DNA of 64,000 nucleotides. Origin: Ceratodon purpureus. Lineage: Eukaryota; Streptophyta; Bryopsida; Pseudoditrichales; Ditrichaceae. Numbering within the stretch: the stretch's first letter is position 1; every line of letters starts with the position of its first letter. Below the pieces are notes generated by a model that was not told the DNA's origin, did no database searches, and saw only the letters and a list, made by a program, of their open reading frames with translations. Where the stretch lies: contig CM026425.1 in the NCBI GenBank assembly GCA_014871385.1, positions 2,393,684 through 2,457,683 on the forward strand, in the 5' to 3' direction. This document shows, in pieces, positions 1 through 64,000 of the stretch. The position numbers and the translations under genes were made by a program.

Positions 1-40
1 CAAACAATAACCAGGGACTGTGGGTGTAAATGGTGATTAG

Positions 41-1319
41 AGGTTAGCAATGCTAGAAGAAATTTGCAAGGAAAAGGACTCCGCTCTTTCTAATATGAAG
101 CAAGACATTCAAGCTCTGGAGTCGAAGGTATTTTTCTGCTGCTGTTAGCATACCATTGTTAGAGGCACGCTCCTGAGCTTTTCCATGAGGAACGATTAGA
201 TTCAATATCTGATATCGTTTGACCAAAACACCACAAATTTGGGTGAACACCGAAACCTTCACTCAAGCATCAAACTTGAGTCTACTCGGCACCAGAATTT
301 GGCAATATGCGGGTATTCCATCAGCATACAAGTTTAAATTACATGACTCAATTGCTGGTTTCTCGGGGTTTATAAATATTTGATACGGAACTTTTAACAT
401 CACGCTTTTTGGGGATCTTTGTACAGGTTCAAAAGTCTAGAGTATACCAGTCTCCAGTTACGCAGCGAGGGAGGCGATATTCCACATCTTCCACCCCTTC
501 TTCAAGCAGCGGAAATGGGACTTCACAGAAACAAAGGTTCTCCGATAGACATGTTCCGTCAGCTCCTAGTAGTGACCGTATTCATGAACATATAGGACGC
601 TTCAAGAAGGAAGTCCCAAGCAACAAGAATCCCTTGCCTTACATAAACACACAAAGACATGAGGAGCTTACGGACGATGGAAGGTCAGAGCACGGGTATG
701 ATCAAGAAACCTCTCATGATTACTCATCTCCGCCAGGGTCAACAATCGGAGATGATTGCTCTGTTACCTCACTGGCATTTTCAGAGACTGAGAAGTCAGC
801 CTCATCAGGTGAGGGCACTCACTTGCAGAGAGGGGGTAGTTGTAGACATTTATTATCTGGCCTTTTGGCATGTACTTGATCCCTCTCAACTACTAGCATG
901 ATTCAATTCTGACGGTATCACTATTATGACTGGAAACAGATTTACGCAGAGCTGTAACGTCTACCGCGACTAGCGGCCGCAGCCTTACTCGAACGCAGAG
1001 CAACAAAAATTTCACACTTGCGACATCAGGGTCGAAGCCAGTTTCCGGAGAGAAATACTCATCTAAGCCTCTGCAGAGAAACTATTCAGGCGAGATCAAG
1101 AAGGTCCCAAACAGTCCACGGACCAGTCTGGGGTCCAGTAATTTGAGGGGCATGGGATCGGTAGTTGCAAACCATCGCAGGGCATCGTCACTGGATATGA
1201 ACTTCAAAACCATCAGCGGTCCTACTCTGGAGACATCTGGATTATCTGTAGGAACATCAGACTGTGGGTCGCCAAACAGCCAAGAAAATTCTGTAATGAA
1301 GCGGAAGCGGTGGGTGTGA
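41..1319 (+). CDS. C-terminal part of a coiled-coil, Ser/Arg-rich protein (5'-truncated by the window)
   Basis: Three exons join in phase: about 41-127, 427-808 and 940-1319. The first junction is phase 0 (donor GTATTT, acceptor TACAG) and the second is phase 1 (donor GTGAGG, acceptor AACAG). The first exon encodes a charged, heptad-like helix beginning with MLEEICKEKDSAL, and its upstream boundary is uncertain. The rest is a low-complexity tail rich in Ser, Thr, Pro and Arg, with basic-Ser motifs such as RRASSLD, and ends in KRKRWV. Such tails occur on plant cytoskeletal and motor proteins. I recognise no catalytic domain, so the family is not assigned. The tail looks intrinsically disordered and phosphorylatable, which is inference. 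The gene probably starts well before the window. Confidence 0.6.
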
Positions 1320-2594
1320 AGAAGCGGCAAATTCTGTCACTAGTTAATTTTGCGATCTGTGGAAAAACGTCATCGGTTCAATTTATCCATTGAACGTATC
1401 AACTCCGCTACTGCTGCAACAAAAACTACTGTTTGTAAATATTTCGAAGGCTTACAGGAGTGTAGCAGTGCATATTCTTGTTTCTTTTCATGTAGAACCT
1501 TTGTAGGAGAAGATGTGACTTCTTTTCAAGTGCAAACATCTGATGAGAAGCAATGTGCAACAAAAATTCATTCATTTATAAATTCTTTTTGATGCTGAAG
1601 CAAGGAATCGGCAGTAATGTGCAAGATTGCACGAATTTTCAGGAACAGGTGACGGCCGCATCTAGCACTACACGAATGAAAGAGTATTGCTCAACTTTGT
1701 ATTGCACTACAATTTGTTTTCACATACAGTATAAAGCAATTCAGGTTTTTTTTTTGCGTTCTAAGAACTTCATTTTAGTAGTTTCATTGGAGAGGATTAT
1801 CTAGTTGCAGTGATGTGATTCACAGAGCGTTAATCATCAAACCTCATTTGATACGCTTCTTTTTGCTGTCAATGTTGTTTACAGCTCCTGGGACGAATCC
1901 TAATGTAGAAAATAGTCCGAAGTTCTGCCGAAGGCCACCAGAGAACGAATAACCGTCACATATACGCACCATAGAAGAAAATTGTAGCAACAACTCAAGT
2001 TCGTTTATAAGATTATAACCAACCACAAATGTAGCAACATTTGGAACATTACTGCCATTACCAGATGCGCATGTCTGGAAGATGAACGCAGTATCTGAAA
2101 AAATCCAAACATCCGACTATTAAAGAACTCGATACAGCCCAAGTGTTTATATATATATTAAGTGCGGATTTGAAGAAGGTAAACTTCCATCGGGTATCAC
2201 AAAATCTCTCGCCATACTATGCTTTAAGATTCCACTTGTTCCCAAAGTGACGCCTCCTGGAACGGACGCCGACACTGCCAATCCCCTTGATATATACCAT
2301 TCTCGGTAGACCTCATCCTATGCCCTCCACATATACCAATATTACACCCTGCATTTTGTACAAAATCACCTCGCAATGATTGCCCTACTTCACTCTGCGT
2401 TCAAATGCACAGCACAGATTTGGATGACCTAAAGTACTTAAAAACTTCGTAAATCTGGCTTCTGTTAGGAAGCCCTGTGGACGACTCCACAACGTGACAC
2501 CAACTCGCAAGCCTGATTACTGTTTACACTATATGCACTGGTTAATAAAGAGCTCGCCAAAAAAGTCATATACTGAGTACGCTTGTTTCTGATT
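1320..2594. other. Intergenic: convergent 3' flanks
   Basis: This lies between the 3' ends of two convergent genes and probably holds both 3' UTRs. Short open frames here show no recognisable domain. I see no repeat or RNA gene. Confidence 0.4.
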
Positions 2595-3864
2595 CTATGT
2601 CGTTTGTTTCGCCTTCGTCGCCACTTCATACTGAGCAGTGTACTTGCTGTGTTTAATCAGGACATCTTTCTCTGGTGGAGAATTCAGAAATGCAGAGTTG
2701 CTCCGCGTCCACCTGCAACCGTCCATAAGATAAAATTCCTCATCCACAGAACTTTTGTGCAGTAGAATTTTAAGTACTCGGAGCAGAAGGTCATGTCTGA
2801 AGCAAACGTAGAAAAATTCAAGTCCTTTAAAAACCACAACAGCGTTCAACTCTTACAACTTTCATAAGAGAGTAGGAAGAGAAAGAATTCGAGGGTTTAA
2901 GGCTTCGTTTACTAAATCGAAATTCACTAAGACTTTGTTTAGCTCCAATGTTTGGAGTCTGCATCCTAATCTGAGCCGGAGAGGCAGTTAAGGGTAAGAT
3001 AAGGGTTAAGGTGAGTACCAATCTGGACTCATCGCGACAGGGATCTCCAGTTCTTCGGCAATGATCTGAGGGATGTCAATAGTAGGCGTCCCGGCGCCCT
3101 GCTCAACAAAACCGAGTCATTTCGTAGGCCAAGGGAAATCTTACGTGAAATTCAAATCCAAACACTCAAGTGAAAGCACGCGTCCGCAGAAAACTCTGCG
3201 ATGACCTGTCAAATCAAGTTCTGTGAAAAGCTTTTACGATATATATCGCACTTCAATTGGACTCAAGAGCCTCGTTCTCGTCGTCTCAATTTCAGATGAA
3301 GACACTTAATTTTAAACAACTAGAAAATAAGATATTCCTGGTTCTACAACTCAGGTTCGTTAACCGAAGATTTGTACCGTCTCAGACTGACTCGCAACTC
3401 CCTGTGCTGACGCCTCCTTCATGTGCTCCTCCATAGACAATTGCCTTTTCCGCCAGTACTCCTCGATCTCCTCTTTCGTTAGCGACGTCTTACTCCGAGT
3501 GATCACTGCGCACGGTCAATCACCCACAGCATTTAGAATCTCGACTACAAAATCAGAAGAAACAACGACAAACATTCTCTTCATGTGTACGATCCACCCG
3601 TCTTACATTGCCTCTCAACAATCTCCTGTGTGATACTAGACCTCATCCCACAGACTGTCTCTTTTCGCACGCTTAACCGACCAGCAGCTCCGTTCCACCG
3701 ACATGCTTGTCACATCTAGCACCATTATAACCAGCCTTACGACACAAATGTCTTTAGATACTAAAGAAGCTAACAACTAGTACTAGAGAGTGACCCAGAT
3801 GCCTCAACGTACCTCTCTCTTCGTTCCAAGGATTCTTATCCCATCCTGCCATCAAAGAGCCCAT
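2595..3864 (-). CDS. Small conserved plant protein of unknown function (125 aa, four exons)
   Basis: Exons on the minus strand are 3864-3813, 3505-3378, 3098-3019 and 2712-2595. All junctions are GT-AG and phase-consistent (52, 128, 80 and 118 nt), giving 125 residues. The start is MGSLMAGWDKNPWNEER. The middle carries a charged helix (LTKEEIEEYWRKR then SMEEHMKEA). The C-terminal half has a WWTRSNSAFLNSPP motif and a hydrophobic/basic tail ending in KAKQTT. From memory, small plant-specific proteins share a 'TK-E-IEEYWR-KR' helix followed by a 'WW-RS--A-LN-P' motif, and this gene matches that plan. No biochemical role is known to me. The gene is convergent with the coiled-coil gene. No single exon is long enough to stand out as an open frame, so it is easily missed. 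Confidence 0.75.
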
Positions 3865-6379
3865 GGCTGCTCAAACCTCTGAAACAAGAAGCGTCAATTG
3901 TTTCCTCCGAAGAACAATTTTCAGTCAAAGGTGCTCCTAATTCACAGCTACAACATGCACTTCACTAAGACTAATCCCCTCACACTCCACCAAACGCCCA
4001 AGATAGCACTAAAACCACTACCGGAGTCCAAGACTACTATACACTTAACATAACAACAGATTCGGAGCCGGAGAATTGGCCGAGACTTGTGTGAAGAGTT
4101 GGAGGAGCCGGTGCAGTACTATGCAGGGCCAGTTGTAAGATTTGACTCAGACAACCTCTTCCAAAGCCTCTTCCAAAGCTACAGTACTAGATATGGCCGC
4201 TGTAAGAATCTCCTCATTGCTTCACCTCACAAAGCACATGTTAGCGTGTCGATGAATTTCTTCACAGGTAATTGCTCTCATCTTCAATTATATAATCACA
4301 AGTAGTCCAACGCTGTTTGCTATCTGCACTTCTCGATTGATATCTATGAGATCCTGGTCTGATACCTACGTAATACTCGCGTGATAACGAGGCATTCACA
4401 TGTTGAAAATGGACATCCATACTACGGTGGAAACCTGTGATTCTGGTTGTGAATAGAAAGTGCATCGCCTTACTACTTTCGGTGCTTGTCGAGATTCTGG
4501 AATCAGGCTACTGTACCGGCAGCCCAATGATGGCGGTCATGGCGATGGTTTCTCAGAGATGGTGATGGTGCACCAAGTTCTGCGTGTTTCTCTGACTGAT
4601 TTGAGCAATTGACGGTCCTGGTACCGGTACTAGACTTCTCTTTTCGGTGCAGAAAAGCTGAAGCGATCGCTCTTGAAAGTGCAAGTCCTTGTGCGTTTTT
4701 TTTACCACTGTACCAGGAATACATGCAAAGCACTCAAAAGTGAAAGGCCCCTGCAGTGTGCATTGTAGGCAAGTGTAGCTGCAGCAGGGTAGAATATATA
4801 AGAATAAGAATGTATAGAACCTGATAGATGACGGTGGTATTTCCATTTTTTTGCTTCTCGTTTTTAACACAAAATTCCACTCTCTAGTACTGTACTTTCA
4901 TTAGCTTATTCGTAGTTGAATCATGACGGAAAAATCTTCCAAATTTTTTATGCAAATTGCATATTAGTCTAGTTGACAAAATTGGTTGTTCCACTGCACC
5001 GAATTTATAATTACAGTTCATTGTAAGTTGAGCCACTGATTTTTCATGTGTAGAATAAAGAGATTTGCCCAATACAGATTCCTTTCCTGGCAGACAGGCA
5101 GGGCTTTGGTTCAATGCAGCAATCAGTTTATCCCATACGTCGTGGCACATGGATATTTCATGTAAGGAAGAGGTCAAGCTTACGTTTGGAGACGGAATTC
5201 TCTTTTGAGCAACCAATCAACGTGGAATGTATGCTCCAGAGTCTTGCATAAGTGGCAAGATATGTGTGTTGTAGATGCCATTTTGCCAAATGATTCACAG
5301 TGAGGGAAAATATTGTTTTGTTTGGAAACCAGGGGAAATCACCCCATGTGAAGGGTCAAGCTCTAAATGGGATACCACTTTCCACAGAAAAATGAAATAA
5401 ATTAAAGAAATTGATAGTAAATGAGCTGGCTAATATTCCAGCAGCGTGAAGTTTCCATGTGGCTGAAACCTGTTTGCCAAGAAGGGATAGTTTAGTCACG
5501 AATAGGCAAATATTAGGAATAATATCCGCTAAGTTACAGTCACTGAGTCATCTTCCATACGCTACCTCAATATCTTGTATCTATCTACTGCACATATCCG
5601 TGCATGTACTGTGGAGCACAACAGTAATGAAGGAGTTACTCTTTTATCGCAAAAATTAACATAAGAAGATCGTAGAGTTTTAGAGTTATCTGTAAAGATA
5701 TCATCTATTTTACTTAAATATCATGAGTTTAGATTAAACATAATTTAATCTTTCACAACTAAATAGTTATGAAAATTAAGTTAAGATTTGCCCAAGAGTC
5801 TTACAAGACAATTGCAGACAAATTTTGCAACCAAGCACTTGCTTTTCAAGTTGAAGTTAAAATATGGCTCATTTGAGGAAAATTCAAGACTATTTGACCT
5901 TTGGATAAGTTCAAATCTAAATTTTACTTAAGATCATTTGTCATCAAAAAACAAATCAATATAGTGGCATTTTGTCTTGAGCTACCACCTTCCATAAAAA
6001 TAGGTCTAGTCCTTCACGTCTCTCTTTTAGAACTTTTTGGAGAGCCATCTTTTTTAGATAGAAGACAGAATGACTGCTTACCGTAGGTTACTAGCTGCAT
6101 CTTGAGCATTGTTTTGCCTAATAATTAATTAAAGTGCAAAAGGCAATCCGAAAAATAATATCTCAAAGTTGGGCAATTTTAAATTATGATTGAATATGAG
6201 CTAGGCGCTTATAAATGATTAGGATTACTTTCAAAAGGGATGACGACTATTTCTATAGTTAACTTTATCCTAAAAACTTCCATTAGTAACCTTAAGCAGA
6301 CTTATTGTTGTATGTTGTAGTTTTACTGTGTATCAATGGTTTTTTGTGAGTTACAGCATGTCACTTGTGAAAGAGACAC
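3865..6379. other. Intergenic, no supported gene
   Basis: The first few hundred bases probably hold the promoter of the small minus-strand gene. The remainder becomes AT-rich towards 5.6-6.3 kb. A 12-bp direct duplication (CTCTTCCAAAGC) lies at about 4156-4179. Short open frames at 4087-4305, 4553-4870 and 4884-5216 have no recognisable homology. Confidence 0.35.
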
Positions 6380-8913
6380 TCTAGAAAATAAATGTAAAAA
6401 TGGCGGGCCAGAAGACTTTGCAATGTATGTTTAAAACGATAAGCCTTTTGACAAAGAGGAGATGCAAGCATGTGTGGAATGTGAGTTTGCAACATTGGAA
6501 AGAAGATTGGAGTAAGAGAAGGGAATGGAAAAGGAGGTTATTAAGGGGGGGAAGCACAATAAAGTGTACCACAAAAGTGCTTTGCTCATTGCCAATTTCA
6601 GCCCTTATCGCAAAGACTTAAAAAAGTGGCATCTCGGTTGTTGGTATGATGGGAAGAAGTTTGGGTATAGAAAATAGACTTGATTATCTAAAGTCTGGGA
6701 GAATATGGTACAAATTTGCGTCTTCTACAATGCCGTACAAGAACCTTAAAGTCCGACAAAGTGAATGCAGTCATTTGAAAAAGTGATAAGAACATCTGTC
6801 AAACGTTGTTGGAAATCACTTTTGATTCCATGGTGCCCTCCGTTTGTGAATTGCGGTTGTAGAAATGACAATGACCACTTCAAATGAAAGTTTGGGTGGA
6901 TGAGAAGTACCGCAAGGACGTTTTTTAGACACATTTTTCTGCAAAAGTTTTTGGGGTTTTTTTTTCATTGGACATTGTTTTTTAAATTGAAAAAAACATC
7001 CTCTAAAGACAATAGAGGGCACCAAATGAAGAAATTAAGACTTCGGAAAAGTTCATTTTCATGATTTAGAACTAGTGATCAAATTAAGTTTCAATTGAGG
7101 ACATTCTTTTTATAAAGATGCGTGTAAGATACGTAACAACACCCTAGAAAGTGACTAAAATGCTCAAAAACTACATCAAAATGCTCAAAATCAGCTTTGA
7201 GCTTTAAAAAAACAGCACACTTCATATTCACTTGTTAGTGATCACATATTGCACTTTGTGGTCCACTTTATTGTGCTCTCCCCCGAAGAGGTCACTTGGG
7301 GGACCCAAAAAGGAGCTTCAAGCAACATTGCTAATACCAAAGGTGGAGAAAACAGAGGCATCATTCACAAAGAAGGTTCAGGTTAGAGGCAACTACACAA
7401 ACTCGTTTCTTCCTTTCTCTTTGCGGTCAAATTCATGTTGCAATGAGAGTTCCTAGAAACTAAACTTCCACACTGAGGTAGTTGCAATCGAAGTACAAGC
7501 TTCCTGGGCAAATTGAAAGTGTCCATGATGATCTTACTAAAGGCATTGTCTTCAGTTGGTTCACCCCCTCTAGAGAACTAGAAGAGGGGGTGAAACAAAA
7601 AAATTATGATATAAAGTCTTCTTTTACTAAAGGTTTCCAACATAAATATGTATTGTCAACATATAATGACCTACAAGAGGAGATAATCAAAATGCTTCAA
7701 ACTCTTACAGGGTAGGTCAACCATTGTTTGTATCTAGCGTAAGAACTATGAACTCCAACTCTAATTCTCACAAAGGAGCCTAAGTTACTACAACAAGATG
7801 GGAAAAAAACTTTCAAAGTCAATTTACATTGGTGTCATGAATTTGTTAGAGACAACTTATACTGGAGTTACCTGAAGGTTACAAGGACAAAAAGAAAACT
7901 ACCTGAGAGGAACATGGGTTGAAAATGGCTTAAAGGATCGCATATCTTACAAAGGCTTACTCCATTCCGAAGGAGTTATTTGTCATCACAGATCAGATTG
8001 ACATACACTTGGTTCCAACATGAGGAGCTTATACATGGGGAAAAAAAAGATCAAAATATATTTTAATCCGTGGGACAGATGACAAGAGGCGGATTATAGT
8101 GTCTGTATCATCATCAATTGTTGGGGATGTTTTACCATTCTAAATTGTCTTTACAGGAACAACTACAAAATTATTACCTTCACTAAATGTTGGGCAAATT
8201 GCATGTGAAGATTCTGGATGGCATCTCACATACTCTAAGAATCATTGGTCAAATGTAGAAACATCCAAAGCATTTGTAAAAAAGATACTACAACTATACA
8301 AACAAAAGGAAATTGAACATTCGAAGCTGCACAAGGGCACAAAATTGATATGGTTGAAAATTGTTGGAGTGTGTACAAATCAAAGGAGTTTATATCTTGA
8401 ATGAAAGAGAATCACCAAGAAATCTTTATCATTTTTGTGCCAGCAAATTGTACCAATGTCTTCCAGCCAGCTCATGATATTCCTCAAAAGCCATTCAAAC
8501 ATGGTTTCAGATAAGGATTCAACTCATTCACTTCCAAAGACATTATGAAGCATCTACAATACAAAAGAGAAAAATATATCAAGGTGGATACTAAGATGAC
8601 AGCTTTGAAGCCTCAACTATGTGCTTGGCTACTCAAAGCATGGCAACATATTCAACGACCTCACATAATCTAGCTTGGATAGAGCCATTGTAGGCTTCAA
8701 CAAGCTTTTCAACAAAGTTTTGAAAGCATGGCTATAGACATGAACATGATGACACCTCTATTTGAGGTAGAAATAAAGGAAACAAAACCAGAGTGTGCTA
8801 AAAGGAAAAGGACGTTGATACACCTCAGACCATTGAAATTGTCATTGAAGATTTATGGACAATGGTTGCATAGATTGCAACATCAAATAGAAATACATCA
8901 GTTTCTACTCTAA
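6380..8913 (+). pseudogene. Decayed pogo/Tigger-like DDE transposase (DDE_1 family)
   Basis: Broken fragments in all three plus-strand frames follow the order of a DDE_1 transposase. Recognisable blocks are: a basic N-terminal stretch at 6400-6600; a middle block at 7482-7715 (KYKLPGQIESVHDDL, then TKGFQHKYVLSTYNDL); HWCHEFVRDNLYWSYLKVT near 7830; GQIACEDSGWHLTYSKNHWS near 8200; ENCWSVYKSKEF then FIIFVPANCTNVFQPA near 8350-8480; and KPFKHGFR then FTSKDIMKHL near 8500-8560. The usual 'IDCWSVHKS' acidic residue is replaced by Asn (VENCWS). The usual 'TSVLQPAD' block reads TNVFQPAH. Many stops and frameshifts show it is dead. I could not find its terminal repeats. Confidence 0.7.
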
Positions 8914-9404
8914 AGAGCATTGCACGCAACATGTTTGTTTCTACACATATAAGTTAAACTTTCAATAGTTTTTTGACTTGATATTTTAGATTAAAGAAAT
9001 GGAAATACAGCTACAGTAAGTACAATATTGCTTACCAATGTTTGTGGAGAGCCACTTATGGATCTCCTCCTGCCCTACAAATTATTGCAACCCAACTGCA
9101 GTACCAAGAAAAGGGGGAAAGGTCAGAAACGGCAGCCTACAAAGGACACATAAACAACAACCAGCAAGAAAAACAAACAGACAATAGCCAACAGCCAACA
9201 AGGGATAGTCACAAGCAACAACAATCTGAAATAAATGATTAAGTGATCCTTCTAGATGCATGCCTTTGCTGTTGGAGCTCATTATTAGTTGCACTTCATA
9301 TATACTTGTCCCTTGAAGAAAGCTAGTTTTGTTACAAGAGCATGAACATAGAACACAAATGGTGACGAAAGGGCAAACTGAAACTCAACTTGGTACCTTT
9401 GCTA
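8914..9404. other. Intergenic, no supported gene
   Basis: This stretch lies between two pseudogenes. It holds CAACAA-rich low-complexity DNA at about 9150-9230 and no recognisable coding segment. Confidence 0.35.
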
Positions 9405-9726
9405 CAGACTCGCCGGTTGCTGTAAGTCTCTTGCAAGAGAGCCTTCTGTCATTTAGAGCACTTCCACCCTAGAAAATCTTGGATAGCATCATGAGGACCA
9501 AGGTTTCAAGAACGTCCAACCAAACTACTTGATAAGAGCGCCTTTGACCTCCTCCGCCTTTCCATCAACTTAAACCTACATAGAAATTCACCCTCACGGC
9601 CTTTCGCCACCCAAACACAATCATCACCGCATCCTTCGCATCGAGCTAAAGGTCGTACGTCACTTAGACGCCATAGATCAACGTGCTCACGTTCAACCCC
9701 GTCCTCCCTAAAATCTTGTACTTCAT
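9405..9726 (-). pseudogene. Fragment of a voltage-gated K+ channel beta subunit (aldo-keto reductase, KAB1-like)
   Basis: Reading down from 9726, the minus strand starts MKYKILGRTGLNVSTLIYGV and continues past a stop into VTYDL, LDAKDA and VNFY. In a shifted frame it reads DGKAEEVKGALIK then FGWTFL, and back in frame KIF, stop, GGSALNDRRLSCK. These match, in order, the start of plant KAB beta subunits (LGR-GL-VS, VTF-NQLD, DGKAEE-MG, FGW-RSD, STKIFWGG, NDKGLSRK). At least four stops and more than one frameshift are present. Two of the stops fall at positions where the family has Trp (YGAWVTF and KIFWGG). No introns are apparent within the fragment, which could mean a processed copy, but only about 100 residues survive. 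It is not functional. Confidence 0.75.
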
Positions 9727-11098
9727 CGCTGCAACACTTGAACACCTACCTGCAGCCACAACCAACACCATCGCAGAAATCACAACTGAAGGTGCACATG
9801 GTCTTGGGCTTTGATTCGGACAATAGAGCACCAAACTTCGTGAGGAGCGCGCTTCTTGCATGGATTGGTGGCCTTACACTTCAGCGACCTCAAATCTCCC
9901 AACTCTCCAACCCACACTCCAACCTCAGATCTCTCCACTCTTGCTTTACTCCTATTCCAAGTCAGTTCCTGAACTCCCGCTCCAAACCCTCCCCTGACCC
10001 TACTCCAAGACCTCTTTTAAATTCACTTTGAGCTAGTTCATGAACCCCAACAAGATTAAACCTTATTCCTTCAGCCCAAATGGATTGAATCCACTAGACC
10101 TTTGCGGGTTTTACAACAAGTATGGGTGTCAGCTGAATTTGTGTAGTTCATAACGTGTTAAAGTTACAGTAGAATATGTTTGGCACCATTTTGTTGGATT
10201 TTCTCACATGCCACTTAAAAATATGTAATTTTAGGCAGCTCCATAATTTGATTTTAAAAAATTGGAAAAATAGAGCCAAAAATTTTAGGTAGTCTTGTAA
10301 ATAATTGTTTTCTACCTAAGGTTCTAATAACCTATGATAGTATTGACATTAAGAATCACGAAGAATACAATGTAGAAAAAACATTACATTCATAACAAAA
10401 ATAAACCAAGTTAGACTATCTAGTGCTAGGAATCCTTTACCTTTAAATTAGATACATGTTTAACTAAAAAATCCTTCAATGTCAACAACGCATCTCTTGG
10501 AGCTCTCGCTCCTCCATCTCATTATTATTCTTTTCCTCATCTATAAATTCAACGTCAATTGTGGAAAACGGATTATCAACCGTGCGATTTGGTTTGTTGA
10601 CCTATGACGTACATTAGAGTCCCTCAAATCTACACTAGTCATCAAAACTTCATAGATTACCAATAAACTTGGTTGGACAGGAGTCACTTCGATGTGTTTT
10701 TCGATTAGGGTTTCACTCTGTTGTTGCGTTTCCATTGATGCTTCCACGGGGGAGGGTGAGAGAGGCCCGACCTCGCACTTGTACTGCAGCATCTGCTCTC
10801 TCGCCCCTCGGGCTTCCATGCCCATCACCTCACCAACCTGCTACCCTTGGAGCCCATCCCTTTCTCGGGGCCAAATGGTCGCTAGGGTTTAGAATCTTGT
10901 CCGACTCTCGCAATTCGAATCGTAGCAGCAGGATCATCATGTAGGCGGATGTTCTCTGATTTGTACAGCTTGTGACACGATTTGGGCAACAAGTAGCTCC
11001 TGAAAGTGGAGTCGATCACTTCTTCCTTAGTAATTCTTTGGTAGGGTTTAGTCAGAATCGTAATTCGAATCGTAGGACCAGACTCATTAGTTGTATTG
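9727..11098. other. Intergenic, upstream of the J-protein gene
   Basis: No gene is supported. The stretch at 10200-10480 is AT-rich. The motif AATTCGAATCGTAG occurs twice (about 10914-10927 and 11062-11075), suggesting a local duplication in the J-protein promoter region. Confidence 0.35.
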
Positions 11099-11174
11099 GC
11101 CAGATTTGGGCCAGATTTGGGCCTGATTTGTGCCTGATTTACGCCTGATTTGGGCCTGACATTGGCCTGATTGA
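11099..11174. repeat. Degenerate 12-bp tandem repeat
   Basis: Six or so copies of a unit like GGCCTGATTTGG run in tandem, with substitutions between copies. The array lies about 250 bp upstream of the J-protein start codon, in its promoter or 5' UTR. Confidence 0.7.
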
Positions 11175-11423
11175 TTGGGGTTTTAGTTTGTAGTTGTTGA
11201 TCGGCTTGATTGAATTTTGAGTGAATTAGGGTTTTCATCATTTAGGGTTTGGGTGCTCTGTCTCCGGATTGAGAATTTGAGCTAGATGATTTAGTTTCAG
11301 GAGATCGATAGGAGAGTGTGTGTTGTTTTTTTTAAGAAGTTTGGAGGTGGGATTTTTGGTTTTGAGGTAGAGGAGGTTTGGGTGCTGAAAGTTGTTGTCG
11401 GTGGAGGAGAATCGGGAAGTGAG

Positions 11424-14216
11424 ATGGCGCCTCCGGTGGAAGGTTTGTCGGAGTGTTTGTACGATATTCTGGCGGTGGAGCGCAATGTGGATCCGGATAA
11501 GTTGAAGATTGCGTACCGGAAGATGGCGATGAAGTGGCATCCGGATAAGGTACAGCAGAGTGGGGCGGGAGCGGATCCCGATGCGTATCAGAAGGCGACG
11601 GAGCGGTTTCAGATGATTAATCGTGCGTATGAGGTTTTATCAGACCCCGTGGAACGGTCCTGGTATGATTCGAATCGGGTGAGGATTCTGAATGCGTCGT
11701 CGTCTTCGAATTCTGCAAATGCAACCACGGGTGAATTCGATTTGAATTTGTGGCCATTCTTCTCGCCGTCTGCGTTCTCAGGGTTTGGTGAGACTGGCAG
11801 CGGCTTCTACGCTGTGTACAGAGAGTTGTTCAAGAAGGTCCATATGCAGGAGCAGGTGTTCGGTCGGAAGTATGGAAATGGTGATGTTGGTGAGGCTCCT
11901 GAGCTTGGAGGGAGAGACACGCCCTACCAGAGTGTGTATTCTTTCTACAGGTATTGGCAGGGTTTTTCTTCGGTTAAAGATTTTGGGTGGTGCGACAAGT
12001 ATGATGTATTGCAAGCGCCTAATAGAAAGGTTCGGAGGCTTATGGAGGAGGAGAACAACAAGGTCAGGAAGCGGGAACGTAGAGAATTTAACAACTCTGT
12101 CCGGCAACTGGCATCGTTCGTGAAGAAGCGTGACAAACGAGTTATCGAAAAACAACTCGAGCTACAAAAGATTCAGAAACAGAAGGAAGTGGAACGCAAG
12201 GCTCGCCAACTTGCACTTGAGAAGGAGAAGCAAGAGCAGATTCGTCAGTACAAGGAGCAAGCCTGGACTGTGCCTTCTGATCAGGAGGAGGAGGAGGAGT
12301 GGGATAGTGAGGAGGATAGTGATGATGGCACTGTTAAATTAGATAAAACCGCAGAGGAGTTGGAATGCATGATCTGTGGGAAGCGCTTTAAGTCTATAAA
12401 GCAATTGCAAAACCATGAGCGGTCTAAGAAGCATCTGGAGAACCTAGCAGCACTCAAGGGAGCATTTCGCAACGATGATGAGCAAGTAGAAAGGTTAGGA
12501 AAGCAACTAGGTATTGATATCTCCATCAGGAAGAAGACGAAACAGAATGCCGCAGGAGAGACCAGTGTCGAATCGCAGGAGGAAGCTGCTGCTGCTGGTG
12601 AAGTATCCGAAGATCTGGATGTTACCTCTGAAGAAGAACCCAGTACCAGTCTACCAGAAGTCGAGATTGCAGTGGAGCCACTCCGTATGCGTAGTACAAT
12701 TTTCGATGAGGACATTAAACCGTCCATTATTAGTGATGAAGAAATTGTAGATAAAGTTATTCAAGATTCATTTGGAGATAAAGAAAAGGATATTTCGGGT
12801 AGAGATCCCACGAGTAATGGGTTGGACATCTCTGATGCTGAAGAGGATGATTATGATGACGACGGCGACGACAACATGCTTGCTTCTATGTTAAAATTTC
12901 AAAGGAACCGTCAGATGTCTGCACCAGACCTTGAAGCCGACGTTGAGGATGCAGACGTCAGTAATGTAGAGAAAGCCGCATCGGAGAGTGGTCCTGATGA
13001 TGAAGAAGAAGTCGAGGATAGTATGCTAGCTGCCATGTCAAATCTCCAGCTCAACAAGAAGAAAGCCTCCTCTGCAACAGCTCCCGAGGTCAGGCAATCT
13101 GATGACGCTGCAACCGATTCAGTAGAAGAGGCAGGCCCTTCGTCTGCATTAGAGGAGCGAGAAGTCGATGAGGAGGAGAAGTCAAAGAAGGGCAAGTCAA
13201 GGCGGAGGGCCAAACAGGACAGAAAGCAAGCGGCTGTCTCCAACCGTTATGCTGCTTCTGTAACGGACCTTGAACAACCGGAAACAACAGCAACGAACGA
13301 TGATGCAACCTCGGATACAGGAGGCCCCTCAACTGGCGCCAATGAAAGTGGGCGTGCTGTGAAAGAGCGCATGAAACTGGCTAGTCGCGGAAAGAAAATC
13401 AAGAAAGAGAAGGTGCGTGGGATCGTAATCAAGCTCTTTTTCTTTTGTATTTGATCAGACTAATTGATCACCTGCCCAGACCTCTCTGCCTAAACTAGTT
13501 CGACCCTGTCCTATTTCTAAGATCAAAGTGCTAGTTCATGTCATGGACAATTGTTGGTAGAGGTCGACAGGGAAGTAAAAGTGGTAGTAGTAAATTGATG
13601 TTCACAACATAGGAGTTGAGATTCCATAGCTGAACTGGGCAGTTCATGACATGATGAATGCGTGGATGCAAAGAACTCTTTCTGCACTGTATGGTAAATT
13701 TCGACTGTTGGTTTCATGTGTATATAGTCGATGGCCCAGGTCTCATTTTGCATTTTCACGGTTAGAATTGAATTATTGTTGCACTAAATCGAGTAACTTT
13801 TTTTCGTGGAGAGTTTGGATGGTGAGGGGCAGTCATTATCTCTTAATGTAACTTACGAAGAGCTTTTTGGGGGAATGGATTTTTAATTGGTGGTTCCTTG
13901 GCCTGTGCAGAAAGGTGCAAAGCAAGATACTCACACTTGCCAGACATGTGGAGAAGATTTTGATTCAAGGTATTTCGAACTTTATAATTTATAGGACTAA
14001 TTTTGAACTTTATATGGAATAGAATTCCACTTTAGACTCCTTGAATGTTCTTCATATTCCTTGTGCGTTTCGCTTGTCTGAGCTTTAAGGGTGAGATGAT
14101 TCGCTTGTCAGAGCCTGAAAGTATTGTTTACCTGACATTTTTTCCGGCTCTCTTCCAGGTCCCAGTTGTTCAAGCATATTGCCGCGACCAATCATGCCAT
14201 TCTCAAGTCGAAATAA
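11424..14216 (+). CDS. DnaJ/Hsp40 with two C2H2 fingers, JJJ1/DNAJC21-like (701 aa)
   Basis: Exons are 11424-13412, 13911-13969 and 14159-14216; phases agree and give 701 residues. The J domain occupies about residues 11-85 with HPD at 39-41. A U1-like C2H2 finger lies at about 315-337 (C315, C318, H331, H337). A second C2H2 finger is assembled from exons 2 and 3 (C673, C676, H689, H695). Between them are a Lys/Glu-rich helix (about 200-290) and long acidic Ser/Glu/Asp stretches. This is the architecture of yeast Jjj1 and metazoan DNAJC21, which stimulate Hsp70 ATPase in cytosolic recycling of pre-60S ribosome export factors. The ATG at 11424 is chosen because the J domain follows at once; the open frame upstream has no Met. 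A lone long exon would miss the second finger. Confidence 0.9.
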
Positions 14217-17200
14217 CTAAGTTGCGACTATCACGATGTTCGGCGAGTGCTCAACATAAATGAACAGTCCAATGATTTCATGGTTTTACAACTGAAAGCT
14301 CGTAAATGGCGAAATAACGCATATGGGTTTTCAAAGGGAAAGAAGGGCAGTGCTTATGGCTAAGGTTGCGTGGGCGCCAGAGTCATTACCATTCGATGAG
14401 ATGGAATACTAGGACTTGTGGATTTTTAGAGCGAGTTGGTGAGGTGGGAGCTGGGAGCTGAATTCAACATAATGCGATCACCCTAGTTGTGCTCCTAGAG
14501 GCAATTGGTGCACTTCTTTTCCCAATTTATCGAATCAACTCCAATTAAATGCGATCGGCTGTTCATTTCATTTGGAGGATTCTTTTTGTTGGAGTAAAGC
14601 AAGTTAAATAGATTTGTGCTCAGCCCAATGTAGAAGGATGTGCTCTGAGACTGGAAGCCCTTGAGACTTCATGGAATTTATTGGATATATTGAGGCTTAA
14701 ACTACGTATCCTTCGTTATGTGTGTGAAAAGTTACCTGTGAAGGCACTCTGAGAACGAGATTTGGGTGGATACAGTGATCATTTTATAAGTACAGTAATA
14801 CAATTACAGCACACATCTATAGACTATAGTTGGTCCTCTTCATGTCTGGAATCTCACTGAGTCAACAACTCAGGATTTGGTCTTCTCAGGTACATATCCT
14901 CAAGTACACTAATTCTGAGGGTTGCCACTGGATGATCGGCCTGTGTCTCGAGGACACAACTCGCTGGATAAATTTGACCTTAAAGTAACGGTTTACAGAA
15001 TTTTTAAGAAAATCCCCAATGACTTAAAGGAGCTCTTCACACTGTGGCCAAGTTGGAGAGGCTGACCGGTAAAAATACAGACTAAATTATTTAGAGAGTT
15101 TCAACTTTTGGGCTGAAAAAAAATATTAAAATAGTCCACTTCAAGCCTTTGGCCGGTGACAACGTGAAGCTCTAAAGCTCAAGATCCATGAACTGAATAT
15201 TTGATTTTTTTTGGAAAATTGAAAAAAAATTGGAAAATTTTGGAAGAATAGAAGAAACTATTAAAAGTAATGAAGAGTATTTGCGAAAAATTTAGAAGTG
15301 AATTCATTATTTTGACAAAGTTATGACTATTTGAAATTTAGCTTAGTTTGTATCAGCTTAGGTGTAGTGCCAATGATTGTAAAAGGATAAATTAATAGAG
15401 CCTCGCAAGGTTTGTGCATCATGACCAACCTTTAATTGCCCAAGAGTCTTGTCTTTTATTGAAAAATTCCATGGCCTCTCGAAGGAGGTTTGGGTCGAGC
15501 ATTTTGTTCTAACCAAAGGTCGAATGTGAAACGGCTCTTAAAATTCTGTGTTAGGTTTACCATCTGCTTCTCTATCCATTGCTTACTTAAGAACTTATTG
15601 GATATGTTGGTACATAATTCACCAAATCACTCCTTGTAACGGATGATCCTCGTTTCTGCCCCAGAGGATTATGTCCAGTGTCTTCACTTCCAAGTTCCTG
15701 GGCCCCTCAAACGCTGGTGGGCATTGAGCATGCTCTTAGCAATAGTATGTCTAGAAGAAAGTACATATTACATGCAAATACTGAAGTGGTGTTACTCAGA
15801 TGATATCAGTCAGGACGATGTGCAGTACTGCAAAGTTAGAGTCTTCCTTCAGCACATGAGAACTCACATCACTTAATAAACATAGCTGATTTGTGATAGG
15901 TCTGTTGTGTGGTACTTGAAGTAACTGACACGGAATGTGCTAGGGACCTAATACATAGGCTAAATTGAAACTATCAAGCCTGACACAAGCCTAATGTGTG
16001 TCCTCACACAAATAGTGGCACTTCAGAAGTTCAGTCTTTAGTGTCACTGTTCTGAGAGAGTTCATTGCATGCGCTCTGAATGACTGACTGCATCTCTTAC
16101 ACATGAGAAATTGTAAATGAAAGTATGTTGAAGGGTTCTTAAGGCTTTCGAGCATCCTTTTAACGATCAATTTGTGGACAACCAACAACAGTTAATTACA
16201 CTCACAATTCTTGACACTCACCTTACTGCAGAACTTTTTCAGTTTGGAACTCACTCTGATTAGGCTCTTTTCCATGAGAGGGCCCGCTTGATGGTAGCAT
16301 ATAGGACACGATTGATGAGTGAAAAAACATTCCCAGTCAGGGCCGCAAAGTGTTCAATGATGTGCGTGACTTACTCAGCAAATGTCAAAGAAGCAGACAC
16401 TCTGCATGAAAAACTCCAGTTTTAACTGCGGTGTTCACCTAGGTAAGTTCACCAGAATGTTCTTATCCGGGCAGTTTGCTGCTGGAAGCAAGGTGAGATA
16501 TTCCCGAATGGTTCAGATCCGGCTAATTCTACAATCCTGAGTAATTTTATATGATTTGGGCATGTGAGTCCCACCAAGTATCATCCAGTAATTGGTGTAG
16601 ATGCAGTGATTAAAGAAACCAAGGTTTAATTAGTCGTCGTCCATCAGAAGGTAGACCATGCGATTGCTCGATGCAAGCACCAGCCCATGCCTTGGTCAAG
16701 GATTCGAGGATGGAGCAGAACCTGTAACAGTGTTCTGATGAAAACAAAACTCTTATAAACAATCAAACTTCATAAATGCGCCACACAGCGACGATAAGGA
16801 GTCGGGAAATGTCATCAGATACTGCGGAGAATTGGAATCAAGAGAACCAGGACCATGTCTCGTGGAATGCCAAAGGTTTGCCCAGGGGAGAAAACACCTG
16901 AAACGTACAGCGGATTTGACATCATATTCCTTGGAGAATGAGGAAGCGAGGTGGCCCCTGGAATGATTGAATTCAAAGAAATACGGAAAAACCAAATTAG
17001 TCAACTAACAGCAAACATCGGACGCAGCTATCACAAGAATGAGCACACAAGTTTTGACATACATATAATTCATTACAAGGCCGCTTAAAACACACGATAA
17101 ACTTTAAAACAGTTGCCATAGCTATGCGTATATCCACTAATACCCCAGGTGTGGAACCCTAATCCAAAAGCAAACCAAAACCCAAATCACAAACTATCGC

Positions 17201-17330
17201 TATTATGATACTTATATATAATAGTAAGCACCAACCGCAGTAGGCGGCTAACCCGGGTCTGCCATGAGGAGCTACATCTTTACGATTTCCACACCCACAG
17301 ATTGCAGAAAGTAGCCCTTCACCGGTTCCC
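14217..17330. other. Intergenic, no supported gene
   Basis: The first part is the 3' flank of the J-protein gene and the last part is the 3' flank of the minus-strand WI12-like gene. Open frames at 15643-15876 (+) and 16753-17004 (-) are short and match nothing I know. Confidence 0.35.
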
Positions 17331-17990
17331 TTAGATAGCCAAAATCAGACCAGGGAGCTCCCGGCCTTCTTTCGACTTCCAGAGACGGTTCTGCCAAAGC
17401 GGCACGCACGGGTGATGTTGAACCTCGTGCGGCGTGGGCGTGGTGGGCTTCAAATCCGTAACCAGAATAGCGGTGTTGAAATACTCGCGCAGCTGCGTGA
17501 TGCGCTTATCCTTGAGCGTCCATATGTGCACCCAGAAAACACGCTGCGACGACGCCGAAGACGCCGATGATGACGACGACGACGACGACGACGACGACGG
17601 CCCAGCTCGCTTTGCCGGAGGCGCCTCCCCTTCCACGAATACCCTGTTCCCAATCCCCCGAATGCTCGTCAACTGGAACGCGAAGGTGTCACACGTAGTA
17701 ACACCGGTGAGCACGCGCATCATGTGCTGCTCCCGCCGTGGCCCATAGAACCACCACTCCAGATCCTCGTCCACTAGCTCCCCGACTCTCGCTGCATCGC
17801 CCGATGCTAGCGCCTCGTACAGCAGCCGCACCAGCCCCTCGTTTGCATGCTCCAGCGCAACTGTTGCTGCTCCTCCGCCCGGCTCTGATTCACTGTCTGC
17901 CAGCTTTTCCGAAACCTCTGTCGTCTGATCACACGCGCGCTCCCGAAACCTCCAATCCGCCACGCAAGAATGCCACCAATCGACGCACAA
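17331..17990 (-). CDS. WI12/wound-induced protein 1-like, SnoaL/NTF2-fold protein (219 aa)
   Basis: A single open frame. After a variable N terminus comes EHANEGLVRLLYEALASGD, then the family hallmark LEWWFYGP, a QHMMRVLTG motif, and VFWVHIWTLKDKRITQLREYF followed by FNTAILVTD. These define the plant WI12/WUN1 group of SnoaL-like (NTF2-fold) proteins, linked to wounding and senescence. Their biochemical activity is unclear. The usual compact domain is interrupted between the second and third strands by a polyserine run (about 11 Ser) encoded by a GAC-repeat tract at about 17566-17599, probably a length-variable loop. The start at 17990 is the first Met of the frame; a shorter start or an upstream exon cannot be excluded. 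Confidence 0.82.
   Translation of the reverse strand: MCVDWWHSCVADWRFRERACDQTTEVSEKLADSESEPGGGAATVALEHANEGLVRLLYEALASGDAARVGELVDEDLEWWFYGPRREQHMMRVLTGVTTCDTFAFQLTSIRGIGNRVFVEGEAPPAKRAGPSSSSSSSSSSSASSASSQRVFWVHIWTLKDKRITQLREYFNTAILVTDLKPTTPTPHEVQHHPCVPLWQNRLWKSKEGRELPGLILAI
17566..17599. repeat. GAC/GTC trinucleotide repeat in coding sequence
   Basis: About eleven trinucleotide units encode a polyserine tract on the minus strand inside the WI12-like gene. Confidence 0.85.
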
Positions 17991-19145
17991 TCAAGCCTGC
18001 TACGCAACGAGAATGCTCCGCGAGGCAAGTATCACGATCTGCGACACCGATTAAAGCGAGATCACGCAAGACCAGCTCTGGCAAGAGCGCGACGGTCTCG
18101 AAATCTCCAAACGACGCCTCGGAAGCGTTCTTATGCTTAACCGCCTACCCGGTACCTTCCTGCTCTGCCTGGGCGGTAGTTACGCGGTTATACGTTCTTC
18201 TCGGTTGTGGGCTGGTAGGTCGGAAGGTTCTCTTTAGCCGCGGCGCTGGACACGGTTGTGGGGAACGCGTACGATAGTTTCCCTTTTCGGAAGTGTCTAG
18301 TCACTAGTGTGTTCGCCCCCACCTCGGGCTGCGCTGCCACTCCCTCTATTTTCAGGATACAATTATATTGTATTTCAGAATATAATTATATTTTATTTAT
18401 AAGGACGTAAAATATGGTATTTTCCGACAAAATGGAAATGAAAGCATTCAACCTCATTTTCGATTATAAAAATTTAGGATATTATATGTCATATTATTTC
18501 AATTTGTAGATTGAGGATATTGGAATGTAGAATTGATAGATATATCAAATCATTTGTAGATTATGCAATCTATTTGTAAAGACATCTGGAATATTTCTCC
18601 TAAAAAATTATTTGTAGTTTTAATATATTTAAGATAAACTTAGTGTTGAAGTTAGAGGATTTTTTTATTATATAGTGTTATATTATTTTACTTTATTTTA
18701 CTTTCTGGAATATAAAAGTAAAGGTAGCATAATTTTACTGTTTATAGAGCACAAGCTATTATTATTCTTTATGTAACATAAGGTTAATTCAGGTTCGTCT
18801 TTCAAAAAGGACCAAATTTCTTATTTATTTAAATCTTCATGGAATGAATTTTTGCACTTTTTGTAGGTTGATATGTTTTTACACTATTGTCGTTTGATAT
18901 TTTTTTTTAGCATATCAACATTATTCCAAATTTAAAAATGATAAAGGAATATGGCATTTCCAGATAACCATTTTCTTTGAAATGAGGTTGAAAACTTTGT
19001 TAAGATTTATATTTTATTTTTGAGAATTTAGATTTTTTTGATAAAATCTCAATTCAAATGGTTAATAGAAATATTATTATTCTTTATGCAAAAGAAAATA
19101 AATAAATAATATTTCATGATAATTTTTTATTTTTTTTAATATGTT
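17991..19145. other. Intergenic: GC-rich 5' flank, then AT-rich DNA
   Basis: The part up to about 18300 is GC-rich and probably the promoter and 5' UTR of the WI12-like gene. Beyond it the sequence is strongly AT-rich with no coding signal. Confidence 0.35.
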
Positions 19146-19449
19146 ACTCCCTCTGTTTCTAAAAGAAACCATGGTTTCCATTTGGAGCCAGGATTAAGCA
19201 TAGTGACGCCTCTTGAATCTTGCTAACTTTAATTGAAAGTGCCATTTGGCTTAACATGGATTTCAAGTGTCATTTGGCTTAACACTGTTTTCAAGCTCCA
19301 AAATTCCCACAATTGGTGTCACCTTGCTGAGTGCAAGTTCGTGGCAATTTCCTAGTTTGAATTCTTGTTTTTTAAATAATGAAACCATGGTTTCTTTGTG
19401 AAACAAAGACTTTGTGGAAACCATGGTTTCTTTGTGAAACAGAGGGAGT
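19146..19449. mobile_element. Stowaway-like MITE (304 bp)
   Basis: Terminal inverted repeats ACTCCCTCTGTTTC and GAAACAGAGGGAGT match the CTCCCTC start typical of Stowaway (Tc1/mariner-derived) MITEs. Inside, the palindromic GAAACCATGGTTTC recurs three times (about 19165, 19380 and 19420). The left flank gives a possible TA target site; the right flank reads TG, so the duplication is imperfect. No coding capacity. Confidence 0.75.
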
Positions 19450-20022
19450 GCCTTTTAAAGCGTATTCTTTAGACTTGAATTTGAAATGCTGTCTTTTTTT
19501 ATAAAAATTAATTCAAATACCCATGCAAGAATTTGTTGTAGAATGTCAAGATTTAATTGACCCATTTCTATTGTTTCTTTGTATGCATATAGAGATCGTT
19601 TTGCTAAAATTCTGAAATTTGAAGATAACCAAAGCAAACACACTTGATGTATGTAAAAAAATATATATATAAAGAAATTAAATATTATTTGAACCCCGAT
19701 CCAAAGCTTGGTATTCATTAAAGACTTTGGTTGATTTCACTTATTTAAAGAATTTGTTCATTACAAGCAGTGATGGCTCACAGTATCGTGGCCATGTGAA
19801 TGTTTACTATTATAAATAAAAGACTTTGAGTGCTACAATAACACCTTTTTCCCACCGTCAATTACAAAAATAACATGGAGAATAATGAACACTAAAAGTT
19901 GGAAAATGGAAGCAATTCGACCTTAATTTACCCCCTCCAATATGTTAGAATGAAATGATCCGATTTAGAATCTTTTGATACTGTCCGGTCTTTTCATTTT
20001 CACAAAAAGGTTTAGGGCTCTG

Positions 20023-20031
20023 GAATTTGGG
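20023..20031. repeat. Left target-site duplication of the MULE (9 bp)
   Basis: GAATTTGGG directly precedes the left terminus and is repeated exactly at 34688-34696. Nine base pairs is the characteristic Mutator-superfamily duplication length. Confidence 0.93.
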
Positions 20032-20330
20032 GGAGAACGCTAAATGCCCCGTAGGAAAGGATAGGGCGGGACGGCGCGCCTTGGCGTCCACCGTGGACTG
20101 CCACCGTGGAGGGCCCCGTTTTCCCCGCGTCACGGCTCCCGAGTAACTCCGCGTCCCGGTAACTCGAAACGCGCGTTACATTGTGACACCCGTCGACTAC
20201 AACGTGACACTAAACACTGGACATCGACGTGACACAAATTTTTTTAACTGACCGTGACCCACAGAAGATGACGTCACGCCACGTCATTCGTCTTCCACCT
20301 CCCATTAGCGACTGTCGACTAGGGTTTCCA
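20032..20330 (+). repeat. Left terminal inverted repeat of the MULE
   Basis: 299 bp, GC-rich compared with the flanks, matching the right arm with one mismatch by eye. It contains three GTGACAC motifs (20183, 20204 and 20229) within 53 bp, plausible transposase or accessory-protein sites. The inner edge ends at an AGGGTTTCCA telo-box-like sequence, so the arm may include promoter elements. Confidence 0.93.
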
Positions 20331-20611
20331 TTAGGGTTCCAGTGTTATGGTTGCCGGGTTTACATTGTTCTGTGTTCTTTCGGGTGTGCATGTAATCGAT
20401 TCAGTTTTGGAACCACGTTTCCGCGTGTGTGTTCGTTGCGTGCTCATCGCGTAGGAGCGCATATTGACTGGAAACCTTGAATGTCAGTTGCGATTTGTAG
20501 TGTTTCTGTTTTGTTAAATTATTTGAGATCATTTGTGTAGGAAGAGATCGTCTGTTCTGTGTGAAGGTAGAAGTTGCTTGGCGTATTCGGTGACTCAACG
20601 TGATTGCGATT

Positions 20612-23600
20612 ATGGAGAGGGTGGATCTAAAGAGTACGTTCTACCCTACTGCCAATGTCAAAGTCGATGACTTCGAGGTAGATGTTGATGCTTACGATCT
20701 TCAGAAGCTTCAAGTGCAGGCCATCGAGGAACGGGTTCAAAATCCACCCCCGGGTATCTTCGGTCCAAGCGATTTGAGGTGGGATCTGGAGTATCGTCCG
20801 CCCAGGGGTGAGCACAAGAAGTCGCATACTGTCCAGCAATGTTTCGTGCCTACAAGTCGTGTTCATGACTTCATAGAGGGAATGCAGTGCGGTCGAGAGG
20901 GAGCGCAATGCAGATTCCGACCCACGAAGGAGAATCGACGTCCCAATCAAAGCCGAGATGGGCAGAAGACTGCCCTTGACTTCACCCGGTAAGTTAGGTA
21001 CTGTCACAGTGTATTGTTTTGCGAGTGCATTTTCCATTACTGTGCACTCTAGGGTTTACGGGTTTTGATGGAACATTCAAATTCTACAGCTACAGATGCG
21101 AGTATGGGCCGAAGGATTTTTCTCACATTGTGAAGCCAATTACCGAGGACTTACTGCCCAAACCAAAGAAGAAGAAACGTCCACCTGATTGCGTCCCCGA
21201 AGGCAACTCCATTGCGCCCACACGTAAAGCACGAGCAAGGAGAGTTAAAAATCCAGAGGGGAGGAAACCGCCACGCAGGTTTAAGTCCAAAACTCTTGGA
21301 TGTGGTGTGGACGCGATGGATTGGATGTTGTCTGGTGCCCCTGCATTGCCCAAGAAGAGACGAGGTAGGAAATCCAAAGGAGATGGAGCGGAGGAGAATT
21401 CAAGTGGAGACATAGTCCAGTCAGATGCGCCATTGCAGATTCCAGATCTGAATGAGATCCCTGATACTGAAGAAATTAACGCAACACCTCCTCCGACAGT
21501 GCGGAAAAGAGGACCTCGAAAGAAGAAAGAGGCTGACCCTGCTGTGCAGTCCAGTGTCACCACTGACACGGCAGCATAGAAGCCCCCTAGAAGGAGGGCT
21601 GGGAAGGCGAAGGCGACTGCGGTAGAGGTGCAATTGTCCTCCACGGCCTCTGGATGCCCCGTTACAGGTGCCCTATCCTCTGATCCGGGTTCAGTCGTTG
21701 ATCCAGTGATTCCTAAGAAACGTGCTCCAAGGAAGTACGTACCTAGGAAGAAGAAGGGATCAACCCCTCCCAAGCATCAGTGTCACAATGGCGTGGAGGT
21801 GAGAATTGGAGGGCGTGAAGGGGAGGTCGTACAAGCTGGTGTCGAAGACCACGAATTCGTGGGAAGTAACTCAGTGCAATCGGCAAATGTGCCTATGGCA
21901 GAAGACCATCCCAGTGTCACAGACTGTCTTACTCCACTCCTGTCTGCGCTGTGTGTCCACGGTGATGATGTGTGCTCACAGCTGAATGTACCTGGGATAC
22001 CAGATAGGGAGAATAGCGAACCGATTCTAGGAGGGCAGCTTGGGGATATATCGATGTTGGTGAAGCAAGCCGAAGCGGAGTTGGAGAAGAAAGATTCTGG
22101 TCGTCAGAAAATAAAGAGAGACTCAAAAAAGAAGTGGGGGGGGTCGATAAAACGGGGATGTTTGGCTCAGTTCACTGTGAAGAGTCTTCTTCATGCGCCA
22201 CATGTGTCGGAGATATGCATACTCCAAGGGAAGCATGTGAACCGAGACGGGTTGGTTGTGCACGGCGGGATGAAATCAGGGGATAGGAGCGCTTTCTCAG
22301 CCCATTTGTCGCCGGAAATTTGGACATTTGTGGAGGAATGCCTGCGTCGAAAGGACTCTTCAAATCAGATTATGAAGAAGCATCTGGATATGTTGAAACA
22401 ATACCAGGCGGAGGGGAGGGATATAACACGGGATCTCCTGCTTACGACTAAAGACATTCGCAATATATCGGGAAAACTGGCTCATGAAACTTACATGTTA
22501 CACAAAAACGACGCGCAGAGTGTTCGAATGTGGGTTCAGAAAAATCCCAATAAGGTCTTTTACTATACGGAATCTAATAAGGAGAAACCGGTGCCTGTGC
22601 CAGGGGAACTCACAGGGACAAATATGCCATTCACAATTGGGATACAGACGGACTGGCAAAAGAAGATGATGTTAAAACATGGCCATCGTGGAGGAATTTC
22701 AGTCGACGCCACGTTCGGAACGAATGAGAAGAAGGTACTAACTATCTAAACGTGATGAACTCATTATGTTGTATCAGGCTGTAACACTGGTCGTTTCAGC
22801 TGTTGTTAACCCGTGACACTGACTTCATCGCCCTGGTTCTGGCATGTTGCAGTTTCCATTGTACACGCTCATGGTTTTTGACGAATGGCATAATGGCATT
22901 CCCGTAGCCTTCATTTTGACATCGAGGTGCGCCAAAGTCGATCTTACACCATGGATGAGAGCTTTAAATGCAAGAATGGTCGCTGAACAACCTGACTGGA
23001 AACCTGAAGCCTTTATTGTGGATTGTGCCCAAGGAGAAATAAATGCTATAAAGTGAGATTTCATACCCCATACCCGATATTTTATAAATTGTATTCATAG
23101 TATATGTGACACTGGATTTATTTATTGAGTGTCACAGTGTCACCGTAGTGTCATATATATATGTATGTATACGATATTGACATCAGTGTTACAATGTTAC
23201 TTATATTGAGTCCAATTACTTCTACAGTGAGACGTGGCCCAATACTGCCATATTCCTTTGCTTGTGGCACGTTCGGAGGGCCTGGCAGAAAAACTCATGT
23301 TACAAGATTGCTGACATCGGGGTACGAGCTGCGATCATGAAGGAGCTTGGTGAGATAATGTACGACCGGTCTTCACCACCCGGTGCAGAGGGGAAAGATT
23401 GGGCTAAAAAAAAACTAGAGGAGCTGGAGAAAAAATATCCAAAGGAAAACGAGTTCTGGGCATATATGAAAGAACAATGGCTAGAGAAAGTGCACATGTG
23501 GGTGGTCGGTTTTAGGAATTTGAATTATTGCGGCCAGGATACAAATGCAGCCATTGAAGGGTACCACGGCTTTGCGAAGTCGATATTGAAGTCTGAACGG

Positions 23601-24404
23601 AGTAGGATGACGGGAAGAAGAGTGGATTGGTGCATTACTGCTTTGACAGAGGATGTTGTTGACCATTACTGGTACAAGGATCTCCGAAAGGAAAAGGGTT
23701 TCGTTGACAACAAAAAGATGCAGGATACCGTCGTAGACTCCATTTTGAAGGCCAGAAACATCCCTGACACGGACGTGACACTGCCAGCGCATGAAGGTGA
23801 CACTGCGATGGTCACGTCTACGTCGCATCCACACATGCGGTACACTGTGTATAACCCGGGATCTGAGTGGGGTGTTTGTAATTGTATTTGGGCACAACAA
23901 GGGAACATGTGCAAACATCATGTAAAGGTGGTTATGATGATGAACCCCGACATAGCCGAGGGAACGATTGCGCGATACTGTGGGAGAATGGCTGGTAATG
24001 CTAATGGAGGTTTAGGGCAATTACTAACACCAAGTAGAGCCCAGAATAAGGTACCAGCTGAGGTGTATACCCCTTTAGGGGATCACACGTCGGTACCTCA
24101 AACACCAGTTACTACTCCAATGAGGGGCCGTGTTATTGATCTTCAAGATACGCTGCGACAGCAGTTTATTCATCTCCATGAATTAGTCGATGAGGATTCT
24201 TTCCTACAGGAACACTTAGTCGCGGAGCTAAATCAAACACTTGGTCGACTACGGAGACTAAAAGTGGAGAAGAGGGAGGGGACACTACATCCACTGGCTG
24301 GATCTCCTATGTTTGAGACCGTAGACGACGGAATGGGATTCAAGCTTCGTCGACGGAAGGACTTCCTGGAACGGGGCGGACCCTCGGTGGCACGTCGTCT
24401 TTAG
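20612..24404 (+). pseudogene. MULE transposase with SWIM zinc finger, interrupted by one in-frame TAG
   Basis: Exons are 20612-20988, 21090-22734, 22853-23052 and 23228-24404; all GT-AG and phase-consistent, 1133 codons. The MULE transposase core has D665 (VDATFGTNEKK), D731 (IVDCAQGEINAI) and E851 (TNAAIEGYHGFAK), which fit the DDE triad. LCLWHVRRAWQKN and the block around DEWHNGIPVAFIL are family hallmarks, created only after splicing. A SWIM finger follows (C958, C960, C969, H971). The N-terminal part has basic Lys/Arg/Pro-rich segments (KRGPRKKK, KPPRRRAGK) that may bind DNA. Codon 289 (21577-21579) is TAG with the same frame open on both sides. Either this copy is disabled, the stop is read through or spliced out, or it is a sequencing error. 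The start is the ATG giving MERVDLKS. Confidence 0.85.
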
Positions 24405-24671
24405 GTAAAGTTTGTCTTCAAATGCTCTGAACGGGACAGAATCCATCCAGAACGTTGCGTCACCGTCACTCTTCGTCACTGTGACACTGTTCAGTAAGTG
24501 CTCACTGATATGGCCTTCAATCCAGTCGATGTGGTTCTCTTTTTGTTTTCCACCTTCGTGTACGTCCTCGGGATTTTGTTGGGTGGCAGACATGATTCGC
24601 ATAGGGTTGGTCGTCCACTGTGACATAATGGATCTTCTGGTTTTTGGTCTAGGGTTAGTATTACTATCTTA

Positions 24672-24810
24672 AAGGTCATATTCATTAAAATGGCCACTCC
24701 CGATTATATTGGCCGCCACACTATTCAAATAAGGAGAGAAAATGAACTGAAATCACACTATTTGAGCAGCCAATATAATCAGGATTGGCCATTTTAATGA
24801 ATATGACCTT
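24672..24810. mobile_element. Foldback MITE nested in the MULE (139 bp)
   Basis: Two arms of about 45 bp, the left starting AAGGTCATATTCATTAAAAT, are inverted copies with a few mismatches and are separated by about 50 bp. The transcript would form one long hairpin. It lies just downstream of the transposase stop codon. I found no clear target duplication. Confidence 0.75.
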
Positions 24811-24911
24811 CTTATCTTTGGAAGAGGAGAGATATCAGCTGTGGCGGGATAGAAAGTCATGAAGGGGGCGTCGGTCATGCACAGTCATTGGAGGGTTGCG
24901 GCTGTCAAGCA

Positions 24912-25151
24912 ATGGCGCGTACTGGAGGCCCATGGAAGAAGAGGAAGCAACGGAGGGACCGTTCTGATGGAGCAGTCCGCAGTGGCAGAACAGACACCAA
25001 TCGTGGACGTTTTTTTTTCAAACGAGCGCAATCGGGGTGTGAAGATACCATGGCGGAAGACGGGGTGGAAGCGGATTGGGTTATGAGGCAGTTCTACTCC
25101 GGACTCGGCGAGAATGAATGGGACAACCTGAGCAATTACAGTGCTAAGTAG
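24912..25151 (+). CDS. Small basic open frame inside the MULE (79 aa)
   Basis: MARTGGPWKKRKQRR gives a nuclear-localisation-like N terminus. An acidic, aromatic C terminus (WVMRQFYSGLGENEWDNLSN) follows. It is on the same strand as the transposase and about 500 bp beyond its stop. No known domain is recognised and it could be one exon of something longer. A third small gene is known in some VANDAL MULEs, but I see no sequence basis to equate them. Confidence 0.35.
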   Translation: MARTGGPWKKRKQRRDRSDGAVRSGRTDTNRGRFFFKRAQSGCEDTMAEDGVEADWVMRQFYSGLGENEWDNLSNYSAK

Positions 25152-27104
25152 CGTATTCTAGTTTCACATAGAAATTCTTAGCTTCACTTGATCCCGCAAT
25201 GTATCTTATCTGACAATGTCAGTGAATGCATATGAATTTAAATGTCCTTGACACGGTTTGCTTGAATCCTGTGACACTGTCATCTTATGTGTAATGATGT
25301 CTTATTGACTCAGTGTCGATTTATGTGTTAAGTACATGACATCCGAGTCTATATACTCACATCATAAGCTGGGATTCAACTGAAGTTTGAAAGATGTCAC
25401 AAACTCTCTTTAATATTGCATACGTAAAGATGGTCGCCCATTTTCCGCGAAGAAATACCTCATAGAGTCCATGTGAAGATGTAAAGAAAAATCTATTTGC
25501 ACGGGAGAGGGAAATAATTTGCCCTTATCTGTACAAGTACTCGTGAGTACTTGTGTTTCTTGAAATTGAAAGGTGAAAGCATATGAATCAAACCCTTTTC
25601 TATTTAGCATTTACTTGAATATCTTAAGTGTTATACGTTTGTATTATAGCCAAGATCTATTTAATGGTCCTTGATTATCTAAATATCATTTAAGTAAGGA
25701 ATAATTAACAAGGGCAATTTCCATAATATACCCTTCAATGTACTCCTTAATTGTACCTGAGATATCCCGAGTGTAACAAAATGAGGATACATGTTTTATG
25801 ACTAAGCGTATTATTCTATGATGATTATAAATTGAAGCATTCAGGAATATTGTATCCTACGAAACATATAACTCGAATTGGATGTTAAATTCCAACTTAT
25901 GTTTTTATTTTATTTTTTATTTTTTTGGGATTATAGAAGTAGTTAATTCCAAACATTGTTACTATTGGATATGTGTATAGGTATAAATAAATTTATCTAT
26001 ACACTTACCTTTAATTTGTATATATTTCCCCTCTAAGTCCGAGGACTGTAAACATAATAATAACATGAAGATATTACTAGTTAGCGGAAAAAAAAAATGA
26101 TATATAAGATTTAGAGAACTCCTAAAAGAATATGCATATAAATTTACACGTCCTATGGACTAATAAATAATAGAGTAATGTGTTTAGAAGTGAAATTAAG
26201 AATTACAATTAAATAAAAATACTACGAAAATAAGGTCGTCCAATAGCAAGCTGTTTTGCATTGTATGCAATGTGATTGTTAAACTACATCACAAATCATC
26301 ACTAAATTACCATTTACATATAAATATTTAAGTTGAAGAATTTTTAATTTTTTTTAAAATACATATAATGTAATATCCTAATGTAAAATAAATCGTTCAA
26401 ACGGGTACGGTGAAATTTACATATCATGTACCCTACTGTGAATATAAAATCAGTTACGTTTCCATGAAGTCAATATTCAATGCAAAATGACAATTAAGAC
26501 ATTGATAGTTTATCGAAACTAGTTCATTATAAGATATGAAGGACATTATTCGGAACATATACGCTTACGACTCAGAATGTAAGGAAAAATAATTAAATTA
26601 TATATTAGATGTTAAAATATATGACCATGATAGAAACGACTTGAGAATTAATACTATAAGAAAGTATTTAAAAAAAAAAAAAACGTGTCATAGACCACTA
26701 AGTTAGTATACACAATACTTAAGAAATAGTGAAATTGGAAAAACCGATGTACAATGCAAAATAGGAAGCAACAATTTCATGACTGCTCATATAAGTCAGC
26801 TCAAACAAAGGAAGAAGTAGTCCCTTTCCTCTTTTTATTCTCCCGTCGTGACCAATCAGCAGATACACAATTTTCCCACTCAATGTCACAATGTCACAAT
26901 GTATGACGTGCTGGCTAGTGTCACAGTCTTAAGGGTATCACTATCTTAACATGATTATCCGAAACTTACTTGGGAGAGGAGTTGCTCGGTCCTCTCACCC
27001 GTCTTATTCTATTATTTCTACTCGCATACCTAGATTCCCACTTTACAACACACTAAAATGTACGTATTGATACTTACAGCGAATTGCCTACATGTCCATA
27101 ACTG
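25152..27104. other. AT-rich noncoding interior of the MULE
   Basis: A strongly AT-rich stretch of nearly 2 kb without coding signal. It separates the two gene modules. A cluster of the element motif lies at its right edge (about 26883-26930: two TGTCACAATG copies and one AGTGTCACAG). Confidence 0.5.
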
Positions 27105-27494
27105 TCAACTATTGTGAGTACAGGATACCACCGACGTGCATCCACATTCCGTACCCTTGGTGTCTTGTTTGGGTTTCTTCCACCTCGACTGGCCTTGTAG
27201 GAGTGTCACATAAGTAGCCTTCGGCTTCACTCCCTTGAACTGCTCACACTCCGGGAAGAGAACGACCCTCTTCCTTTCAGAAGCCTTCGACTGAACAACA
27301 AGGGGCACTGCCCTCTTCTGCTTCAAGTGAGCGTGCCCTAACGACAACAGTGGAGGATATATCCGATCATTTTGAAGGGGCACAATGCTCTTTTTGAAAG
27401 ACGGAATAGATGGAGGCGTTTCACGCACAGGTAGGTCGACAAAGTCGGCCATTGTGGCTAAGAACTCCAGAACTTCTGATTCTAGCCCATCCAT
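27105..27494 (-). CDS. Unrecognised 129-aa open frame inside the MULE
   Basis: The frame begins MDGLESEVLEFLATMADFVDL, continues with a Pro/Lys-rich middle and ends with a Cys-containing tail (TECGCTSVVSC). No family is recognised. The telo-box pair and TATA-like AT stretch at about 27659-27700 lie upstream in the correct orientation for a minus-strand promoter. It may be an independent small gene or the first exon of a longer one. Confidence 0.4.
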   Translation of the reverse strand: MDGLESEVLEFLATMADFVDLPVRETPPSIPSFKKSIVPLQNDRIYPPLLSLGHAHLKQKRAVPLVVQSKASERKRVVLFPECEQFKGVKPKATYVTLLQGQSRWKKPKQDTKGTECGCTSVVSCTHNS

Positions 27495-27658
27495 CTCTCT
27501 AGGAACCTAACTAATTCTGTCGTGGATAACAGCCTATGACATGGGAAATAAAAGATTCAAGAGAGGGTCCAAAGCGGGGACGGTAGTTCTTATATACAAT
27601 CAGCGTGAGATGATGTTATGAGTACTCTCCACGTTCTACTGCTATGGGAACTTCTTTA

Positions 27659-27682
27659 CGCCTAAAACCCTAAACCCTAAAC
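27659..27682 (-). promoter_or_regulatory. Telo-box pair upstream of the 129-aa frame
   Basis: Adjacent copies of AAACCCTA, the plant telo-box, followed by an ATATATA stretch. Telo-boxes are common in plant promoters of growth-related genes. The same motif resembles a short interstitial telomere repeat. Confidence 0.4.
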
Positions 27683-28347
27683 CATATATACTTGTATCGA
27701 ACTATTGTTGTACGGCTTTTATGTAAATGTTCAGTGTCTAACCCTTCCGAGTAAAATAAGAGGTTGTTCCGAACTCTATATAAGAGTCAATTAAGTTATA
27801 CATTTTTTGTAATTCAAGCTAGTTGGGAATTTCACACAGTAAATTAAACCGTTTCACAGAATTGAATGTTCCGATACCGAGCGAAACCGAGGCAGGGATC
27901 TCAATACCGCTCTTGCACTGCATCTAATCATCGATGTCTTTAAAGACGGTAAGCTTACATAGTGTATGGCAACTACAACATCAACCATTAACCATTCAAG
28001 CATCGTATACAGAAGAACTTGCATGTACGAAGTAGTGTAATCAGTAATTTTAATTAAATGTTCGGAGTTCAGTGTAGCAGCATCTCATTCTACGACCACT
28101 GCTCCTATGTCGGCGGTCCAAGCATGAAAGTACCTACTCACTTCTTCTGTGGAACAGAGAACGGTGCCCTGAATCTAGTGTCACGTCTGTCATTGTCTAA
28201 TTCCCTAGCTAAAAGACACAGGACTTCCATGTTTGTCTTTTTCGGTTTGAAAGGGGCCAGCAACGCAGTCTTCATCAATGCTTCTCTCCTGGTTGATGTC
28301 CACGCTCGGAGCTACTTAACATTTTACCACAAAGTGAGGTCAGGAAA

Positions 28348-31155
28348 CTAATAAACACTATTCACAACAGTAAATAAGACTATATGGACAGAAACTGTAA
28401 TACAGAGTTCTGAGGTTGTCACCTTCAAGTACAGCATTGTATTCTTTATTGTATGGTGACCGCATTCGTATTGCCCCGATTGGAGGAGCACTTCTAGAAT
28501 CACAACGGGCACATCATATGGTTCCACTCCACGTAAGGTCTGCCACGCTCGGGAAATCCACTGAACAAAAGCTGAATGGTCCTTTTCCGGCTTATGATAT
28601 TTTCCCGACTTTGATGAATCCAGGTGAACAACTTTGTCGTACTGGAAAACCAAAAGTGACCACTGGTCATGGGCCACCCACGGAACAAGAATCTCCTTCA
28701 CCTGATGAACCTTGATAGGAGGAGGTGGTTTCAGAAACTTCGTTGCCCACTTCAGCAAACCTTCATGGTCCGAGAGAGAACACCTAAATGTCGAACTAAT
28801 CCGGGAGAGAGTAAACATTATCTCGTGTCTATAGCAAGAAGGGTACTGAAAATAAAGCCGGGACATGACAAAATCGACAATGTCATTTCCTAGTCGAGTC
28901 CTTACACGTTTCAGATCTCTTATCGCCTGGAACTTCACTTCGAGCTCCTTCTGCTTCTCACTGAAGAAGATGACTTCAACCGCACCGTCCTTCTTCCCCT
29001 GACGTCCCGGTAAGGTCTGCAAGAAGTCCTCGATGTGTAAGTAATTATAAGCCTCAGCCAATGTCATGAGAGCAACATCATCAACTCGCACCATAGCACA
29101 ACTCGGCCAAGGAGCTGCTGCCATGACATTGGAGACCTCATTGTCCTCAACACTTTCTGCCTCCTCATCAATCTCCTTACTTTTTTTTCCAGACCGCTGA
29201 GATAAGTTCACGAGTTCCGCGGCAGTAACCTCCAGATCGTCCTCCTCGTCGAAATTAGCCCTTAGATTCCTACATGCCGAGTCTTTCTCCACACATGTTA
29301 CCTCTTCGCCGCTGTTGCCAGGTACTATGGATACGCCCTTGTAAGGTGTGCGCATGTTTGCTTCGGGGTGGCCCTTCACCCATTGGTGAAAGCTTGGATC
29401 CTGCGAAAAGGTGGTCTCTTCCACGACCATGTCCTCTCCTGCATGAGCAGTGTTGTGGAACTGACTGAGTGTCAAAAGTGGGGTTACAACCGACGGCGAA
29501 TGGTCCTCTTCTAAGATGTCGCGGATTTCAGGAAACACTGTGGGGACAGAATTCGCTTGAGTACCCTCCAGCAAAGGTACGACAGTGCTGTATTGTAGTG
29601 TCATAGTTGCCTCAGAACCTCTGTCCCTAGATGGATCGACCAAGTCTGGGACTTCTTGGACTCCAGTCGTCGTCTCCATCGACCGCAGGCCATCATTTGA
29701 ATGTGAGTCTCCCCCCACAGCGTTAGTGACATTGATATCAGCTTTGATATTCAAATCATTAGTAACATTGACATCGTCTGTGACACAGATAGTCTCGGCA
29801 CTGTCAGTGTCACCGGAAGGTGCCGGAACTGATTTCGAAACCACCGGAGAATGGACGGTGACACTGGCCTCTGTCTCCCCAGCTCGAATATCAGAGGTAT
29901 TCGAAACCTTGTTTGTGACGCTGTCGCTGTGGTCAACTGGCAACGCGACCGAAGGAGTCGTGACACTGCACCCGAGTTTGACTACATTTGTGTCGGATGG
30001 AACTAGGTCTTCAACCTCGACATTGTGACACTGGGTTGGGAGTGGGGGTTTACTGCTTGAGAAATGACCCGCCTCCACGTCTGTCACGTTCTTCTGAGCA
30101 CCTGCTCCAACATGGTCAAGGATATTATCGCTCTCCTCGTCTAGGACATTAGCCTCACACCCGGGCACAGTCTGCTTCAAGTCTTCAGTGTCTGTGACAC
30201 TACAGAGGGATGTCTTTAGATCTACGTAACCCGTGACACTGAGTGGATGCTCCTTCGAGCCTTCTATGACCGTGGCATTTGTATCACCTTCCCTTCTGTT
30301 CTCCAGTACAGGCGTAGGGCTCAGATTCTGAATATCGGACTCAACTCTACAGTCTTCCACACCACCTTCTACCATAGGCACCAAATGAACTTCAACCATG
30401 TCGGGCGAAGAAACTGCACCCTTCCGCAAGCTCTGGTCATCTTCCACTGCAACCGTGTGAGTAAACTCTTTTGAACACACTGCCCAATAGGCAGCGTCCT
30501 CCCTTTTCAATGTCCCGTGGATATCGTTGACACTCTCCTGAATCCTAAGCCTCGAAGCGGCCACTCCGGGATTCCAGTTGGGAGTGTGCAGAGTCGGGAC
30601 CCAGCCGACGTCATGCTCCTCCCGTGTGCGTAGGATCCAATCCCAAGTCTTCACATGCTCCTTCCAGTGGTCGTATGAAGGATTTCCCCACACTGTGTTG
30701 AATTCCATAGCATTGCAGACTGCCAGGTCCTGTAAGGCCCTCATTCTAACCCTAGCCACCCACCCGAGCACGCTCTGAACTAAGTCCTCGCCTTCCCCGG
30801 AGTTTATCCTTTCTACTTCACCTAGAACCTTTGCTCGCAACGTTTCTCCCAGCCCAAAGGGAATTCCGGAATAAGTATACATCCCTTCCATCATGAAGAT
30901 CGACAATGCTCGATGGATGTTCATTACTAAAGTGCACTCATTTCTGATAATACTGTCCGTTAACCCGTACAGAGGACAAGTCAATAATCTGTACGGCCCG
31001 TACAGACATTTGAAGAGAACTCTGAACACGTACAGAAGAGGTGTCGGGGGTAATCCTTCCATACGATGATCGCACAGGAACCTCCTGACTTGCTTTGCCT
31101 CCATGGCTGCATCACAGAATGGGGTAACAGTCATTGTCAACCATGAGGAAAACAA
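28348..31155 (-). CDS. Accessory gene, 3' part: GLT-type domain, low-complexity linker and Ulp1-like C48 protease
   Basis: A 935-codon open frame, probably the continuation of the exons at 34196-31239. The conserved start of the exon is near 31083 (MEAKQVRRFLCDH). Next comes CPLYGLTDSIIRN with a hydrophobic helical region, then about 500 residues of Val/Thr/Ser/Asp-rich linker. The C-terminal fifth is a Ulp1/SUMO-protease fold: GNDIVDFVMSRL (entry helix), AHDQWSLLVF (catalytic His), HLDSSKSG (Asp), LLQSGQYECGHHTIKNT (Gln and catalytic Cys). All H-D-Q-C residues are present, so activity is possible. The real exon probably ends at the GTGACA donor after MLYLK, with the last exon further downstream. 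Ulp1-like genes in plant MULEs may act on SUMO pathways or only as DNA-binding anti-silencers. Confidence 0.8.
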   Translation of the reverse strand: MFSSWLTMTVTPFCDAAMEAKQVRRFLCDHRMEGLPPTPLLYVFRVLFKCLYGPYRLLTCPLYGLTDSIIRNECTLVMNIHRALSIFMMEGMYTYSGIPFGLGETLRAKVLGEVERINSGEGEDLVQSVLGWVARVRMRALQDLAVCNAMEFNTVWGNPSYDHWKEHVKTWDWILRTREEHDVGWVPTLHTPNWNPGVAASRLRIQESVNDIHGTLKREDAAYWAVCSKEFTHTVAVEDDQSLRKGAVSSPDMVEVHLVPMVEGGVEDCRVESDIQNLSPTPVLENRREGDTNATVIEGSKEHPLSVTGYVDLKTSLCSVTDTEDLKQTVPGCEANVLDEESDNILDHVGAGAQKNVTDVEAGHFSSSKPPLPTQCHNVEVEDLVPSDTNVVKLGCSVTTPSVALPVDHSDSVTNKVSNTSDIRAGETEASVTVHSPVVSKSVPAPSGDTDSAETICVTDDVNVTNDLNIKADINVTNAVGGDSHSNDGLRSMETTTGVQEVPDLVDPSRDRGSEATMTLQYSTVVPLLEGTQANSVPTVFPEIRDILEEDHSPSVVTPLLTLSQFHNTAHAGEDMVVEETTFSQDPSFHQWVKGHPEANMRTPYKGVSIVPGNSGEEVTCVEKDSACRNLRANFDEEDDLEVTAAELVNLSQRSGKKSKEIDEEAESVEDNEVSNVMAAAPWPSCAMVRVDDVALMTLAEAYNYLHIEDFLQTLPGRQGKKDGAVEVIFFSEKQKELEVKFQAIRDLKRVRTRLGNDIVDFVMSRLYFQYPSCYRHEIMFTLSRISSTFRCSLSDHEGLLKWATKFLKPPPPIKVHQVKEILVPWVAHDQWSLLVFQYDKVVHLDSSKSGKYHKPEKDHSAFVQWISRAWQTLRGVEPYDVPVVILEVLLQSGQYECGHHTIKNTMLYLKVTTSELCITVSVHIVLFTVVNSVY

Positions 31156-31238
31156 TTTAGAATGCTACTAAACCCTATCTATTTCAGTCCGTTTTAAATG
31201 AATCCGCCTTCTCAAGAAGTCGCAGTACTGAAATAACA

Positions 31239-34196
31239 CTATGCTCGAGTCATAGAGCAGGGATTATCATCATGTCGCCAAGGTAAGGCAGGCAATTTGC
31301 TTAGGAGGTCGAGGTTTGATGATAAAATGCGCCAGAGTGGGGACCAGTCCCATTGCACCTCTTCGTATAGACGGCCGTTCTTCTCCCGGAACTGAAACGT
31401 AGCCATAGCTGCTCTCTTAATCTCGGCGTCACGAAGTTCCAATCTATACGCATCTAAAGCCGCCTGATAGCGATCGAAATCGATTCTCCACTGGACATAT
31501 TCTCCTAAAGGGCGAAGATCTCCATACGGAACCCCATCCTCAACACTAAGTACAAGGGCTTCCATTGCAAGTGACACTGCCTCAATTACTGTACCAGGCA
31601 ACGGAGTTCTCTTATCCCCCTACATAACCAAAAACGGCTGTAATTAGTACTGTAATGCAAACACATGCAGAAAACTAGAATAGTGCAACAAATAGTTGCC
31701 ACAGTAGGTGGTTCTGAGACACTAACCTTTTTAGCCATCCACCAATACGACAGGCGCATGAGGTTGTCTCTGAATTCGGATTTGTTGATGTCTTCATTCC
31801 ATCTGTTCACGAATTCTTCACCACTGTCACAGTCCCAAATCCAGGGCAGTGTCACCTCAGATGAAATCTCCCTGAGATGATACAACCCGGGCATTGGTGG
31901 TTCTTCGGGGCACACAGGTGGCGGCGGATGGCGTACAACAGAGTCAGATTCCCTGCAGTGCTTGACGACGTGGTCTTTCTCTAATTCGGTAAGCAAGTCT
32001 CGCCTGGCCTGGAAGTTCTCGAACGCCCTGGGGTGGAACGTAAATGGTCCAGGGCACCCCTTCCCATCCGCCCAGTACTGTTGGAGCTCGGTGACACTGC
32101 TGAAGTCGTCGTCCCAAACCTTCATACTCCGTAGTTCTTCCTCAGGGGCCATCGGTGACACTAAATCGTATGGCTGAGAGGGACTATCAGGGACAGGGGG
32201 ATCGTCTCCCACATTCAGCCCACTGTGACACTGCAGACATTCATCTACGACGTTACAGGACGTATGCCCGGTAACATCTATGTCCCGAACCTCTCCACCT
32301 ATAGACTCTGTAATGTTACCTTCACTATAGATGTGACCTACAGAATGATTAATCCGTACAGTACCAATTGTAGGGCGTCTTAAACCAAACAGAGACCCCT
32401 TTGCACCATCTCTATATCTTACAGTGAACCTATCACGTAACATATCAATGGCTACTTGTTTGTCACTTACCTCCGTCTCAGCTGACTCCCTCGCATTTTG
32501 GTTTTTCAGTGGCTTCCCCTTCTTGCGAGAGTGTTTGGGCTGCTTCTTCTCCTCTGACTTTCGCTTCAGAGATTCTCTAATAGTAGGACCGCGTGTCTGA
32601 ATGGGGACCTCCTCATCTGGCGACATTTCAACCTGCGCATTAGTGTCACAACACATTACAGACGTGCCACCTTCGAAGTCCTTGCGCCCTAAAACATTCT
32701 CATTCTCCTTCATCCTAGTCTCCTGCGCTGGGGCCGTTCTTGGTGACATTAACCTCTGTACAGCGCCCATTTGAAGGCCCATGTTTGACCTCTTCTCTCC
32801 CCCGAAATCCGTCGTATTTCTACCCACATCTCCAGTGTCACAGATGTCGCCCAGCGCACTACCTCCTTCTGCCACAGGGTGAGCATTATCCTCAATCTTT
32901 GATTTCGGTGAATCACGAGGATCCGCTGTCGCACTCTTCCTAGGGCTCTTCGAAGGAGACGCCGCTGCATTGGCTTCCTTTTTTTTACCTTTCCTTGAAC
33001 CTGCAACGACCCTAACCCCTTGCCTTGCCTTGCACATAAGGTCTGGCGCAGGAGGAATCTTCTCGATCACACCTCGATTCGCACCACCTTCCTGTCCACC
33101 CTCCACAGAACCTCCATCTCCACCTACTGCCGTCTGCCCTCCTCCATTCGCTGCGCGTTGTTGACCGCCCAAGGGTATACTCTTCGACAGTGGTGACGCC
33201 TTGCCCATCACCTCCACGCGCTTCCCTTCTCCAGGTTTAAAATCAGGGTACGGGAGCAACAATGCTATACTCCCGTCCGGATACCTCGCACTTTGACAAC
33301 CGTCGATGTAACGGTGACGATTCAGCATCATCTTATTGCTGAATTCGTTCTTCCCGCAATGAATACACACAAAGAACTTACGCGCCCCACCTTCCTTGAC
33401 CCTCCCTTTACACATTGTCGCAAATTCCCTTCTTAATTCCTCTACCCTGTCCAGACTCGGATACTTCACATCATAAGCATATTGGTAAATGACCACCCTT
33501 AGTGTCACCGGCTCAGTCGCCATGTCGGATGCCTTGTAAATCCCTGTCCGAGCACCGCACTTTGCACACCCTGAAGGAAAGAAACAAATGAACCTAAACC
33601 TATTAACTACCCCAATAACACTCCCGCAACCGCCTCGGCATGGCACGTGATTATAAAACCAGTCCTTCTCCTCGAATTGAACGTCGTCCCTGGCAGTAAC
33701 CCTAAGTGAGCATTCGGAGGTTTACAACCAAAAAAAAAAAAACGCGACCATATATGTACTTTCAAAGATAAAACTGCATCAGCATAAGAGGTACTCCCAC
33801 ATACCATCACCATATCATCTACCCTAGATAATAACCCGCGAAGAGTAGACTACTGGAAGCAGATAACATCAAACACGAAGAGCAAGAGAAAGAAGACACT
33901 TAACCCTAAAAATTACATAGGTTTCTCACCTCGGTATGCTCCAGAATGAAAACTCGGCGCTGGACGACGTCTCCACGGAGCTTCTGCACGTAACACGCAT
34001 ATCAGAGATGTAGACTGTTGATGATTCCATTACGATATTCAGCAATGCAGAGTGAAGGAAAACACGAAATTGGTGATTGAAGAAACCAACAAAACTTACC
34101 TCCATAGCGACGCTGTCCGCAGAGGAGCTCCTTCCCCAACATGAAGGCGCTGCTCTCCCGCCACACCAAAGATGTCATCTCCACGGCCCCGGGCAT
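31239..34196 (-). CDS. Accessory gene, 5' part: zinc-finger-like motif and unrecognised domain
   Basis: Phase-consistent exons on the minus strand: 34196-34100, 33983-33930, 33570-31727 and 31619 to about 31239. The N terminus is MPGAVEMTSLVWRESS. CAKCGARTG follows, then MATEPVTLRVVIYQYAYD. A C2HC-like finger is next (FVCIHCGKNEFSNK, MLNRHRYIDGC), followed by about 350 residues of basic Ser/Pro/Lys-rich linker and a PPMPGLYHLRE block. The last exon has PLPGTVIEAVSLAMEAL and a charged helix. The same blocks in the same order occur in the second element at 59.8-62.2 kb, so this is a real family. I could not find a clean GT-AG intron joining the last exon to the 31155-28348 frame. The second element has these parts contiguous, so a frameshift or an odd splice site is likely. 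Confidence 0.75.
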
Positions 34197-34388
34197 AATG
34201 ATGGCGCAATAATGCGCTCTTTCCAATTCGTGCTGAAATGACAAAGCACACCAACTCGAGTGTAATCGATAAATCCCTAAAACCCTACAAGCTAAGAGGG
34301 AAATAACTACAAATCCATAACTCCCAATGCTAAGAAAATCGCACTTCCTCAATGACAGTGCTACCGCAACGTCGAATCCACGAAACAC

Positions 34389-34687
34389 TGGAAACCCTAG
34401 TCGACAGTCGCTAATGGGAGGTGGAAGACGAATGACGTGGCATGACGTCATCTTCTGTGGGTCACGGTCAGTTAAAAAAATTTGTGTCACGTCGATGTCC
34501 AGTGTTTAGTGTCACGTTGTAGTCGACGGGTGTCACAATGTAACGCGCGTTTCGAGTTACCGGGACGCGGAGTTACTCGGGAGCCGTGACGCGGGGAAAA
34601 CGGGGCCCTCCACGGTGGCAGTCCACGGTGGACGCCAAGGCGCGCCGTCCCGCCCTATCCTTTCCTACGGGGCATTTAGCGTTCTCC
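34389..34687 (-). repeat. Right terminal inverted repeat of the MULE
   Basis: Reverse complement of the left arm, 299 bp, one mismatch seen. It holds three GTGTCAC motifs mirroring those of the left arm. The first coding exon of the accessory gene begins about 190 bp inside it, so this arm probably drives that gene. Confidence 0.93.
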
Positions 34688-34696
34688 GAATTTGGG
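34688..34696. repeat. Right target-site duplication of the MULE (9 bp)
   Basis: GAATTTGGG, identical to 20023-20031. Confidence 0.93.
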
Positions 34697-34726
34697 CAGG
34701 TTCAGGGGCAGGAAGTTGGGCAGGAA

Positions 34727-34859
34727 GGTAGACTGTGCTCTTTCCATGCATGTGTTGCCGGAAAAAAACAACACTAGTGGGCAGCATAAGGTAGACTCTT
34801 CTCTTTCCATGCACCTGTTTTTAGAAAAACGAACACTATTGGGTAGCATAAGGTAGACA
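34727..34859. repeat. 63-bp tandem repeat, about 2.1 copies
   Basis: Units start with GGTAGACT at 34727, 34790 and 34852 and end with AGCATAA. The copies diverge by several substitutions. The repeat lies 30 bp outside the MULE, so it belongs to the host target locus. Confidence 0.75.
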
Positions 34860-37800
34860 CATCCATTTAGGCTACTATAATTTCTAGAGCTGTTATTTAG
34901 AAATGAATTCTAAAAGTCTTGTTACATATCAAAATTTGTCATTGTGATTTTTGTATGTGGATATAAATAATCGTTGCTATGTTGTAGAGTAAATGATAGT
35001 CCATTTGGATTGGATAATTGATTGTTTAAAGCCGACTTATCTAAAACCACCACCTTCCCCATTTGTGACTGTAGACCTTTTTTGGCCACCACGGTTGAGA
35101 CCCAGAACCACCAATTTCATAATTCAAACTAACCAATAAGGAGCTCTCCCAAAAGCTGATGGTTTTGAGTTTCATCATGAGTGAAAATTAGTACCACATG
35201 GTGTAACAATGGAAAAACCTATAGATCAGGTTTGGGTCACGAAGTACTTTTGCCTTTAGAAATTTGTATTTATTTCAGTATTGGGAAGAAAATTCCGAAA
35301 AAAATTACATTCTATTAGAAAACAACTTTTCTACAAGGGAAAAATATACCCCAAAAATAATCCTTCAAAACAAAACTCAGAATCCTTAAGCTGGTGGTTT
35401 CAGAATAATGGACCTTAGTTGGAATCCATTTAATTTTAATATGGTCATTGATAATTCTCATTGAATCATCAATTAAACCATTGATGTCGATTAGTCTCTT
35501 AACTCATTTTTAGACTAGAAGTTCTTAATGCTTATTATAGAAATTGATGTCTAAGAATAGGGTCTTATCATTTTCTTTACCATAGTACTTAAATAGATGA
35601 CAAGTATTATACATTAACCCTTAAAGGACAATTGTCCTAAAATGGGCATTTTTAAATTTTGGGCAAGTACATTTGATCTCAATTTTTTGGATTTTTTTGT
35701 GAATATAGGCCATAACAAGAACTTTGAGAGATTTTTTTTTCAATTGGACATTTATAAAAATAGTTATGGTACTCGAACTAGAAATTTCTGTTTGGTAGGC
35801 AATTTGGACAGCCATGCGAAATACATTTGTTACCTTTGAGAATATTTCTATAAATACTTCATGATGTCATATTTGAGATTTCCAAAAAAAAACTTTTTTG
35901 AATACATAATGTTCCTTCCACAAAATATCAATTTTTTCTCACCCTTTCGAATAGAGTACTAAAAAAACTTCTTCTCTCCTTCATAAAAGTTAGAAAAAAT
36001 ATTATTTTTGGTTTTTTCTTTTTTTTCACTTAAAAGATGGACATCAATCTTTACTTTAACCGTTTGGATTGGAACTTTATTAAATAATGGAATTTCTAGG
36101 AAAGAAATAAAATATAGCATTTTTATATATTCAACTGAATAAAATATTGTTTTCAACATGGTACACTTGACTTTTGTGTGTAATTTTTTTTAATACAATT
36201 AGTTAACGTAGTCTTCTTTGACATGCACCAAAACCCTCAAAATCCATTACACAAAAGACCTAAGAAAGAAAAAAAAAGTTAGAGTGTGTCAATCTAGTCA
36301 AAAATCTTGTCAAAAAAGGTTGTTTCCAAATTTCAATTGCTATAATCTTCTAATCTTTACGGACGGTTATGATGAAAATCTTTGAGTTATCTACTACAAT
36401 AATCTACTTGAAGATCTTACGGTTAGAATTCTAAAATAATTAATTTTTAGTTATTCATGTTTTTTACATTGGAAATGGCAGTTTTGGAGCATTTCTTGGA
36501 TGAACAACAAAGACTATACCTTCTTAACAATTTCAAAATTCTTTTGCTAAGAATTTGAGAAATCGTATAAAATTGAAAAGAAATTCAAAAAGTATAAGAA
36601 GATCATACTTGTAGTTGTAAATGAACTGCTGCTTGTTAAAAATGGATTTCTCTAAATTCCCCATTGAGCCTCGCTCGGAGCCCATACTTAAAAAGGTGGA
36701 AGAAAACCTTGTCCTCAGCATTATGTTTGAGTGGTGGCCTAGTTGATCTCAAGAGGACCATTATAGCGTGATTTGGGGCGGCATGCCCCAAATTTAGCCA
36801 CAAAAAAAAAGAAAACAAAAAAAGAAAAAAGCCCCAGAACGAGCAGGCCAGAAAACTAAGTCTTGGTTCCATTGGGTGGAAAACAAGGAGACGCAAAAAA
36901 ATGAGTACCTTACTGATCTCCGTTATATTGAAGAAAAATGCTTATTCTAGCCTCAATGAGTGTGTCTGGATTGGAAGGAAGCTGTGTGGCAAAAGCATTT
37001 GCATGCCGAGGTGGACTTCATGTGATCGCAGGAGGCCCCATCTTCCAAGGCAATTAAAATGAATGATGTGGTGACACATGATTCATTGTTTCCAATTAGA
37101 CTGAATGATCTCGAACTTGCACAATTTTGTCACGACTCGTCTCCTGTCAGCTGATATTGCCATTCTTCTGTTGTCATGAATACTTTTACTTCAAAAGTTT
37201 CACAGTTGAGATGGAAGGGGACACAGAAGATGAGAGCGTGACTCAGTATCCGTACCTCAAGTGCTGCGTTACAGATGTCTTGCTGTGGCCATTTCCAAGA
37301 GCACGTTTTATAACCTTTTCTTGTGGAAAGTTGGTTGAAATATTTTCAATCTAGATGGCTCAGTCCTTTCAAAAACGATTTAATTGCATATTGCAAACCT
37401 CACGGTCGTCACAAGTCAAAGCAAAACAGATGTACAAATTCCTCCTTTGTACGAAGGGAAACTGTTACTAAAAACTTACCGAATGTGGGGCACAGAGGAT
37501 CAGTTCTAATTGTTAGTGAAACGGCCACCGATCTCCTTCTCATCCACTGCAGGAGAAACGAACTTAATATGTACTTTAAACCAACAAACTCCAAAGTAAG
37601 CAAAGCAACCACCAAACGAGAGCATCATGATGATTAAATTAAGAGCTATGCGAGAGAAATCACGATATGCACAGGAACCAGTGATTGAAACAAGCCAAAG
37701 CATCTGGATGGGTCTGCTGGATAATTATCAATGACAAAGTATGCCATGAGAGAAAGGAAGACGTGTTCCAATCACAGATCACCTCTGCATAGATAAACAA

Positions 37801-38586
37801 TATACAATACCGTGTGGCATCTTTAGTATTTAACAGAAATTTGTAGTTTACAAATGATCAGAACACTGATATAAATCTACACCAATGAATATCGTAATTC
37901 TCCTGCGTCTTTAGAGCTGGCCTCCTGATACATATTCAGTTCGGCGATGCCATAGGTTCTCGGAGCCTGACTTCGGAGGGAAGCCATCTCTCAACCAAAT
38001 AACTGTAATATTGGATGTCAGCCTGAGGTAAGTTACGTGTTGGCCAGAATTCCGTTCGATGAAGGAAACTGCCAACCCCGTCATCACTTGAATGACAAGG
38101 CAAAATATAGGGCGAGGACTAGCATATCCATTGGGACGCGACTCACTGTTGTTCAGGCTGAACGGTTAAACTTGAGAGTGGTCCCAAGAGAAGCATTGCG
38201 TGCGTCGTCTAAGCGCTTGCAATCACATTGCGGATAAGCAGTCGAGTCATTGAGGCAAGCCATAACTATTACGACCGGAATCCAGGCAAGTTGGCTTGTT
38301 GGTGTCGCAGAAGCAAGCAACAGAAGTCAGGCGCATTGAGTGCCCACTGACGAGGATTTGTCCAGAGTATCCAGATGACAGTTCTCAGAATTAAACGCTT
38401 TGGAGTCACGGAATTACCTGCTGTGGAAGTCCTTGAGCCAATGCTGGCTATGGGAACGAGTACTGCAGCAACCTGTAAATGCATTGTTGACTACCGGTAA
38501 GCACACAACATTTGTCAGTGGCACCTGAGTCCACATTTCTTTGACAATCAATTTTTAGGTTAAGAAGACAATGAAATTGATGTACT
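34860..38586. other. AT-rich intergenic DNA, no supported gene
   Basis: Mostly AT-rich with poly-A and poly-T runs. Short open frames such as 36636-36896 and 37127-37637 show no recognisable domain. From about 37 kb the base composition is more balanced, but I find no coding block. Confidence 0.35.
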
Positions 38587-38620
38587 GGTACGAGTCCATA
38601 ATGCAAACTGGACTCGTACC
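38587..38620. repeat. Perfect 11-bp inverted repeat (hairpin)
   Basis: GGTACGAGTCC and GGACTCGTACC are separated by 12 bases. The stem is GC-balanced in an otherwise unstructured region. Function unknown. Confidence 0.6.
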
Positions 38621-39894
38621 ACATTAGCAGAACAGTCCCACCAATTTCGGTGTCTTGGTGCGGTAACAGAGGACGTTGATGTACAGACCAATACACAGTA
38701 GGCGGCTTTCAAGACTATTCTTCAAGTCAAAATCAAACGAAACCACTCGTGACTCGAGCTCAAATCAAAATTAAGGGAGAAAGCCATATACGTACCTGCG
38801 GCATTGGATTAATAACACGATTGAAAAGGCCCAAGAAAGTGATGGCCCAGCTGAATTCGAAGAGTTCGAAGTAAAATTGGAAGAATTGAGAAGCTGAATC
38901 TACTGCGATTATAGCCATGAAGCACAAAGCAGATGATCATATTTGACACTGCCAAATATGATACCTTTCAAAATTCATCAATTGATGACAAGTATCAGTG
39001 GAACTGTTGAAGCCTCACTACATATCATACTGCTAGATTGTGTATAGATAAGCAAAAGCTTGAGAAACAGCTTTATAAATTTTAAACACCGACGCCATGA
39101 GAGAGAGAGAGAGAGAAAAGTGGAGATTTCAACGCTAGAAAGAGAACAAAACAGGTCAAATTCATTCTGAGCGACTTACACTGCACTTCAATTTGAAAGA
39201 GATTTTCTTTCTAGCTCTGAAGAGGACCTATTGCAAGATCACTAAAGGAATTTGTGGATTTTCTTAAGTCAGCTTTAGAAAAACTTAGTCATCAGGGAGG
39301 AGCTCCTCGGCAATGAGAAGTTTGCCTGAGAGTCGAAGAAAAGTAGCTTGGAAGCCAGACAGGATTTGCTTGGATTGATGCTGCGAGATTTCTACTCTAG
39401 ATATATGGCTATGTAACAGCTGGGAAGCTGTTGCATTCCACAACCTCTTTTTTCGAAAGAAACAGTTTCTTTGTTGCCGAATGAGCAGACCGACTGTTTT
39501 TGCAGCACGTACGGAAATGCCTAGTATGTGGAAGAGACTCTCACGGCATTTGTAAAACAAGGTTAGGATATATAGGATCATCTGGGCGTGAAATCCAGCA
39601 CCCTCACTTCATTATTCTTCCCGGAGATTATGACCTGCTTCTTGTTCTCCAACACTACCTTCGGCATGCCTTGGAGGACACAGAACGACTTGCGAGAACT
39701 CGTTGATAACCATGTTTATAAAGAGACCGTGCAAAGGAAATTTCAAATTTCTATGAAGGAAAGCCTTCATTGACCAGACAATTTAACCAGTCTCAGGTAC
39801 AATTCATATTTGACAAGAATTGCGTTCCTTGAAAGTTTTTTTGAATTGAGGATATATGCCATAGACTTTGGAAAGACAGATTTCGAATGCCGAG

Positions 39895-39902
39895 TATATA
39901 AA
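39895..39902 (+). promoter_or_regulatory. TATA-like element of the U2 snRNA gene
   Basis: TATATAAA-type sequence ending about 24 bp before the U2 start, the position expected for plant snRNA genes. I did not find a clear upstream sequence element (RTCCCACATCG) at the usual distance, so the proximal element may be degenerate. Confidence 0.55.
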
Positions 39903-39925
39903 CAAGTAACCAAGATGGACTGGTC

Positions 39926-40116
39926 ATACCTTTCTCGGCCTTTTGGCTAAGATCAAGTGTAGTATCTGTTCTTATCAGTTTAATATCTGATACGAGGCTC
40001 ATCGAGCCTCATGATATTAATCTAATTTTTCTCGGGTGCGAGTCCTTCCGGTAGCTTGCTACCCGGACTAGCCCGCGTCGTCTTGGTATTGCACTAACTC
40101 CTTGGCTGGCGCAGCC
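39926..40116 (+). ncRNA. U2 spliceosomal snRNA
   Basis: The 5' end ATACCTTTCTCGGCCTTTTG and the following bases through the branch-point recognition sequence GTAGTA match plant U2 almost exactly. A stem IIa/IIb region follows (GAGGCTC and GAGCCTC hairpin), then an Sm site (AATTTTTC), then two 3' stem-loops including CCGGTAGC and GCTACCCGG. The length of about 191 nt is close to the plant norm (about 195). Intact conserved elements suggest a functional gene rather than a pseudogene. The U2 snRNP pairs with the intron branch point during spliceosome assembly. The 3' end is placed by the terminal stem (GGCTGGCGC) and is accurate to a few bases. Confidence 0.95.
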
Positions 40117-41662
40117 CTCCCCCCTCCATCACGAGGGACCCAATCAACTCTAAATTGGATCAATCCTGCTACTGATAAACTCATGACACTGAAACTTGAA
40201 ATTGTGTCAGGAAAACTGATGATCGAGTACATGAAACCAACACCCGTGAATTTTAAATTCCTTGCAGTCCCTCTTCTTCATCTCGACCACCTTAAGCCTA
40301 AGTGCTTCAGTCGTTCATGTAAGGTTGAAAGTGTTTCTAATTCCTCTTTGATGTTCATGTGCAATTATTAAGAGATCAAGGCAATGAAAAACTGAGATAT
40401 TACTAAGAAATTGCAGTATTTTACTTTCCTAGCCTGCACACATGTCAGCTGAAAAACATATACTAAATCTCAGCTAAATGGTTTGGAAACCTACGTACTC
40501 GAAGTTACATTGAACGTGAAAATCTCTCTTTCCAATTGTTCATGCTTAACAAAACAAATAAAGAGGGTCCTTGGTAGCAAATCAAGGACAATTCCACCTT
40601 GTCACCAAAACCACAATGCCGATCAATACAGCTGCAGCCCCAAACTCACAACCATATCTTCACCCTGAAATATATGCCATCAAAAGGGCGTAAGAAACAG
40701 AAGATCTACTTACAGATTTCAATTTGTATTTCGAGACAAGTACTTACAAGCTGTTTAAGATTCATAACACAGCAGAATGAAGACCATTATAAATTAAGAT
40801 TCATAACATTTACACAGCTGTTTAAATGTTGTGAAGGACACATTACACACTCCAATGTCCACACCGAATTGTGCACAAGAACATGATGTTGATCTGTCAT
40901 TCGGTACACGGTTAACCAAAACTCCAATCCTCAAAATTTGAGATATGACGTTCTGAGCATTGCTAACACCACCTAACAGCACACAAAATATTAACTTTGA
41001 CACTTGAAATTCATTTTCACGGTGGTATGTGAATTATTATTAAAGTATGCAGTGCCCATGAGAAGTGCCAATGCAAGGGCGTCTGCCATTCTCCCGAAGT
41101 TGTAGCTTGTCTGGCGCCAATAAACTCGCTACATTTTCAGCATCGTTTCCAACAGTTGCCTATGGACCAAAAAAGGAAACCTTCAAATTTCTAATACCAA
41201 ATGAGGCTTGAGCATCACATTGACAGACAGGTGTAGTCACTGTAGTGAGGCAGGGGATGATGAGTAAATTGTGTTCAGTGCCGTGGCAGGAGTAACTCCC
41301 AGGTACGGTACTGCCGAGTCCTGGCTGTACTCTTGAGCAGGAACGGATTTTCTTCAACACACCCCCACCAGAAGAAGCCTTGAGCATCATCGTGCATCGA
41401 GCCCCACCTCCACTACAGCACCTTAATCCTTTACAGCCAGGCGACCACATTCTGGTCGCTGGTGTATCTGAAATGCAAATACTAGAAAATCTGTAAAGAA
41501 TTGGATTTTGAATTTTGGATGAGCTGAGTTGGAAAATTATAACATACGCCTTCTAGAAAGTAGATTTTCAAATTTGGAGTTTTGTAACCATCAAAATATT
41601 TATATTGTAAAAAATACAATAATATTGTAAATACTTAAAAAGGTTTCATATACTTACAAATT
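40117..41662. other. Intergenic, no supported gene
   Basis: A short duplication of AAGATTCATAACA occurs near 40760 and 40798. The minus-strand open frame at 41160-41450 is Cys/Gly-rich but matches no family I know. Confidence 0.35.
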
Positions 41663-41988
41663 CTCCCTCTGTCTCAGAATAATTTGCTGATTTGCTTAAT
41701 TTGGCTGTTTTAAGGCCAGTTTGTCTCCACACTTTGTAACACACTTTTAATGCTGACAGTGCTTGGAGAGCCAACAAACAAGGCGTATCAAGGCGTGATG
41801 TTGTAGTGGCAGTAAAGGGAAAGTAGAGCTAGCCTAGTTCAAGAAGCAGCAAGGAACTTACAAGGTCTTTTTTGTACACACCTTTGACTTGTCATTTATT
41901 GGGAAACAACCTTTTTTTAGCAAATTAAGGTATTTTTTTTATACAGATTTTTCAAGCAAATCACAATATTATTCTGAGAGGGAGGGAG
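41663..41988. mobile_element. Second Stowaway-like MITE (about 326 bp)
   Basis: Ends CTCCCTCTGTCTCAGAATA and TATTCTGAGAGGGAGGGAG are inverted repeats of the CTCCCTC type. The subterminal block AATTTGCTGATTTGC has a partner, CAAGCAAATCACAATA, near the right end. TA follows the right end; the left flank lacks a clean TA. Its interior differs from the 19146-19449 element. Confidence 0.65.
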
Positions 41989-43866
41989 TATAACACATGT
42001 ATTATGTGGCACTTCTTGTGTTTGGAAGTTTATTCGTTGTTTAATTTTCTTCTTCAATTTTCTACACGCTCCATGCTTGATGATCCTATCTCAATCAATA
42101 TAGCGCTTCCTTCCACTTTTTAATGTATAAATGTTTGCTTTAAACCAAATATTGACACATCACTCTTACTTGTAAAATTCACAAAATAATATATGAGTAT
42201 GTTCTTGACATTGAATCTTGATTGCAATGGAAAGGTGTTGACATAGGTCATAGTTGCACACTGTCATTTTCATTTTTGAAAATCTAATCCAAAACTTTGT
42301 GTAGCTTTTCAGCAACACACTCTCCAAAATCTCATTTTTGAATGTGCATTAAACAATTTGAAGACATATCACAAGTTCCATTTAATCCAATGCTATGATC
42401 TTACGAAGGTTTGATGGACACTTGTATGATTAAATATCATAACTAGTATCACTAATTTCAACTCAATGAGTTATAAGAAACAAATCATCCAAAAACTGCT
42501 ATTTCTCTAGAACCACTTTTGACGGATAATGGTTAAATGCAAGAGAGGTGGCCAATATTCAAAATCCGTCACTAAACCTAAGCCATCCGTTGTTTACCAA
42601 CCCACGGTTTCTGGTATTGTATTAGCAATTTAATGTACTTACCGGCGCTTGATGAAACACAATACAAAGAGGGCGTGAACAAACACCCTTCGTATGATTC
42701 CTGCACCAGTTTTGCTGTGCCTTGTGCAGCTGGGAAGTGCAGCAAGTTCATCACTTTGTAAGCAAGTACTGTCCCTGATGTGGAGAGCTTTGTGGCACCC
42801 TTTGTGTCGTGCTCTGGGTCAGCCAGTTCACTTTCAAAGGTGCAGGGTTGACGAGGGAGGGAGACCGGGATCAGAGTGACCGTGTGAAAGTGACAAAGGA
42901 GAGCTAGATCAGTTTGCGAGCTATGGATGGGATTGAGAATATCCTTTTGGTGTATAAAAGTCATAGCTTGTCTAGTGAAGGTGGAGGGGGAGCAGCAGCA
43001 GGTGCAGGGTTCGGGAGTACCGACGAGGAGGGAGCTGTTTTCGAAGTGGGTGAGTGAGATCATTATATTTCATATGTCATGTCTGCGTCTTGTGGAGGAA
43101 TCATACGAAGGGTGTTTGTTCGAGGTCTAGTTTGTGCAACTGGGACATCTTACGTGTGATGCGATCTTCCAAGTAGATCTGTAGGAAGTCGGTGCCCCGA
43201 GGATGTCTAGTGGCCGGTTTTCTTCTTCATTATGTAATCTGCGAGTTTGTAGTTTGTGGTGCGTTTTGAGTTCATTTCGGTAATTGTAAGGGTTTTTGGT
43301 ACGAGGATGAGTACCGAGTCAGGTTTGTGAGTTGTTAGTGGATTCTTCTGGTAGGAAGATTTGTGTGTTGATATGGCGATTATTTTGCATTTGAATTGGA
43401 CTGAGTTCCTGTTCTGAGTTTATCACTATGCTCGGTTCGTGTTGTTTACAATCGACTGACTGTTGATATGGTGTTTGCATAGAGGGGCGCATTGGTTGTT
43501 ACATTATCATCCGAATGGTGCTGTATTGAGCCTGGAGATTTCTTCGTCAGGAAATGGTGTCGGAAGGATACAGGATACTTTTTGGATAATCTACGGGATC
43601 AGAAAGTGGACAATGGGGTTTTTCTCTGCATATCTTGATGTGAGACCATTTCTGAAGCCACAGACACATCATCCGCAGCAACCGGCTCTCAATAGTTGTA
43701 CTACAAATTTGGAGAGCTTGAGAGAAGCCTGAGCTTGAAGAATCTGAGAATAGTTTTGAAAGTAATAAGATGCTCAAGTTTCTACAGCGAAAAGTCGATG
43801 TAGCCAATGAGCCCGGTGTGCACAAGAAGAGTATACAGCAGAGAAGGTTGCAGAGTAACAGGAACA
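41989..43866. other. Intergenic and probable promoter/5' UTR of the DUF1218 gene
   Basis: The part to about 42570 is AT-rich. From about 42700 onward it has the mixed composition of a promoter or leader. The perfect 26-bp inverted repeat described separately lies in this stretch. The minus-strand open frame at 42578-43063 is not supported by any homology I recognise. Confidence 0.35.
42677..43121. repeat. Perfect 26-bp inverted repeat separated by 393 bp
   Basis: The arm at 42677-42702 (starting GAACAAACACCCTTCG) is the exact reverse complement of 43096-43121. Similarity extends about 8 bp further on one side with two mismatches. It lies about 750 bp upstream of the DUF1218 start codon. Confidence 0.8.
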
Positions 43867-44855
43867 ATGAAGGTGTTTGCGGTGTGTATGCTGGTGCTCT
43901 ACCTTTGCCTTGGAGCGTTAGCAGCTTATTTTGGATTTTCGGCAAGAGAGACAAGTAACACCAGAGTGAGTCTCCCCTTTTCTGTTGAGACGTAGTGTTT
44001 TTGACTGCCACAAAAATTCCAAGTTTTTAGCCATCAGCATTCTACCGTTTGTGTTTCCTATTAGGGTTCTGTAATGCGAGAAGAGCTGTTGAAGCTTCAC
44101 ATCTTGGTTCAGAAAACTCATTTATCTTAGGCACGGTGCCTGGAATTGTGCAGGAATATCATGCCCTACTTGTCAGGGACATTTGTATATACCCGGACAG
44201 TCCAGCACAAACTACTGGGCTTCTTGCTGGGCTCATCTTGCTTGCGTCTCAAATACTTGTTATTGCCACTTGTGGGTGCTCATGTCGCTGGAATAACAAG
44301 CAAGGGAAAGGGTTGAATGCTACCATGGTCGGGCTTGGTTGCATTCTTGGCTGGTCAGATTCTAGCTCAACCTCAAAAACCACTCGTCATATTTCTTAGT
44401 TTTTGACACATGTCTGCAAGTTATCATATGTGCGAGGAATATCTGTTGATCCAGTACTATGTGAAAAACTCTGGGTTCAATTTCTGTTCCTCATGATACA
44501 TGGAAGTTATGTGACTTAGAACCGATGGTGGCTGTGCAGTTTGTTCTCAGGTTTGTCAGCTGCCTTCTTTGCATCTGGTGCTGCAATGAGCAAACCAACG
44601 GAGCGCTACAGGTCCCAGCACAAGTACAACAACTCGAACGATTGTGCTCAGCCGAAGTGGACCGCTGCCATCGCGTTGCTGGTCGTTGCCGTGTTTCTGG
44701 GCATTGTTTTCTTCGTTGGAATCATTCTAGAAACAAGAGAGGGTGCATTAACTACTCCTTTACCGCAGGTGATACTGCCAACTGCAGAGCCTGAGATCCC
44801 CTCTTGTGCGCCTGACTCTGCACCTCCTGCCGAAATAGACAAACCTCCTGTCTAA
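43867..44855 (+). CDS. DUF1218 family four-helix membrane protein (204 aa)
   Basis: Exons 43867-43965, 44154-44353 and 44540-44855 join in phase (99, 200 and 316 nt). Helix 1 begins right after the start (VFAVCMLVLYLCLGALAAYF) and could be a signal anchor. The DUF1218 signature follows: ICIYPDSPAQTTGLLAG with helix 2 (LILLASQILVIATCGC) and Cys-rich CGCSCRW. Helix 3 is created by the exon 2/3 junction (GCLFSGLSAAFFASGAAM). Helix 4 is AIALLVVAVFLGIVFFVGII, followed by a Pro-rich tail ending DKPPV. Angiosperm members (DEAL/VCC and MWL groups) affect organ symmetry, vein patterning and wall lignin. The role in a non-seed plant is unknown. The acceptor at 44153 was preferred over the earlier one at about 44066 because the latter runs into a stop. 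Confidence 0.85.
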
Positions 44856-47800
44856 ACATTCTGTGGGTGAGGTGCTGTAAACTGATGTTGAAGTAGAGCA
44901 TTTATTTCCAAAATTTTCTTTTTTTTCATTTTTGTTAAATTGCTGTCTAGAGCTGAATCTTGTACAAAACCCTTCTCCAGTTTTCCTTTTTTTAAACCGG
45001 TACTCCCCCACTCACTCCCGAGGTTACCTCCCCTTTCTAACTTCGGAGTGAAAATATCTTGAATTATTGCTCTGATTGCTTGAGAGCTCCAAAAGAGGTG
45101 GAGAGGCCTCACATGAATAGGGTTCCAAATGGTGAGAGTCTGTCCCCGCCTTATATACCCGGACACCCGGTTTAACAAACAACAAACGATGACAAGCATG
45201 GTAGGATATTTTTGGGTATATGTATTATTTCTGATTTTTGGGGTATATGTATTATTTCTGATTTTTGGGGGGCACTCATTATCACGTGGGGGACTATGTC
45301 TTGGCAAGAGAGATGAACACCGATCTAGACCCACGAGATTCATTGAATCAGCGGACTAACAAATTGAAGATCACAATGTTTTTCATTCATGACTTTATGG
45401 AACACCCCAAGTTGTTCCTTCATGGTAGATTCTTCAAACATGTAATTTTTGCATAATCTTTTCTAAACACGGTGATTGAGATTCTTATTCTTAATTGATT
45501 TTTATTCAAATTATTGACTTCTCGATCAATCTGACTTTAAAAAAGTGAAGTATCATTTCAGGTGTGTATTGTGTAAGGGCTCACATGGAGCAGTTTATGT
45601 TATTTTGAATCTAGATACCAAAGCTCCCTATTGCAGAGTCACAGATATAGTGATATAGTCAAGCTCATGATTTCAAATTCTAAGAAAACTAAATGCCCTC
45701 CACACTCCCCACAACCTCCAACATAACAATAGCCGATATAAGCCAGAGTTTCAAATGCGCTAGTGAGAGGTTAATGCGCAAATGCTCTAAATCCTAAGGC
45801 CCAATACATAAGAACGGAAAGGGTCGAAATACAAAAAGAGAACTGAAAGCTTTTGGATGGAACCTACGTCGAGCCTGTCTCGAGCTTGTACCATGCACTC
45901 AGAAATGAAGTCAAATTAACACAAGGGCCTCATGGGGAATTTATTGGAGTTCGCCCATGAGGATCATGGATAGCTGAGACCATGTAAGTCCCTGGTAGTA
46001 GTGAATTTGTTGAGGCTCTTTTGAGAGCTTCACGATAAAAATAGAAGATGCAGTAACATGTAAAGATCAATTTTAGACACCATACACTTTCCCCATGTCT
46101 AACACATACCCTCACAAGTTCAACAATGCATGAGTTCAATCAAGTTTCTAAAGTATTATGTAGCAATATAAATCTGAAGCTAATTTGGAGGATATACAAC
46201 TTCAAGCCAAGAAGGGAAAAAACTTTGACGCACGGTGAGGTAAGTGATGGCTTTTCATTTTGATTTGGCTCAATGTGCTCCTTTAAGGATGTGCCAAACT
46301 TTGTCTTTATTGCATTAGAACAGAATTTGAGTTCATTTGAATATAAACTCAAATTGTAAGGAATTGTAGGTAATGGCTATGATTCCATTATGTAAATGTA
46401 ATGGGGTTGACTTTCTTGGATTCAACCAATCAAAGGTAAAGATTTTAATACGTTGGAGTTTCAATTTGGCCTTCATCTTTTATATAAAGTGGACTTCATA
46501 TGAAGTATAAAAATTACACTATTATTTAGATTCATCTATTTAAATCCAATACCTTTGCAATGCAAATTGTTCCTATATTAGTATGTTTAATTGTTTAAAC
46601 TCACCAATTTTGTGTTTTTAACCCAGTGTTCATTTTTGGCTATTATGAATCAACTTGATAAGTTATTAAAATATATGCAATTGTAAAGATCAATTTCCAA
46701 ATACTTTTAAGCCTAAGGAATTAAAAACATAATGTTCAATGTATAAAATTGAGTTATTTTGTTTTCGAGTCCGTTATGTTACTTAAATATTATTAATTGT
46801 ATATCTTGTTTTTTTCATTCACCTTATATATAAACCTTGATTGAAGCATGCATTTCTATTATTTATTGCCTTATTGAATGTTTACAACCAAGGTATTCTT
46901 TTGATAAATTAAAAAATTAAAAAATTACTTTTGAAATCTTTTGTATCAAAGTAGGTGATTTCATAAAAACTCCGTTATATTTGTTGGAATTTCTACATTC
47001 TTTTAATGAAATAATTATTCAAGAAACCAAGTGCATGGAATAAAGAATGATTTGAAATTTTATTTTTTAACATGGTTGAACTATACAAATCTATAGAAGA
47101 TCTATATCAAGAATACAATAACCGTCCTGCATTACTATATTTTAAACTATTTTGTATTAGATCCTTTATCAATATACATTCTAGCCTTGATATTCTTATA
47201 TCCTTTGTTGAGTCCACAAATGAGACAACACTAAGTGGTAATAATCTCAATACTATCAAATTTATTGTAAAAGATGGATTACAATTCTTTAATATATATA
47301 TATATTTTGATAGAAAACATAATATTTACAAACGGAATATATAACAAAATTTAATTATAAATATTACAAATCATTTTTTATAATCTACGCATAAAAAACT
47401 AATAATATTATTTGTATATATCATTTGGTGAATATATTTTTAGTAATTTGTATCTTTATAAGTTTGTGAAATACACAATATGTGTACTAGAATTCCATTG
47501 TGTAATACACTTTGAGCCTTGACCTAATCTAGAATTGAATAACCAATGGGCTAATTAATCTATATATTGCAATATAGTACCATAATCTATACAAATATCT
47601 CTATTAATACAATATTTCTAATTATAATCATACTTTATTATTTCTAAGAGTAAAAAAAGTAATATTATTATAGTGACAATGATATAAAAAGAATAGTTTT
47701 GAATGAAGGACACTTACTTCCTATCTTTCACTGCCAAAAAAAAGTGTGATAGTAAAAAAATGATATTATTGAAGTAAAATAATAGATATTAAGTTCTATA

Positions 47801-48146
47801 TTATGTATTTTGTTTTTCTTTGATGAATAGACAATGAAGAGAATTCGTTTCAAAGTAATTCATCGAACCAAAAGTAAAGTAGTCCTTAAACCCAAGTAAC
47901 TAATCCTTAAACCCAAAATATTAAGAAAAAATAAAAAGAAAAAAGAAAGAAGAAGAAGCAGGATAAACCGGGATAGAAAAGTAAAAGGTAACGGGGATCA
48001 TCTTTAGGGTTTCCTCATCGTCTTCGTCGTCGTCGTCGTGTGCGTCTAAAACCTGAGCTTGGCGATGAAGCGAGTCCTTTCCGCAGCTGCAACGTGACCC
48101 GTCGCAGCTCCAAGCTTGTTCGCAAATACACCCCCAGCTCGTCACC
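44856..48146. other. Intergenic, mostly AT-rich
   Basis: The 3' flank of the DUF1218 gene, then a long AT-rich stretch (about 46.4-47.9 kb) without coding signal, then the GC-richer leader of the ribosomal protein gene with a CGTCGT repeat at about 48018-48039. Confidence 0.4.
45214..45267. repeat. 27-bp perfect tandem duplication
   Basis: Two identical adjacent copies starting GGGTATATGTATTATTTCTG. Confidence 0.85.
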
Positions 48147-49550
48147 ATGAAAGAGAGCGATGTGCAGATGATGTTGGCTGCCGATGTGCACCTCGGCACC
48201 AAGAACTGCGACTTCCAGATGGAGCGCTACGTCTGGAAGCGCCGCAACGACGGTAAAACTAGGGTTTCTCATTCTCTCTCGTGTTTGTTTTCCTGGGCCT
48301 GGCCGTGCGATTTTTTTTAGCCTCTTTTTTGTCTCATGGTGATAATTTGGTCGGTCGCGTCGACAGGCATTTTCATTATCAATGTTGGCAAGACCTATGA
48401 GAAGCTCGAGTTGGCCGCGAGGGTGATTGCTGCCATCGAGAATCCTCAGGATATTATTGTGCAGTCTGCGAGGCCTTACGGTCAGCGCGCGGTGTTGAAA
48501 TTCGCGCAGTACACTGGGTGCCAGGCTATTGCTGGAAGGCACACTCCCGGTACCTTCACGAATCAGCTGCAAAACACCTTCTGTGAGCCTCGGCTTCTGA
48601 TTCTGACTGACCCCAGAACTGATCACCAGGTGAGGGTTTCGCAGCATGGTGTGCGATGCTGAGGCGGGGTCAATTGTTGGAAATGGAGTACTGGTGGTCC
48701 TTCAGGGACGATTGGCTCGAAGTTAATTGTTGAAGGCGCGGGGATTAGGGCAAATAGCGACGTTGGTGTTTATGAGTGGGTAGGGCATTGAGTTTTATGG
48801 GACAAGACTTTTGCGAATCTTGAATTGTTTGCTCGGTTATTCGCTAAACATGGATGTTTCTTGTCACAGCCTATCATGGAGGCGGCGTTGGGAAACATTC
48901 CCGTGATTGCTTTCTGTGACACAGACTCGCCTATGCGATACGTGGACATTGCCATTCCAGCGAACAACAAGGGCAAGCACAGCATTGGTGCTCTTTTCTG
49001 GTTGCTCGCCCGCATGGTTTTGCAGATGCGAGGCACTATCTCAGCTGCCCAGCCATGGGACGTGATGGTAAGAACTCTTTGCCATTGGCTCAAGCTGTGA
49101 ATCTGTGATAAGATGTGTTATTGTTTTGTTAATACCCACTGAGAAATTCAGGCGACCTGAAGCTTTGACAGAGTGAGCTTCGTGGCCTCGTGCAAGAAAA
49201 TTATCGATCGGACAATGAATCTTCATATGATGGGCGTCGTGCAGGTTGACTTGTTCTTCTACAGGGAGCCCGAAGAAGCCAAGGAACGTGAAGAAGACGA
49301 AGGAGCTGCCCCTGAATTTGCTGCTGTGGAATACGCTGCTCCCGCTCTTGGACTGGCAGGTGAACAGTGGGGCCCTGAGGCCGCCGAGGCGGGCCAATGG
49401 GAGCCTGAGGTTGCTGCAGTGCCCGCATCAGGTGCTGTTCCTGCTGCCGGTTGGGATGTAGCAGCTCCTGCCCCTGCAGGTTGGGATACTGCTGCTCCTG
49501 CTGCTGCTCCTGCTGCACCCGCCGGCTGGGAACCTGCTGCTGCTTTGTAA
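48147..49550 (+). CDS. RPSA: 40S ribosomal protein SA (uS2), 290 aa
   Basis: Exons 48147-48252, 48367-48629, 48870-49067 and 49245-49550 are phase-consistent. Block order matches eukaryotic uS2: [127 protein letters not shown], then [12 protein letters not shown]. The C-terminal tail is an Ala/Pro-rich extension with repeated A-G-W-[DE] units, comparable to the acidic/Trp tail of plant RPSA. It is a structural component of the small subunit, needed for late 18S rRNA maturation. The start codon has a good context (CACCATGA). All residues expected in the conserved core are intact. Confidence 0.95.
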
Positions 49551-51024
49551 AGAGAATTTCCTGCTGCTCTGTAACGAGAAGTTTTTCAGTACGGATTAAT
49601 TTGAGCTGTCATCACTTGAAGGCACATTTTTGAAATATCAACACTTTATTATCATTGCCCAAGCCAAATACCAATTCAAAGGATATCTCTTTGTAAGTTT
49701 CTTTGTTTGAATCTGCTTTGGTTACTTGCAATCCTCGATTTTAAATTTATTGATCAAGTAGTAAGAAGGTTTAAAGTACTATCATATTCCATTTAACTTT
49801 GTCAATTTATAGCTAGACAAGCCGCGGTTGTAATTGCACACAAGAACTAAACATTTGTGAAAGATATTGTCCATGTCGAAACGAAACATTACATAATGTT
49901 TCCTGCAGAGTACTGGCAATTAGATAGTATATGCTGGGACACGTTGTCTTTTGCAAGAGCTGTTTCTTTTCCTGATTTTCAGAAACTAGGCGTATCTGTA
50001 AGGGTTAAAATTTGTATTCTCTACTTGGACATGGGGTTAGTCTTCGGTGATAGATTTGATAAGTACAAACACAAGGGAAACTTTTCTCAGGACCTCCCTT
50101 TGAGACCCGTGGAATCGCAGCAATGTATCTGTCGATATGTGGATCAGTGGATCATTCCCTGTTATGTTTTTCTTTGGACTCGCCTATTTGTCATTATATG
50201 CGAACAATGACAGCAGTGTAGCACATATCAAACAATTATTTCAGAGGAAATATAATGTGCACTTCACTGGTGGAGCCTTCACTTGGGCACATCACAGGTG
50301 GGCTATTCACTTGGACACTTCAGTGTTTTCGCAGTTCTTAGTTCATTCAACCTACTTTGGTCTGTAAAAGGCTCGGTGGTTCTCAAGTAGAGTCTACAGA
50401 TTGTTTACAGGTCTTCCACACTTTTGAGTTTAAAAATTCATAGTAAATTGAACTTTCGCTAATTATTTCTGAATTTTTTTGCAATCTTCATGATTCTTGT
50501 TTCACCATTCTACAAAAATTTCAGAGAATACATACGACTTCTAGAAACTTTGGAATCACCTTAAATAATTTGGTGGTTTTAGAGCATCCAACCTTATTAA
50601 TGAGAGGTTCACAAGACACCTCAAAACACACTATTCTTGCTGCTACACATCTATTGGCATCTTTACCTTATTTGGGATTCTAATTAAATCAAGGTTTTCC
50701 CCACATAAAACAACTACAGGGGCATTACACATAAATTCATTACAATCCCCACATCACTATGAACACCTAAATTCTCAAGCATGGATTTTAATCATCTATA
50801 TCTCATTTAATACTTGAGTTAGCATTTGATCTTGGACTCATTGGGAAGATTTTGTCAAATACTAGAAAATGCACTTATTACAAGCATGATTTCAGCAAGA
50901 TTTGAATAATATATTTTCCACATATTGCTTGAACAATACATTGGACAAGTTTTAAGACAATTCTAAATTAATTTACTTCAAATTTAATTTACTTTTTAAT
51001 TTTATATTCTTATTTTTGATTGAT
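49551..51024. other. Intergenic, no supported gene
   Basis: The 3' flank of RPSA, then AT-rich DNA. The open frame at 49857-50210 shows no homology I can recognise. Confidence 0.35.
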
Positions 51025-51036
51025 TTATATATATAC

Positions 51037-51073
<37 letters not shown>
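51025..51073. repeat. (TA)n microsatellite
   Basis: Alternating TA run with a few interruptions at its left end. Confidence 0.9.
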
Positions 51074-51455
51074 ATTTTTACACATATTCTATTAATAACT
51101 AAGGACTTCAATTCTGTCGCTCTCCAAAGTTGCTACCTTGCAAAGTATCCTAGAAATGGAAGAAAATGGATGATACAAATAAAATATGTAGTCATTTTGT
51201 TCATAAAAGTATCCATTAATTTCTTTGGGGGGTTTAGGTATGTAAAGCGGTATTATCTTTGTTTCATTTGAAACCATAATTCTAGGATACTATTTGCTCA
51301 CATTCTAATCTTCAAGTTGTCTACCACAAATTTGGGATGCCTCAACCTTCAACTTTTTCATACTGTCAAACTCGAAATCAAATTGAATGCAATGAAAATT
51401 GCATATTTTTAAACAAAAACGGAAAAGAAAATTATGATAGAAAATAAACAAAAAT

Positions 51456-51650
51456 TCCCTAATTTTGGATCATACATTTTTATTTTGGATCCTATTATTG
51501 TTTTTATTTAGTATCCTATTTTTCCAATTTTGGACCATACTTTCCTAATTTTGAATTCTATATTTTTAATCTTGAATTATGTGTTTCTAATTTCAGATCC
51601 TATTTCTGCAATTTTGGATTCTGTTTTCCTAATTTTGATATTGTTGAAAA
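51456..51650. repeat. Degenerate short tandem repeat (CCTAATTTTGGATYCTATTTTT-like)
   Basis: Seven or so imperfect copies of a unit of about 25-30 bp recur across this stretch. The divergence suggests an old array. Confidence 0.6.
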
Positions 51651-51828
51651 GCAAAATGTGAGAAGTAAGAAAAGCTATAGATGCCTTTCTAATTAGGAAA
51701 CAATGAAATTATTTTTAAATTTATCTTGAATTATTAGAAGATACCATGAGTTTGGCTTTATTGTATCATTATTTTTACTCCAAATAATTAAGAGGCATAG
51801 CATATCTTAATGGTCTCACTATATTCTA

Positions 51829-51937
51829 TGTGTAAAAGTGTGGTGGTCTCTAAATTCAAGAAAAAATATATTTTGTCGTCAATCTAACTTCAAAAATTAG
51901 TTTATTTTGAGTTTGGAGACCACCATGCGCTTACACA
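51829..51937. repeat. Foldback element with about 31-bp arms
   Basis: The left arm starts TGTGTAAAAGTGTGGTGGTC. The right arm, reversed, reads TGTGTAAGCGCATGGTGGTC. The arms differ at several positions and flank about 47 bp. This looks like a small MITE remnant. Confidence 0.55.
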
Positions 51938-52550
51938 GTCAATTTAGAGTAAACTACTTGATGCCTTTACAAATTACTCTAAATGTTCATTGAATTATTG
52001 CATCCTATAGTTGGGACTCTAGTGATGACTCTCAATTTTTATGGAACCTCTAGGGGACACCTACGCTTCCAACATTGAGAACGTTGGCGTTTCCACAGAT
52101 GCCAACGATGATAAGCACTGATCCCGAATTGCAAATGTTAAAAAGTGTCCCAATCCGTGAAGGGCAATGGATAAAGGCATTATATTGCTCTAACTTTGCT
52201 CTAACTATTCGTCTTGTGTTATGCTATTGTAAACTTTTTGGTCCTAAGGCAAAGTGATATTGTTGTTGAAATGAAGTATGAGTGGGGGATGTATTGCTAG
52301 AATGTTTTTTAGTAGAATTTCAAAGCATGTTATTGTATGTACTCAAGAATAAGAATATACGAAATAAAACAAAAAGATTAATTAATTATTTTTTCCCACG
52401 ACTCTTGAAAAAACTAGACTTTATTTACAAATTTAGATATTTTGGTTGTAGGTAGGTTTGGGTTGCATAGTAGGTGCAGTTCATCCGGATATTTTTTATT
52501 TTCACCAGTGTGTACATAGACATCGTAGAAAGTGCAAAGTTTTTATAGGA

Positions 52551-54868
52551 CCTCCAAGGTTTAGTTACAAATACAAAACTTGGAGAAAGTTAAAACTAAA
52601 GTATAGGGTTCAAGGTAGGAGCTGATACATCTTTGTGAAAACCACTAGCACATGTTGTTTATACCTTATCTTGAAATTTGAATCTACAACCATATTGTTG
52701 AAAGTAAAAAAATCCATTTAATTACTAGTGAGAGTATCATAAGTTAGTGCACCTTAATTGTCTCTTCCAGACAACACAAGGAGATTCTAGAGATAGAGTG
52801 CAAATCAATGACCAAAGAGACACAGTTTCTTAATACATAGCCGCCTCACAACTAGCATATGCAAATCTAGCAGCATTGAATAGAAACTAATCACTTGAAA
52901 TTCAAGCGAAACGCATTTTGTGAAGTCACAGAAATGAAGCCAAGCACAATTTGTCGAGACTCCTAAATTTCTAAGTTTTCCATGAGAATCGATTCCACTA
53001 AGGAGAGTGAGTTGACAACACAGATCCTAATGAAGTGTTTTTAATGCCCATTGACTCTAATGCATTCCATATTGAAGAACTCAATGATTGAATAGATGAC
53101 CCCAAATTCAACCAATTGAAAAAAGTTGCTATAAGTGCGCTTGTCATGGTTTTGAACAATATCAACATCCAAAAAGGAGTCAACAATGGTGCAATGGGTA
53201 AAGTAGAAGCTATTCATTTTAAGGAAGATACAAATGTTGAAGGAATTACAATAGGTATGTTATAATCCACCTACAAAACAAAATTAACTTCACCTATAGT
53301 AGAAAATATTTCAAGTCTACATTTTATTGGCTTTGGCATATGCTATGACTGGACATAAAGCTTAAGGAGCCACTGTTGCTGCAAAAGCGATTATTGACAT
53401 TGGCTAGGCATTCACACCAGGATTAACATATGTCTTATTATCTAAAGTAAAAAAAAGCAAATATATTATGCCCTAGAAAACTTACTATTGATGATTTCAA
53501 TCCAGTGAAGCGTAAAATACTTATAATAAATAATAAACATATTTGTGAAAGTTTTGAATGTGTAGAAATCTCTGGTTTTACTGAAAGATGAATGTGTAGG
53601 AAGGCAAAACCAATTGCTTTGTTGTTTGCATGATCAAAATATGGCTTTATGTGATCATTTGGTTACGGATGCATGCCATTTCACGTACAATTTTACCACT
53701 TCTCTATCCTAGACGGGATCAAAGACAAGGAAAAACTTTATAGATTAGATTCTTTTGGCACCTATTTCAAAAATCCATAGAGATCAGAATAAATTTGTGA
53801 TGGAAATGTAAGCAGTCAACTTTGTCTTCAAACCTTTGGAAAGCACCGCAAAATATAGTTGATTGAAGTGTCCAATAAATGTGTAAGATCACCATTTTGA
53901 TGCTTGTGGTGCTCTTGTTGTCTCCATGTGCATTTGTGTGCAGTGATCATGAAAGGTAATGATTTTTGTGTACCTTTCCATTGCAGTGAAAATTACTAGG
54001 ATGATTACTCATATTTAGTCAAAACAATTTTTTTTAATATAGTTCAAACAAGTTGGAATTTGTCACATGTACTGATCATTATAGGTGAATTAGATGGCCT
54101 TTATAGATACATTTTTTCTTGGTTTGGGGATAGTGTAGAGATTCTTTTCTGTCAATTGGACAGCAGACACTTCAAAATTCATAACAATTTCATAGTTTGT
54201 CTAAAAAATAAAATTTCATTTCCACTATTTATTTTGACATTTGTCTTTATGTGGAATTTTAGAAAAAAATCACTAATGGCAACAAGGAACACAAATCATT
54301 CTGCCTATCTTGTGCGGATGTGTGATTTTGGGATATTAGTATTGGAGTGTGGAGAGATCTTCCCGTTTAGAAGGGAAAACTGCTGAGATATATAAAATCA
54401 TCATCATTTTGGAAGACCATGATGCAATTTTCTTGTGCAAGGTTATAGAATAGTGTGATTGAAAATACCAAATCAATCAAAGATATGGAGAAAGTGTTCA
54501 TTTAACATTAAGCATAGTCAAGCATTAGTATGAGTCATCAATACACTACTAGAATATATCTTCACAAACTTATTAACAAAATTATTTAACTGCAACAAAA
54601 TTGTTGAAATGCATACTATTGTAAATTCACAACTAAAAAAATTATATTGGTAAGGTATCACAACATATATTGATGGTGAAAAACGTATTTATATTCCAAA
54701 ATTGTCACAAAATTTCAGGACCATGAAACCCCGGAAATGCAAAGCCGTAAGTTGTTGGCTTGATGCACTTTTTTTTCTACTTGTACATGCTCATACTCCT
54801 ACTTTGAACCCTACACTTTAGTTTCAGCTTTCTCCAAGTTTCGTATTTGTAGGTGAACCTTGAGGTCC
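52551..54868. repeat. Inverted repeat pair (about 72 bp each) flanking a helicase remnant
   Basis: 52551-52622 (GGACCTCCAAGG, then AAACTTGGAGAAAG and AGGGTTCAAGG) is the reverse complement, with roughly 85 percent identity by eye, of 54797-54868. The enclosed 2.2 kb contains PIF1-type helicase coding remains. The arms may be termini of a decayed element or two copies of a dispersed repeat. Confidence 0.6.
53110..53580 (+). pseudogene. Decayed PIF1-type helicase C-terminal fragment
   Basis: One frame reads KKVAISALVMVLNNINIQKG then VNNGAMGKVEAIHF, the block preceding helicase motif V in PIF1 and Helitron helicases. After a frameshift comes LALAYAMTGHKA, stop, GATVAAKAIIDIG, stop, AFTPGLTYVLLSKVK, equivalent to motif VI and its C-terminal extension (T-HK-QG-T then F-PG-TYV-LSRV). 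Stops replace Gln at two conserved places. PIF1-type helicases occur both as host genes and as the helicase half of Helitrons. With no Rep domain seen nearby, either source is possible. Confidence 0.7.
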
Positions 54869-56860
54869 CACACGCCTTGTTGTAATGCAAATGAATTGTA
54901 ACACTAATGAAGAACAATCCACCTCCAACTTTATATTTTGTTATATATTTATATGTTTTTAATAAATTACAAAAAATGAAAGTAAATTTCATTGCAAGTC
55001 AGTGTGGAAGGCTTTAGAAGACAAATCATTCATTCAGGCGGGCTTCCAGAAAAGCTATAAATCCTCTAGTCAACTCTAGTCAACTCTCCTAGTCTTTTCA
55101 AACTCGGGTTTTCAGTAGGTATTGAATTTGGATTTGGTGTTTACGATGGTTGCTTCAATCCGTCTGATTTACCTTGCGAGATACAAACATGATTTCTATG
55201 CACTTTTAATATATATTAAGATGTTTACAGTAGGTATGTCTATTTCTGAACACAGACTTATATGTTTAGAAGGTGTACATTCTTGTTTACCCTTTTTATG
55301 TCCAAAAAGAGACAAGTGTTTGGAAATAGGCTGGTTTTCCTTTCCACAATTCTAACCCTAAATTTTCAACATAATTTTTGTAAGCATGGAAGCACTTAGA
55401 TGGACATGGAAGGAAATACTAAAATATGATAAGCCTTCGCAAGGAGATTGAGTTATTCTAAATCAATTTGGTAGATCACAACTTCACCAACTTCGAGGAG
55501 GAAACTATCTTAAAATCTTCAAAACATGTGTCTGCTTCATTTTACAAATGCAGGTAGCATTGTGCCTAGGAGGGGCAATTCTATGGTATGAGTAATGTTT
55601 GACACTGCGTTCTAGAGAAGAATCCAATGTTGTGCATGAACAAAAAACTTGTTTTCTAAAGTGTTTACACATGCCCTTATCATTTGTGTTCAAATTGTTT
55701 GCCCAAGAAAATGATTGAATTATGAAATGTGGACTTGCAGAACCAAATGCAAGTAAAGCTAGAGGATGAATTGATTTGGAATCTAATGTTCACAATCCTT
55801 TGTATCTTTGGGTCCACGAATATCAAAGCCTACCAATACCAATCTTTGAAAACATCTAAAGATTTGATAGTGGACAATTTTCAAGGACAACAAGCACAAT
55901 TTTTTGGTGAACCAAGAATCCATCGCTATTTTATTCCCATCACTACAAAGCCAAAAGTATTAATAAAAAAAATAATACATTATACCAAAGTGCTAAACTA
56001 CCATAAAATTACAATGTGTGAGTGCTATTTCCACCCTGCCGTACCTTGGAACCAACCACAAGAGATGCTGCTCATATTGTCCAACTATGATTGCCACTGA
56101 AAAAGAAAACCATGTCCACAAGCACTCCAGCTGAAGAAGTAGCTAGTAAGCTCATGACTGCAGTTAGTAATAGATTGAAAGCAGACTGCGATCACAAAGT
56201 TGGATACATATTGAAGCCAGCAGCGGGCGTGAGAGCAGTTTTGTGGCGCAGGAGAAGAATTTTTCTAAGCAGGAGTGAGTACTGCTGCAAGAGAGTCACA
56301 AGAGGCTGTTGGAGGATTCCCTGAAAAGAAAATTCATAAGCTTTACCTTCAAGAAACGAAGATAAATACAAGTAACAGGGTGAATGTTGGCAACAAAGGA
56401 AATGTTGAAACATTCTTTTTTGAGCCTGAATCGTAGATCAATATAATTTCTAGATTTAAAAATGAATCTCCAAGGTTGATTACGGATCTTGGAAGATTCC
56501 CAAATTAAAGATTTAAGACTTCCACATCAAGGCAAAATGTAGATTTCTGAAAATCTTTTGGTAGATGTCACTTCAAGAGCTAATATTAGAGCATCTTTGG
56601 CGTCCGAAATGTACATTCCAAGGATCTATCCCTTCGAAGATCCAAATTTTCAATTCTTAAGATATACGGAAGTGTCACTCCAGAGTTCATACCCCTCATT
56701 GGGGTGTGACATGAATATGGGAAGTTCATTCTAAGTTGGAATCTCACTTCAAATACTAATAACTCCCTAGTGGTCTACTTAACGACAATCGATATGGGAT
56801 AAATGTAATGTCGAATATTTACCATTTTTGTTTGTCATAATATCTTTGAAGTGCATAAAT
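54869..56860. other. Intergenic, no supported gene
   Basis: AT-rich sequence with a few short open frames (for example 55729-56100) that match no family I can name. Confidence 0.35.
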
Positions 56861-57186
56861 CTACCAATTTTGTGGACAAAATCTACAAACTTGATTTAAA
56901 GAGCCTACCAATGTTGTACATAATCTACAAACTTGAATCTCGAAATCTATCAATGTCGTGTAAAGTCTACGAATGTGAACTTTGGTAGTGTTTGAAACCC
57001 TGTTGAAGACATGTTTACTTTTTGATATGTACTTGAGTGCTTTGATTACAAAAGGAATCACAAAGGGAGTTATGAAACGAGTCACAGAGGGAATCACAAA
57101 GGGAATCATAAAATGAGCCATAGAAGGAATCACAAAGGGAATCACGAAATGAGCCATAGAAGGAATCACAAAGGGAATCATAAAAG
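56861..57186. repeat. Two adjacent degenerate tandem arrays
   Basis: 56861-56987 holds about three divergent copies of a 42-45 bp unit (CTACCAAT-TTGT, then ATCTACAAACTTGA). 57054-57186 holds copies of a 36-bp unit (GAATCACAAAGGGAATCATA and an AATGAGCCATAGAAG half) with starts at 57091, 57127 and 57163. The 36-bp unit is itself built of 9-18 bp subrepeats. Confidence 0.75.
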
Positions 57187-57914
57187 ATTTTCCATTAAAT
57201 ATATCGAAATGAGATATTCCCTTTCATATACAACTCAATGTGGAACAGGGTGAATAGCATTATTTTCCCTTAAAATATCTGAAGCCCCTTGTGTGTCACA
57301 GGTGGGTGGCTACAAGAAGGGTCTCTCTATTTCCCCCCATCAAGCGGTGCTAACCTTCCCTTCGCGGGCAAGGGCAGCGCCCGATGGGGGGACGCTCGCA
57401 TGCTCCCCTCGCGCTCGCGTTCCCACGCCCCCCGGCTCCCCGGCTCCCCGTCCCCCGGTCCCCGCCCCCCCCCCCCCGCGCCCGTCGAGCTCGCCCAGCC
57501 CGTGGAGCACCCCCGTTCCCCCCCCGCCCGCCCGCGCGGGTCTCATCCGCCGCCCGAGGCTTCATCCGCTTTACTCCTCATCCACGGGGCGTCGTCTCCC
57601 TCGCTTGTCGCGCGTTTTTTTGGTGTCGTGTCTTGGGTGTCGTCGGAGGAGCTGCTCCCTCGAGCTTCGGACAGGATGGCAATGCTGCACGGCTTAGGGG
57701 CGAGGAGGGCTTGTTAGTGGAATGGGAGGGTCCATTGTTGAGGTATGGATGTTGAACTACCGATTCTAGGTGTGTAGCAATTAGGGTTTAGTTCATATGG
57801 ACTCTGCGGTACTTGCGGTTTTTGCTTCCATGGTGGTGGTCTTCGAGCCTAGGCGACTTCGGGGAGTATGCTATCGGCGAGGTTGGACAGGAGGAGATGT
57901 CCCCCAATGGTTCG

Positions 57915-57977
57915 TTTCCAGCTGAGGACGGTTTCAGCTGAGGACGGTTTCAGCTGAGAGCTCCAGCTGAGGACTTC
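57915..57977. repeat. 16-bp tandem repeat in the 5' region of the second element
   Basis: Three to four copies of CAGCTGAGGACGGTTT, the last ones degenerate. Confidence 0.75.
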
Positions 57978-58051
57978 TCGGACGAGATACAGGGGTGGGA
58001 TCTAGGTGATCATGAGCACCTCAGAGGCTTCAAGAGCTGGAGAGTAGAGTC

Positions 58052-59026
58052 GATGCCGAAGGATAAGAGAGACCTGGTAATTTCTACTTACTTGGCTCTG
58101 TATATGTTTTCTAATGCTTTATTCTCTTCTAGTTTCGGACCTCTCCAGTCGTTGCCATGTACGTCCTGTTTTCTGATTCTCTGAGGTGCCTTGATGAAGC
58201 TTCCAGCACCTCCTACATTCGGTCCGGCCCTTCCCTGCTTGTGATTGCCTGTCCGGGTATCTTGCTTTATTGATCATGTTTTTTTTTTCTATTCCTTTTT
58301 GTTATTTTTCTTCCCTTCAGTCGTATACTGCGTTCCATGATTAGCCCCTATCTTGTCCTTCTTCTTATGTTTTTTGGTTGCCCTGTCTTGGGATGTTAGT
58401 AGTTGTTACCCCTTCTTCCATCCTTCGTCTGTCCCTGTCTTGGCTTACCCTCTGCTGTTTATTTGAAGTGTTGTTGTTGTTGTTTTTTTTTTATTAAACT
58501 TGTATTCGCCCTTCAATTTTTTATGTTCTATTATGGTTCGAATTATATTACTTTCGGATACTCTTCCATTCTGGACCTCGGCATGTGAATTTTTTTTTTT
58601 ACTACTGATTTGGCAATTTATAAATGCAATTTTAAAAAGTTTTAAATTTTCCTCTAACTCGGAAGGTTTTTCTTCCCTGCCTACTTTGTATCATCCCATG
58701 CCTGTGGAGTGGGTTCGTTTTTTCCCAGTGATGATTTTCCGGTTCCTTTCAACTTTACCGGGATCCCCTGTCCTGTCCAGTACTGTATTTGCCTGTCCGG
58801 AATCCTTCGAAACTTCAGTTCTGATTGAAGTAACCTTGTCATTCTCTCAATCTTCCTTTCTGTCCTTTGAGTGTTTGTTTCTTTACAACTGTTTTCTCTT
58901 CGTTACGTTATTGTTTTTGCTTGGCATTCTCTAATCCTTTCTTCCCTTCTATCGTCTCTTCTTGTTCCTTTGTAGCATTGTCTGTCCTAAGCAGTGGCCG
59001 TTTGAATCGAACCTTTTTAGTTTCTC

Positions 59027-59057
<31 letters not shown>

Positions 59058-62000
59058 CTATATTTATTTTTATTTTTATTTGGTTTCCCTTTCCGTCCCC
59101 CCGTTTTGTTTTCTCCTTTCTTTTTGCTTTTTCTTCTTTCCATTTTTTATTGTTCTTTTTTTTTTTTTTTTTTTTTTTGTTTATTTAATTTGTTCTTTCT
59201 CGGTTCTCTGTTCTATGTTTCATCTTAATTGATTTATCCCCCGCTGTTTTCCCCTTTCCTCGGCATACTGTTGGTTTTTTTTTTTTTTTTTTTTTTTTTT
59301 TTCTTCTTCCCCCTGTTTTCTTTTTTTCTCCTGCTATATACTCTCTGTTCAATCCTCCGTTTCAATCAGAGCCTTATGTCCCCCTGATTTCTTATTGCAT
59401 CCGTTTTGTTCTTCTAATTTTTTTAAATTTTGTTTCCCTGTGCTGTAGATCGATGCCCCTGAGACGCCGGACCTGTCCGGGCTCTCACCATCAGACGCGT
59501 TGGACGTGTTGGAGAATAGGGCGACGGAACTCGATGTATCTTCCCTGTCCCTGGAGTGGCAGCGTAAGATTGCTACACAAGAACCAGGGGTGGTGCCCGG
59601 GGTAAGATTACGCATCCCCTTCCTTTGTTTATGAAATTTGAGACGAATTGAATATCATACGGCCTGTCCGAGTGGGTTTAGGGTGCCTGTCCGGGGTTCA
59701 GTGGGTTCGTCTGTCCAATGTCTCATTTCCAAATTCTTGGAAGGGTAGTTGCTTGTGCAGGGGAAGCACGGCATGGAGGAAGTCATCGTCTGCACCAGTG
59801 TCGCAGCCGGATATGATGCCAACCGGGACGCGTTCACCACCTCCGAGCACGATTGGCTCATGGTGGAGGTGAACCTGCAATACAGGGGTAAAGGAGATTC
59901 GGCACAGGATAAGGGGAAGGGGAAAACCAGGATGAAGATCCCCTTCGTTTGTAAGTATTGCGAGCTGGAGTTCGTGGACAAGGCCACCCTCGGCTGGCAT
60001 CGCAAGTGCGGGATGTGTGAGTGCTACTGTTACGAAGACCTAGGCCCGCTGAAGATTTATCCGGCCAGGGGTTTAGAGGGCAACAGAGTAGCACGGGCAG
60101 TGTTCGCCAAGTACAAGATCCCGCTACCGTGGCAGATGATCGGCAAGCGTCCCGAACCGGCGAAGGGTGGGGGGCGTAAGGGAAAAAATGCTAGAGTGAG
60201 GGGGACGGATTCTGGGGAGGATGGAGATGGAGAGGGAGCGGAGGGTGATGTGGAGCCGCAAACGGATGGGGCTGCCGTGGAGAAAGACGTCGTGGTCCTC
60301 AGTAGCCCAGACGGGGAGGGGAAATCCGGACCTGCGAAGCGGCTGAAAAAGGGGAGACCCCTAGGTAGCCCTCGGCGTCGACGGGGTGGCACTGGACTAG
60401 AAGCAGGGGAGCCGAAGGGAGGAGGAGGAGTGACGGACGCACATGATGCTGAACAGGACGGTGGAGAGGGGAGCAAAGCGCCTCCAAGCAGTAAGGGCTT
60501 AGATACAACTGCAGTGGACACTGGAGGGGGGGGAGGGGGGGGGGGGCGAGGGAAGAACAGAGCACACAGAAGCCGCAGATTCAGGGGAGCAGAGGGACGG
60601 GGGCAGGGGAAAAGAACAGGGGGCGAAGAGGAGGCTGATCAGGGAAGGGGACAGTGTAGCAGACATTATCAGGAAGATTCACGAAGACAAGGAGAAGAGT
60701 GGGGGATGTGAAGGGGGGACAACCAGGACGGAGACTCCACCGCGGCGGCAAGCAGGTACCGCGTTCAGGGATCGGCGATCAGGGGGGTCGAGCGGAGGGA
60801 AAAAGAAGAAAGGGAAGAAGGGGGGGCGTGGGGCTGATGACTCTGAGCCGGGGGAGATCGAAAGAGTGGGGTCGAATGCGAAGGGGAAGAAAGGGGGCAG
60901 CGGGAGGCGGGTGAGTTTCCAGGAGCCGAAGACTCCAGTGGGGGGTATAGGAGGGAGAACCCGAGCGGCAGTGGCACAAGAGCAGGCAACGGGGTCCGTA
61001 ACCGGAAACAAAAGGAGGTTTCTGGAGTTGGCGTCCAGTACCGAAGGCAGTGACGACGTTGTAGAAGTCCGGTCGAGGCGGAAAGGGGGAGAAGCGGAAG
61101 CTCTGGAGGCAAACACCGACCTTAGAGGGGTGCTGCCAGCAGTGGAGGCGGGGGAGAAAGAAGGACCGGAGCCGGCTGTGGGGGATGCGGGGCAGCAGAT
61201 AGTGAGGGTGGGAGAGGGCGCTGCGGGGAAGAGTACAGCGGAGCCGGAGGTTGGGGAAATGGGGCACCAAGCCGGGGAGTCGGGATTGAACGCTGAGGTG
61301 CAAGAGACAGGGGAGCCGGGAGTAGGCGCTGCGGGGCATGATTTCCAGGAGCCGGAGATGGGGGATGCGGGGAATGCCGTATGGGTGCCGTCGTACAGTG
61401 TGCCGCTGGTGGGAGCAAGGAAGGCGCGACAAGAGTTCAAGACAGCGGCTTGGGAGAAGGCGAGACAAATGTACCCGTCAGTGGATCCACTTAGTGCTCC
61501 GGCTGGACCTCCGAGTCCTCCCGGTCTCTACTCACTCCAGGAGTTTTTTGGGACGATAGTTCCCACTGAACTCATGGGCGACCTCCAAGCACCCATGGAG
61601 TGGCTACGCAGGATGAATTCTACAGGGGAGTTGGCGGGCAAGGTCTCGGCAGCTTGGGGGGCGCTTCAATTTGACCCCGAACTAGCAGTAAGTTAGGAGG
61701 GGTGAAGCAGAGGGTGTGCGGTTGTTGTCTGTTTGTTTCAGTTACAAGTTTCAGCATTCTCTTCACATGCAGCTTACGTTGTCTCTTTTCATTTCGGACA
61801 GGATTCCTTGCCCCTGCCGGTTGTCGCTGCCATCGACAGGTGTAAGAATGCATTCGCCTACAAGGAAGCAGGGGCCATTACCAGGGAAATCCACCTCTTC
61901 TATCTGCATCACGATGACGTTCTCTTGTACCAATCCCGCCAGAGAGACTTCGATGGATTAGTGGAGCAGGTTCAGAGGAATCGAGCTGCCTTTGTTGCCG

Positions 62001-63031
62001 AGAAGTTGAGCAGGTACGATATCAAGATACGTATGCAGGAGGAGGACGAAGAGTGGGTGTGGTCTCTTCTATTCAGGGAGTTTAAGTGCGAACCGCAGCC
62101 CAGGTGCATTAGCCGGCCGTACGAGCATTCGGAGGAGGAGTTCGAGGGACTTGTCAAGTGGATGGAGATGGAGGGGAACAGAATAGGCGAGAAGAATGAG
62201 CCACCCCACATGGCAAGAGCGCTGAAATTATTTGCTAAGAGCGAGCTTGGGTCCCGCATGCCCATGCTTTGCCCTGTCTTGGGCCTCACTGAGGAGACGA
62301 TGACGGACCGGGGGCACCAGATTCTGGTTGCAATGGAAGAGCTCATCCGGGTCGGTAAGATTTACTTCCCCACTATGGATACTCAGAGTGAGTCTTTCGA
62401 GACCTTCCGGCTTGTGTTAGATGACTGCGTTGATCGGGGGGGCGAAGTGGCGCAGTACCATTGTTGAGGCCGTGACACCTTTGTTAGGGCCTGTCTTGAT
62501 ATGCTGGCTCTGGACAAGAAGAGCTTGCTGCGCGACATGTGGGTGACCAGGGAGGGGGTTGACTTCGAAGCCGTCTCCAATGCATTTCGTATCGTCCTGC
62601 TATATCGAGAAAACCTGGACCTGGGTTACATTTTCGGATCCTTAGAGGCTACAGGAACCTGGCCAGCCGCCGGTCACGGGCTTTTCAGAGCAGCGAAGGA
62701 GCTCCTCCAAGACAGCCTCCATCACTTGCATGGCAAGCTCCAAGTCTGGAATGTCACAGACGACTTAGAGGACCTAGATGAGTGGAAGGCCTCTCAGGTA
62801 CTCTGCACTATCGATCAGGAGCGGATTTTCGGACTGACACATCAACCTGCTCCAAGTAATCAGCAGGAAGAGCCCTCCCGTTCGGACAGAAGTGACCCAT
62901 GGGACTTCAGCATTTCCCCAAGAGATCCAGTGAAGAAACATTGTGTTGGTGTGGCCGAACCCGATGCAGCGCCTGTCTTGGAGGAAGAAGCTGCCTCATG
63001 TGATCCGGTTGTGCAGCTGCCGGCTGTGTAG
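58052..63031 (+). pseudogene. Accessory-protein relative in the second element, with a frameshift and a stop
   Basis: Phase-0 exons are proposed: an exon ending at 58076, then 59449-59601, 59761-61687 and 61802-63031. Block order parallels the MULE accessory gene: a finger-like motif (FVCKYCELEFVDK, LGWHRKC), a long basic Gly/Glu-rich linker, GPPSPPGLYSLQEF, SLPLPVVAAIDRCKNAF, ending MLCPVLGLTEETM and GYIFGSLEATGTW. The frame shifts within a G8-A-G12 run at 60526-60546. It is closed by TGA at 62465-62467 and remains open in the same frame to 63031. No Ulp1 domain is visible before the final stop; the protein ends in a low-complexity tail. The ATG at 58052 is a guess. The large introns contain poly-T tracts. 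Both breaks could be real or sequencing errors. Confidence 0.6.
59029..59302. repeat. Three long poly-T tracts
   Basis: T runs at about 59029-59057, 59158-59178 and 59275-59302 lie within a T-rich intron of the second element's gene. They may be length-variable. Confidence 0.8.
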
Positions 63032-63515
63032 GGGGTTCCGCCTTAGGGCTTCGGTATCTCACCCTCCTGTCCGAAGAAATCCCAGCAGATACGAAGCTGA
63101 TTATGGTTCTTCAGAGTAGCAATTCAGGCCGAAACCATGGCCTCCTTAGATATTTAGGCAACATTGCCACGGCATTTTTTGATTTTTAATTTTGAGAATC
63201 GATATTCATGATCTTCTACTTGTCTTTGCTTATTTCCAAAACAGACCTCACGTTGAACTGAAGTACTGTGTTTTTTTTATTTTTTTATTACAGAATTGCA
63301 TATGTTAATACGTTTTCATACTAATTCCAAGGGACGTGCTATAGATGTCCTTCTACGTCACTGCATATGGTGTGGGCGGGTGAATTCAAAGTGAATGATG
63401 TCTAATTCTTTTCAAGACAGGCCCTCGTATTGGCAAAGGCTGGGCTCGCTGTCTTGAACTAGAGGACCATAAGGTAAAAATGAAAATCAAGAAAGGAAAC
63501 CCATCGGGCGAAAAT
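63032..63515. other. 3' flank of the second element's gene
   Basis: It contains one more CCTGTCCG motif near 63067. No gene or terminal repeat is recognised. Confidence 0.35.
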
Positions 63516-63595
63516 CAAAAATAATAAAATAAAATAAAATAAAAGAAAAAAATAAAATAAAATAAAATAAAAGAAAAAAATAAAAGAAAGGGAAT
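63516..63595. repeat. (AAAAT)n-type A-rich low-complexity repeat
   Basis: Runs of AAAAT and AAAAG units in tandem. Confidence 0.85.
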
Positions 63596-63599
63596 ACAG

Positions 63600-64000
63600 A
63601 GAAAAGGAGGGATCTGATGGAGGTGGATGGGGGATAACGGAAACTTATGAGAAGGACTCAAAGATTGAAAAAATAAATAAAAAAAATGGAAAAATTAGAA
63701 CATGGCCAGACAAGAGAAGGGGTGCTACGGTGGGAGTGAGAGATGATTGAGAAGAGGTAGAGAGGAAATGATGTTCACTAAAAAATAAATTAAAAGAATT
63801 AAAAAAAAAAAAACCGAAATGGAAAAATGAGAAGATGAACATGAGAGAGAAGGGGTGTTACGGTGGGACCGAGAGATGAGAGACATGATTGAGACAAACT
63901 AGAAGGAATCCAAATTAAAAAGAAAGAAAAACAATTCGAAATTAAAACGAAAGAATCAAAGTATAATCGTGATAGAGAAGGGGTGTTAGGGTGGGAGTGA
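63600..64000. repeat. Tandem repeat of about 130 bp, continuing past the window
   Basis: The core GAGAAGGGGTG recurs at 63714, 63847 and 63975, each followed by a block like TTACGGTGGGAGTGAGAGATGA. The intervening A-rich parts are more variable. Confidence 0.75.

Follow-up and report, generated by a model that had tools for sequence, protein, structure and literature searches.

The locus described here raises the question of why a moss transposon should repeat one short word, GTGACAC or its reverse complement GTGTCAC, along its length, protein-coding exons included, and what might read it. The transposon copy, element A, lies in a 64-kb stretch of Ceratodon purpureus DNA (the window). A sequence-only reading had proposed that the word was maintained by selection for DNA binding, in a system like that of the VANDAL elements of Arabidopsis and their VANC proteins.

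Element A, its genes and its relatives

MULEs are marked by terminal inverted repeats (TIRs) and by duplication of roughly 9 bp of target sequence. Both were found in element A at the ends already proposed for it: the TIRs match at 298 of 299 aligned positions (99.7%), and GAATTTGGG stands outside both ends (Table 1). A transposase domain with DDE residues and a SWIM finger (CNC..CKH), the other mark of a MULE, was also found, and the segment SVDATFGTN is presumed to hold the first D of DDE. The match to the MULE domain PF10551 was weak (E 0.0054, under Pfam's cut-off); among 43 transposase relatives, one from Ceratodon purpureus (P0042; 81% identity across 32% of the query) bears this domain. 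An in-frame TAG was located at 21577-21579 within the transposase gene. When one transposase exon was compared with viral contigs, no relative turned up. The gene models are approximate, being derived from open frames and conservation against a second family, B, in which the relative orientation of the third coding block is reversed.

The accessory protein combines an N-terminal C2HC-like zinc finger with a C-terminal Ulp1/SENP-like domain. That the accessory gene was Ulp1-like had been claimed before, and the predicted structure agrees: the fold that marks Ulp1/SENP (C48) peptidases was found in the C-terminal domain, in a model of middling confidence (mean pLDDT 56), and a sequence search of the Ulp1 exon against PDB returned nothing relevant. 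The presumed catalytic His before Trp was kept in all eight database relatives, in the relative element C and in all seven family B copies. Element A carries Gln at this site, and its own protease may therefore be dead. The His/Asp and Cys patterns were both present in 7/7 B copies; in C, His and Asp were matched and the Cys pattern was not, and the relative element A4 matched none of these patterns. Since the structure model of the zinc-finger domain was poor (pLDDT 54), DNA binding by this finger is a guess. Sequence-profile searches for DUF1985 found none in the accessory ORFs (E up to 1), in two pieces (E up to 10) or in 10 relatives (E up to 1).

The assembly searched comprised 362 Mb in 151 contigs. 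The TIR search of the genome gave 91 candidate places, of which 40 were scored; two complete relatives, A4 and C, were compared with element A. Family B was represented by seven places found by exact search for the doubled 9-mer (reversed control: 0), all adjoining an open frame with an Ulp1 part that shares 57-59% protein identity with that of element A, and all with a family transposase at most 14 kb away. The 3-kb pieces of these places gave no blastn match to the window; when whole elements were aligned by blastn at higher sensitivity, 16 pieces matched at 64-83% identity, mostly exons and the 75 terminal bases.

Table 1. Location and description of element A, its parts and the complete related elements (window positions unless a contig is given)
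Feature	Position	Strand	Description
Complete MULE copy, element A	20032..34687		9-bp target-site duplication GAATTTGGG immediately outside both ends
Left terminal inverted repeat, 299 bp	20032..20330	+	GTGACAC at 20183, 20204, 20229
Right terminal inverted repeat	34389..34687	-	298/299 match to left TIR; GTGTCAC at 34484, 34509, 34530
Transposase gene	20612..24401	+	Approximate exons 20612-20987, 21052-22746, 22853-23053, 23217-24401
Transposase intron	23054..23216	+	Three GTGACACT in 163 bp, two overlapping at 8-bp spacing
Third conserved coding block	27093..27506	-	59% aa to family B; one GTGACACT
Accessory gene	28153..33523	-	Approximate exons 33523-31726, 31619-31254, 31155-28420, 28296-28153
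N-terminal conserved domain, ~109 aa	33195..33523	-	Finger CIHCG-x12-H-x5-C; candidate DNA-binding part
Predicted Ulp1/SENP-like cysteine-protease fold	28420..29121	-	Asp and Cys sites present; Gln replaces His before Trp
Span of 35 dispersed GTGACAC/GTGTCAC copies	20183..34536	both	30 GTGACACT, 20 GTGACACTG
A4, complete relative element	C6:43152052-43165969		92.5% identical to element A
C, complete relative element	C5:1078486-1092390		67.5% identical to element A over aligned columns
B3, complete family B element	16.1 kb		Target-site duplication TAAGAAGCC

Number, form and placement of the word

By eye, about 35 copies of the 7-mer had been counted in element A against about 9 in the rest of the window, with about 2 expected by chance. 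These counts proved nearly exact, with 19 GTGACAC and 16 GTGTCAC (35 in all) in the element and 10 copies in the other 49.3 kb; the expectation from a Markov-2 model, used for the expected word counts in element A, was 2.93, and the observation was stronger than had been stated. The remark that many copies are extended also held. Position 8 was T in 30 of the 35 copies, and position 9 was G in 21 and A in 10, so the consensus was written as GTGACACTR. The 8-mer GTGACACT occurs 30 times in element A (0.77 expected) and twice in the other 49.3 kb, and the 9-mer GTGACACTG 20 times (0.20 expected) and not at all in the other 49.3 kb. A k-mer comparison with shuffled sequence and with the flanks had been called for; among 200 elements simulated under the Markov-2 model, the commonest 8-mer with at least three different letters reached at most nine copies against the 30 observed. 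Chance or composition was rejected as the source of the motif, both the Markov-2 expectation and the simulated elements being far below the observation. Poly-A/T words were over-represented in element A as well, at frequencies equalled or exceeded in the rest of the window.

The four placements claimed for the word were all found for GTGACACT: according to the gene models, 21 of the 30 copies lie in exons, four in introns, three in intergenic parts and two in the TIRs. Accessory gene exons contain 15 of them, and the transposase gene has five in exons and four in introns. Each TIR holds three motif copies, as had been noticed, one of the three at each end being a full GTGACACT. The spacing is clumped beyond uniform, with eight gaps below 30 bp (2.4 expected), four of them inside the two TIRs. 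The sequences flanking the copies differ from copy to copy, and all 27 one-mismatch neighbours together occur 18 times, 10 of these at position 9. A decayed ancestral repeat was disfavoured for element A by this small number of neighbours.

Selection at the DNA level

When the open frames of element A were shuffled among synonymous codons, the mean number of copies fell to 1.55 (maximum 6 in 500 shuffles) against 20 observed. The same was seen in A4 (16 observed, 1.80 after shuffling; five registers), C (13 and 1.46; five registers) and B3 (9 and 1.60; four registers). In element A the coding copies use five of the six frame registers, and the unused one reads TGA. A peptide repeat was rejected on the basis of these five registers, and an RNA-level motif was disfavoured by the balance of the strands.

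Synonymous third positions were better conserved inside motifs than elsewhere in each comparison: 29/37 against 55% of 1699 between A and C (P 0.003), 15/23 against 38% of 1157 between A and B (P 0.007), and 39/39 against 92% of 2173 between A and A4 (P 0.04). Fourfold sites alone gave a weaker signal (P 0.04, 0.05 and 0.14 for A/C, A/B and A/A4, respectively).

The argument for selection had been made to depend on conservation of the motif among copies of the family, and such conservation was found. Element C keeps 14 of the 30 motif 8-mers of element A unchanged, against 2.33 expected from the local neighbourhood (P 1.5e-9); in the opposite direction, 14 of 28 were unchanged (2.24 expected, P 8.6e-10). 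From A to A4 24/30 were unchanged (16.3 expected, P 0.003), from A4 to A 24/29 (15.7 expected, P 0.001), and from A4 to C 15/29 (2.23 expected). These whole-element comparisons count all 30, 29 and 28 motifs of A, A4 and C and score gapped sites as not conserved; when the A/C comparison was restricted to BLAST HSPs, which contain 17 of the 30 motifs, 10/17 were unchanged (1.91 expected, P 2.3e-6). The number of motifs stayed steady at 30 (A), 29 (A4) and 28 (C) despite gain and loss of single sites. In the A/C and A4/C alignments column identity was 0.71-0.90 at the eight motif columns, 0.54-0.75 at the ninth base and mostly 0.4-0.7 outside, a pattern that is an evolutionary footprint of about 8 bp. 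Because of the excess over synonymous shuffling and the conservation in relatives, the GTGACAC-type word is almost certainly under selection at the DNA level, very probably as a site bound by a protein; to this extent the proposal of selection for DNA rather than for coding was borne out.

Single flank columns can equal the motif in conservation (0.89 at -12 from C to A, 0.79 at -12 from C to A4, 0.77 at -2 from A to C). Among 8-mers with at least six copies, CACTGTGA (six copies) scores 0.50 in A/C, where the motif scores 0.47, and in A/A4 CCAGTGTC and ATTGTGAC (six copies each) both score 0.83 against 0.80 for the motif; both rankings consist largely of shifted overlaps of the motif.

The word in other families and in the genome

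Element B3 holds 18 GTGACACT (0.80 expected), five of them within a tandem array. The word is less sharp there, with 40 one-mismatch neighbours, many in the array, beside 15 exact 9-mers. A GTGACA trio stands near both ends in inverted orientation, five of the six being GTGACAC, and motif pairs overlapping at 8-bp spacing occur in B3 as in element A. In A/B coding blocks four of 14 motifs were unchanged against 0.43 expected. These blocks (same-strand, best non-overlapping, with the inverted third gene left out) cover 14 of the motifs from the 20 coding ones or the last exon; one of the four conserved motifs lies where a weak block begins. Outside motifs, fourfold sites are 29% identical between B and A, which is near the level of unrelated codons; the word has therefore persisted while the sites around it came close to saturation. 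Among the family B copies, motif sites were not clearly less polymorphic than other sites (3/79 against 216/6698, B2 being left out as identical to B1), a comparison with little power. A 7-kb piece of a further family (L056; transposase 71%) has eight GTGACAC, all of them GTGACACT (0.23 expected). The word is identical in all four groups compared: A/A4, C, B and the L056 family.

Outside element DNA, GTGACACT is rare. Across 30 element ends, 93 GTGACACT were counted in 56.4 kb inside against one in 45.0 kb outside, with at least one on the inner side at every end; these are ends of related copies, including those of element A, so the counts are not independent. The 19.3 kb of B flanks contained none, and the left flank of B2, outside that set, has one. 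Genome-wide, GTGACACTG occurs 5508 times and its reversed word 2741 times. Among the first 100 genome places listed, 57 fall in five clusters and 35 are singletons. A scored transposase is present in two of these five clusters (C1:1326848 and C1:6394300), one cluster is a repeat of about 381 bp at a contig end, and for the other two no transposase was found among the 108 scored of 818 candidate places for the transposase exon.

Proposed reading of the word and its alternatives

We propose that GTGACACTR could be a self-tag, a binding site for a DNA-binding protein encoded by the element and kept at one to two per kilobase, on either strand, over TIRs, introns, intergenic parts and exons. Such a protein would cover the DNA of its own element while binding little of the host's, and once bound it would bring an activity that keeps the chromatin of the element open against host silencing, as VANC does on VANDALs. 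The most likely carrier would be the accessory protein, its N-terminal zinc finger reading the tag and its Ulp1-fold part freeing silencing factors along the element of SUMO or of a similar modifier. It is the Ulp1-fold effector that points to SUMO. The parts of this proposal differ in strength: a protein-binding site is strongly suggested, an element-encoded binder moderately so, and the accessory protein as binder with anti-silencing as effect more weakly. The reading as a whole, a self-tag read by an element-encoded anti-silencing protein, could in our judgement equally prove right or wrong. Its most specific form, in which a label-reading protein with a SUMO-protease fold strips the silencing machinery from its own element only, as a sequence-addressed deSUMOylase acting in counter-defence, is possible, if doubtful. 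In Arabidopsis, MOM1 and PIAL2 connect SUMO with transcriptional silencing (PMC6084981). Against a SUMO route, a review judges that SUMO is an unlikely substrate for the Ulp1-like proteins that Arabidopsis MULEs encode (PMC6117577). The transposase, with its SWIM finger, is another binder candidate, which speaks against the accessory protein as reader.

That finger leads to the reading in which the transposase itself recognises the tag, in the service of transposition, synapsis, control of copy number or its own demethylation, and the accessory protein serves otherwise. Maize TnpA reads its subterminal motif. The three GTGACAC in each TIR, the full GTGACACT in five of six TIR copies of A4, the inverted trios of B3, and the three largest transposase blocks, which at 76-87% protein identity between A and B exceed every accessory block, all fit such a reader. 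Binding at the TIRs requires end-proximal sites, however, not some 30 copies through exons and introns, and the TIR copies of element A are mostly not the full 8-mer; we consider this reading rather unlikely. A host DNA-binding protein, either an activator or a zinc-finger silencer-type repressor, might instead read a word kept as enhancers or impossible to lose, and the singletons among the listed 9-mer places agree with a host reader. Yet a repressor site would be lost rather than maintained, an enhancer has no need to spread through the exons of both genes, and the rarity of GTGACACT outside elements counts against both, which makes a host reader improbable.

Molecular drive, by which the word would promote its own spread as a signal for recombination, conversion or repair, much as bacterial DNA-uptake sequences do, would suit a word that is dense, on both strands, sharp in element A with few near-misses and compatible with coding. 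Conversion driven by a word is not known to us from plant transposons, which tells against it, as does the tie of the excess to this superfamily, and we regard it as very improbable. Least credible of all is a neutral origin from a tandem repeat in an ancestor, from repetition of a peptide or from composition. Family B does have a real tandem array, and overlapping pairs occur in A and B3; set against these are the differing copy flanks, the five registers and few decayed neighbours in A, the loss of the excess on synonymous shuffling and conservation of the motif above its flanks.

If the self-tag reading is true, sequence-addressed self-recognition by transposons would extend beyond Arabidopsis and its kin to a moss, where it places a constraint on coding sequence and holds unchanged while divergence approaches saturation. 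The many Ulp1-like genes of plant MULEs would gain a candidate function, the connection of SUMO with transposon silencing could be tested directly, and chromatin effectors could be steered by a short address. Whatever the mechanism, conserved words resembling binding sites in the exons of two unrelated transposon genes show cleanly how constraints on DNA and on protein can overlap. Literature searches listed no paper that describes a comparable system in a moss.

Comparison with known systems

Sequence-specific anti-silencing by VANC appears to be the known system closest in logic. According to excerpts of two papers (Hosaka et al. 2017, PMC5735166; Sasaki et al. 2023, PMC10398659), the VANC21 site is YAGTATTAY, which bears out the motif close to YAGTATTAC given in the sequence-only reading; VANC21 sites are non-coding, two motif-less exon probes being bound poorly; VANDAL TIRs are degenerate; and the targets of VANC21 and VANC6 have different motifs. 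As far as these excerpts describe VANDAL21, element A resembles it in being a MULE with a transposase plus accessory genes and a short 9-bp motif repeated along the element, and tandem motif arrays recur here in family B. The words are also alike, the reverse complement YAGTGTCAC being two transitions from YAGTATTAY, and the AC-type VANC6 motif AGTTGTAC also fits AGTNNNAC; a likeness of this kind, noticed after the fact, has a chance of roughly 1-3% by a hand estimate.

Of the proposed VANDAL/VANC-like system, the repeated short motif and the accessory gene stood, and other features did not. In element A the motif is mostly exonic (21/30 GTGACACT) rather than non-coding, and the TIRs are long and nearly identical rather than degenerate. 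The accessory protein pairs a zinc finger with a predicted Ulp1 fold, and the same word persists across families near synonymous saturation, whereas VANDAL motifs diverge quickly. Because of the exon location, the long TIRs, the lack of a DUF1985 match and the slow evolution of the motif, element A was not filed as a VANDAL. The VANC analogy seems reasonable, and the element may at most work like a VANC system.

Kaonashi (KI) MULEs carry peptidase C48 genes (Hoen et al. 2006, cited in PMC6117577), and by description only they are like element A as MULEs with an Ulp1-like gene. In the excerpted part of PMC6117577, their expansion in Arabidopsis is put down to transduplication, SUMO activity is thought unlikely, and a dispersed motif such as that of element A is not mentioned.

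Neisseria and Haemophilus have DNA uptake sequences, short sharp words that are dense, on both strands and inside genes. They resemble the motif in distribution only, and the organism and the process differ. MURA of MuDR induces TIR hypomethylation, as stated in an excerpt of PMC10398659. Both MURA and TnpA of Spm/En are comparable as element proteins that act on their own terminal DNA and are tied to hypomethylation. The sites of maize Spm/En TnpA and MuDR MURA are in terminal regions, whereas those of element A extend across the whole element, exons included.

Coding regions of the window element

The accessory gene of the window element encodes a Ulp1-fold domain in which the conserved His before Trp is replaced by Gln, and this His is present in database relatives, in the related complete element C and in the more diverged family B. 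The third coding block was without a Pfam match; a conserved counterpart is found in family B, where the block is inverted relative to its neighbours compared with the window element. Exon 2 of the transposase gene is open on both sides of an in-frame TAG; this codon is either a nonsense mutation of recent origin or part of an intron that the gene model misses. The TIRs of this copy are almost identical.

Coordinates of features in the window and on contig C1 of the searched assembly G000
Feature	Coordinates	Strand	Copies of GTGACACTG
Window element	20032-34687
In-frame TAG	21577-21579	+
Third coding block	27093-27506	-
Ulp1-fold domain	28420-29121	-
Spaced run, contig end	G000:C1:2402-3933		5
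Dense cluster	G000:C1:6016971-6020044		8
Dense cluster	G000:C1:6031496-6040854		17

Enriched words and transposase distribution

The telobox-like word AACCCTA was also enriched in the window element (13 copies against 1.2 expected), and it occurs 11 times in element C (L054 and L055; 1.2 expected). The run of GTGACACTG spaced at about 381 bp is apparently a satellite sharing the motif word. The two dense clusters, at which no transposase was found among the 108 places scored of 818 candidates, are possibly non-autonomous or more diverged members. More than half of these 108 places lie on contig C6 (110.5 Mb, about 30% of the assembly), possibly a sex chromosome, judging by how large the Ceratodon V is.
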